DNA of 33,283 nucleotides from a virus, in the IMG/VR virus record IMGVR_UViG_3300047284_000322, positions 1 to 33,283 of that record. One strand, 5' to 3'. Below, piece after piece: positions 1 to 33,283 of the stretch. Below the pieces are notes generated by a model. That model searched no databases. It saw only the letters and a program-made list of their open reading frames with translations, and had not been told where the DNA came from. Position 1 is the first letter of the stretch; every line of letters begins with the position of its first letter. The position numbers and the translations under genes were made by a program.

Positions 1-30
1 GCTTACTGGGCTGACAAGGTCAAATGGTAA
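1..30 (+). CDS. C-terminal fragment of an upstream gene
   Basis: The first 30 bases read in frame 1 as AYWADKVKW followed by TAA, and a good ribosome-binding sequence (AAGGAG) for the next gene begins right at this stop. That spacing makes it likely to be the end of a real gene cut by the window edge. By position, just before small basic genes and the capsid gene, it could be the portal gene, but nine residues are too few to identify it. Confidence 0.35.
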   Translation, partial: AYWADKVKW

Positions 31-41
31 AGGAGTCTCGC

Positions 42-167
42 ATGAAGAATATGCATCGAATGCCGGATGGCACCATGATGAAAGGTGCTAAACACAAAGG
101 TCCGATGAAGAAGGGAGCCGCTAAGAAGAAGGCCCCTGCTAAGAAGGCCAAAGGATATGGCTACTAA
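42..167 (+). CDS. Small Lys/Met-rich basic protein (41 aa)
   Basis: ATG at 42 follows AAGGAG at about 30-35. The 41-residue product starts MKNMHRMPDG and has a Lys/Ala-rich stretch (KKGAAKKKAPAKKAKG) before a GYGY end. It overlaps the next gene by 11 bases (157-167), which supports real, coupled translation. Short Lys-rich proteins like this are often found next to portal and capsid genes of aquatic podoviruses. No function is known to me. The high charge would suit nucleic acid binding or packaging inside the head, but that is inference. Confidence 0.6.
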   Translation: MKNMHRMPDGTMMKGAKHKGPMKKGAAKKKAPAKKAKGYGY

Positions 168-336
168 GAAAAGTAGCGTTAACTCCGCCGGTAATTACAC
201 CAAGCCGACGATGCGCAAACGATTGTTTGAGAGCATCAAAGCCGGTGGTAAAGGCGGTAAACCAGGACAGTGGAGCGCCAGGAAGGCGCAGATGCTGGCC
301 GTGCAGTACAAAAAAGCAGGTGGAGGCTACAAGTAA
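157..336 (+). CDS. Small conserved phage basic protein (59 aa)
   Basis: The start ATG at 157 lies inside the end of the previous gene, with AAAGGA just upstream. The protein begins MATKKSSVNSAGNYTKPTMR and continues with KRLFESIKAGGKGGKPGQWS, then ARKAQMLAVQYKKAGGGYK. I recognise this pattern as a recurrent small protein of marine podoviruses (a Gly-Lys turn, then a PGQWSARKAQ helix), of unknown role and found near structural genes. It shares its last base with the first base of the next ATG (TAATG), so the two are coupled. It is strongly basic with no membrane segment. Confidence 0.8.
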   Translation: MATKKSSVNSAGNYTKPTMRKRLFESIKAGGKGGKPGQWSARKAQMLAVQYKKAGGGYK

Positions 337-515
337 TGGCTAAGAACTGGATTAGCGGGGCTATTAAAAAGCCCGGTGCGTTGCGAAAGTCACTCGGTGT
401 TAAGAAGGGGGAAAAGATCCCCGCCAAGCAACTTCGCAAAGCAGCCAAGAAGTCCGGCAAGATGGGACAGCGTGCTCGCCTTGCCATGACGCTTCGTAAG
501 ATGGGGAAGGACTAA
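336..515 (+). CDS. Small conserved phage basic protein (59 aa)
   Basis: I chose ATG 336 rather than an in-frame start at 270. The 336 start overlaps the upstream stop as TAATG, and the upstream in-frame extension merely reads through the previous gene in another frame. The product starts MAKNWISGAIKKPGALRKSL and then carries GVKKGEKIPAKQLRKAAKKS and a helical MGQRARLAMTL end. The ISGAIKKPGAL motif is familiar from many aquatic phages near capsid genes, without known function. It is highly basic and part of a four-gene cluster of tiny Lys-rich proteins. Confidence 0.8.
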   Translation: MAKNWISGAIKKPGALRKSLGVKKGEKIPAKQLRKAAKKSGKMGQRARLAMTLRKMGKD

Positions 516-518
516 CTC

Positions 519-770
519 ATGGGGTTAGCTAAGTCCCAGCGGTCTCTTAAGAAGTGGACCAAGGAAGACTGGGGCACCCGGTCTGGTAAGAACAGCATCC
601 AGGGTAGCAAGGCTACGGGGGAGCGTTATCTCCCCCGAGCCGCGCGTAATGCATTAAGCCCGCAAGAGTACGCTGCTACTACGCGCAATAAACGTAAGGC
701 TACGGCTAGCGGCAAGCAGTTCTCTAAGCAGCCTAAGCGGATTGCAAAAAAGACAGCGAAATACAGATAG
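519..770 (+). CDS. Small basic phage protein, DUF5872-like (83 aa)
   Basis: ATG at 519 is three bases after the previous stop. The sequence has SLKKWTKEDWGTRSGKNS, then KATGERYLPRAARNALSPQE and a basic KRIAKKTAKYR tail. This matches the pattern I associate with DUF5872, a family of short proteins of unknown function common in phages and giant viruses. The family assignment is from memory of the motif (LKKWT..W.T.SGK....KATGERYLP) and is moderately sure. It closes the small-gene cluster; 264 bases without a clear gene follow before the capsid gene. Confidence 0.78.
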   Translation: MGLAKSQRSLKKWTKEDWGTRSGKNSIQGSKATGERYLPRAARNALSPQEYAATTRNKRKATASGKQFSKQPKRIAKKTAKYR

Positions 771-1034
771 TAGTTGCGAACTTTTATTCGTGTTGCTAAT
801 CTACAACTGAATTCGTCCGCCGGAACGATATCTGGCCGTGTCGCACACGCTAAAAACGTTTGAGATTTCGCCTGCAATGGCGTTAAACGTGCCGAGGTCG
901 CGCCTCGTAAATACGCGCTAAGTCGTGACCCCACGATACGGGGAAACGGGTTAGCCGCTCCATAAGTCGGCTGTAGAGGCTGGTAATGCAAGTGCATTAC
1001 TGGATTTTTAAACGCAATATCAAGGAGAAGCCAA
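771..1034 (+). promoter_or_regulatory. Long leader upstream of the capsid gene
   Basis: This gap of 264 bases holds no convincing long gene. It contains a possible sigma70-like promoter, TTGCGA (774-779) and TAATCT (797-802) with 17 bases between. It has two mutually exclusive hairpins around 923-943 (TCGTG/CACGA, and CCCC/GGGG) and a 7-bp hairpin at 983-1000 (GTAATGC, loop AAGT, GCATTAC). The capsid ribosome-binding site AAGGAG is at 1022-1027, seven bases before the ATG. The -10 is poor, so the promoter call is weak. Most other gaps in the operon are under 60 bases, so the length itself suggests regulation of capsid expression. Confidence 0.35.
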
Positions 1035-1048
1035 ATGGCTCTTACTAA
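986..1048 (+). CDS. Possible 20-codon upstream ORF overlapping the capsid start
   Basis: ATG at 986 is preceded by GAGG (976-979) at a good six-base spacing. The frame reads MQVHYWIFKRNIKEKPNGSY and stops at 1046-1048, 14 bases inside the capsid gene in another frame. Its start codon sits in the left arm of the 983-1000 hairpin. This could be a leader peptide coupling ribosomes into the capsid gene, or chance. No homology is known to me. Confidence 0.2.
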   Translation: MQVHYWIFKRNIKEKPNGSY

Positions 1049-2177
1049 CTTTGCGGCGCTGACTAGTGAACAACTCACGGCGTGGAGCCGTGATTTCTGG
1101 CGCGTCGCTCGCAATATGTCGTTTGTGAACCAGTTCGCTGGTTCGGGTTCTAACGCGATGATCCAGCGGGTCACCGAGCTGACGAAGTCCGACAAGGGCA
1201 CGAAGGCCGTGATCACGTTGTTGGCCGACATGACCGGTGACGGCGTGACGGGCGACAGCTCGCTTGAGGGTAACGAAGAGGCGCTCCGCGCTTACGACAT
1301 CACCATCGAGCTCGATCAGCTGCGCTTTGCGAACCGTATCGCTGGTCGCCTCGCTGATCAGAAGTCGGTCGTGAACTTCCGTGAGACGTCCCGTGACGCC
1401 CTCGCCTACGCGATGGCTGACCGTATGGACCAGCTCGCGTTCTTGACGCTCGCCGGTGTTGCTTACACGCACAAGACGAACGGTGGTCTCCGCCCGGTGC
1501 TGGCCTCTGGCCAGAACCTGTCGAACCTTGAGTTCGCTTCGGACGTGTCGGCTCCGACTGCCGCTCGCCATCGTCGCGTTTCGGGCAACGACATCATTGC
1601 CGGTGACACGACTGCGATTACTACGGCCGACGTGCTGAAGTATCGCCATGTGGTCGAGTTGAAGGCCTACGCTAAGGACCAGTACATCCGTGGCGTTCGC
1701 GGTGCTGGTAACGACGAGGTGTTCCACCTCTTCGTGACGCCGCAGCAGATGGCGGCCCTTAAGCTCGATTCGGACTTCCTTGCTAACGTGCGTAACGCTG
1801 GCATCCGTGGTCCGAGCAACCAGTTGTTCGCTGGTTCGAGCTCGCTGATGGTCGACGGTGTGATGGTCCACGAGTTCCGCCATGTGTTTAACACTGCTGG
1901 CGCGACGACTGGTACCTCGGCGAATGCCGGTGCCGCTGGCTACAAGTGGGGTGCGAATGCCGACGTCGTCGGTGCCCGCGCTCTCTTCTGCGGTGCTCAG
2001 GCTCTCGCTATGGCCGACATCGGTCTGCCGGAAATCGTCGAAGATACCTTCGATTACCAGAATCAGTCTGGTATCTCGATCGGTAAGATCTTCGGTCTCC
2101 GCAAGCCGAAGTACAACAGCGATGTCACTGCCAACGTCCAAGACTTTGGCGTGATCGCGCTCGACACGGCCGTCTAA
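1035..2177 (+). CDS. Major capsid protein, N4-gp56 family
   Basis: This 380-residue protein forms the icosahedral shell. The N-terminal third carries the family signature in order: SEQLTAWSRDFWRVARNMSF, FVNQFAGSGSNAMIQRVTEL, TKSDKGTKAVITLLADMTGD, LEGNEEALRAYDITIELDQL and RFANRIAGRLADQKSVVNFR, then AMADRMDQLAFLTLAGV. These match the N4-gp56 capsid family (HK97 fold), and the length is in the normal range. The start has AAGGAG seven bases upstream. Codons are strongly C/G-ended compared with later tail genes, as expected for the most abundant virion protein. It is flanked by a long leader and a strong terminator-like hairpin, so it may be transcribed partly as its own unit. Confidence 0.95.
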   Translation: MALTNFAALTSEQLTAWSRDFWRVARNMSFVNQFAGSGSNAMIQRVTELTKSDKGTKAVITLLADMTGDGVTGDSSLEGNEEALRAYDITIELDQLRFANRIAGRLADQKSVVNFRETSRDALAYAMADRMDQLAFLTLAGVAYTHKTNGGLRPVLASGQNLSNLEFASDVSAPTAARHRRVSGNDIIAGDTTAITTADVLKYRHVVELKAYAKDQYIRGVRGAGNDEVFHLFVTPQQMAALKLDSDFLANVRNAGIRGPSNQLFAGSSSLMVDGVMVHEFRHVFNTAGATTGTSANAGAAGYKWGANADVVGARALFCGAQALAMADIGLPEIVEDTFDYQNQSGISIGKIFGLRKPKYNSDVTANVQDFGVIALDTAV

Positions 2178-2184
2178 GCTGTGA

Positions 2185-2226
2185 GGGGGGCCCTCTCTTC
2201 GGAGGGGGCCTCCCGCTCTCTTTAAA
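2185..2226 (+). terminator. UUCG-loop hairpin after the capsid gene
   Basis: Eight bases after the capsid stop, 2185-2197 pairs with 2202-2214 around the tetraloop TTCG (2198-2201). The stem is 13 bp, with two G-T pairs and otherwise G-C rich. It is followed by GCTCTCTTTAAA, a short and imperfect T stretch. It should act as a partial intrinsic terminator and as a 3' end stabiliser for capsid mRNA, lowering expression of the genes behind it. Confidence 0.75.
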
Positions 2227-2238
2227 CCAGGAGGTTTT

Positions 2239-2631
2239 GTGAAGGTCATCGCAGACCAAGAGATTCGGGTAGCTACTCTAAGTGGCGCGTGTGTTTTGTT
2301 TCTCCCTGGGGTTGAACGCGAGGTATCCGATGAAATCGGATTACTGGCTCTCCAACAAGGCGCAAAACAAGTTACCGAGAGCAAGAAACCTGAACCCGTA
2401 TCAAAACCTGAACCTGTGAAACCAGCGGATGTCCCCGCTGTAGAAGAGTTCGAGGAAGTCCGCACGCTGGATGATGTTATTACTGGGATCGAAAAGCTCG
2501 TAGAGAGCGGCGACCCAGATGATTTCAAGTCTGATGGTACGCCGAAAGCAACCGCGTTAAATCGCGTTGTGGGGCGCACGGTCAGCACCGAAGATCGAGA
2601 AGCGGCTTGGGAGGCGTTCCTTCATTCGTGA
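2239..2631 (+). CDS. Small virion-region protein, possible head completion (130 aa)
   Basis: The start is GTG at 2239, with AGGAGG at 2229-2234, four bases upstream. The N-terminal 45 residues look like a small beta domain. They are followed by a Pro/Glu/Lys linker (KPEPVSKPEPVKPADVP) and an acidic C-terminal helical domain (LDDVITGIEKLVESGDPDDF, then KATALNRVVGRTVSTEDREA). I recall similar C-terminal domains (NP.DF..DGTPK...N..VGR.V) in small proteins located after phage capsid genes, where they are annotated only as structural. A head completion or decoration role is inference from position. Its TGA stop is part of the TGAGGT ribosome-binding site of the next gene. Confidence 0.75.
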   Translation: MKVIADQEIRVATLSGACVLFLPGVEREVSDEIGLLALQQGAKQVTESKKPEPVSKPEPVKPADVPAVEEFEEVRTLDDVITGIEKLVESGDPDDFKSDGTPKATALNRVVGRTVSTEDREAAWEAFLHS

Positions 2632-2639
2632 GGTAGACC

Positions 2640-3350
2640 ATGGCTGTCACCGTACAAAGCGTTATTGACCGAGTTCAAAAGACCCTGCAGGACACCACGG
2701 GTGTTCGTTGGCCAGTGGTGGATGAACTCGTACTCTGGGTCAATGATGCCCAGCGTGAAATCGCCCTTTTAAAGCCGGACGCTTCGGCTAAGAACACTAC
2801 TATTACCCTCGTAGCCGGTACCAAGCAGGAGATCCCTAGCGACGGTAATCGACTTCTTCGCGTTGTCCGAAATATGTCCGCCGCTACAAACGGCGTAGGC
2901 AAACGAGCTGTCCGTATTGTTTCGCGCGAAGTGCTCGATGCTCAGACTCCAGACTGGCACGACCCGCTCGTAGCCGGTGATGCTTCGCATGCTGCGGTTA
3001 TCAAACATTACATCTACGACGAGGCAAACCCACGTAACTTTTACGTGTACCCCGGCGTTGCGTCGCCAGCAGCGTCGTACGTAGAGATTATTTATTCGGC
3101 TAATCCGACCACGGTTGCCCAGAACGGGAACTTAGATATCCCTGATATCTTTGCAAACGCCGTGATGAACTACGTCCTCTATATGGCGTACATGAAGGAC
3201 GCTGAGTATGCTGGTAACCAGCAGCGGGCTTCTTCTCACTTCCAGCTGTTTATGTCTTCCATCACCGGTAAGGCGCAGCTAGACGCTATTACTTCGCCTA
3301 ACTTCGACGCTAGCCGACAAGTAACGTCTGTCCCAGCTGTAGCGGGGTAA
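2640..3350 (+). CDS. Putative head-tail adaptor (DUF6682-like)
   Basis: This 236-residue protein begins MAVTVQSVIDRVQKTLQDTT, then VRWPVVDELVLWVNDAQREI, a pattern typical of phage adaptor proteins that sit below the portal ring: an N-terminal helix pair with a W.....L..W.N.AQ.EI motif. Further on are a beta-rich middle with FYVYPG near residue 138 and a helical C-terminal third (VMNYVLYMAYMKDAEYAGNQ) ending in a flexible tail. I associate this pattern with DUF6682, whose exact role is inferred from gene order (capsid, small protein, adaptor, tail tube). TGAGGT at 2629-2634 gives its ribosome-binding site. Confidence 0.75.
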   Translation: MAVTVQSVIDRVQKTLQDTTGVRWPVVDELVLWVNDAQREIALLKPDASAKNTTITLVAGTKQEIPSDGNRLLRVVRNMSAATNGVGKRAVRIVSREVLDAQTPDWHDPLVAGDASHAAVIKHYIYDEANPRNFYVYPGVASPAASYVEIIYSANPTTVAQNGNLDIPDIFANAVMNYVLYMAYMKDAEYAGNQQRASSHFQLFMSSITGKAQLDAITSPNFDASRQVTSVPAVAG

Positions 3351-3356
3351 TAACTC

Positions 3357-4040
3357 ATGGCGCTCTATGAGTCGCTCCTGCCAGAGATCATCCCGATGGT
3401 GCCGGGTTGCCCCGACACGCTTATCGAGAACAATATCCGCGCAGCGGTTATTGAGCTCTGTGAGAAAGCGGCCGTCCTCCAAGCAGAGCTAGATCCTGTT
3501 ACCACGATTGCTGGCATCTACGAATACGATCTTGAGCCGCCTACCGATACGGTAGTGCACAAGATCATGTGGGTAGTTCATGACGGCAAAGAGATTGAAC
3601 CAATCAGCACTAATCTCTTAGAGCAACGTAAGCAGAACTGGCGTGACGCCGACAATCGTGGAACTCCGGAGTACTTCGTAAAGACCAGTCAGTCACTGTT
3701 TTGGATGGTGCCGGTACCCAACGAAACTAAAGCGTCTAGCACCATTTTGCGGGTGCAGCTGAAACCCACTCAAACTTCTACCACCGCTGATGACGAGCTG
3801 ATGTCGGAGTACCGCGACACCATCGTCAACGGTGCTCTGTTTCGTTTATTGCGTTTGCCTAGCAAAGACTGGACTGACTTTGCTGGGGCACAGGTGTACG
3901 GGTCTTTGTTTGCTGAGGGCATAGCCCAAGCAGACAGACGCGCACGAAACGCTGATGCAGGAATTGCTAGGAAGGTAGCGTATGGCGGTATTCACTCCTC
4001 TTTCTCACGGCGCAGAAACAGGTACGGTAGCGGCGGTTAA
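3357..4040 (+). CDS. Putative head-tail connector / tail tube protein (227 aa)
   Basis: Residues 1-50 are helical (ALYESLLPEIIPMVPGCPDT, then ENNIRAAVIELCEKAAVLQ). A beta-rich core follows (YEYDLEPPTDTVVHKIMWVV; YFVKTSQSLFWMVPVPNE) and a helical end with LFRLLRLPSKDWTDFAGAQV. This layout resembles the short-tail adaptor and tail-tubular-A proteins of podoviruses, placed between portal and nozzle. The family is not certain from sequence alone. The last 59 bases also encode the start of the next gene in another frame, so the basic Arg/Ser tail (SSFSRRRNRYG) is under double constraint. Its ribosome-binding site is weak (GGGGT). Confidence 0.7.
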   Translation: MALYESLLPEIIPMVPGCPDTLIENNIRAAVIELCEKAAVLQAELDPVTTIAGIYEYDLEPPTDTVVHKIMWVVHDGKEIEPISTNLLEQRKQNWRDADNRGTPEYFVKTSQSLFWMVPVPNETKASSTILRVQLKPTQTSTTADDELMSEYRDTIVNGALFRLLRLPSKDWTDFAGAQVYGSLFAEGIAQADRRARNADAGIARKVAYGGIHSSFSRRRNRYGSGG

Positions 4041-4437
4041 GCCTTTCGTATCTGACGTACGTAGAGAGTGGGATTGGATTAAACCAGGTGTAGAAGAGAT
4101 TCTTCGTAACGCGAAGACTTTGACATACCGGGCCGAAGATGTGTACGCGGCGTGTGTAAATGGACAAGCCGTGTTGTGGGTTACAAGTGAAGGGTTCGTA
4201 GTCTCTACAACAGAGGTCGATAACTTCACCGGAAAGAAGACAATGCTTCTTTGGCTCGCATGGGCCAAGGAGAAGGGGAATAGTTTGGTATCTAGGTACC
4301 AGTCGTTCTTCGAGCGCGTTGCCAGAGAAGCGGGGTATAGCTACTTAGAGACAAGGTCCCCGTTTCTGGGTCTGATGTCGCACTTGGAAACGAACGGGTG
4401 GACTGTAGATACAGTCGTATATACGAGGGCACTATGA
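3982..4437 (+). CDS. GNAT-like virion protein, T7 gp13-type
   Basis: ATG at 3982 follows AGGAAGG and lies inside the previous gene (59-base overlap). The 151-residue product has the order seen in gp13-like internal virion proteins and related GNAT-fold phage proteins: an initial helix (WDWIKPGVEEILRNAKTLTY), AEDVYAACVNGQAVLWVTSE, a strand with KKTMLLWLAWAKEKGN, a helix FFERVAREAGYSYLETRSP, and the final strand NGWTVDTVVYTRAL. The acetyl-CoA loop of true acetyltransferases is not evident, so a structural rather than enzymatic role is likely. Neighbours downstream are ejection proteins, which fits a T7-like gp13-gp16 order. Confidence 0.7.
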   Translation: MAVFTPLSHGAETGTVAAVKPFVSDVRREWDWIKPGVEEILRNAKTLTYRAEDVYAACVNGQAVLWVTSEGFVVSTTEVDNFTGKKTMLLWLAWAKEKGNSLVSRYQSFFERVAREAGYSYLETRSPFLGLMSHLETNGWTVDTVVYTRAL

Positions 4438-5219
4438 GCAGCAAACCAAAGGCAGCAGACTATAAGCCAAGTGAAGCTGAAAAAGCTTCCGCCTCAGTTG
4501 CTATGGCGGAGTACGAGTACTTCAAACAGAAGTACGATCCGTTGCTGCAGGAGATGCGCGATAAATCGCTAACCGAAGACGTACAGTCCAGTCTTCGTGG
4601 CCGTGCTAACGCAGACGTTATGCAGGCAATCTCTACGCCTAGCCTTCAACAAGCCACTAGCAGCACTGCTGCTAGCGATATGGCGCAAGCACTGACTAGC
4701 CAACTTAACACCGCTAACGTTTCGGCCAAGCAAGTTCAGAATACTATGCAGACAGGCGTACTCGGCACTGCTCGCGGGCAAGCTGCTGACGCTCAATCCG
4801 GCATGGCTCAAGCTAGTCGGCTAGCTACGTCCTCTGCACTGGAACGCGCTCGCGCCAATCAGCAGGTAGCTCAAGCTAAGCAAACTGCTGCTGCCCAGAT
4901 AGCATCGACCGCTATTGCTCAGGCTGGCGAAAACATCGCTAGCGGCGGTAAATGGTATGCTCCAAAAGACGCTAAAACCGGCCAGTTAGTTACCGGCGTT
5001 GGCGATCGGTTACGCTACAGTACGTACGGAAGCACTACGTATGGGCAACAAAACCAACCTCAGTCGTTAGGTGGTACGTCATTATTCGTACCTACTTCTC
5101 CACTTGGGTTTTATTCTCCTACCGGAGGAGCTTCTGCTTTTAATGCAGCCACCCCGACTGTTAAAAAGTCTGATCTTGTTTCTACACCAGTAGTTGGCAT
5201 GTTTGCTCCGCGAGGCTAA
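4434..5219 (+). CDS. Ala/Gln-rich internal virion protein (261 aa)
   Basis: I chose ATG 4434, which overlaps the upstream stop as ATGA, over an in-frame start at 4398. From the later start the protein reads MSSKPKAADYKPSEAEKASA, a start I recognise from internal virion proteins of aquatic podoviruses. Residues 15-185 are almost wholly helical and rich in Ala and Gln (QQATSSTAASDMAQALTSQL). The last 75 residues are Gly/Ser/Thr-rich and less ordered. It probably packs in the head core or ejection apparatus in the place of T7 gp14. The assignment rests on composition, position and start motif. Confidence 0.7.
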   Translation: MSSKPKAADYKPSEAEKASASVAMAEYEYFKQKYDPLLQEMRDKSLTEDVQSSLRGRANADVMQAISTPSLQQATSSTAASDMAQALTSQLNTANVSAKQVQNTMQTGVLGTARGQAADAQSGMAQASRLATSSALERARANQQVAQAKQTAAAQIASTAIAQAGENIASGGKWYAPKDAKTGQLVTGVGDRLRYSTYGSTTYGQQNQPQSLGGTSLFVPTSPLGFYSPTGGASAFNAATPTVKKSDLVSTPVVGMFAPRG

Positions 5220-5222
5220 GAA

Positions 5223-5828
5223 ATGATATCCACTTTGTCTCCTGAAGTTATGGAAGCTTTGCGGCAGCAACAAGCCGTAACTGGCGGTGGCGGATCTACT
5301 TACGTCTCACTACCAAACGTATCAGATCCAGAACAAGCGTACGCTAACCTCACGCGTCAAGAGTACCTTGACTACGTAAAGAACTACCGTGGGTTTGAAG
5401 AAGAACTTATTAATAAAGCGCGTACCGATAAGACTCTTATAGAGCAAGCCCGAAAAGACGTGGGAGCTGCTTCTGCACTTACGCAAGGCGTAGCGTCTCG
5501 TAACGCCCAACGTTACGGAGTTGCCCTAACGCCAGCGCAAATCCAGCAGCAGGAACTCCGTTTGCAGCGTGCTAATACGCTCGGCGGTATTCAGTCAGTT
5601 AATGACGCTAAAATTGCTCAGCGTGAAGCTAACACGGCTTTGCTTGCTGACCTAATTAACATTGGTCAGGGCGTAAACCGCGCTTCGCAGCAACAACTTG
5701 GTTCAGCAGCAGCGGACGCTACAGCTCGCAAAAATGCGTATACGCAGGCAAAAGCAGCGTCCAAAGCCAACACTTATTCAACTATCGGTTCGCTCGCTTC
5801 AGCAGCGATCCTTGCGTTTGCATTCTGA
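5223..5828 (+). CDS. Internal virion protein with hydrophobic C-terminus (201 aa)
   Basis: ATG at 5223 is three bases after the previous stop. Residues 1-30 have a Gly-rich patch, then an acidic-basic helix (TRQEYLDYVKNYRGFEEELI). Long helical segments follow (GVALTPAQIQQQELRLQRAN; KIAQREANTALLADLINIGQ). The end is strongly hydrophobic (STIGSLASAAILAFAF), as in small ejection proteins that insert into the host envelope. It lies between two other ejection-type genes. A gp14-like role is likely from context; no family was identified by motif. Its TGA stop is fused to the TGAGGT ribosome-binding site of the next gene. Confidence 0.68.
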   Translation: MISTLSPEVMEALRQQQAVTGGGGSTYVSLPNVSDPEQAYANLTRQEYLDYVKNYRGFEEELINKARTDKTLIEQARKDVGAASALTQGVASRNAQRYGVALTPAQIQQQELRLQRANTLGGIQSVNDAKIAQREANTALLADLINIGQGVNRASQQQLGSAAADATARKNAYTQAKAASKANTYSTIGSLASAAILAFAF

Positions 5829-5836
5829 GGTAAGCC

Positions 5837-8119
5837 ATGGCTGACAATATTGGTAGCGCAATCCTGGCTGGTATCCAAGGTGTGCAACAAAACGCACGCC
5901 AGCGGCAGGCTATGCTTTTGCAAGAACAAGAGTTAGATCTGGCGCGTCAGCGTTCAGCTCGAGAAGACGAACAGCTAAAGATTCAGCAACAACAACTTGC
6001 TATCAATCAAGACGTAAATGCTAGAGCGCAACAGCAGCAGACTGAGTTGTCGCGTACAAACGCAAAGACTCGTCTAACGGAAGACTCTGACCGCGTGTTT
6101 GGCAGAGCGCAGAGCCTTGGCATCATCAAGCGCGATGGCAGTATTGATCGTGAGGCTTTGGCAAAAGGTATTAAGAGCGGCGACCGTCAGTACATCGGCG
6201 TTGTTGCCGACATCCTGAACGTTAACAAAGCAGAAGAGAATTTAAACCGTGGGAAGTTTGACCCTACAGACTTCCGATTTACTGGGGTAGATCCAGAAGC
6301 CTTGAAGCAAGGCAGACTAATTGCTACCGGGCAATATAGCGACGGCCGTCAGGGAGTGTTTACCGCACAGGGCGGATCTGAGCCAAATGAGAATGTGATC
6401 AATACGTCTATCGACGAAGGCGTTGATCTTGCTATTGAAGCGCTTCAGATGCGCGTTATCCCTAACTCAAACATGGGAGCAACTAGCGCCGAGTCTCGTT
6501 TGAATGTCGGAAGAAACGTTGGCGGAACTATTGCCGACGCGTTTAGCAACGTGTCTCCAGTGTACGCCCGCCAAAGCGGCGCACGTACAGTTATTAATGC
6601 TATAGATGCCAGCGGATTACCAGTAGAAGCAAGTCGCACGGTTATCGCACAGCTTGCTGCTATTAAAGACCCTAAGCAGAAGCAGGAGTTTCTTTGGAAC
6701 TTGTCCAGAGAACTCGGCGTAGAAGCAGAGGTTAAAACCCAAGGTGGTTTTTCGTCGTCAAGACTTGGTTTGGACGACCAAAAAACAGAAATTGCTGGCG
6801 TTGCTGAGTTCTCTGGCATAACTGTTACAAAATCAAGCGATGCTATTCGTGGCTTTGATACGCAAATTAGTAAAAAACGAGCTCAGGCAGACAAACTACC
6901 GATTAACTCTCTTGCAAGAGAACGACTTGAGAATGATATTACAGACTTAAACACCCGTCGCGGCGAGTTTATCCGTGGTGAAAACGAACGCGTTTGGACT
7001 GGTTTTGAAACAGAAAGCAAACGTATTAAAGAAGCCTCTGCTCGTCCAAATGCTACCGCAGAGACAAAGAGCTTTTGGACTAAAAAACAGCAAGACTTGG
7101 ACGCAAAGAAACAAGCATTCATTAAGGCAGGCGGCTACACGCCTGTTATGCGTACCACTGATTATGCTGCGCTAGAACAAAACGTGCTGTCTAAAATCAA
7201 ACAACTGTCGCCCGGCGAAATTGCTGCAGCAGTTCAGAACGGGCAGCTTAAGTTCTCTGAGCCAGAAGTACGTGCCATGCGCGCAAGGCTTTCTGAGTCC
7301 GGGGCCGGTTCGGTTAACGCGGTTGCAAAGGCGCATCCAAAAGAAGAGATCATTGGATCATTTGCTATTGCTTATGCGCAGTCTACTAACCCAGCGCAGC
7401 AACAAAGTCTTCTTACTATGATTGCCAACACCGCTGAAACTGGTAGCCCGTTCTTAAGTGACGCAGCTCGTCGCGAAATGGATCTACAAGAACAGCGTAT
7501 GGCGGTTGATCTTGAGACAGCGCGCCTTCGCGCAAGCACGTCCGCTAACGAAGTTAAGCTTGCAAATATACAGGCTTTAGACAAAACGCTTGTTGAGAGC
7601 GGCAACAATCTTAATCGTACCGAAGATGGTAAACCCGTAAAAACAACTCTAGACGATGCTCGTAGATGGGCTATTGTATCTCAGCCTAGAAACCAATTTG
7701 TTATAGGGCAAATGGCTCGACTAGATCCTGTTGCTGCCCAGCAAGCGTATAAAGTGCATATTGGGCAGGCTTCACAGGCAGCTGCTACCATATTTGACGA
7801 GATGCCTAGCGGTGGTTTTTTAGGCCCGGCTAAAGACGTCCTTTATTCTTGGTTTGGCGACAAACCTACCGTAGATTCTATGGCGCAGCGTTTAGAAAAT
7901 GTACGAGTTATTAAAGAAAAAGGAAGCGACGGAGTAGAGCGCGTAAAGTCACTATATCTCGTTAATAGAAGCACTGGCCGACAACAGGGCAAAGAGTTGA
8001 CCGCTTCTCAGATCCAGAACATGGATGGCGGTCCAGAGTTGTTTGCGATCCTTTCAACAGCTGGTGTGATCAACGATAACATAGCTTCATCTCGTGCCGC
8101 CGCTAACGCTAAGCAGTAA
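5837..8119 (+). CDS. Large internal virion / ejection protein, gp15-like (760 aa)
   Basis: The N-terminal 25-85 region is a Gln-rich coiled coil (RQRQAMLLQEQELDLARQRS; EQLKIQQQQLAINQDVNARA). Long helical stretches follow, with many Ala, Gln and charged residues and no membrane segment. Size and place (after two small internal proteins, before a giant one) match the gp15 component of T7-type ejection complexes, which builds a tube across the periplasm. The coiled-coil start is common in this class. Apart from length and layout there is no diagnostic motif, so the homology is inferred. The start has TGAGGT nine bases before ATG 5837. Confidence 0.72.
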   Translation: MADNIGSAILAGIQGVQQNARQRQAMLLQEQELDLARQRSAREDEQLKIQQQQLAINQDVNARAQQQQTELSRTNAKTRLTEDSDRVFGRAQSLGIIKRDGSIDREALAKGIKSGDRQYIGVVADILNVNKAEENLNRGKFDPTDFRFTGVDPEALKQGRLIATGQYSDGRQGVFTAQGGSEPNENVINTSIDEGVDLAIEALQMRVIPNSNMGATSAESRLNVGRNVGGTIADAFSNVSPVYARQSGARTVINAIDASGLPVEASRTVIAQLAAIKDPKQKQEFLWNLSRELGVEAEVKTQGGFSSSRLGLDDQKTEIAGVAEFSGITVTKSSDAIRGFDTQISKKRAQADKLPINSLARERLENDITDLNTRRGEFIRGENERVWTGFETESKRIKEASARPNATAETKSFWTKKQQDLDAKKQAFIKAGGYTPVMRTTDYAALEQNVLSKIKQLSPGEIAAAVQNGQLKFSEPEVRAMRARLSESGAGSVNAVAKAHPKEEIIGSFAIAYAQSTNPAQQQSLLTMIANTAETGSPFLSDAARREMDLQEQRMAVDLETARLRASTSANEVKLANIQALDKTLVESGNNLNRTEDGKPVKTTLDDARRWAIVSQPRNQFVIGQMARLDPVAAQQAYKVHIGQASQAAATIFDEMPSGGFLGPAKDVLYSWFGDKPTVDSMAQRLENVRVIKEKGSDGVERVKSLYLVNRSTGRQQGKELTASQIQNMDGGPELFAILSTAGVINDNIASSRAAANAKQ

Positions 8120-8127
8120 CTAAACGC

Positions 8128-11100
8128 ATGGCCGAAAGAACATCAGTCCTTCCGGAGCAAGAGGATCAGTTCACGTCTTTTTTACGGGACGTATACTCAT
8201 CTACTCCAGAGGAAGACGCACAGTTCCAAAGATTTGCTTCTGGGGAGAACGCTCCTCAGTTACCAACTGCGCCTGGCAATCTGCAAGAAGTGTTTAGCGC
8301 CGGTATTGAGTCCGGTGTTCAAGGGCTGGCAGCGGATCTTGAATACTTTAAAGCGCTTGGCAATACCCTTATGGGGGACGAACAAGCCGCCGCTTTAAAC
8401 ATCCAAGAGGCTCGACTCCGTGAGGAGTTTGCTGCAGCGCCAGTAGAAGGTCTCGATACGTTTGAGCAGTTCTTAGACCAGCCAACATTTGGCGGGTTTA
8501 TCGAGCAGGCGACAAAAAGTTTTGGCCAGGTTCTACCATCAGCTGCGCTATCTATAGCGGGTGCCGGTACCGGTGCTATCACAGCCGCCGTCGGCCGTGG
8601 CGTACTTAATCAGGTCAACAAGCAGGTTGCCAAGCGAATCATAAAAGACTCCGTTGAGCGTACTGCCAACGGCGTTGCTGATCCTGTCGAACAACAAATT
8701 GCAGAGCTGGCTTATGGTTCTCTCCGCACGGCCGCTAAACGTGGCGCTATCGGTGGCGCATTCGCTGCCGAATATGCGCCTATGTCGGGTAGCAATTTGT
8801 CCGAGGCTCTCGAAGCCGGACAGCCACTTGACCAGGCCAACGCGCTACGGGCCGCTGCTATCGGCATCCCGCAAGCAGCAATCGGCGTCGGTAGTGAGTA
8901 TGCATTACTTAAGTTGATCGGAGAGCAAGCCACCAAGCGTGCCGCTGTTGAAGGCGGCGTATTCGCCAACTTTGCGAAGCGCCTTGGAACAGGCGCTCTA
9001 CAAGGTGGCGCTATCGAAGCCACCACTGAAGTCGCTCAAGAAGGTATTAGCGTCTTAAATCGTGCTGACCTAGACCCGCTCTTTACTGCCGAAGACGCCA
9101 AGATGCGTCTCGCAGAAGCTGCGTTTGCTGGCTTCTTTGGCGGCGCTGCTCCTGGCGGTGCTGGTGGCGCTATAGGCGGAACGCTAGACGCTGTATCGTC
9201 TATGAAGCCTGGCCAAGGAGTGCTTACTAATGTAGGCAACATTGTAGAAAAGGCTAAAGGCTTCCTAGAAACAGCTCGTGGTCAACGCGTTGATCAGCAG
9301 ATCAACAACGAGCAGTTCGGCGATGTGGCGGCTGGCTTAACAACTCCCGAGTCTGAAGGCGACATTGACGCTCAGCTCCGTGCGATGGTTGATCCGTCTA
9401 GCGGCAAAAAAGCCGTGTGGATTGCTGGTGCCGCTCCAAAGTTTAACGCTACGCAAAACCGGGTTAAGACGGCTAGCATTAATGGAACACTGGCATATTC
9501 AGCGTTCGTACCTGGCCGAGGTACGATCGTATCTACGAACGAGGATGTGGTTCGCGAAGTTATCGCAGCCGGTGCATCAGATAAGGCCTTGCAGATCGCC
9601 CTCGGTTACAGCGCCGTCAAAGACTATTCTGCCCCTGGTGACATTGTTGTTCAGGCACTCGACCGTAACGGTCGGGTCATCTCTGAAGAAGTCACGTCGC
9701 CAGAGGGGGTAAGTGCTGCTTTCGAAGCCGCTCGTAATCTGATGCCCGAAGGTGGCAGCATCCAACAGACTACTGTCGAGAAGGCGCTCGAAGATCGTAA
9801 GCGCCGCTTTGAGTCGGAGCAGCGAGTCGAGGTTCGTGACATCGATCTGTCCGACGAACAGACCGACGAGACAGACGCCAACCAAGTAGAGATGTTCGGC
9901 CAAGGCGTGCAAGCCGTAGAAGGGCAACGCACAGTTGTTCGAGCGTATGGTCGTAAGACTGACCCGAACCGAGTGTTTGATAACACACAGTCCGCCCGTG
10001 CATCTTACGACGCGGTGTTTGGTGAGACTAACTGGGCAAACCCTCGCTTCGCGTCTATGACTGAAGCGATGCTCAACGCCGCCGTAAATGAGCAGCGAAG
10101 TAACCCAGACTCAGCTGTATCTATTGAAGATACACCCGATGGCGGATACCAAATTGTCCGCGATGATTTTGGCGATTTGTTCCGCTCGATTGACACGGCG
10201 GGTAACGAAGTACGTCTAAATCTCCCAGAGTTTTTACGCTCCGCCATACAGAGAGCACGACGTAGTAAATATGCTCGGGGCTCTAGAGTTACTATTTCTG
10301 GGCCAGACGGGAAGAAATCAGCTGTCAACCTTGTTGACCTAACTGCGGCTGGGCAGCGCTTACTCGAAGGTCGCTCCGAGTCGGCTGGATTTCAGTTACG
10401 CCAGGACCGCCAAGGCAACGTATTCATGGCTCCAGAGGCCGCAGCCCGTGCTGGGCTGCTAGAGCTGCTTGGGGATTTACTAATTGATGGCTATGAAGTT
10501 CAGGTTGACGGGCAGTCCTTATACGACTTATTGCGCGCTACTACAGGCAAGAGCAAAACCGAAGCGCAGAAAGTTTCAAACCGCCTAGACAATCTAACTG
10601 CTGCGATAGTCGGCGGCACGCAGCGTTCATTAGGAACATTACTCAGACTAGACGTTACGGAAAAGAAGCGTAGTTCACGTCCTACTTGGCAACAGCTTTC
10701 TACTGGCCTTGAACTTCAGCGACAACGTGATCTAGTTGAAAGTCTTCCAGAGAACTCTGAAGAGAGAGCTAGCGCCGAGCAAGTTCTTGCTGCTATGGAA
10801 GCAGACCCAAACTTTAACCCAAACGCGGTTGAGGTTGCTGATCCTAACGCGCCAGGAGGGTTCAGAGAGCGGGATCAACAAGGACAGGAGGTCGCGGACG
10901 GTCGTACCGAAACGGAGCGGATGATCGAATCGAGCGTTACGGGCGGCGAGCTCCCAACGCCGATGAATATTGACACGCCGCGCTCAGCTATTGATCTGCG
11001 CGCTGGTCGTGCTCCTACTACTGTAAGCCCGTTGGCCGAAAGACGCTCAGCGCAAGAGCGTATCTCTAACGCCATCAACAGCATGGTCGGCGATATTGTT

Positions 11101-13740
11101 CGCGATCTGTTTGACTCGCTCAAGTTTGCCGACCCGCCGCATATTTTCACGTTCGCTGAACTCACAGCTATGTCGGATGACCAGCTGTTGCAGCTGTTTG
11201 GTGGCGCGTTAAATCCAGTACGTGAAGCAATTGCTAGCATGCAGAACAGCTCCACCAAGATGGGCATGCATATTTCTGGGCAGTTCGGAAAGATAATCAT
11301 CCTTCGAGAGTCCGGCAACGTACTGCAAGACGCTCTTGTTATCGCGCACGAAATTGGCCACAGCCTCTACAAAGAGGAGCGGAATAAAGCGCTTGAGAAC
11401 TCCGCTATTCGTAAGCGGCTCTTCAAGGCTTACCAGTCCTCACCGTCGTTCAAAGACCTGAAGGACAAATATGGATTTGATCTCGGCTTTGAAGAGTGGT
11501 TCTCTGACCAGGTGGCCTTGTGGGCTAACAAGCGGTACAGAAGCCGTCAAAAGGCTGATAGTCTTGTTAAGAAGTTCTTCAAGGACTTTGCGGCTCGCCT
11601 TGAGTCGCTCTGGAAGCAGACATCGGAGTCTTTCCGTAAACGGTTTGGCGGACGACTTGGAGCCGTCAACGAAGACTTCGAGACGTTCATGGACGCTGTC
11701 CTTGAGTCCAGAAAGTCACAAGTAAAGGAAAACGGCTTATCCTTTACTGAGCGAGCGTTCGTATACGAGCTGAACGACCTTAATATAGCCAACGGCGGCG
11801 CAGCCCGAGCGGCTCACTGGCAGTCGAAGATCTCGCAGCTTAAGAAGAGCCCCTACGTCAAACCTATCCTTCGGCTTGTATCTACGGCTGACGGTATCCT
11901 GCGTATGTACGCCGGTAACGAAATAGCGGATATGTTTTATGTACGGGCCCAAGATCCGACCGGCAAAGGCCGTCTTGGCTTTGTGCCGCAATCGGCCCGT
12001 ACGTTTGACTTGTATAAGAACCGACTTGATACGGAGTTAGGGTCATTTGATGATCCGGCTCTGGACGCAGAGTTTGATAAAGCAGCGTCAGACACGCCGA
12101 CTGCACAGTTGACCGGTAAGGCGCTGGCTATCCGTCAGTTCCTTGAGGACTTTTACTCAGAATACGTCAGCCCATCGAAAACTAAGATCGGCTTCCAGCG
12201 CGACTACTTTCCGCGTCTGCTTGACCTTGTGGCTATCTCAAATGACCCGCAAGCATTTGTCGATTTGATTCTGCAGGCCGACCCAAGTGCAAACCGCGCA
12301 AAGATAACTAGCAGAGTTCAGAAGCTCGTAGACCTTCAGCAGGCGGTAACCAACGGTACCGACGTAGAAGGCAACCCGTTGGACCCGGCTGCTAGCGTTA
12401 ACGAGGCGCTTGAGTTAACGAAGAACTTAACTCGCCAGCAGCTCCGCGATAACGGCTTTTTGCTCCCGCCAAAGCAAGCGTTCTCTGAGTACGTCCGCAA
12501 GGTCATAAAGCGCGTCGAGTTTGACCGTGCTACCAAAGATGATCAGGGAAATGATCGCCTCAAGCCGCTGCTCGATGCTCTTGCACCGGAGGATCGCGAG
12601 CAGGCGCTGCAGGTCATCAACACCTACATGGGTTACCGTGCTCCTCTCAGCCCGTTCTGGCGAAAGCTGAACAGCTGGGGGCAGTTCATTCAGTTCGTGA
12701 CGATCCTGCCGTTTGCCGCAATATCGTCTGTAACCGACCTGGCTGGCCCGATTATCGCGTCAAAAGAGTTCGGTGATCTGACGACTGGTATGAAAGAGGT
12801 TGTCGCGACTATCAAAAACCGTGAAGAGGCCAAGCAGTTGGCTCGCGACATCGGCGTCGTTACGCCAGAAGCCGTGGCTAACGCGTGGATCACTGACGCG
12901 GACGCTGATTACATGGACCCGACCGTTCGTAAGTGGTCAGACACTTGGTTCTCGATGACCGGCTTGAACTGGTTCACTCGGTTCACTCGTGAGTTTGCAA
13001 CCGGCATGGGCGTGCAGTTCATTACGAAGCACGCACGTAACGAGTTCAACAACCCGCGATCGGACCGGTATCTCGAGGAGCTTGGTCTGACCCGAGCCGA
13101 TGTAACGAGCTGGCTCAACAGTGGCCGTAAGCTTTCGACTCCAGAAGGCAAGAAGGTCACTCAGGCGCTACAACGGTTCGTTGAATCTTCGACGCTGCGT
13201 CCTAATGCTGCAGAGCGACCGGTGTGGGCGTCCGATCCGCACTTTGCTTTGATATGGCAGCTGAAGGGTTACTTCTACTCATACGGTAAAGTCATCCTCG
13301 GCGGCATGTTCTCAGAGGCCGAAACCCGGCTTCGTGAGCAGAACATTGGAACTCCATGGCAGCGCGTTGGGTCTGCAGCTGGATTGCTTGCGCTTACTGC
13401 GGTAGCGACTATGCCGCTGGCCATGCTTGGCATGGAGCTTCGCGAGTACGCAAAGTTTGGCTTGGCAGCTTTCCTACCGTTCGTCGAAGCCGATCAGAAA
13501 TATTTTAAAACTGATCGTATGGACTGGTCTGAGTATCTCGGAACGGCTTTTGAGCGGTCAAACTTTAGCGGGCCGTTTGGGCTAGCTACAGGTGCTTCAA
13601 ACGCTGCTAACTTTGGCGACAGCCCACTGTTTACGCTTCTTGGACCCACGACAGAGACTATCGATACCGCTATGACTAATGGCTGGCGGATAGACCGGAC
13701 GTTGAAAGACCGGCTGCTGCCAATTTATAACCAGCTGTAA
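8128..13740 (+). CDS. Giant ejection protein with HExxH metallopeptidase motif (1870 aa)
   Basis: This is the last and largest internal virion protein, in the position of T7 gp16. Residues 125-370 hold Gly/Ala-rich hydrophobic stretches (SAALSIAGAGTGAITAAV; FAGFFGGAAPGGAGGAIGG). A zincin motif HEIGH lies at residues 1074-1078 within VIAHEIGHSLYKEERN, and a Glu-rich EEWFSDQVALWANK follows at 1122-1135 and could supply the third zinc ligand. Near the C-terminus are hydrophobic segments at about 1517-1550 (FIQFVTILPFAAISSVTDLA) and 1750-1790 (GLLALTAVATMPLAMLGMEL). No lysozyme/transglycosylase motif of the T7 gp16 kind was recognised at the N-terminus, so peptide cleavage may replace glycan cleavage during DNA entry. 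That role is inference. The start has no clear ribosome-binding site. Confidence 0.85.
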   Translation: MAERTSVLPEQEDQFTSFLRDVYSSTPEEDAQFQRFASGENAPQLPTAPGNLQEVFSAGIESGVQGLAADLEYFKALGNTLMGDEQAAALNIQEARLREEFAAAPVEGLDTFEQFLDQPTFGGFIEQATKSFGQVLPSAALSIAGAGTGAITAAVGRGVLNQVNKQVAKRIIKDSVERTANGVADPVEQQIAELAYGSLRTAAKRGAIGGAFAAEYAPMSGSNLSEALEAGQPLDQANALRAAAIGIPQAAIGVGSEYALLKLIGEQATKRAAVEGGVFANFAKRLGTGALQGGAIEATTEVAQEGISVLNRADLDPLFTAEDAKMRLAEAAFAGFFGGAAPGGAGGAIGGTLDAVSSMKPGQGVLTNVGNIVEKAKGFLETARGQRVDQQINNEQFGDVAAGLTTPESEGDIDAQLRAMVDPSSGKKAVWIAGAAPKFNATQNRVKTASINGTLAYSAFVPGRGTIVSTNEDVVREVIAAGASDKALQIALGYSAVKDYSAPGDIVVQALDRNGRVISEEVTSPEGVSAAFEAARNLMPEGGSIQQTTVEKALEDRKRRFESEQRVEVRDIDLSDEQTDETDANQVEMFGQGVQAVEGQRTVVRAYGRKTDPNRVFDNTQSARASYDAVFGETNWANPRFASMTEAMLNAAVNEQRSNPDSAVSIEDTPDGGYQIVRDDFGDLFRSIDTAGNEVRLNLPEFLRSAIQRARRSKYARGSRVTISGPDGKKSAVNLVDLTAAGQRLLEGRSESAGFQLRQDRQGNVFMAPEAAARAGLLELLGDLLIDGYEVQVDGQSLYDLLRATTGKSKTEAQKVSNRLDNLTAAIVGGTQRSLGTLLRLDVTEKKRSSRPTWQQLSTGLELQRQRDLVESLPENSEERASAEQVLAAMEADPNFNPNAVEVADPNAPGGFRERDQQGQEVADGRTETERMIESSVTGGELPTPMNIDTPRSAIDLRAGRAPTTVSPLAERRSAQERISNAINSMVGDIVRDLFDSLKFADPPHIFTFAELTAMSDDQLLQLFGGALNPVREAIASMQNSSTKMGMHISGQFGKIIILRESGNVLQDALVIAHEIGHSLYKEERNKALENSAIRKRLFKAYQSSPSFKDLKDKYGFDLGFEEWFSDQVALWANKRYRSRQKADSLVKKFFKDFAARLESLWKQTSESFRKRFGGRLGAVNEDFETFMDAVLESRKSQVKENGLSFTERAFVYELNDLNIANGGAARAAHWQSKISQLKKSPYVKPILRLVSTADGILRMYAGNEIADMFYVRAQDPTGKGRLGFVPQSARTFDLYKNRLDTELGSFDDPALDAEFDKAASDTPTAQLTGKALAIRQFLEDFYSEYVSPSKTKIGFQRDYFPRLLDLVAISNDPQAFVDLILQADPSANRAKITSRVQKLVDLQQAVTNGTDVEGNPLDPAASVNEALELTKNLTRQQLRDNGFLLPPKQAFSEYVRKVIKRVEFDRATKDDQGNDRLKPLLDALAPEDREQALQVINTYMGYRAPLSPFWRKLNSWGQFIQFVTILPFAAISSVTDLAGPIIASKEFGDLTTGMKEVVATIKNREEAKQLARDIGVVTPEAVANAWITDADADYMDPTVRKWSDTWFSMTGLNWFTRFTREFATGMGVQFITKHARNEFNNPRSDRYLEELGLTRADVTSWLNSGRKLSTPEGKKVTQALQRFVESSTLRPNAAERPVWASDPHFALIWQLKGYFYSYGKVILGGMFSEAETRLREQNIGTPWQRVGSAAGLLALTAVATMPLAMLGMELREYAKFGLAAFLPFVEADQKYFKTDRMDWSEYLGTAFERSNFSGPFGLATGASNAANFGDSPLFTLLGPTTETIDTAMTNGWRIDRTLKDRLLPIYNQL

Positions 13741-13750
13741 CGGGGTACCT

Positions 13751-13906
13751 ATGGAACTCTTTGAAATCTTTACCCGCGCGTGGCCAGTTATTCTGGCGAT
13801 GATCACCCTTATCATCGTGCTGTCTAAGTTGGATCTGCGGGTCGCGGTATTAGAGGACAAGATCAAGACCTTGTTTGATCTGCTTAACAAGAGGAATGAG
13901 AAATGA
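13751..13906 (+). CDS. Small single-TM protein of the lysis cassette (51 aa)
   Basis: ATG 13751 opens a 51-residue frame starting MELFEIFTRA. One membrane helix spans about residues 11-25 (WPVILAMITLIIVLS) and a short amphipathic helix follows (LDLRVAVLEDKIKTLFDLLN). It overlaps the holin start by four bases (13903-13906), so the two are coupled. By position it is likely a holin partner, antiholin or small pinholin-like protein. The sequence does not decide between these. Confidence 0.68.
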   Translation: MELFEIFTRAWPVILAMITLIIVLSKLDLRVAVLEDKIKTLFDLLNKRNEK

Positions 13907-14388
13907 TGACTATGATTAGTACCTTCCTGTCATTTTTGGCAGGCGGTCTTCCTAAGATTTTGCAGATCTTCCAGGATCGACAGGACAAGAAGCACGAGTT
14001 GGCTTTGGTTGCGGCTCAGAAAGAGCGTGAGTTGGCTTTGGCTGAGAAGGGCTTCCTTGCTCAGGCTCGTGTCGAAGAGATCAAATTGGAGCAGATCCAA
14101 ACTCAGACGGCGGGCGAAGAGCGCCAAGCCCTGTACCAGCACGACATGGAAATCGGCAGAGGCGCATCCCAATGGATGATCAACCTTCGGGCCTCTGTTC
14201 GCCCGGTCGTCACCTACATCTTCGTGTTGGAGCTTGTAGCCCTTAACATTACGGGCATCTGGTACGCCTGGAACCAAGGCGTGCCGTTTGCCGTGGCCAT
14301 GGAGAACGTGTTTGGCGACGACGAGATGCTGATCCTCAGCAGCATAATTGCCTTCTGGTTTGGCACTCAGGCGTTCAACAAGAAGTGA
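13903..14388 (+). CDS. Holin, GTA_holin_3TM-like (161 aa)
   Basis: The protein has an N-terminal hydrophobic stretch (ISTFLSFLAGGLPKILQIF). A long charged helix follows (KKHELALVAAQKERELALAE), then RASVRPVVTYIFVLELVALN and a final membrane helix with LILSSIIAFWFGTQAF. This order, especially the RP at the start of the second membrane helix and the FW.G.R/QAF end, is typical of the 3-TM holin family first described from gene transfer agents (PF11351). It would form inner-membrane lesions that release the lysozyme encoded next. AGAGG lies upstream of ATG 13903. Its TGA overlaps the GTG start of the lysozyme. Confidence 0.82.
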   Translation: MMTMISTFLSFLAGGLPKILQIFQDRQDKKHELALVAAQKERELALAEKGFLAQARVEEIKLEQIQTQTAGEERQALYQHDMEIGRGASQWMINLRASVRPVVTYIFVLELVALNITGIWYAWNQGVPFAVAMENVFGDDEMLILSSIIAFWFGTQAFNKK

Positions 14389-14900
14389 AAGTCTCCCCCG
14401 CCGCCATCCAGATGATCAAGCACCACGAGGGGGTGCGGACTAAGCCTTATCGCTGTCCTGCCCTTTTGTGGACGGTCGGCGTGGGCCACGTAATTGACCC
14501 AACCCACACGAGGATAAAGTATGAGGAGCGGCGTAATATACAGATACCCCCTGGCTGGGACAGAGTCCTCTCCGTGGGAGAAGTTGACGCTCTACTTGCT
14601 GAAGATCTTGGCCGTTTTGAGCGTGGCGTACTTAGACTGTGTCCTGCTGCTGCTGGCCGTCAGGGAGTCTTCGACGCTTTGGTCAGCTTTGCCTTCAACG
14701 TGGGCCTCGGCAATCTGCAGCGTAGTTCGCTGCGGATGAAGACAAACCGGGGTGAGTTCGAGGACGCGGCTGACGAGTTTTTAAAATGGACCAAGGCTGG
14801 CGGACGAATCCTGCCGGGGTTGGTCAAACGCCGTATGGACGAGCGTTCCCTGTACTTGTCCGGCGTGCATTGTACAAACGATCCTGCTAATATCCGGTAG
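14385..14900 (+). CDS. Endolysin, T4-type lysozyme (GH24)
   Basis: This enzyme would hydrolyse the glycan strands of peptidoglycan at the end of infection. The 171-residue protein starts at GTG 14385, overlapping the holin stop (GTGA). The GH24 catalytic arrangement is visible: Glu15 in KHHEG, eight residues to Cys24 in YRCPAL, five residues to Thr30 in TVGVGH, i.e. E-8-C-5-T with Cys in place of the usual Asp, a known variant. Further family features are VFDALVSFAFNVGLGNLQ near residues 94-111 and GLVKRRMDERSLYLSG near the C-terminus. No signal peptide or SAR segment is seen, so export depends on the holin. Confidence 0.93.
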   Translation: MKVSPAAIQMIKHHEGVRTKPYRCPALLWTVGVGHVIDPTHTRIKYEERRNIQIPPGWDRVLSVGEVDALLAEDLGRFERGVLRLCPAAAGRQGVFDALVSFAFNVGLGNLQRSSLRMKTNRGEFEDAADEFLKWTKAGGRILPGLVKRRMDERSLYLSGVHCTNDPANIR

Positions 14901-14931
14901 GGGATCTCTACCTCCATACGAAGGGTTTAAG

Positions 14932-15264
14932 ATGGCAGAGAAAATTAAACTCGTTCAAGGGGACACCCGCCCTCAGGTGCGCCTCGCGCTTACTGACGAA
15001 AATACGGGTCAGGTTATAGACCTAACGGGTGCTACCGTTACCCTACACTTTCGCTCTGTCGGCGCTACTACTTCGTTGTTTTCACGGCAAGGCGTAGTTA
15101 TTGACGCCCCAAACGGCATCGCTGTCGTTTCCTGGCAAGCCGGTGACCTTAACGTCCCGGCTGGTGAGTACGAGGGGGAGATCGAGGTCTACTGGTCCGC
15201 AACCAACGCGCGCCAGACAGTTTACGACCTGTTGAAATTCAAAGTCCGTGAGGACATCGCGTGA
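14932..15264 (+). CDS. BppU N-domain-like virion protein (110 aa)
   Basis: The whole 110 residues resemble the N-terminal domain of BppU-type baseplate/fibre proteins: KLVQGDTRPQVRLALTDE, then VIDLTGATVTLHFRSVGATT, then a Gly/Asn turn, VSWQAGDLNVPAGEYEGEIE and a final strand QTVYDLLKFKV. In lactococcal phages this domain anchors receptor-binding proteins. Here it is a stand-alone unit at the head of the tail-fibre region, so it may be an anchor or collar. AAGGG lies upstream of the ATG. Its TGA overlaps the GTG of the next gene, suggesting equal or coupled production with the repeat protein. Confidence 0.72.
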   Translation: MAEKIKLVQGDTRPQVRLALTDENTGQVIDLTGATVTLHFRSVGATTSLFSRQGVVIDAPNGIAVVSWQAGDLNVPAGEYEGEIEVYWSATNARQTVYDLLKFKVREDIA

Positions 15265-16766
15265 AACTGACTGCCGCTTGGACAGTCATAAAGAGCGCCA
15301 TATCTTCCCAGGCGCTCTCTGCATCGGTTTCCGCCGTGCAGTTGGCCGCAGCTACTCAGGCAGCGGTCATTACGCTCGTTTATCAGCTAGGGCTGTTCTT
15401 ACTTCTTGTCGATCGGGAAGACGGAGTTTCCGTAGACGAAAACCTGCAGCGTTCTTTTTCGAAGCGTTTAGCTGACGCATTTAGGGCAGTCGATGTCCAT
15501 GCTTTAAGTTTACAGAAATCGGCCCAAGATGCAGTCACCTTAACAGACGCTGAAGCGCTGTCTATCTTTAAGAACAACTCAGACCTGCTTCAACTTGTAG
15601 ACATCCGAGCCGTAGCAGTGACAAAAGCGCTGGCGGACGGCTCCTTGACGCAAGATAAGTTAGTCAATGTGGTCGACAAGGCCCTTGTTGATCTAGCCGC
15701 CGTGCTCGACACCAAGTCTCTTGCCACCGGCAAGGTGATCGGCGACGCGCTGGCCATCGCCGACGAGGCGTTCACTTCCGTCTCCAAGTCGCTGGCTGAC
15801 ACTGCAGGGGTGTTCGACGGTGATCTTCTCCTCGTTCAGAAGAGCCTCTTCGATGTCGTCGGCGCGACTGATGACATCGACGGTGCTTTGACGGCTGAAG
15901 ATGACCAAGAGGTCAACTTCTTTAAGTTTACTAGCAACGTTGCTGCAGCTACTGACAACTTTGTTCGTCAGGTTGACTACGTACGCCAGTTTGACGACGC
16001 CGGGTCTGTCGTTGACCAGAGTGTTCTGGCCACTGACAAAGCCCTCGCCAATGATGCGGAGCTGACTGACGCGTCGACTCGCGTCTTTGACAAAGGTCTC
16101 TTCGAGGCCCCGTCGGTGGCTGATGCGTTCGTCAGCTCGGTCCAGAAGGCTGTCGATGATCTCATCCGTGCTACTGCTGAGGATCAGCACGAACTGCAGA
16201 TCAACAAGATTGTAGCCCACGTTGCAACAGTCACGGATACTATCCTACTTGCGCTGACGTCGATACGTAACGCTGCTGACTCCGGTATTTTGTCTGACGT
16301 AGATGTCTTGGAGATATCTAAGGCGCTTAACGAAGCATTGTCAGTTGCTGACACAGCTGTAGTATCGTTGTCGAAGCCTTTATTTGACAGCGTTGATCTG
16401 TTTGACCTGGTATCACAAGAACTGTCTAAGCCTCGCGCAGATAGTTCGTTGGTATCAGACGATTCTGTCTTGGCTTTGTTTAAGGGTCTAGCAGACGAAA
16501 CTCAGATCTCTGATCAGTTTGTATTGATTGCTACATACCTACGTAGCATTGATGATTCCTCTGTAGCAGTTGACCAGTTGGTACGCTTGCTATCAAAAGT
16601 CCTGTCTGACTCAACCACTGTCTCGGATTCGCCGTTTAAGCAACCGAACTTAGGTAAGTCGGATTCTGTGTCAGTAGGAAGTTCGGGAACGCTACTGATG
16701 CAAGGGTACTGCGATATCACGTATTTCGCAGAAGACTTTGTCGGTAGTTCTCGGTCATTTACTTAG
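15261..16766 (+). CDS. Repeat-built virion protein with 18-residue units (501 aa)
   Basis: The start GTG 15261 overlaps the upstream TGA. Residues 1-67 are a non-repeated, partly hydrophobic lead (AVITLVYQLGLFLLLVD). Residues 68-465 are almost wholly repeats of 18 or 20 residues of the type K-A/S-L-x-D-x-x-x-V-x-D-x-x-x-L-x-V-x. Residues 466-501 form a different end (GYCDITYFAEDF). Proteins with similar alternating D/V/K repeats occur in phage tail regions and are annotated only as structural. The regular hydrophobic spacing suggests a fibrous, possibly trimeric shaft. That is inference, and no receptor-binding head is visible within it. Confidence 0.75.
   Translation: MKLTAAWTVIKSAISSQALSASVSAVQLAAATQAAVITLVYQLGLFLLLVDREDGVSVDENLQRSFSKRLADAFRAVDVHALSLQKSAQDAVTLTDAEALSIFKNNSDLLQLVDIRAVAVTKALADGSLTQDKLVNVVDKALVDLAAVLDTKSLATGKVIGDALAIADEAFTSVSKSLADTAGVFDGDLLLVQKSLFDVVGATDDIDGALTAEDDQEVNFFKFTSNVAAATDNFVRQVDYVRQFDDAGSVVDQSVLATDKALANDAELTDASTRVFDKGLFEAPSVADAFVSSVQKAVDDLIRATAEDQHELQINKIVAHVATVTDTILLALTSIRNAADSGILSDVDVLEISKALNEALSVADTAVVSLSKPLFDSVDLFDLVSQELSKPRADSSLVSDDSVLALFKGLADETQISDQFVLIATYLRSIDDSSVAVDQLVRLLSKVLSDSTTVSDSPFKQPNLGKSDSVSVGSSGTLLMQGYCDITYFAEDFVGSSRSFT
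15462..16655 (+). repeat. Tandem 54-bp-period (18-residue) coding repeats
   Basis: Eight units in a row with exact 18-residue spacing start at K68 (15462) and end at 15893: KRLAD, KSAQD, KNNSD, KALAD, KALVD, KVIGD, KSLAD and KSLFD units. After a 10-residue insert, further 18-residue units (KFTSN, KALAN, KGLFE, KIVAH, KALNE, KPLFD, KPRAD, KGLAD) alternate with 20-residue units (YVRQF, KAVDD, SIRNA, YLRSI, KVLSD). The DNA of the units is diverged, so the repeat is old or kept only at protein level. Confidence 0.85.
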
Positions 16767-16780
16767 TGAGGTCTTTTTAG

Positions 16781-17242
16781 ATGAATACGCTCGAAAGTTT
16801 GAAGGTGAAGGGTCGCCTGAACATCGTTCTGCGCGACAAAGACGGTAACGTCAAGGACGAGCGCGAGGTCGATAATCTCGTTGTCAGCTCGGGCTTGGCT
16901 TACATCATTAGCCGCATGGTCGGCACGTCGAAGGCCGTCATGTCTCACATGGGTCTCGGCTCTGGTACCACGGCTGCTGCCGCTGGTCAGACCGATCTCG
17001 TGAGCGTGCTTGGCTCACGTGAGGCTCTTGATTCCAGCACGATCGCTGGCACAGACAACGAGAAGGTTGTCTACGTTGCCTCGTTCGAGCCGGGCGATGC
17101 GACTGGCGCTGTCACCGAAGCAGGCATCTTCAATGCCTCGACGGCTGGCGACATGCTCTGCCGTACGGTGTTCCCGGTCGTGAACAAGGGTGCTGATGAC
17201 GCGTTGACCGTCACCTGGACGATTACGCTGTCGGCGGTGTGA
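16781..17242 (+). CDS. Phage structural protein, tail-fibre region (153 aa)
   Basis: The protein starts MNTLESLKVKGRLNIVLRDK. It continues with REVDNLVVSSGLAYIISRMV, then VMSHMGLGSGTTAAAAGQTD, a strand-rich middle and AVTEAGIFNASTAGDMLCRT near the end. This pattern (NLVV.SGL.YI..RM, MSHM..G.GT.AAAAG.T, EAGIFNA....ML.RTVFPVV.K) is a widespread phage virion family of unknown exact role, usually beside tail fibres. Codons are strongly C/G-ended, as in the capsid gene and unlike the flanking fibre genes, suggesting high copy number. GAGGT lies upstream of the ATG. A strong hairpin follows directly after the stop. Confidence 0.8.
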   Translation: MNTLESLKVKGRLNIVLRDKDGNVKDEREVDNLVVSSGLAYIISRMVGTSKAVMSHMGLGSGTTAAAAGQTDLVSVLGSREALDSSTIAGTDNEKVVYVASFEPGDATGAVTEAGIFNASTAGDMLCRTVFPVVNKGADDALTVTWTITLSAV

Positions 17243-17243
17243 T

Positions 17244-17271
17244 TGGGCTGGACGGGCTAACCGTCCACCCA
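17244..17271 (+). terminator. Hairpin after the 16781 gene (no T-run)
   Basis: Two bases after the stop, TGGG-C-TGGACGG (17244-17255) pairs with CCGTCCA-CCCA (17261-17271) around a GCTAA loop. This gives an 11-bp stem with one bulged C. No T-run follows, so it is not a classic intrinsic terminator. It is more likely a 3' end stabiliser or attenuator, similar in place to the hairpin after the capsid gene. Confidence 0.5.
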
Positions 17272-17288
17272 CCTTCTAAGGAAGTGGA

Positions 17289-17501
17289 ATGTCACAAGTA
17301 ACTCTTAGAAACGTCAAAGGATCGCCGCTGACCAATGCGGAGGTTGACGCGAACTTCTCGAACTTGAATAGCGACAAGTCGGAGAAGTCGGCCAACCTCA
17401 GCGACCTCACTAGCGCGAGTACCGCCCGGACTAATCTGGGCGTGTACTCAAGCGCTGAGGTGGACAGCCAGGCGATCGCGATGGCTATCGCGCTGGGGTA
17501 A
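17289..17501 (+). CDS. Short tail-fibre stalk-like protein (70 aa)
   Basis: The product starts MSQVTLRNVKGSPLTNAEVD, then ANFSNLNSDK, and has a SANLSDLTSASTARTNLGVY repeat module typical of phage tail-fibre stalks. The RNVKGSPLT..EVDANF start is familiar from separate or fused fibre N-termini in many phages, probably the part that docks on the tail. AAGGAAG lies upstream of the ATG. It is very short for a fibre and may work together with the two following proteins. It ends four bases before the next ATG. Confidence 0.72.
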   Translation: MSQVTLRNVKGSPLTNAEVDANFSNLNSDKSEKSANLSDLTSASTARTNLGVYSSAEVDSQAIAMAIALG

Positions 17502-17504
17502 TAC

Positions 17505-17831
17505 ATGGCTTTCAAATCGATCGCATTGCCGAGCATCGGCACATCGGGATCGCCCTCGACGCTCACTGCCACGGTACAGGCTGGACAGACCCAGACCCTG
17601 ATTGGGTTGGCGTTCGCCAACACCAGCGCCGTGAACGTGACGGTCTCGGCGAAACTGAATAAGAGTGGCGGCGCATCTGCGTTCCTGATCAAGGACGCTC
17701 TGGTACTTCCAGGCGGAGCGCTGGCGGTGGTAGGCGGCGATCAGAAGCTGGTGCTCGAGACGGGTGACACGCTCACCGCGTACGCGAGCGCTGGCAGCTC
17801 AGTCGATGCCACTCTGTCTTACCTCGTCTGA
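17505..17831 (+). CDS. Small beta-rich virion protein (108 aa)
   Basis: The protein reads as a small beta-sandwich. It starts MAFKSIALPSIGTSGSPSTL, then TVQAGQTQTLIGLAFANTSA, VNVTVSAKLN, a strand with FLIKDALVLPGGALAVVGGD and DTLTAYASAGSSVDATLSYL. I recognise this family from phage tail regions (I.LAFANTSA..VTV, LPGGALAVVGGDQK), where it is annotated as structural or fibre-associated. It lies between the stalk-like gene and the LamG giant. The later pair 24341/24634 repeats the same arrangement before another adhesin. The TGA stop is part of TGAGGA before the next gene. Confidence 0.72.
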   Translation: MAFKSIALPSIGTSGSPSTLTATVQAGQTQTLIGLAFANTSAVNVTVSAKLNKSGGASAFLIKDALVLPGGALAVVGGDQKLVLETGDTLTAYASAGSSVDATLSYLV

Positions 17832-17841
17832 GGATTGAGTA

Positions 17842-20800
17842 ATGGGTTATATCGGTAACGCTCCGTACAGCGGACTGGTCACTGGCGACAACGTCCTCGA
17901 TGGCTCGATCAAGGCCGAGGACCTCGCACCAGGAGCAGCTGTCCCCAGTCAGACCGGCCAGTCCGGTAAGTACCTGACCACCGACGGCACGAACGCATCG
18001 TGGGGAGCGATCGTTACCGGTGTGCGCGTCTCGGGTATCACCTACTCTGGCGACGACCTCGCAACGAGCCCCAACGGCGGACAGACGGTCACGCTTAACG
18101 GATCGGGGTTCGTCTCGACGCCGACCGTGTTCGTCGACGGTACGATTGCACCGTCGGTATCCTTCGTGTCCTCGTCGCAGATCACGTTCGTGACCCCTGC
18201 CAAGAGCGCGGGCACCTATCACGTCTATGTCGTCAATCCGGACGGCAGCACGGCGATCTTCGTCAACGGCATTTCGTACTCGGGCGTGCCAACCTGGACT
18301 ACCGCTGCTGGCAGCCTCGGCACCTTCAGCGAGACGTTTAGCATTCAGCTCACCGCCACGGGCGATGCGCCGATCACGTACACGCTTACCACTGGTTCGT
18401 CGCTCCCGGCGGGCGTCACGCTCTCCTCGAGCGGCTTGATCTCTGGCACGGTCGGCACCGAGCAGACCTTCTCGTTCTCGGTCGATGCTATCGACGCGCA
18501 GAACCAGGAGACGCCCCGCTCGTTCTCGGTTTCGATCTCCATCTCGGATGCGTACTTCGAGTACACCACACTGCTGCTCGCTGGCTCAGGCGCAACGGAC
18601 AGCGCCTTCACTGACGCATCAACATCGAACCACCCGATCACTCTCAACGGCGACGTGGCTAACTCGACGTTCAGCCCGTACAACACGTCGTGGTCGAACT
18701 TCTTTGACGGTACGGGTGACTGGATAACGACGCCAAACGTATCGGCGTTTGATTTAAGCAGCTCATCCACCGATTTCACCATCGAAGCGTGGGTCTATAA
18801 CACGGGCGGCGGCGCATATCGCGGCATCATTGGCGCTCGTCAAGACGGTCAGACGCAAGGCTGGTGTTTATACATCCACCCGAACAATACCCTTTACCTG
18901 GGTAGCGTAATTGTCGGCAATGCTTACGCCGACAGACAGATGAATACGACGGTTATACCGCCCAACACGTGGGTGCACGTTGCGCTTGTTAAAACTTCCA
19001 GCGGATACACCGGCTACGTAAATGGCGTTGGCGGCACATTGCTTGCCCTGACTGGCGGCTTGCAGTATCAATCGGCGCAACCCGTTATTGTTGGCGCACT
19101 CGGTTCCCAAGGCGAATATCCGTTCCTCGGATTTATCAGTAACGCTCGTGTTGTAAAAGGCACGGCAGTCTACACAGCCAACTTCACTCCGCCGACCGCG
19201 CCTCTGACCGCGATTGCAAACACCTCGCTGCTGACCTGCCAGAGCAACCGCCTTCGCGACGCCAGCACCAACAACTTCGCGATCACCCGCAACGGCGACG
19301 TCGCGGTTCGAGCGTTCTCGCCGTTCACGGACACGGACACTACAACGGGGTCGGTGTACTTTGACGGTACTGGTGACTATCTCACGGTGCCGGACAACGC
19401 GGCGCTTGAGGTTGGAAGCAGCAATTTCACGTTCGAATGCTGGTTCTACCCGACTGCGTTGGCTACTGACAATATTCTCGTTGATTTTGGCAGCCAGGGC
19501 TCGCAAGCCTCTATCATACCGTTTTACGTTTTTTCAAACGGAAATGTCGGGTACTACGTTTCGAGCGGAGGCAGCACATGGAACATAGCCAGTAATGCAA
19601 ACGGCTACGGTGGAACCGTCAAAATTGGACAGTGGAACCACCTCGCTTTTGTGCGTAACGGAAATACGTTCACCCCATATTTGAACGGCGTTGCAGGAAC
19701 AACTACAACTAGTTCCTCTTCGGTCAATGACCCTGCCGTAAGTAAGTACATTGGCTCAGCAACGACTGGAACCGCTGGTATCACTGGCTACCTTGCAGAC
19801 TTTCGGCTCGTTAAGGGTACAGCTGTCTACACGGCCAACTTTACCCCGCCAACCGCCCCTCTGACGGCGATCACCAACACCTCGCTGCTGACCTGCCAGA
19901 AGCGCGGCCCGGCGCGTAACTCGAGCTTCCTCGATACTGGCCCGCATAAGCACCTGATCACCCGCAACGGCAACACGACGCAGGGTACGTTCTCGCCGTT
20001 CTCGCCGACCGGTTGGGGTATGAACCAAACGGTCTCGTCTGACTACTTAGGCTTCACAACGTCTGTTGGAACTGCGTTTCAGTTTCCCGGCGATTTTACG
20101 ATTGAGTGTTGGGTTTTCCCTACGGCATACAGCGGGACCGGAGACACCTCTGCATGGGTAGTCTCTGATAACACAAACTATCTCGCGCTCAATTATGACG
20201 GGTCTGGTAACTACAACATCTACTTGAACTCGGGCAGTCCAACGTCGTTCGCGTCGGGAATTGTGACGAATCAATGGAACCATATCGCTATGGTTCGCAA
20301 CGGTTCAACTGTCACGCTTTACACAAACGGCACATCAAGGGGGGCCATAACTAATAGCTCAACCCTAGGTTATGCAAACCCGCCAGTTGCAAGAAATGGT
20401 GGCGGCGTAAGCGGCACGACAAGGTACATGAGTAATTTGAGAGTCGTTAAAGGCACGGCTGTTTATACGGCTAACTTTACGCCACCGACTACACCATTAA
20501 CGGCGATTACCAATACTCAGTTATTGACACTCCAATCAAACCGATGGATTGACAATAGCCCCAACAACTTTACAGCAACGGTTACAGGTTCGCCGTTAGC
20601 CCAGGCTTTCAGCCCGTTCAACCCCACGGCAGCGTGGAGTGCAGCGACGAATGGCGGGAGCGGGTTTTTCGATGGGACTGGGGATTATATACAGGCAGCT
20701 AATAGTCCGGCGTTTGCATTTAATACTGGTACGTTTACCGTGGAATTTTGGTACTACCCAACAAAATCACCTGATCAATGGGATACGTTGTTTGGTAGCA

Positions 20801-21771
20801 GCGGTAACGCCGGGATCTTCTTTGCGTGTAGAAGTGGGTTTTTAGATTGGACGAATAACAACGATAACGCTGCTCTCATTCGGTCCAATTGGCCGACGCT
20901 ATTCCAATGGAATCATATTGCGCTTGTGCAAAATGCAAGCAGCAGATCAGTTTTTATTAACGGCGTTCGAACTGGGACAGCAGGAACATACAGCTGGGAG
21001 CAGGGCAGCGTCACTTTAGGGAATGAATCGTCTGGGTATTTCTCAGACTGGCGTGTTGTACTGGGTCAAGCGATCTATGATCCCGGTTCAACCACAATAA
21101 CAGTTCCTACTGCCCCCCTCACCGCAACCACCAACACCTCGTTGCTCTGCAACTTCACCAACGCAGGCATATACGACGCTACGTCCAAGAACGACCTTGA
21201 GACGGTGGGCAACGCGCAGATCACCACGGCCCAGAGCAAGTGGGGCGGGTCGTCGATGTATTTCGACGGAACAAGTGACGCGCTTTATATTCCAGCAAAT
21301 CCCGATTTTGCTTTTGGAACGGGCGATTTCACGGTTGAGTGTTGGATCTACACGTCAGAAACAACTGCAGATACGTTTTATCGAAGAATTTACATGACAG
21401 ACGGCCCAACTGGAAATGTAAGCGGCAACTTCCAGATTGCACTCGTGCCGACTACTGGCTATGTAAATTTATGGGATGGAACACTGGATTTGATTGGAAC
21501 TAGCAATGTTTGTAATGGAGCATGGCACCACATTGCTGCAACGAGATCAGGCACAATACTTCGCCTTTTTGTTGACGGAGTTCAGCAAGCATCAACTACT
21601 TATTCGGTGAGTGTGTCTCCGAATAGCGGAAAGCCTAGGCCATACATTGGAACATTTAATGGCTCTTCTGGTGACTTTAACGGCTATATCCAAGATATGC
21701 GCGTAACCAAAGGCTACGCCCGCTACACCGCCAACTTCACCCCGCCGACTGCGGCGTTCAAGCTGCGCTAA
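17842..21771 (+). CDS. Giant multi-LamG tail adhesin with TIG and Ig-like domains (1309 aa)
   Basis: The start MGYIGNAPYSG is a fibre-anchor motif, followed by a linker with GKYLTTDGTNASWG. Residues about 60-150 form an IPT/TIG domain (GQTVTLNGSGFVSTPTVFVD). Residues 151-233 form a putative-Ig type domain (SLPAGVTLSSSGLISGTV). Five concanavalin/LamG-like domains follow, at about 237-453, 507-673, 733-883, 941-1091 and 1138-1309, each with FDGTGDY or similar, DFT.E.W and W.H.A..R. Most end in VVKGTAVYTANFTPPTAPLT. LamG domains bind sugars, so binding of host polysaccharide is likely but inferred. Domain cores are lower in GC than several linkers. Confidence 0.88.
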   Translation: MGYIGNAPYSGLVTGDNVLDGSIKAEDLAPGAAVPSQTGQSGKYLTTDGTNASWGAIVTGVRVSGITYSGDDLATSPNGGQTVTLNGSGFVSTPTVFVDGTIAPSVSFVSSSQITFVTPAKSAGTYHVYVVNPDGSTAIFVNGISYSGVPTWTTAAGSLGTFSETFSIQLTATGDAPITYTLTTGSSLPAGVTLSSSGLISGTVGTEQTFSFSVDAIDAQNQETPRSFSVSISISDAYFEYTTLLLAGSGATDSAFTDASTSNHPITLNGDVANSTFSPYNTSWSNFFDGTGDWITTPNVSAFDLSSSSTDFTIEAWVYNTGGGAYRGIIGARQDGQTQGWCLYIHPNNTLYLGSVIVGNAYADRQMNTTVIPPNTWVHVALVKTSSGYTGYVNGVGGTLLALTGGLQYQSAQPVIVGALGSQGEYPFLGFISNARVVKGTAVYTANFTPPTAPLTAIANTSLLTCQSNRLRDASTNNFAITRNGDVAVRAFSPFTDTDTTTGSVYFDGTGDYLTVPDNAALEVGSSNFTFECWFYPTALATDNILVDFGSQGSQASIIPFYVFSNGNVGYYVSSGGSTWNIASNANGYGGTVKIGQWNHLAFVRNGNTFTPYLNGVAGTTTTSSSSVNDPAVSKYIGSATTGTAGITGYLADFRLVKGTAVYTANFTPPTAPLTAITNTSLLTCQKRGPARNSSFLDTGPHKHLITRNGNTTQGTFSPFSPTGWGMNQTVSSDYLGFTTSVGTAFQFPGDFTIECWVFPTAYSGTGDTSAWVVSDNTNYLALNYDGSGNYNIYLNSGSPTSFASGIVTNQWNHIAMVRNGSTVTLYTNGTSRGAITNSSTLGYANPPVARNGGGVSGTTRYMSNLRVVKGTAVYTANFTPPTTPLTAITNTQLLTLQSNRWIDNSPNNFTATVTGSPLAQAFSPFNPTAAWSAATNGGSGFFDGTGDYIQAANSPAFAFNTGTFTVEFWYYPTKSPDQWDTLFGSSGNAGIFFACRSGFLDWTNNNDNAALIRSNWPTLFQWNHIALVQNASSRSVFINGVRTGTAGTYSWEQGSVTLGNESSGYFSDWRVVLGQAIYDPGSTTITVPTAPLTATTNTSLLCNFTNAGIYDATSKNDLETVGNAQITTAQSKWGGSSMYFDGTSDALYIPANPDFAFGTGDFTVECWIYTSETTADTFYRRIYMTDGPTGNVSGNFQIALVPTTGYVNLWDGTLDLIGTSNVCNGAWHHIAATRSGTILRLFVDGVQQASTTYSVSVSPNSGKPRPYIGTFNGSSGDFNGYIQDMRVTKGYARYTANFTPPTAAFKLR
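19219..19243 (+). repeat. 25-base direct repeat in LamG linker 1
   Basis: These 25 bases, beginning AACACCTCGCTG and encoding part of NTSLLTCQ, recur exactly at 19876-19900 in the next linker of the same gene. The surrounding linkers are also similar but not identical. Confidence 0.85.
19876..19900 (+). repeat. 25-base direct repeat in LamG linker 2
   Basis: This is the second exact copy of the 19219-19243 repeat, 657 bases further on. The pair encloses one LamG-like domain, so recombination between them would remove or swap exactly one domain in frame (657 is a multiple of three). Confidence 0.85.
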
Positions 21772-21780
21772 GAGGCACGC

Positions 21781-22971
21781 ATGGCATACATCGGCAACGC
21801 ACCAGGGTTCTCTACGCAGCGCGTCGTAACCACGTTCACGGCAACCGCGGCTCAGACCTCGTTTTCGCCTAACGGCGGATACGTCCTCAACTACGTCGAC
21901 GTGTACTACAACGGCGTTAAGTTGGTGGCTGGTGACGACTTTACGGCTACAAACGGCACATCTATTGTATTGACAGTTGCCGCCTCTGCTGGCGACGTAG
22001 TAGAGGTTGTGTCGTACATTCCTCGCGGCCTCTCTGATGGCTACACGAAGGCAGAAGCTGACGACAGATTCGGCACGCCGAGTTATATCGACTTTGATAC
22101 GGCGGCAGTTGTAACGCCTGCTGTTGGCCGCATGGGGTGGGACCCGGACGCTGGCACCGTATCTCTTGGCCTAACCGGTGGAAACGTATCTTCTACCGTT
22201 GGCCAAACGCTACATGCATATGTCACTAACGCCGAGTCTGTAACGATCACCAAAGGTCAGGCGGTATACCTGTATCAGGCTCAGGGCGATCGGGCGACAG
22301 TAAAGCTGGCGTTTAATACTTCTGATGCAACATCGGCAAAGACTTTTGGTCTTGCCGCTGAAAACATAGGCGCGAATCAGACAGGCTACGTTATTTGCCA
22401 AGGCGTACTAAGTAATATAGATACATCCGCTTACACTGGCGGAGCAACTCTTTACCTTGGAAGCACTGCTGGGTCGCTAACAACGACTAAGCCAGTAGCG
22501 CCAAACCACTTGGTTTATATCGGCGTTGTCGAAAAAACCAATGCTGGCGGCGGTCAGATCTACGTTCGCCCGCAAAACGGGTACGAGCTGGATGAGATTC
22601 ACGACGTACTGATTACGTCCCCTGCTAATGGGCAGATACTCGTTTACGACGGCTCCACTAACTTATGGAAAAATCAGGCCCCGGCTGGCGGTCTGCCAGA
22701 TTTAGTAGTCGTCTCTGGCACTACGCAAGCAGCCGTCGCTAACAAGCACTACGTTTTGACTAACGCTGCTACCACGACCGTCACACTTCCGGCTTCTCCG
22801 GCGGCTGGCGCGGTCGTGTGGGTCACGGTAGCCAACGGGCGCACGGATAATGTTGTTGCCCGCAACGGCTCCAACATCAACAGTCTGGCCGAGGACATGA
22901 CTATTGACCAGGCGTACGCAGGTATACAGCTGCGTTATGCCGACGCAACAAGAGGTTGGATCTTCACATGA
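21781..22971 (+). CDS. Tail fibre protein with YIGNAP start (396 aa)
   Basis: The start MAYIGNAPGFSTQRVVTTFT is followed by a beta-rich domain (YVDVYYNGVKLVAGDDFT) to about residue 80, then the stalk motif DGYTKAEADDRFG. The central part (TNAESVTITKGQAVYLYQAQ; KTFGLAAENIGANQTGYVIC; IYVRPQNGYELDEIHDVLIT) belongs to a type often seen in tail fibres of cyanophages and other aquatic phages. The C-terminal 100 residues form another beta domain ending GIQLRYADATRGWIFT. It shares its first residues with the LamG giant, which suggests the same docking site. AGAGGCAC precedes the ATG. The stop overlaps the next ATG as ATGA. Confidence 0.82.
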   Translation: MAYIGNAPGFSTQRVVTTFTATAAQTSFSPNGGYVLNYVDVYYNGVKLVAGDDFTATNGTSIVLTVAASAGDVVEVVSYIPRGLSDGYTKAEADDRFGTPSYIDFDTAAVVTPAVGRMGWDPDAGTVSLGLTGGNVSSTVGQTLHAYVTNAESVTITKGQAVYLYQAQGDRATVKLAFNTSDATSAKTFGLAAENIGANQTGYVICQGVLSNIDTSAYTGGATLYLGSTAGSLTTTKPVAPNHLVYIGVVEKTNAGGGQIYVRPQNGYELDEIHDVLITSPANGQILVYDGSTNLWKNQAPAGGLPDLVVVSGTTQAAVANKHYVLTNAATTTVTLPASPAAGAVVWVTVANGRTDNVVARNGSNINSLAEDMTIDQAYAGIQLRYADATRGWIFT

Positions 22972-23900
22972 GCACATTGAGTCAATTCGCTGGAACCGCA
23001 ATCACTGGGTATACGCAGACTGCAACGATTGCCTCGTCTCAAACCGTTGCCGTTCCTGCTGGAACAAAGCGCATCGAAGCCCTGCTTGTTGGCGGTGGCG
23101 GTGGCGGAGCCGTTGGAGACTCAGGCGCGGGGGGATTTGGTGGTGCCGCCGTAATAGAGATTCCGGTTACGGGTTCATCGCTTTCGGTCGTAATCGGCGC
23201 AGGCGGCGGCTCAAACACCGCAGGCTCTCCGACTTCAATTACTTCCGCTGGAATTATGTACGCCGAAGTCGGCGGCGGCGGTGTAGGAACAGGCGGAGCT
23301 GGTACGCCTCTTCCTGGTAGATCAGGCGGTGGTGGCGGCGGCGGATCCACCGGAGGGAGGGGGTCAAACGGCGGTGCGCCTCCAATAGGGAAACTTTTGT
23401 GGTCGGCATATCCGCAAGGGGGCACAACAGCCAGTGGTTTGTACCCGACGTATAGCCAAGCTCAGGTCGCTCCTGCCGGTGCTGGCGCTGGCGGGGAATA
23501 CGGTTATCAAGGATGCCATGGATCTTTTGGCGGTGGCGGTGGCGGTGCAGGCGGGCAACATGCCGGGATGACCGGAGGATATGGCGCGGGAGGTAGCAAT
23601 AGAGCGTCTGGAACATACGGCGGTGGTGGCGGCAGTCACGGCAGCGGTAATGCCGCAGGCGCAGGTGGCTCGCTGACTGCGGTATCAATTTGGGGGCTTA
23701 CTGGCTTTGCCGGAGGAAGCCCGTCTGGCAACGGAAAAGATGGCGGCGGTGGTGGCGGTTTGCTCGGCGCAGGACAGAACGGACAAAACAATGGAGTAGG
23801 TGGCAACGGCGGTAATGGCGGTGGTGGCGGCGGCGCTGGCGGATCTGTTGCCGGTGGCTCTGGCGGAAACGGCTTTGCGATAATTCGTTTCTATTATTGA
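22968..23900 (+). CDS. Poly-glycine tail adhesin 1 (310 aa)
   Basis: I chose ATG 22968, which overlaps the upstream stop as ATGA. After a leader (SQTVAVPAGTKRIEALLVGG) the protein alternates Gly runs (VGGGGGG, GAGGFGG, SGGGGGGGS, FGGGGGGAGG, GGGGGGLLGAG) with short non-Gly loops, and ends GSGGNGFAIIRFYY. This is the style of Gly-rich phage adhesins such as gp38 of Salmonella phage S16, whose Gly-rich stretches pack as polyglycine helices and present variable loops to the receptor. The relation is by architecture, not proven homology. It is followed by a probable assembly partner and has a paralogue at 25017. Confidence 0.82.
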   Translation: MSTLSQFAGTAITGYTQTATIASSQTVAVPAGTKRIEALLVGGGGGGAVGDSGAGGFGGAAVIEIPVTGSSLSVVIGAGGGSNTAGSPTSITSAGIMYAEVGGGGVGTGGAGTPLPGRSGGGGGGGSTGGRGSNGGAPPIGKLLWSAYPQGGTTASGLYPTYSQAQVAPAGAGAGGEYGYQGCHGSFGGGGGGAGGQHAGMTGGYGAGGSNRASGTYGGGGGSHGSGNAAGAGGSLTAVSIWGLTGFAGGSPSGNGKDGGGGGGLLGAGQNGQNNGVGGNGGNGGGGGGAGGSVAGGSGGNGFAIIRFYY

Positions 23901-23909
23901 GGAATAAAT

Positions 23910-24341
23910 ATGGGGCTTTACGCAGTTATTAAAGGCACTGTCGTTGACGGGATTGCTGTCGCTGACGCGCCGCTAGAAACAAATGATTCGTGGGTTTGCA
24001 TCGACGAGGTTGACCCACGTCCAGGTCCATATTGGACGTACGTCGACGGCGTGTTTTCTCCGCCTGCACCTCCTTCGGAGCCTGTGCTTCCCAACATCAT
24101 CAGCAAGGTCGCATTCCGCTTCCGTATGACTGACGCCGAGTACGTCGGTGTTCTGAACGCGGCCAAGACCGACGTTGAGGTCCAGGCCTGGGTAGAGACA
24201 TTCAACATGGTTACCCGGATTGATCTCGACAGTCAGCGCACTGTCGACGGACTTAACGTCCTGGTCAGCAAAGGTCTGCTCACACAAGAGCGGGCTACTG
24301 AAGTGTTGTCCACTCCTGTGTCAGATGGAGAGCGACCCTAA
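23910..24341 (+). CDS. Putative adhesin assembly/accessory protein 1 (143 aa)
   Basis: The protein starts MGLYAVIKGTVVDGIAVADA, then PLETNDSWVCIDEVDPRPGP and YWTYVDGVFSPP, a compact beta domain of about 55 residues. The helical C-terminal part reads KVAFRFRMTDAEYVGVLNAA and VNVLVSKGLLTQERATEVL-like (NVLVSKGLLTQERATEVL). Such C-terminal segments occur in phage fibre assembly-type proteins. The N-domain is almost repeated in the protein at 26147, which also follows a Gly-rich adhesin. That pairing suggests a dedicated chaperone or cap. Function is inferred. TGAGG before the ATG is formed with the upstream stop. Confidence 0.7.
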   Translation: MGLYAVIKGTVVDGIAVADAPLETNDSWVCIDEVDPRPGPYWTYVDGVFSPPAPPSEPVLPNIISKVAFRFRMTDAEYVGVLNAAKTDVEVQAWVETFNMVTRIDLDSQRTVDGLNVLVSKGLLTQERATEVLSTPVSDGERP

Positions 24342-24622
24342 TGTCCCGAGCTAGAACGCTTGCCAGTGCTATCGGTTCCGACGGTGCGCTTAACGTAGGC
24401 GACGTCGCGGGGCTGCATACAGTTGCTACTACTGGCGCTTATAATGACTTGACTGGCAAACCAGCTCTACATGCTGTCGCCACAAGCGGCGCATACGCAG
24501 ACCTTAGTGGTACACCTACGCTCGCCACGGTCGCAACGAGCGGGTCTTACAACGACCTGACCAATAAACCCACGGGCGGTGGTACGCCCGACTTCGTTCT
24601 TTCTTCCTACGGACTCGTCTGA
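24341..24622 (+). CDS. Stalk-type fibre protein with 18-residue repeats (93 aa)
   Basis: ATG 24341 overlaps the previous stop (TAATG). After about 24 residues (SRARTLASAIGSDGALNVGD) there are three 18-residue repeats (LHTVATTGAYNDLTGKPA and two close copies). The end is GGGTPDFVLSSYGLV. Repeats of the AYNDLTGKP type are well known in tail fibre stalks. As a stand-alone 93-residue protein it is short, and probably forms a small trimeric connector. It occupies the same relative place as the 17289 gene before another large adhesin. Confidence 0.75.
   Translation: MSRARTLASAIGSDGALNVGDVAGLHTVATTGAYNDLTGKPALHAVATSGAYADLSGTPTLATVATSGSYNDLTNKPTGGGTPDFVLSSYGLV
24413..24574 (+). repeat. Three 54-bp coding repeats (AYNDLTGKP type)
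   Basis: Three consecutive units of exactly 18 codons: LHTVATTGAYNDLTGKPA, LHAVATSGAYADLSGTPT and LATVATSGSYNDLTNKPT. The VAT-G-Y-DL-P skeleton is kept in all three. Confidence 0.85.
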
Positions 24623-24633
24623 GGTACTGACAG

Positions 24634-25017
24634 ATGGCAACAGCAGCTCAATATGCAGCAACCCCGCGCGCCGCCTTGGGGCAGGTCGTCACGGCCAACA
24701 CCGCACGCGACGGAACCGGCACGCTCGCGATGATCTTCACGGCTGGCGCAACCGGCTCACGCGTCGATGACATCAAGATCCAAGCGCTCGCTACCACGAC
24801 AGCTGGTGTTGTGCGTCTGTTTCTGCACGACGGCACCAACGCTCGTCTGTGGCATGAAGTGATGGTTACGGCGACAACGCCCAGCACCACCGTGCAGGCG
24901 TTCAACACGACGCTATACAACCAGGCACTGATCCTGCCCAACGGCTGGTCGCTTCGTGCGTCGACGAATAATGCTGAAGGGTTCAACGTGATCGTCACCC
25001 GCGCGGGAGACTTCTAA
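24634..25017 (+). CDS. Small beta-rich virion protein (127 aa)
   Basis: Sequence in order: MATAAQYAATPRAALGQVVT, then RDGTGTLAMIFTAGATGSRV, DDIKIQALATTTAGVVRLFL, HDGTNARLWHEVMVTATTPS and a final strand set with LPNGWSLRASTNNAEGFNVI. This is a common phage virion family of single beta domain (GTG....F.AGA.GSR.D.I.I.A...T..G.VRLFL.DG) often next to fibres. The exact role is unknown. TGAGGT from the upstream stop provides the ribosome-binding site, and its own stop overlaps the next ATG. Codons are C/G-ended like the capsid gene. Confidence 0.78.
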   Translation: MATAAQYAATPRAALGQVVTANTARDGTGTLAMIFTAGATGSRVDDIKIQALATTTAGVVRLFLHDGTNARLWHEVMVTATTPSTTVQAFNTTLYNQALILPNGWSLRASTNNAEGFNVIVTRAGDF

Positions 25018-26138
25018 TGAACCTGGGTACATACGCAGGCGCAGGTAATGGCGCTTCAGGCGGCGCAATTACAGGGTTCCAGCAGTCGCACATCATAACG
25101 ACCTCTCAGGCAATTACTCCGCCCGCTGGAACAAAGCGTATTGAGGCGCTAATGGCTGGCGGTGGTGGCGGTTCTACCGCAAATACCGGCGGCGGCGGCT
25201 TTGGTGGTTTGGCGGTAATGGGTATACCTGTGACTGGACATCCATTAAATATTGTCGTTGGCGCTGGAGGAACAGGCGGCAACCCAGGTAGCCCAACTCA
25301 AGTTTGGTCTTCTGGGATGTTGTACGCAGAAGTTGGCGGCGGCGGGGGCACCAATTACAACCAGTACAACGCCGCGACTTATGACAACCGAAACGGTCGA
25401 AGCGGAGGCTCTGGCGCTGGAGCAACTAACCAATACTTCGGTGGGCATGGCGGCACTCCCCCAATTGGAGAGCTCCTCTGGTATTACGCGCCAGCAATGG
25501 CAAGTGTCACTTGGCTGCAGCGAAACACTAACTATCCCGAAGGTCTGTACGGAACCAGTAACGCCGGTTGGGGTGCTTATTTCAACACGAACTACACGAC
25601 CTACAACCTAGCTGCAACTCGCGGAAGTCTCGGCGGCGGCGGCGGCGGCGGTAGTGGCCCAAACCCGCCCACGTATGGCGGCGGTGGTGGTGGCAGTGAC
25701 TCTCAATACTACGGCATAACCGGCGGCCTTTTAGGTGGCGGCGGCGGTGGCCGTGGCGGCGATGCGGCGATGGCTGCCGGAGGGTCGCTTACATCCATCA
25801 ACATCTGGGGAATAACTGGCAAAACTAACGGAAACGGGCAGTCTGGCGGTGCCGGAGGCGGTGGTGGTTTGCTCGGCGCGGGGCTAAGCGGCAGTTATAG
25901 CCAAGGCGCTTTACTTGGTTATCAAAGCGATTGGACTCCAATTTACTACCAAAATTATATTGGCGGCGACGGTGGGCTTGGTGGTGGTGGCGGAGGCACT
26001 GTTTACTACCCAAATGGGATGGAAATTACTTACGACTCGTCTGGTAATTATGCAGGTTGGTGGATGTCACCAGCAGGGCCACTGCTTCGCGGCGGCAACG
26101 GCGGCAACGGCTGTGCAATTCTTAGATTTTTCTTTTGA
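25017..26138 (+). CDS. Poly-glycine tail adhesin 2 (373 aa)
   Basis: This is a paralogue of the 22968 protein. The frame is the same in both: PAGTKRIEALMAGGGGG, GGGGFGGLAVMGIPVTG, VVGAGG, SSGMLYAEVGGGGG, GGTPPIGELLWYYAP, GGSLTSINIWGITG, GGGGGLLGAGLSG and the end GNGGNGCAILRFFF. It is about 60 residues longer because the loops between Gly blocks are larger and rich in Tyr and Asn (TNYNQYNAATYDNRNGR; TYNLAAT). A receptor-binding role is inferred from the Gly-rich adhesin architecture. The start ATG 25017 overlaps the upstream TAA. Confidence 0.82.
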   Translation: MNLGTYAGAGNGASGGAITGFQQSHIITTSQAITPPAGTKRIEALMAGGGGGSTANTGGGGFGGLAVMGIPVTGHPLNIVVGAGGTGGNPGSPTQVWSSGMLYAEVGGGGGTNYNQYNAATYDNRNGRSGGSGAGATNQYFGGHGGTPPIGELLWYYAPAMASVTWLQRNTNYPEGLYGTSNAGWGAYFNTNYTTYNLAATRGSLGGGGGGGSGPNPPTYGGGGGGSDSQYYGITGGLLGGGGGGRGGDAAMAAGGSLTSINIWGITGKTNGNGQSGGAGGGGGLLGAGLSGSYSQGALLGYQSDWTPIYYQNYIGGDGGLGGGGGGTVYYPNGMEITYDSSGNYAGWWMSPAGPLLRGGNGGNGCAILRFFF

Positions 26139-26146
26139 GGTGTGAA

Positions 26147-26542
26147 ATGGGACTGTATGCAATTGTGAAGGGCGATGTCGTTGACAGTATTGCTATTTCT
26201 GACAGCCCATTAGAAACGGACGGTGTATGGATCTGCATTGATAATGTGGACCCAAAGCCCGCTCGTAACTGGTTTTACAAAGACGGCGTTTTTAGTGAGC
26301 AAATCATTAAGGTATATGTCCCAAAAACCAAGATAACTAGCGCTTTATCGGATGTGTGGGCCAACATTGAGACAGTTGCAGCGACCGACCCTGAGGTACA
26401 AGCCTGGGTTACCAAGATAAACACAGCCGATCAGCACGAGTATTCTCCGGAGTACGACGCCGACCTGGATATGCTGATTGGGAAAGAGCTGATCACCCCC
26501 CTCCACAAGGCTAAACTGCAGCCAAATACCCCTCTCTATTGA
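26147..26542 (+). CDS. Putative adhesin assembly/accessory protein 2 (131 aa)
   Basis: I chose ATG 26147, since from there the protein (MGLYAIVKGDVVDSIAISDS, then PLETDGVWICIDNVDPKPAR) aligns residue for residue with the start of the 23910 protein. TGAGGTGTG precedes it, formed with the adhesin stop. An upstream in-frame TTG would only add four residues. The C-terminal part differs more (TDPEVQAWVTKINTADQHEY; LDMLIGKELITPLHKAKL) but keeps the PEVQAWV helix of the paralogue (VEVQAWV). The pairing with adhesin 2 suggests a specific assembly partner. This role is inferred. Confidence 0.72.
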   Translation: MGLYAIVKGDVVDSIAISDSPLETDGVWICIDNVDPKPARNWFYKDGVFSEQIIKVYVPKTKITSALSDVWANIETVAATDPEVQAWVTKINTADQHEYSPEYDADLDMLIGKELITPLHKAKLQPNTPLY

Positions 26543-26546
26543 ATCC

Positions 26547-26574
26547 TTGTAGAGGATATTAGTTCTGTTAATAT
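26547..26574 (+). promoter_or_regulatory. Candidate extended -10 promoter
   Basis: TTGTAG (26547-26552) is followed after 16 bases by TAATAT (26569-26574), with TGT directly before it giving an extended -10. This AT-rich stretch lies in the 49-base gap after the adhesin region and before the 26592 gene. It would give the distal tail genes their own transcript. Evidence is by eye only. Confidence 0.35.
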
Positions 26575-26591
26575 AAGGTAGGTAAACCCAA

Positions 26592-26846
26592 ATGGCAGTA
26601 AGCCAGCTGAGCCACTTTCAGGCCATGTCGTCGAATAACGGACAGGATTTAGACGACCGCTATTGGGAGGTCTCCTCCCGGTTAGCCGTCCACGAAGCTA
26701 TGTGCGAGGAACGATCGAAGAACATCGACGATCGCCTCGTTAAAATCGAGTCCGGTATTGAGAAGATTAACCAATGGGGAATCCTGATTGGGTTCACACT
26801 GATTTGTAGCATGGCGGGAATCCTCGTTACCTTGCTACTCAAGTGA
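26592..26846 (+). CDS. XhlA-like small membrane protein (84 aa)
   Basis: The N-terminal 60 residues are hydrophilic and helical (RYWEVSSRLAVHEAMCEERS; NIDDRLVKIESGIEKIN). They are followed by one C-terminal membrane helix (WGILIGFTLICSMAGILVTLLL) and a final Lys. This layout resembles XhlA/hemolysin-type accessory lysis proteins and other small phage membrane proteins. It is far from the holin-lysozyme cassette and may be a second lysis factor, or membrane-related in another way. AAGGTAGG precedes the ATG. The stop forms TGAGGT for the next gene. Confidence 0.68.
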   Translation: MAVSQLSHFQAMSSNNGQDLDDRYWEVSSRLAVHEAMCEERSKNIDDRLVKIESGIEKINQWGILIGFTLICSMAGILVTLLLK

Positions 26847-26853
26847 GGTACGT

Positions 26854-28572
26854 ATGGCCTATTTTAAGCTCGACCGGTTTAGCGGCATCGCACCGGGAGT
26901 CTCACCTAGACTTCTAGCAGACCAGTTTGGCCAGACGGCCGAGAACATAGATTTTGAGTCCGGGCGACTGACCCCGACAACTAACGACGTAGACGTATTC
27001 ACGCTTCAAAGCGGTCTGCGACGGTCCATCTACTTCTACCGCGATACTAACTGGCTTGAGTGGAACCAGGACGGCGTTAAGGCCGTACCAGGTCCAATCC
27101 CTGGTGACACGCTGGCTCGCCTGTATTTTACCGGTGACGACTACCCGCGTATCGGTACCGTCAATACTATGATCGCTGGGTCGTCTGGATACCCGGCCAA
27201 CAGTTATCGGTTAGGCGTACCTGCCCCGGCAACCGCTCCGTCGGTTACAAAGACGGGCACCCCTGACGAAGACCAGACGCCAGACGATGTCTCGTACGTC
27301 TATACCTTTGTAACCGCTTTTGGTGAGGAAGGGCCGCCTAGCCCTGCTACGGCTCCGATCGAGCGTACTGATACCGAAACCGTGACTATCACGATGCCGG
27401 TCAACCAGATTCCTAGCGGTAACTACAACTTTGGTGCAGGGTCGGTTAAGCGTATCTACCGTTCTAACACCGGTTCTACCAACACGGCCTTCCAGTTCTT
27501 GGCAGAAGTAGGACTTACGACCACTACCTACGCAGACACGACCCCGTCGGCAGGGTTGGGGGAAGTTATTCCGAGCGAGACCTGGATTGGCCCACCGGAC
27601 GACAACACCAGCCTGTACCCAGACGGCCCTATGAAGGGCCTGATAGCCGTGGCTAACGGTGTGTTTGCAGGGTTCACTGGTAAACGGTTATGTCTCAGTG
27701 AACCGTTTTTACCGCACGCTTGGCCGATCGACTACAGAATTACCCTTGAAGAGAACATTGTAGCCATTGGAGCCGTGGCCAACGGCATCGTAGCCCTGAC
27801 CAATGGCACCCCGTACTTCGTAACTGGCACCGATCCAAGCGCCATGACCGCTGTCCGTGTTGACCTGCCACAGGCCTGTGTCAACGTAAACAGCGTGGTC
27901 GATATGGGCAGCTATCTTCTGTACGCCGGGCCGGACGGTTTGGTAGCGGTCTCTGGTGGCGAGGGACGGGTAGTGACGCAGGGGTTGGTTAGCGCCAGCC
28001 AATGGAACGCCAGCTTCAATCCTACGGGTTACCGAGCCTTCCGCCACGAGAACACTTACGTTGCGTTCTGGACTGAGGGCGGCGTACACAAGGGCTTTTG
28101 TTTTGACCCTCGGGCCGAAGAGGCTGCGTTGTCGACGCTTACCACTGAGGCCGAGGTGCGCGGCGGTTACATGAATCCGAAGGATGGCGAGCTGTATCTG
28201 ATCGTCGCCAACAAGATTCGTAAGTACCGGGGCGGTACTACCAAGCGCACGCTAACCTGGAAATCAAAACAGGTGGTTATGCCGAAGCCGCTCAGCATGA
28301 GCTGGGTCTCGGTTCACGCACAGGCGTATCCGGTGACGGTTAAGGTTTGGGGCGATGGGGTGCTGTTTGCCGAGTACGGTTTGTCGTACGCCACTGGCGT
28401 ATATACCCAGACCGTTACTGTGCCAAACGGCGCAACGACAGGATCATTACGTGAGCCTGTGATGCGTCTTCCTCCAAAAGTAGCTCAGGTGTGGGAAGTA
28501 CAGGTTTCTGGCGCGGTTGAGATCGACGAGGTCTGCCTTGCTCAGAGCATGGATGAGATCGCCAGCACATGA
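26854..28572 (+). CDS. Putative tail nozzle-like protein (572 aa)
   Basis: It starts MAYFKLDRFSGIAPGVSPRL, then LADQFGQTAENIDFESGRLT, a beginning typical of large beta-rich virion proteins of podoviruses placed at the tail tip. A fibronectin-like section is seen around residues 140-230 (VSYVYTFVTAFGEEGPPSPA; VKRIYRSNTG). Repeated beta-propeller-like strands follow (GVFAGFTGKRLCLSEPFLPH; GIVALTNGTPYFVTGTDPSA; GPDGLVAVSGGEGRVVTQG). A nozzle role, as for T7 gp12, is inferred from size, layout and gene neighbourhood, since no membrane or enzyme motif is present. The stop overlaps the next ATG as ATGA. Confidence 0.65.
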   Translation: MAYFKLDRFSGIAPGVSPRLLADQFGQTAENIDFESGRLTPTTNDVDVFTLQSGLRRSIYFYRDTNWLEWNQDGVKAVPGPIPGDTLARLYFTGDDYPRIGTVNTMIAGSSGYPANSYRLGVPAPATAPSVTKTGTPDEDQTPDDVSYVYTFVTAFGEEGPPSPATAPIERTDTETVTITMPVNQIPSGNYNFGAGSVKRIYRSNTGSTNTAFQFLAEVGLTTTTYADTTPSAGLGEVIPSETWIGPPDDNTSLYPDGPMKGLIAVANGVFAGFTGKRLCLSEPFLPHAWPIDYRITLEENIVAIGAVANGIVALTNGTPYFVTGTDPSAMTAVRVDLPQACVNVNSVVDMGSYLLYAGPDGLVAVSGGEGRVVTQGLVSASQWNASFNPTGYRAFRHENTYVAFWTEGGVHKGFCFDPRAEEAALSTLTTEAEVRGGYMNPKDGELYLIVANKIRKYRGGTTKRTLTWKSKQVVMPKPLSMSWVSVHAQAYPVTVKVWGDGVLFAEYGLSYATGVYTQTVTVPNGATTGSLREPVMRLPPKVAQVWEVQVSGAVEIDEVCLAQSMDEIAST

Positions 28573-31292
28573 CGAAAGCTCGTACAGTCAAAGCAACGAC
28601 GGTACCTGGTATTTCAAGCATACCGTCGAGCATTACGCCGGAGCTCCGTCGTTATTTAGAAAGCTTAGCTGAAGCGGTTGAGATTCGTCTTGGCCGTCGC
28701 GGCGATGAGCGTGATCGAGCGATTACACTTCGCGAACTGTTGGATTCTGGTTTGGCTGTAGAACTGGGCAAGAACCCATACATAATCGGGCCCCCTCCGC
28801 CACCGCCTCCTCCGCCTCCTCCGCCGAGTGCTACGCCTACCGCACCGACAAACTTTACGGCGACTGGCGGCTACTCGCTAATTACGTGCTTTTGGGACTA
28901 CCCAAATTATGCATACCACGGCCTGACCGAAATCTGGCGGCATGACGCAAATATCATTGGTGACGCTCAGCTGGTTGGCGTTAGCTCAGGTATTTCGTTT
29001 GTCGATCCGGTCGGTGAAGGCGCAAGCTTTTACTACTGGGCGCGCCACGTAAATGAGTTCGGTGTCGCCGGTCCGTATAACTCTATCAATGGTACGTTGG
29101 CCGAGACCGCGCTTGATGTTGAAGAGCTGTTAGATGTATTAACAGGCGCGATTACTGAGTCGCAGCTGTACCAGGCACTACAGACGCGTATTAACTTAAT
29201 TGACGGCGCGTCTAGCCTAGCGGGTTCGGTTAATGCTCGTATATTGGCCGAGACTAACGCGCGTAACACTGCGATCCAAGCGGAAGCCGCTGCGCGTACA
29301 GCAGCCATTCTGGCAGAGGCCACGGCGCGTGGTACGGCGATCACGAACGAGGCAACCATCCGCCAGTCGGCGGACGAGTCGCTGACCCAGCAGATTACGA
29401 CGCTGACGTCGGTTACGCTTCCTGGTACATATGCCACTATTGCTGCGCTGCAGCAAGAGATAACGACTCGCACTAATGCAGACAGTGCAGAGGCATCAGC
29501 TCGAGAAACGCTTGCAACACAGATTCGTGGTACCTATACAGGTACCGATGTTACTGCTTTAAGTTCAGGGCTTGTGTTTAGTGAGCGTCAAGCACGAGTC
29601 ACGGCTGACAGTGCACTGGCCAGTAGATCCGATGCTTTAGAAGCTACGGTTAACAACCCTACAACTGGGCTTGTAGCTACTCGTGCGACGCTTATTAACG
29701 ATTACTACACTAAGTCTGGCACTGACTCAGCGATTTCTGCTGCGTCTAGCACGCTAACTTCTAACTTTAATAACACGCTTACGGGTTACGTCACTAATGC
29801 GACGTTGACCAACAACTATTACACTGCTTCGCAGACTAACAGTGCGATTTCAGCAGCTACGACTAATCTTGTTTCAACAACGACGCTTAACAGTACGCTT
29901 GGTAACTATGTTACTAACGCGACGTTAACAAATGGTTATTACACTAAAACGGATACTGATAGTGCTATTAGCGCATCGGTACAGAATTTAGTTTCGACGA
30001 CTACGTTTAACAATACGTTAGCTAGCTACGTCACTAATGCAACGCTTACAAATAGTTACTACACTAAAACTCAAACAGATAGCGCTATATCAAGTGCAAC
30101 TAACACTGTAACTGCGAACTTTAATAACACGCTAACTAACTATGCTACAACTGCAGCAGTTCAGCAGAACTACTATGCTAAAGCTTCTGGTGAAGCGCTT
30201 GAAGGGCAGTACACAGTTAAGATTGATCTTAACGGCTACGTCTCTGGATTTGGGCTTGCTTCTACTGCGCCAGTAAACGGAACTCCGTCGTCAGAGTTTA
30301 TTGTTCGTGCTGATCGGTTTTCGATTGCGTCGCCTGGGCAGACGACGATTATTCCGTTCATTGTTCAGGCTACGCCGACTACGATTAACGGTGTGTCTGT
30401 GCCTGCTGGCGTCTACATGAATGACGCTTATATTCGTAACGGCACGATTACTAATGCCAAGATCGGCAACGCGGCAATCGACGACGCGAAGATTGCGAGC
30501 CTTAGTGCCGATAAGATTACGGCTGGTTCAATTGATGCAGCCAGATTGACGATCGACAACGTTACGCTTGATACGTACTACGACGGAAGTATTGGTCGTA
30601 ATCGGTTGCAGATTAGGGATCTTGGGGTTACTACCGCTAAGATTGGTGCTGCGGCTATAACTAGTGCCAAGATTGGTAACGCTGAAGTCGGCACGCTAAA
30701 AATTGCCGGAAACGCAATTACTCTTCCTGAGACATACGCTTCAGCAGACGTGTATGTGACTACTGGTGTGTATGAGTCTGGCGGTAGTTATACGTACGTT
30801 GGCCCAGGTAATGGCGACTATGTGTATGTAGACGATCCGTTCTACGACTATTTTTATGTCGGGGCCGGTAATGGAGACTACATAATTAGTGGTGGCGGTA
30901 CGTTAACTGGTGGTCATTTGGCCATTGAAACGCCTCAGATTGACGTCGGCGTTGACTCAACGGCTGGTGTGCAGATTGTGTTTTACGCGTTCTGCGATGG
31001 AAGCGCAGTGAATGACGGTGGCCAGCTGCTTTACATGCAGGTGAATAAGTACGCTAACGGCTCGTGGTCTGGGTATCAGACTGTAGCTACCAGTAGAGTT
31101 GGTGCAAGAACTACTGGCGGTGACACACAGAGCGTGTTTTCTATTGCTATGGCGCACACCGCTGTGAATTTGCAAAACGTTAGAGTGCGTGTGATTGTTG
31201 GATCTCAAGCGGTTCACTTGCCACTTGGTACTAATAGCCAGCCAACTTACCTTCGTAACATTACGCTTTCTATTCTTGGTGCAAAACGATGA
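28569..31292 (+). CDS. Tail tip protein with lambda gpJ-like C-region (907 aa)
   Basis: Residues 1-70 are a small helical domain (ITPELRRYLESLAEAVEIRL). Twelve prolines in a row follow (75-86), then an FN3-like domain at about 87-180 (APTNFTATGGYSLITCFWDY; EGASFYYWARHVNEFGVAGP). Helical stalk repeats lie between about 190 and 530. The part from about 540 on matches the central fibre domain of lambda gpJ (DUF1983 type): EGQYTVKIDLNGYVSGFGLA, SEFIVRADRFSIASPGQTTI, GVYMNDAYIRNGTITNAKIG and AKIASLSADKITAGSIDAAR. The final 160 residues form a beta-rich tip with two YVGPGNGDY/YVGAGNGDY copies. A host-recognition role is likely. Confidence 0.85.
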   Translation: MTKARTVKATTVPGISSIPSSITPELRRYLESLAEAVEIRLGRRGDERDRAITLRELLDSGLAVELGKNPYIIGPPPPPPPPPPPPSATPTAPTNFTATGGYSLITCFWDYPNYAYHGLTEIWRHDANIIGDAQLVGVSSGISFVDPVGEGASFYYWARHVNEFGVAGPYNSINGTLAETALDVEELLDVLTGAITESQLYQALQTRINLIDGASSLAGSVNARILAETNARNTAIQAEAAARTAAILAEATARGTAITNEATIRQSADESLTQQITTLTSVTLPGTYATIAALQQEITTRTNADSAEASARETLATQIRGTYTGTDVTALSSGLVFSERQARVTADSALASRSDALEATVNNPTTGLVATRATLINDYYTKSGTDSAISAASSTLTSNFNNTLTGYVTNATLTNNYYTASQTNSAISAATTNLVSTTTLNSTLGNYVTNATLTNGYYTKTDTDSAISASVQNLVSTTTFNNTLASYVTNATLTNSYYTKTQTDSAISSATNTVTANFNNTLTNYATTAAVQQNYYAKASGEALEGQYTVKIDLNGYVSGFGLASTAPVNGTPSSEFIVRADRFSIASPGQTTIIPFIVQATPTTINGVSVPAGVYMNDAYIRNGTITNAKIGNAAIDDAKIASLSADKITAGSIDAARLTIDNVTLDTYYDGSIGRNRLQIRDLGVTTAKIGAAAITSAKIGNAEVGTLKIAGNAITLPETYASADVYVTTGVYESGGSYTYVGPGNGDYVYVDDPFYDYFYVGAGNGDYIISGGGTLTGGHLAIETPQIDVGVDSTAGVQIVFYAFCDGSAVNDGGQLLYMQVNKYANGSWSGYQTVATSRVGARTTGGDTQSVFSIAMAHTAVNLQNVRVRVIVGSQAVHLPLGTNSQPTYLRNITLSILGAKR
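29673..30140 (+). repeat. Four 38/40-residue stalk repeats
   Basis: Units start at 29673 (38 codons), 29787 (40), 29907 (40) and 30027 (38). Each has the form T..ATL.N.YYT...T.SAIS, then N...NTL. A partial unit (YATTAAVQQNYYAKASGEAL) follows and leads into the gpJ-like domain. Such YYTK..TDSAIS repeats are typical coiled-coil fibre segments. Confidence 0.85.
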
Positions 31293-31657
31293 TTACTTTT
31301 GCATTCGACGTAACCGGTAAGTGTATTTGCTCGGTTAATAAAGCAGTGGAAGCTAGTTTCTTTTCAGATGCTGCTTACGTTGTTCAGATGCCAGTTAACA
31401 CTGATGTTAATTCGGTTTGGTACGACGTTGAAAACGGGCGGGTAGGATTCAAGAAACCGTTGCAAGTAACCGTTAGTACTAATCGTATTAGCGGTTTGCC
31501 AGCCGGTAGCAAAGTGGCTGTTGATGGTGAACTACTAGACGTAGAAGGTGGGTCTATTGAGTTTGAAGTGGACTACCCACAACTGTTGAAGGTAGTTGTT
31601 TTTAATCTTAAGCATTTGGATACGGTTGTAGAGGTGCCTTGTGAAGTACAAGGTTAA
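31289..31657 (+). CDS. Small beta-rich protein following the tail tip gene (122 aa)
   Basis: ATG 31289 overlaps the stop of the tip gene (ATGA), so translation is likely coupled. The protein reads MITFAFDVTGKCICSVNKAV, then NSVWYDVENGRVGFKKPLQV, TVSTNRISGLPAGSKVAVDG, LDVEGGSIEFEVDYPQLLKV and VVFNLKHLDTVVEVPCEV. It is a strand-rich sequence with no membrane helix. I do not recognise the family with confidence. Similar small genes with an ISGLP.G..V.VDG turn occur after tail tip genes and may help assembly or form part of the tip. Function is unknown. Confidence 0.7.
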   Translation: MITFAFDVTGKCICSVNKAVEASFFSDAAYVVQMPVNTDVNSVWYDVENGRVGFKKPLQVTVSTNRISGLPAGSKVAVDGELLDVEGGSIEFEVDYPQLLKVVVFNLKHLDTVVEVPCEVQG

Positions 31658-31823
31658 ACAGAGCTACGCTGCTTTAAGGCGTGATAGTTATCCTGACGTA
31701 AGGGATCAGCTTGACGCACTGTGGAAGGGCGGAGAAGCCCTTGAAGAGATGCGTCGTAAAGTGTTGGAAGTTAAAGAAAAGTATCCGAAGCCGGTTACGG
31801 GAGACGGAAATGCACCAGGGTAA
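31641..31823 (+). CDS. Small conserved tail-region protein (60 aa)
   Basis: The start GTG 31641 has GAGGTG at 31631-31636 and overlaps the previous gene by 17 bases. The sequence MKYKVKQSYAALRRDSYPDV is followed by RDQLDALWKGGEALEEMRRK and VLEVKEKYPKP. The YP.V.DQLDALWK....... .VK.KYPKP pattern is a recurrent small phage protein found right after fibre genes (reminiscent of XkdW-type proteins). Its function is not established. It is helical and charged. The product overlaps the next small frame by 14 bases. Confidence 0.75.
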   Translation: MKYKVKQSYAALRRDSYPDVRDQLDALWKGGEALEEMRRKVLEVKEKYPKPVTGDGNAPG

Positions 31824-31914
31824 ACAGTGCCGCTTAAACGCCCCAACTAAGCCTATTAAGATGGAAAAGAAAAAACTGTCTAAGGGGTATTCTGCCCCCA
31901 AGAAGAAAAGTTAA
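31810..31914 (+). CDS. Tiny Lys-rich basic protein (34 aa)
   Basis: ATG 31810 lies inside the end of the previous gene, with GGGAGA a few bases upstream. It reads MHQGKQCRLNAPTKPIKMEK and then KKLSKGYSAPKKKS. It resembles in composition the small Lys-rich genes at 42-770, but there is no clear sequence similarity. A longer in-frame version from a TTG at 31711 would lie wholly within the previous gene and is less likely. Function is unknown; the call rests on overlap and on the Shine-Dalgarno-like bases. Confidence 0.45.
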   Translation: MHQGKQCRLNAPTKPIKMEKKKLSKGYSAPKKKS

Positions 31915-31917
31915 AAT

Positions 31918-31940
31918 CCCTTCCCAACTACTTGGAGGGG
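31918..31940 (+). promoter_or_regulatory. Hairpin masking a ribosome-binding site
   Basis: CCCTTCC (31918-31924) can pair with GGAGGGG (31934-31940) around a nine-base loop, a 7-bp stem with one G-T pair. The right arm is the ribosome-binding sequence of the 31947 gene, so the fold would hide it. Confidence 0.35.
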
Positions 31941-31946
31941 TTCAGC

Positions 31947-32258
31947 ATGCCAGTTTCCAAGCGTATTGAAGATGGTATCCCGAAGCAGTTTAAGCTAGCC
32001 GGGCACACTATCTGTATAGCTAATATACCTGCTAAAAAGTGGAAACACGGTAAAGACTGTGTGGGCATGTGGATGCCCGACCAGTACCGAATAGAGATTG
32101 TAGGTACGTTAAAAGGTACCAATAGGCAGCAGGTATTTTTGCACGAAGCTGTGCACGCTATTCTTGACGTTGCTGGATACTACGAGCTGTCAGAAGATGA
32201 GGCCCTGGTGGATAGGGTGTCCCATCTTTTGCAGCAGATGCTGACTACTATGGAGTAG
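31947..32258 (+). CDS. Small HEAVH metallopeptidase-like protein (103 aa)
   Basis: ATG 31947 has GGAGGGG six bases upstream. A TTG at 31932 in the same frame would overlap that site. The protein has KQFKLAGHTICIANIPAKKW, then VGMWMPDQYRIEIVGTLKGT, and the zinc motif HEAVH at residues 66-70 (QQVFLHEAVHAILDVAG). Glu85 in SEDEALVDRVSHLLQQML is a fitting third ligand, as in ImmA/IrrE-like phage peptidases. Length about 100 residues fits minimal members of this group. The target is unknown; such proteins may cleave repressors or other regulators. It is the last + strand gene and meets the - strand gene tail to tail with an 11-base overlap. Confidence 0.72.
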   Translation: MPVSKRIEDGIPKQFKLAGHTICIANIPAKKWKHGKDCVGMWMPDQYRIEIVGTLKGTNRQQVFLHEAVHAILDVAGYYELSEDEALVDRVSHLLQQMLTTME

Positions 32259-32490
32259 GGTTGCGGGGGTCTTTACCCTGCAACCAAGACAAGTACCAGC
32301 TGGCTTTGTTTGCTTCTTGCACGGTGTCGTCTTTTTCGCCGTGTCGCCACAAGTACTTCATGACGTTGCCTTTGCAATAACCACGGAACTCTTCCGGCGT
32401 TAAGCTAGCTCGCATTGCATCGATGCATTCGATGTCTCCGCGTCGGTAATGCGATGGGTTGACAACGTCTTTAGTCATTGTTACATACAT
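32248..32490 (-). CDS. DUF3310 (SaV-like) protein (80 aa)
   Basis: Read from the - strand, the protein begins MYVTMTKDVVNPSHYRRGDI. It contains ECIDAMRASLTPEEFRGYCK, then GNVMKYLWRHGEKDDTVQEA and NKASWYLSWL. These are the marks of DUF3310: VN.P.HY..G.IE.ID, F.GYC.GN..KYL.R...K.....D/E..KA.WYL. It is a widespread phage protein in early or replication regions, with unknown biochemical role. A start at M5 (32478) is also possible. AGAGG nine bases before 32490 favours the longer form. It begins the opposite-strand module. Confidence 0.92.
   Translation of the reverse strand: MYVTMTKDVVNPSHYRRGDIECIDAMRASLTPEEFRGYCKGNVMKYLWRHGEKDDTVQEANKASWYLSWLQGKDPRNPTP
32259..32285. terminator. Hairpin at the convergent gene junction
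   Basis: Directly after the + strand stop (32256-32258), GGTTGCGGGG (32259-32268) pairs with CCCTGCAACC (32276-32285), a 10-bp stem with one G-T pair. It lies within the last codons of the - strand gene. No T-run follows on either strand, so it may only slow or block opposing transcription. Confidence 0.4.
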
Positions 32491-32493
32491 GAT

Positions 32494-32676
32494 TCAATCC
32501 TCTGCCGCCGGATCAAACTTAAACCACTCGCAGATTTCGTGCATGATCCCTTGCTGAATCTTTTCTTGAATCTGCTCAGCGGTGGGTTTATCGGTGTGCT
32601 TGTAGGCTCTGTGTAATCCGTAAGCGACACCATCCTCAACGCACTTCTCGATCAGTTTGTAAATGTCAGGCTTCAT
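32494..32676 (-). CDS. Small hypothetical phage protein (60 aa)
   Basis: I chose the start at 32676 because GAGGAG lies just upstream on the - strand, and because it overlaps the end of the preceding gene by 11 bases, as coupled genes often do. The longer in-frame start at 32709 would lie within that gene. The protein reads MKPDIYKLIEKCVEDGVAYG, then LHRAYKHTDKPTAEQIQEKI and QQGIMHEICEWFKFDPAAED. It is helical, acidic at the end and soluble. Such genes (IYKLIE.CVE.GV..G..RA.KH.D.P....I...I...I...I.E.F.F) are common in phage early regions and have no known function. Confidence 0.75.
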   Translation of the reverse strand: MKPDIYKLIEKCVEDGVAYGLHRAYKHTDKPTAEQIQEKIQQGIMHEICEWFKFDPAAED

Positions 32677-32971
32677 GCTTCGCTCCTCGCCCGAATTGCT
32701 TCGGCGCATCTCGCCTCGCCCTAATCAGTTCGGCGCATCTTCCCGCTGCGAAACGCTCACGAATACTGCTCATTGGCTGACCCGTTGCATATTGAGGGCT
32801 TAAGAAACTGTCGCGTAGTGATTCGCACACCTGCGCGCAAGACTCTCGCTCTTGCTCGGCTCCCCACTCTGCAACAAGCGCAACGAAATGCTCGATAGCG
32901 TATGGCGGGTTTTTGTCATGCAACTTTAGTCCAGCCTCTCGCATTATTCGGATTATGTCTTCGTGCATCAT
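32666..32971 (-). CDS. Small hypothetical phage protein with EREsC motif (101 aa)
   Basis: It starts MMHEDIIRIMREAGLKLHDK and has AIEHFVALVAEWGAEQERES, then CAQVCESLRDSFLSPQYATG and RFAAGRCAELIRARRDAP. The ERE.CA..CE......A...IRAR pattern is a frequent small phage protein of unknown role in early regions of phages of Gram-negative hosts. GGTGAG lies before the ATG on the - strand. The second Met (32968) is an equal start. It shares its core motif with the next gene to the right and may be a distant paralogue. Confidence 0.78.
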   Translation of the reverse strand: MMHEDIIRIMREAGLKLHDKNPPYAIEHFVALVAEWGAEQERESCAQVCESLRDSFLSPQYATGQPMSSIRERFAAGRCAELIRARRDAPKQFGRGAKHEA

Positions 32972-33035
32972 GTCTCACCCATCGCATCTGTTTGCTGAAA
33001 GTATTGTGAATTGATACGTTGTGCATACGATTCCG

Positions 33036-33254
33036 TTATTCCCCTCTCGCCCGAATCGCGGCGCTGATCCGATCCCGCTCCATACGCAGAATCTTGAGCG
33101 CATCAGCACTTGTGGCTTCGCCTGTGCCTTGATTCACAAGAGCAAGACACGCCTCCCGCTCGGCGGCTACTGCTTCCCGCAGTCGTTCGTTTTCTTCGTG
33201 CAATCGGCGTAGTTCAGCAGCGGCTTCATATTGGTCGTTGCTACTTGCTTCCAT
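33036..33254 (-). CDS. Small hypothetical phage protein with coiled coil and EREaC motif (72 aa)
   Basis: The N-terminal half is a charged helix, likely coiled coil (AAAELRRLHEENERLREAVA). It is followed by AEREACLALVNQ, a short linker and the end LRMERDRISAAIRARGE. The EREAC.....A..IRARG pattern links it to the 32666 protein and to other small phage early proteins. The start is taken as ATG 33254. The ribosome-binding bases are poor and the window ends 29 bases on, so the true start may differ. Function is unknown. Confidence 0.65.
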   Translation of the reverse strand: MEASSNDQYEAAAELRRLHEENERLREAVAAEREACLALVNQGTGEATSADALKILRMERDRISAAIRARGE

Positions 33255-33283
33255 GCCAACTAGTCTCTCGGCTAATCGCAGGG

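Follow-up and report, generated by a model that had tools for sequence, protein, structure and literature searches.

The gene at 17842-21771 on the + strand alternates in base composition along its length, with GC-rich linkers between poorer LamG cores. This raises the question of whether the cores are exchanged between phages through conserved linkers. The gene lies in the window, the whole stretch of 33,283 nucleotides analysed here (IMG/VR virus record IMGVR_UViG_3300047284_000322).

Architecture and composition of the LamG gene

The gene product consists of an anchor, a TIG domain, an Ig-like domain and five LamG domains. The five LamG domains, which an earlier note had read from the letters, were recovered by Pfam PF13385 on five stretches (E = 1.1e-81, 272.8 bits vs a curated cut-off of 27.6). 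The features and their GC3 are:

17842..18063, + strand: N-terminal anchor (MGYIGNAP...); GC3 0.72
18064..18279, + strand: IPT/TIG domain (Pfam PF01833, E 1.5e-8); GC3 0.83
18280..18552, + strand: Ig-like region, named by reading the sequence, borders by eye; GC3 0.84
18553..18702, + strand: linker 0; GC3 0.80
18703..19137, + strand: LamG core 1 (PF13385), starting at FDGTGDW; GC3 0.59
19138..19356, + strand: linker 1, with the first copy of a 25-base repeat; GC3 0.77
19357..19797, + strand: LamG core 2; GC3 0.53
19798..20013, + strand: linker 2, with the second copy of the 25-base repeat; GC3 0.81
20014..20433, + strand: LamG core 3, without the FDGTGD motif; GC3 0.55
20434..20664, + strand: linker 3, 5' half GC-poor and 3' half GC-richer; GC3 0.53
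20665..21075, + strand: LamG core 4; GC3 0.45
21076..21258, + strand: linker 4; GC3 0.75
21259..21693, + strand: LamG core 5, with the lowest GC3 (0.37)
21694..21771, + strand: conserved C-terminal tail (half linker, FKLR and stop); GC3 0.84 in the C-terminal 25 codons

The first ~24 codons of the anchor are common to close relatives, even where the remainder of the gene is replaced. An AlphaFold model spanning core 2 and its flanks folded as a jelly roll (mean pLDDT 83) that starts at YFDG and is preceded by a low-confidence coil; as modelled, its first and last strands belong to the conserved linker. With this model, Foldseek returned PAPP-A, perlecan LG3 and neurexin (E 1e-8 to 1e-5, TM (query) ~0.4-0.6). 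The PHROGs matches of the gene were virion/baseplate-wedge families and families of unknown function, none of them named gp37 or gp38. The gene product is probably an adhesin of the phage virion, of fibre or baseplate type, that carries LamG (ConA-like) jelly rolls in an array.

The alternation had been proposed from G+C counts of single sequence lines (38 and 37 in linkers, 25 and 25 in cores), and all four counts were exact on recount. Pooled GC3 in the window gene was 0.72 in linkers and 0.50 in cores. The linker minus core difference of 0.227 was reached by none of 5000 synonymous shuffles (maximum 0.116), and the alternation is not explained by amino-acid content. When the linker mask was shifted circularly, which keeps autocorrelation, the true placement ranked 39 of 1047, and 15 of 1047 after amino-acid correction. 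This result is significant, though less extreme than that of the synonymous shuffles. Composition steps at the linker borders were present in the GC analysis and also in a hold-out set of arrays recovered via the core instead of the linker. Linker 3 had been described as lower in GC, leaving the pattern incomplete, and it is GC-richer in its 3' half only.

The exact repeat shared by linkers 1 and 2 was found as reported (19219-19243 and 19876-19900, 657 bases apart, in frame). Because a repeat of 25 bases also arose in 2 of 300 synonymously shuffled versions of the gene, the repeat alone is moderate evidence, and it was dropped as stand-alone proof. Of the 41 residues at which these two linkers agree, 26 also have the same codon, more than in the other linker pairs.

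Linker and core composition across LamG arrays

A survey set of 278 genes was reduced by shared 6-mers to 212 non-redundant LamG arrays, nearly all on metagenome contigs; no ORF containing more than five X was used. In set A, two counts differed by one gene (74 of 103 and 73 of 103). For background GC3, 20 of the 212 arrays were dropped because they had too little other coding sequence, which left 192. Linkers have a conserved length of ~70-85 codons and number up to 12 per ORF. Their consensus, NLRIVKGTAVYTSNFTPPTAPLTAITNTSLLTCQ..., is not glycine-rich.

Linker GC3 followed the local genome background with a slope of 1.00+-0.05, core GC3 with a slope of 0.45+-0.03 (both n=192), and four-fold sites gave the same result. 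The N-terminus of the same gene had a slope of 1.06+-0.09 (n=72), and random background segments had one of 1.01 (n=118). In contigs with GC of at least 0.5, linker GC3 exceeded core GC3 in 48/48 cases, and in 18/18 of the hold-out set. AT-rich contigs (< 0.40) had no step, linker GC3 being the higher in 26/76. The proposed composition step is thus strong in GC-rich phages but vanishes or runs slightly the other way in AT-rich ones. In GC-rich phages, linker GC3 goes beyond merely native and overshoots the local background. Because of this overshoot, linkers are no nearer the background than cores, with distances of 0.075 vs 0.087 in all genes (p = 0.32) and 0.074 vs 0.073 in the hold-out set (p = 0.42).

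The alternation could arise without transfer if LamG cores were under an intrinsic codon constraint (slow translation, mRNA structure). A constant constraint would yield a core slope equal for distant and moderate relatives, as the observed 0.4-0.5 is. However, cellular LamG domains follow the rest of their own ORF with a slope of 0.95+-0.09 (n=20; some rows are copies from one gene); the LamG fold is therefore not the cause of the core deficit, and its intrinsic codon bias was rejected as the main cause. Moreover, cores of AT-rich phages do not lie below their linkers, single cores resemble in composition the other phage in which they occur, and shared cores are left unexplained by a constraint. 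We consider this explanation improbable.

In recently shared cores, GC3 depended on the homologue with a coefficient of 0.85 and on the own genome with one of 0.11. For instance, core 1 of array L101 (GC3 0.22; background 0.49) is 98% identical to core 1 of array L068 (GC3 0.21; background 0.15). Homologous cores at 30-60% identity had a slope of only 0.4-0.5 and no trace of the homologue's GC3. Therefore slow or incomplete adaptation generally, beyond recent transfer, sets the slope.

Shared cores and breakpoints in the linkers

A close relative, L041, has a backbone ~92-96% identical to the window and keeps the N-terminus and the last codons of the gene, yet it has three LamG domains instead of five. 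DNA identity between the cores of the two genes is at chance level (for core 1, no match above chance was found in L041), whereas the linkers are 80-97% identical, several of them matching at another ordinal position. The alignment extends through the Ig-like region to 18530. Linker 1 is ~80% identical to L041 linker 1, the 3' part of linker 2 (19957-20018) is 96.8% identical to the linker preceding the first LamG of L041, the 3' half of linker 3 reaches 94% with the 3' half of L041 linker 1, and linker 4 reaches 95% with L041 linker 2. Identity of ~92% resumes from 21676 onward. In one L041 linker, the best match changes midway from window linker 1 to window linker 3. Core 4 is also found in L003 (80.4% DNA identity over 332 nt, 87.5% protein identity), whose DNA otherwise matches the window in linker pieces only. 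A core of L099 matches core 2 at 69% protein identity. As the earlier note had anticipated, single LamG cores have been gained, lost and replaced in related phages such as L041, with breakpoints in linkers. The cores deviate from whole-gene descent, as only 5 of 422 are matched best by another core of the same gene.

Single cores are common to otherwise unrelated phages. In 18 core families (31 pairs), cores with 90-100% DNA identity lie between neighbouring cores that are unrelated on both sides, and 10 of 18 pairs have no similarity outside the LamG gene. The neighbours of shared cores are at chance-level DNA identity, yet are LamG homologues at the protein level. Diversification of the cores in place by point mutation in an arms race, with structurally conserved linkers and no exchange, is favoured by the cores of the window and L041, which are equally alien in DNA to each other and to all others. 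Such mutation does not account for a domain number of 5 vs 3 in near-identical backbones, nor for near-identical cores in unrelated phages. It is refuted, unless the shared-core contigs are artefacts, and its probability is close to nil. Whole-core replacement and a shifted domain number do not resemble the adenine-directed mutation of a diversity-generating retroelement, which has a template repeat and a reverse transcriptase near a variable repeat.

Artefacts of this kind would be assembly chimeras, in which repeated linkers lead assemblers to join cores from different phages. Almost all records are metagenome assemblies, linkers are repeats, and in 3 of the 18 families the cores do not differ at all (100% identity). 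However, the core copies of 15 of the 18 families have diverged, with differences of 1-10%, and no exact repeat in the window gene is longer than 25 bases. In addition, the isolate cyanophages Syn1 and S-RIM32 share, in one LamG gene, a 78.8% linker and a 93% block between dissimilar stretches. Chimeric assembly is thus a very unlikely source of the shared cores.

The linkers had been taken as conserved while the cores move. Exchange of cores was borne out, but linkers move too, and some are chimeras. Homogenisation of linkers within one gene was rejected as a general rule, as 4 of 365 linkers were matched best, at the protein level, by another linker of the same gene. The best matches from other genes had a median protein identity of 71%.

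Without conditioning on a shared core, 179 ends of shared blocks fell in linkers and 25 in cores; linkers make up 35% of the arrays, which is the expected share of block ends. For blocks of at least 400 nt, 30 of 32 ends were inside linkers. In the 18-family analysis, which conditions on a shared core and so pushes breakpoints outwards, 7 of 18 five-prime breakpoints lay 31-37 nt before the core start, on FDGT/SGDY, the single motif common to most arrays.

This pattern could reflect selection only: crossovers would occur anywhere, those inside the jelly roll would misfold and be lost, and linkers would be permissive seams, not guides. What is seen is indeed what survives selection, 25 of 204 block ends do lie in cores, and the linker DNA of unrelated phages has often diverged beyond what ordinary homologous recombination tolerates. 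However, selection alone predicts a spread across the whole unstructured linker and not a concentration on one motif, and linkers of different phages can reach 90-96% DNA identity. We regard selection alone as a serious possibility, somewhat short of even odds.

Composition, the comparison with L041, shared cores and breakpoints support exchange of LamG cores as cassettes, one domain at a time or in short runs, with crossovers in the linkers (probability about 0.84). By such exchange, jelly-roll cores would be traded between phages singly or in short runs, and crossovers in the conserved linkers would often fall exactly at FDGTGDYL, the opening motif of the jelly roll. With crossovers there, linkers would retain the resident codon composition and cores would carry the average of a shared pool. 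Linker DNA similarity probably guides recombination of a homologous or homeologous kind, carried out by recombinases of the phage or the host, beyond selection against core crossovers. No match to RecT, ERF or RecA was found in seven related or comparison records, several of which are fragments. Each core presumably binds a host glycan or other receptor, and core exchange may alter host specificity.

In a wider reading, which we put at even chances, LamG cores are a pan-phage pool of interchangeable putative binding cassettes, the linker is their common adapter, turnover exceeds adaptation, and the FDGTGDY codons are the crossover seam. Core turnover faster than adaptation would explain a core slope of ~0.4-0.5 across relatedness alongside fully adapted linkers. 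If this reading is true, arrays could serve as a log of recent encounters between phages.

Relation to known systems and isolate phages

Tail adhesins are known to exchange modules, for the most part by swaps of tips or ends described in a few model phages. In T4-type adhesins, conserved motifs flank variable binding segments, recombination there swaps specificity segments, and the seams are short glycine-rich stretches inside one tip protein. Tetart et al. 1998 and Trojet et al. 2011 reportedly describe such exchange of gp37/gp38 at conserved motifs. The likeness is in the way of working and not in homology, as conserved motifs flank exchangeable segments in both. In contrast to gp37/gp38, whole ~135-residue jelly rolls in an array are exchanged here, between phages of differing GC and with a composition signature, and the linker seams are not glycine-rich. 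The available part of one source describes conserved glycine repeats of gp38 that flank hypervariable regions, the binding domains (PMC6027323).

The available part of Smug et al. 2023 (PMC10684548) describes recent fragment sharing, at protein identities of at least 70-90%, in tail proteins of distant phages. Recent sharing of fragments at 90% or more between genomes is also found in the 18 core families. In the tail examples of that part, non-homologous domains are swapped at the N- or C-terminus, whereas here homologous domains replace one another within an array. A term search of the main text of PMC10684548 found no laminin, lectin, linker or GC content, and the literature, as far as it was available, held no paper on LamG linkers as phage exchange seams.

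LamG arrays have seams that are visible in raw composition, recur in >200 arrays and separate the native scaffold from the shared core pool. Exchange there gives a countable unit and a quantitative signature, the two slopes, with which the turnover rate of adhesin domains and the encounters between phages can be addressed.

In isolate cyanophages (Syn1, S-RIM32, S-RIM44, S-IOM18), the same linker type occurs in structural genes (LamG virion/baseplate-wedge), but mostly as one clear linker per gene. In the isolate pairs S-RIM44/Syn1, S-IOM18/QB2, QB2/WH25-B and two S-CAM8 strains, the gene was too alike for core swaps to show. A nucleotide search with the LamG region returned one phage record (DSL-LC04, 164 nt) and no match in plasmids; a nucleotide search with region 5837-13740 gave no match. 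Phage DSL-LC04 (OR003939.1) was also the best isolate match (80% of the query, 38% protein identity). The match starts at query residue 256, outside the anchor/TIG/Ig-like part, and the neighbouring genes differ. The DSL-LC04 gene, annotated as a concanavalin A-like lectin/glucanase superfamily protein, has the same linker/core array, with a GC3 of 0.47 in linkers and 0.27 in cores.

The LamG-array gene and its alternating composition

The window, an IMG/VR virus record of 33,283 bases, encodes head, internal-virion and tail genes, as judged from PHROGs matches. One of its genes encodes a product of 1309 aa, for which the PHROGs matches were to structural, baseplate-wedge and unknown families. 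This gene contains the following parts:

17842-21771, + strand, LamG-array gene
N-terminus of this gene: anchor
Within this gene: TIG domain (Pfam match)
Within this gene: Ig-like stretch (our reading of the sequence)
Within this gene: five LamG stretches (PF13385), the cores, joined by linkers

Core 2 was modeled with AlphaFold from 88 aligned units (mean pLDDT 83). The jelly roll was predicted to span from YFDG to ...RLVKG, and the first ~43 residues of the model, comprising most of the linker, were predicted as a low-confidence coil. Foldseek matched this model to LG/LNS domains (PAPP-A, perlecan, and neurexin). Of note, two neighboring fiber genes open with the near-identical peptide M(G/A)YIGNAP (at 17842-17912 and 21781-21810).

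An earlier note had described GC-rich linkers alternating with GC-poor cores, and its G+C counts of single lines were exact on recount, as was its 25-base repeat in linkers 1 and 2 (19219-19243 and 19876-19900). The alternation follows the architecture at the third codon position (GC3), and none of 5000 synonymous shuffles reproduced it. Circular shifts of the linker mask did so in 39 of 1047 placements, or 15 of 1047 after amino-acid correction. Linker 3, already singled out as the exception, breaks the pattern in its 5′ half.

Composition of linkers and cores across LamG arrays

The window and L041 (a relative with a ~92–96% identical backbone) supplied the starting linker profile, which after extension was used to scan every retrieved locus. 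It detected 278 arrays. Removing near-copies left 212, of which 103 came from the gene and linker searches (phage DSL-LC04 counted with them) and 109, a hold-out set, from the core and genome searches. With kinship among the 212 arrays handled by this removal alone, GC3 was regressed on that of the remaining ORFs of each locus (n = 192), giving a slope of 1.00 ± 0.05 for linkers and 0.45 ± 0.03 for cores; both slopes were unchanged at four-fold sites. Random background segments gave 1.01 ± 0.06 (n = 118), and the N-terminus of the LamG-array gene 1.06 ± 0.09 (n = 72), with a noisy 0.54 ± 0.14 in the hold-out alone (n = 43).

Linker GC3 exceeded core GC3 in 48/48 arrays at a contig GC of at least 0.5, 38/40 at 0.45–0.5, 31/48 at 0.40–0.45, and 26/76 below 0.40. 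In GC-rich contigs, the profile around linkers fell from ~+0.15 inside the linker to ~−0.16 in the core. Over all arrays, linkers were not significantly nearer to the background than cores (p = 0.32) because linkers overshoot.

At ≥80% protein identity, core GC3 tracked the homologue (0.85) and not its own genome (0.11). Linkers tracked their own genome at 45–80% identity (0.93–1.01), and both about equally at ≥80% (0.47 and 0.55). More distant cores showed a slope of 0.4–0.5 and kept no trace of a given homologue, the result expected when a core is replaced anew before it adapts. Persistent partial constraint on cores would give a similar slope pattern, but LamG domains of cellular genes follow the rest of their own ORF (slope 0.95 ± 0.09, n = 20, some being copies of one gene). 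Cellular LamG domains thus do not behave like phage cores, which disfavors such a constraint.

The longest array seen, in locus L087, comprises two adjoining ORFs, one holding 11 full linkers and the other 7. Four contigs assigned to gammaproteobacterial, Woesearchaeota, and Rhodobiaceae MAGs (L288, L289, L290, and L306) also carry linkers of this type; these are probably viral contigs or proviruses inside the bins.

Shared cores, breakpoints and a proposed route of exchange

When all arrays were compared, 31 pairs in 18 core families had a core in common at 90–100% DNA identity, with at least 85% of the core length aligned and both neighboring cores at 0.30–0.55, near the chance level of the alignment. 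Ten of the 18 representative pairs had no nucleotide similarity outside the gene. The estimated breakpoints fell in linkers in 36/36 cases, in a set conditioned on a shared core, and 7 of 18 5′ breakpoints lay at the FDG motif, 31–37 nt ahead of the core start. When this condition was dropped, 179 shared-block ends lay in linkers and 25 in cores (blocks of ≥90% and ≥120 nt, many of them linkers alone), against an expected linker share of 35%; the linker counts were 32/37 at block lengths of ≥300 nt and 30/32 at ≥400 nt.

Core 1 of locus L101 joins the composition evidence to the exchange evidence: its GC3 is 0.22 against a genome background of 0.49, and it is 98% identical over 402 nt to core 1 of locus L068 (GC3 0.21, background 0.15). 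Core 4 of the window recurs in L003 (80% DNA, 87.5% protein), a contig that otherwise matches the window in DNA only over short pieces of linker. The isolates Syn1 and S-RIM32 show the same architecture: stretches lacking similarity enclose a linker at 78.8% identity and a block at 93%. Separately, cores 1 and 2 of the L095 ORF 1657-3916 share 90.8% DNA identity across 414 nt. By sequence, this is a recent duplication within the array, and it is the sole within-gene case among the listed shared-core pairs.

Adhesin swapping at conserved motifs is established in the T4 group. Domain mosaicism is likewise established for receptor-binding proteins (PMC10684548). Arrays of LamG domains in which linkers are native and cores pooled were not found described in searches of open-access papers, judged mostly from listings. 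Near-standard seams common to the arrays could allow exchange upon co-infection or infection of a lysogen, where recombination at similar linkers or FDGTGDY codons would probably swap a single core or alter core number, in frame. The seams may either guide crossovers or merely tolerate them. Phage mosaicism is known to arise through relaxed homologous recombination by phage recombinases (De Paepe et al. 2014, PMC3945230); a search for three recombinase families in 7 records found none.

Close relatives of the window

The window was aligned with eleven loci that carry the 501-aa gene found upstream, and the LamG part had no nucleotide match in 10 of them. In the ~92% identity loci (L032 and L042-L047, including several near-copies of one another), it is replaced by other fiber types beyond ~24 codons; the replacing fibers translated from L042, L049, and L032 are Gly-rich or repeat-type. 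Whole-fiber exchange therefore occurs here too, and the short anchor also serves it.

L041 retains the LamG gene. Its layout equals that of the window as far as 18530 and once more from 21676 onward, but it has three LamG domains vs five. In 63-nt windows, its cores matched the window mostly at chance level (best of all positions 0.41–0.63), and the match reached 0.95 in its linkers. The linker ahead of its first LamG matches window linker 2 (96.8% over 62 nt). L041 linker 1 corresponds to window linker 1 on its 5′ side and to window linker 3 on its 3′ side, and L041 linker 2 corresponds to window linker 4.

Elsewhere, ~380 bases (10518-10896) within the 5.6-kb gene 8128-13740 have no match in close relatives whose alignment spans them; both flanks match, and the relatives hold a shorter stretch at that place. 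The stretch 24088-24435 matches L042 twice (17296-17643 and 20167-20335), and 24096-24241 matches L032 at 4547-4692, directly ahead of the next fiber gene. From these matches, the small fiber-associated genes around 24088-24435 appear to have been duplicated and moved.
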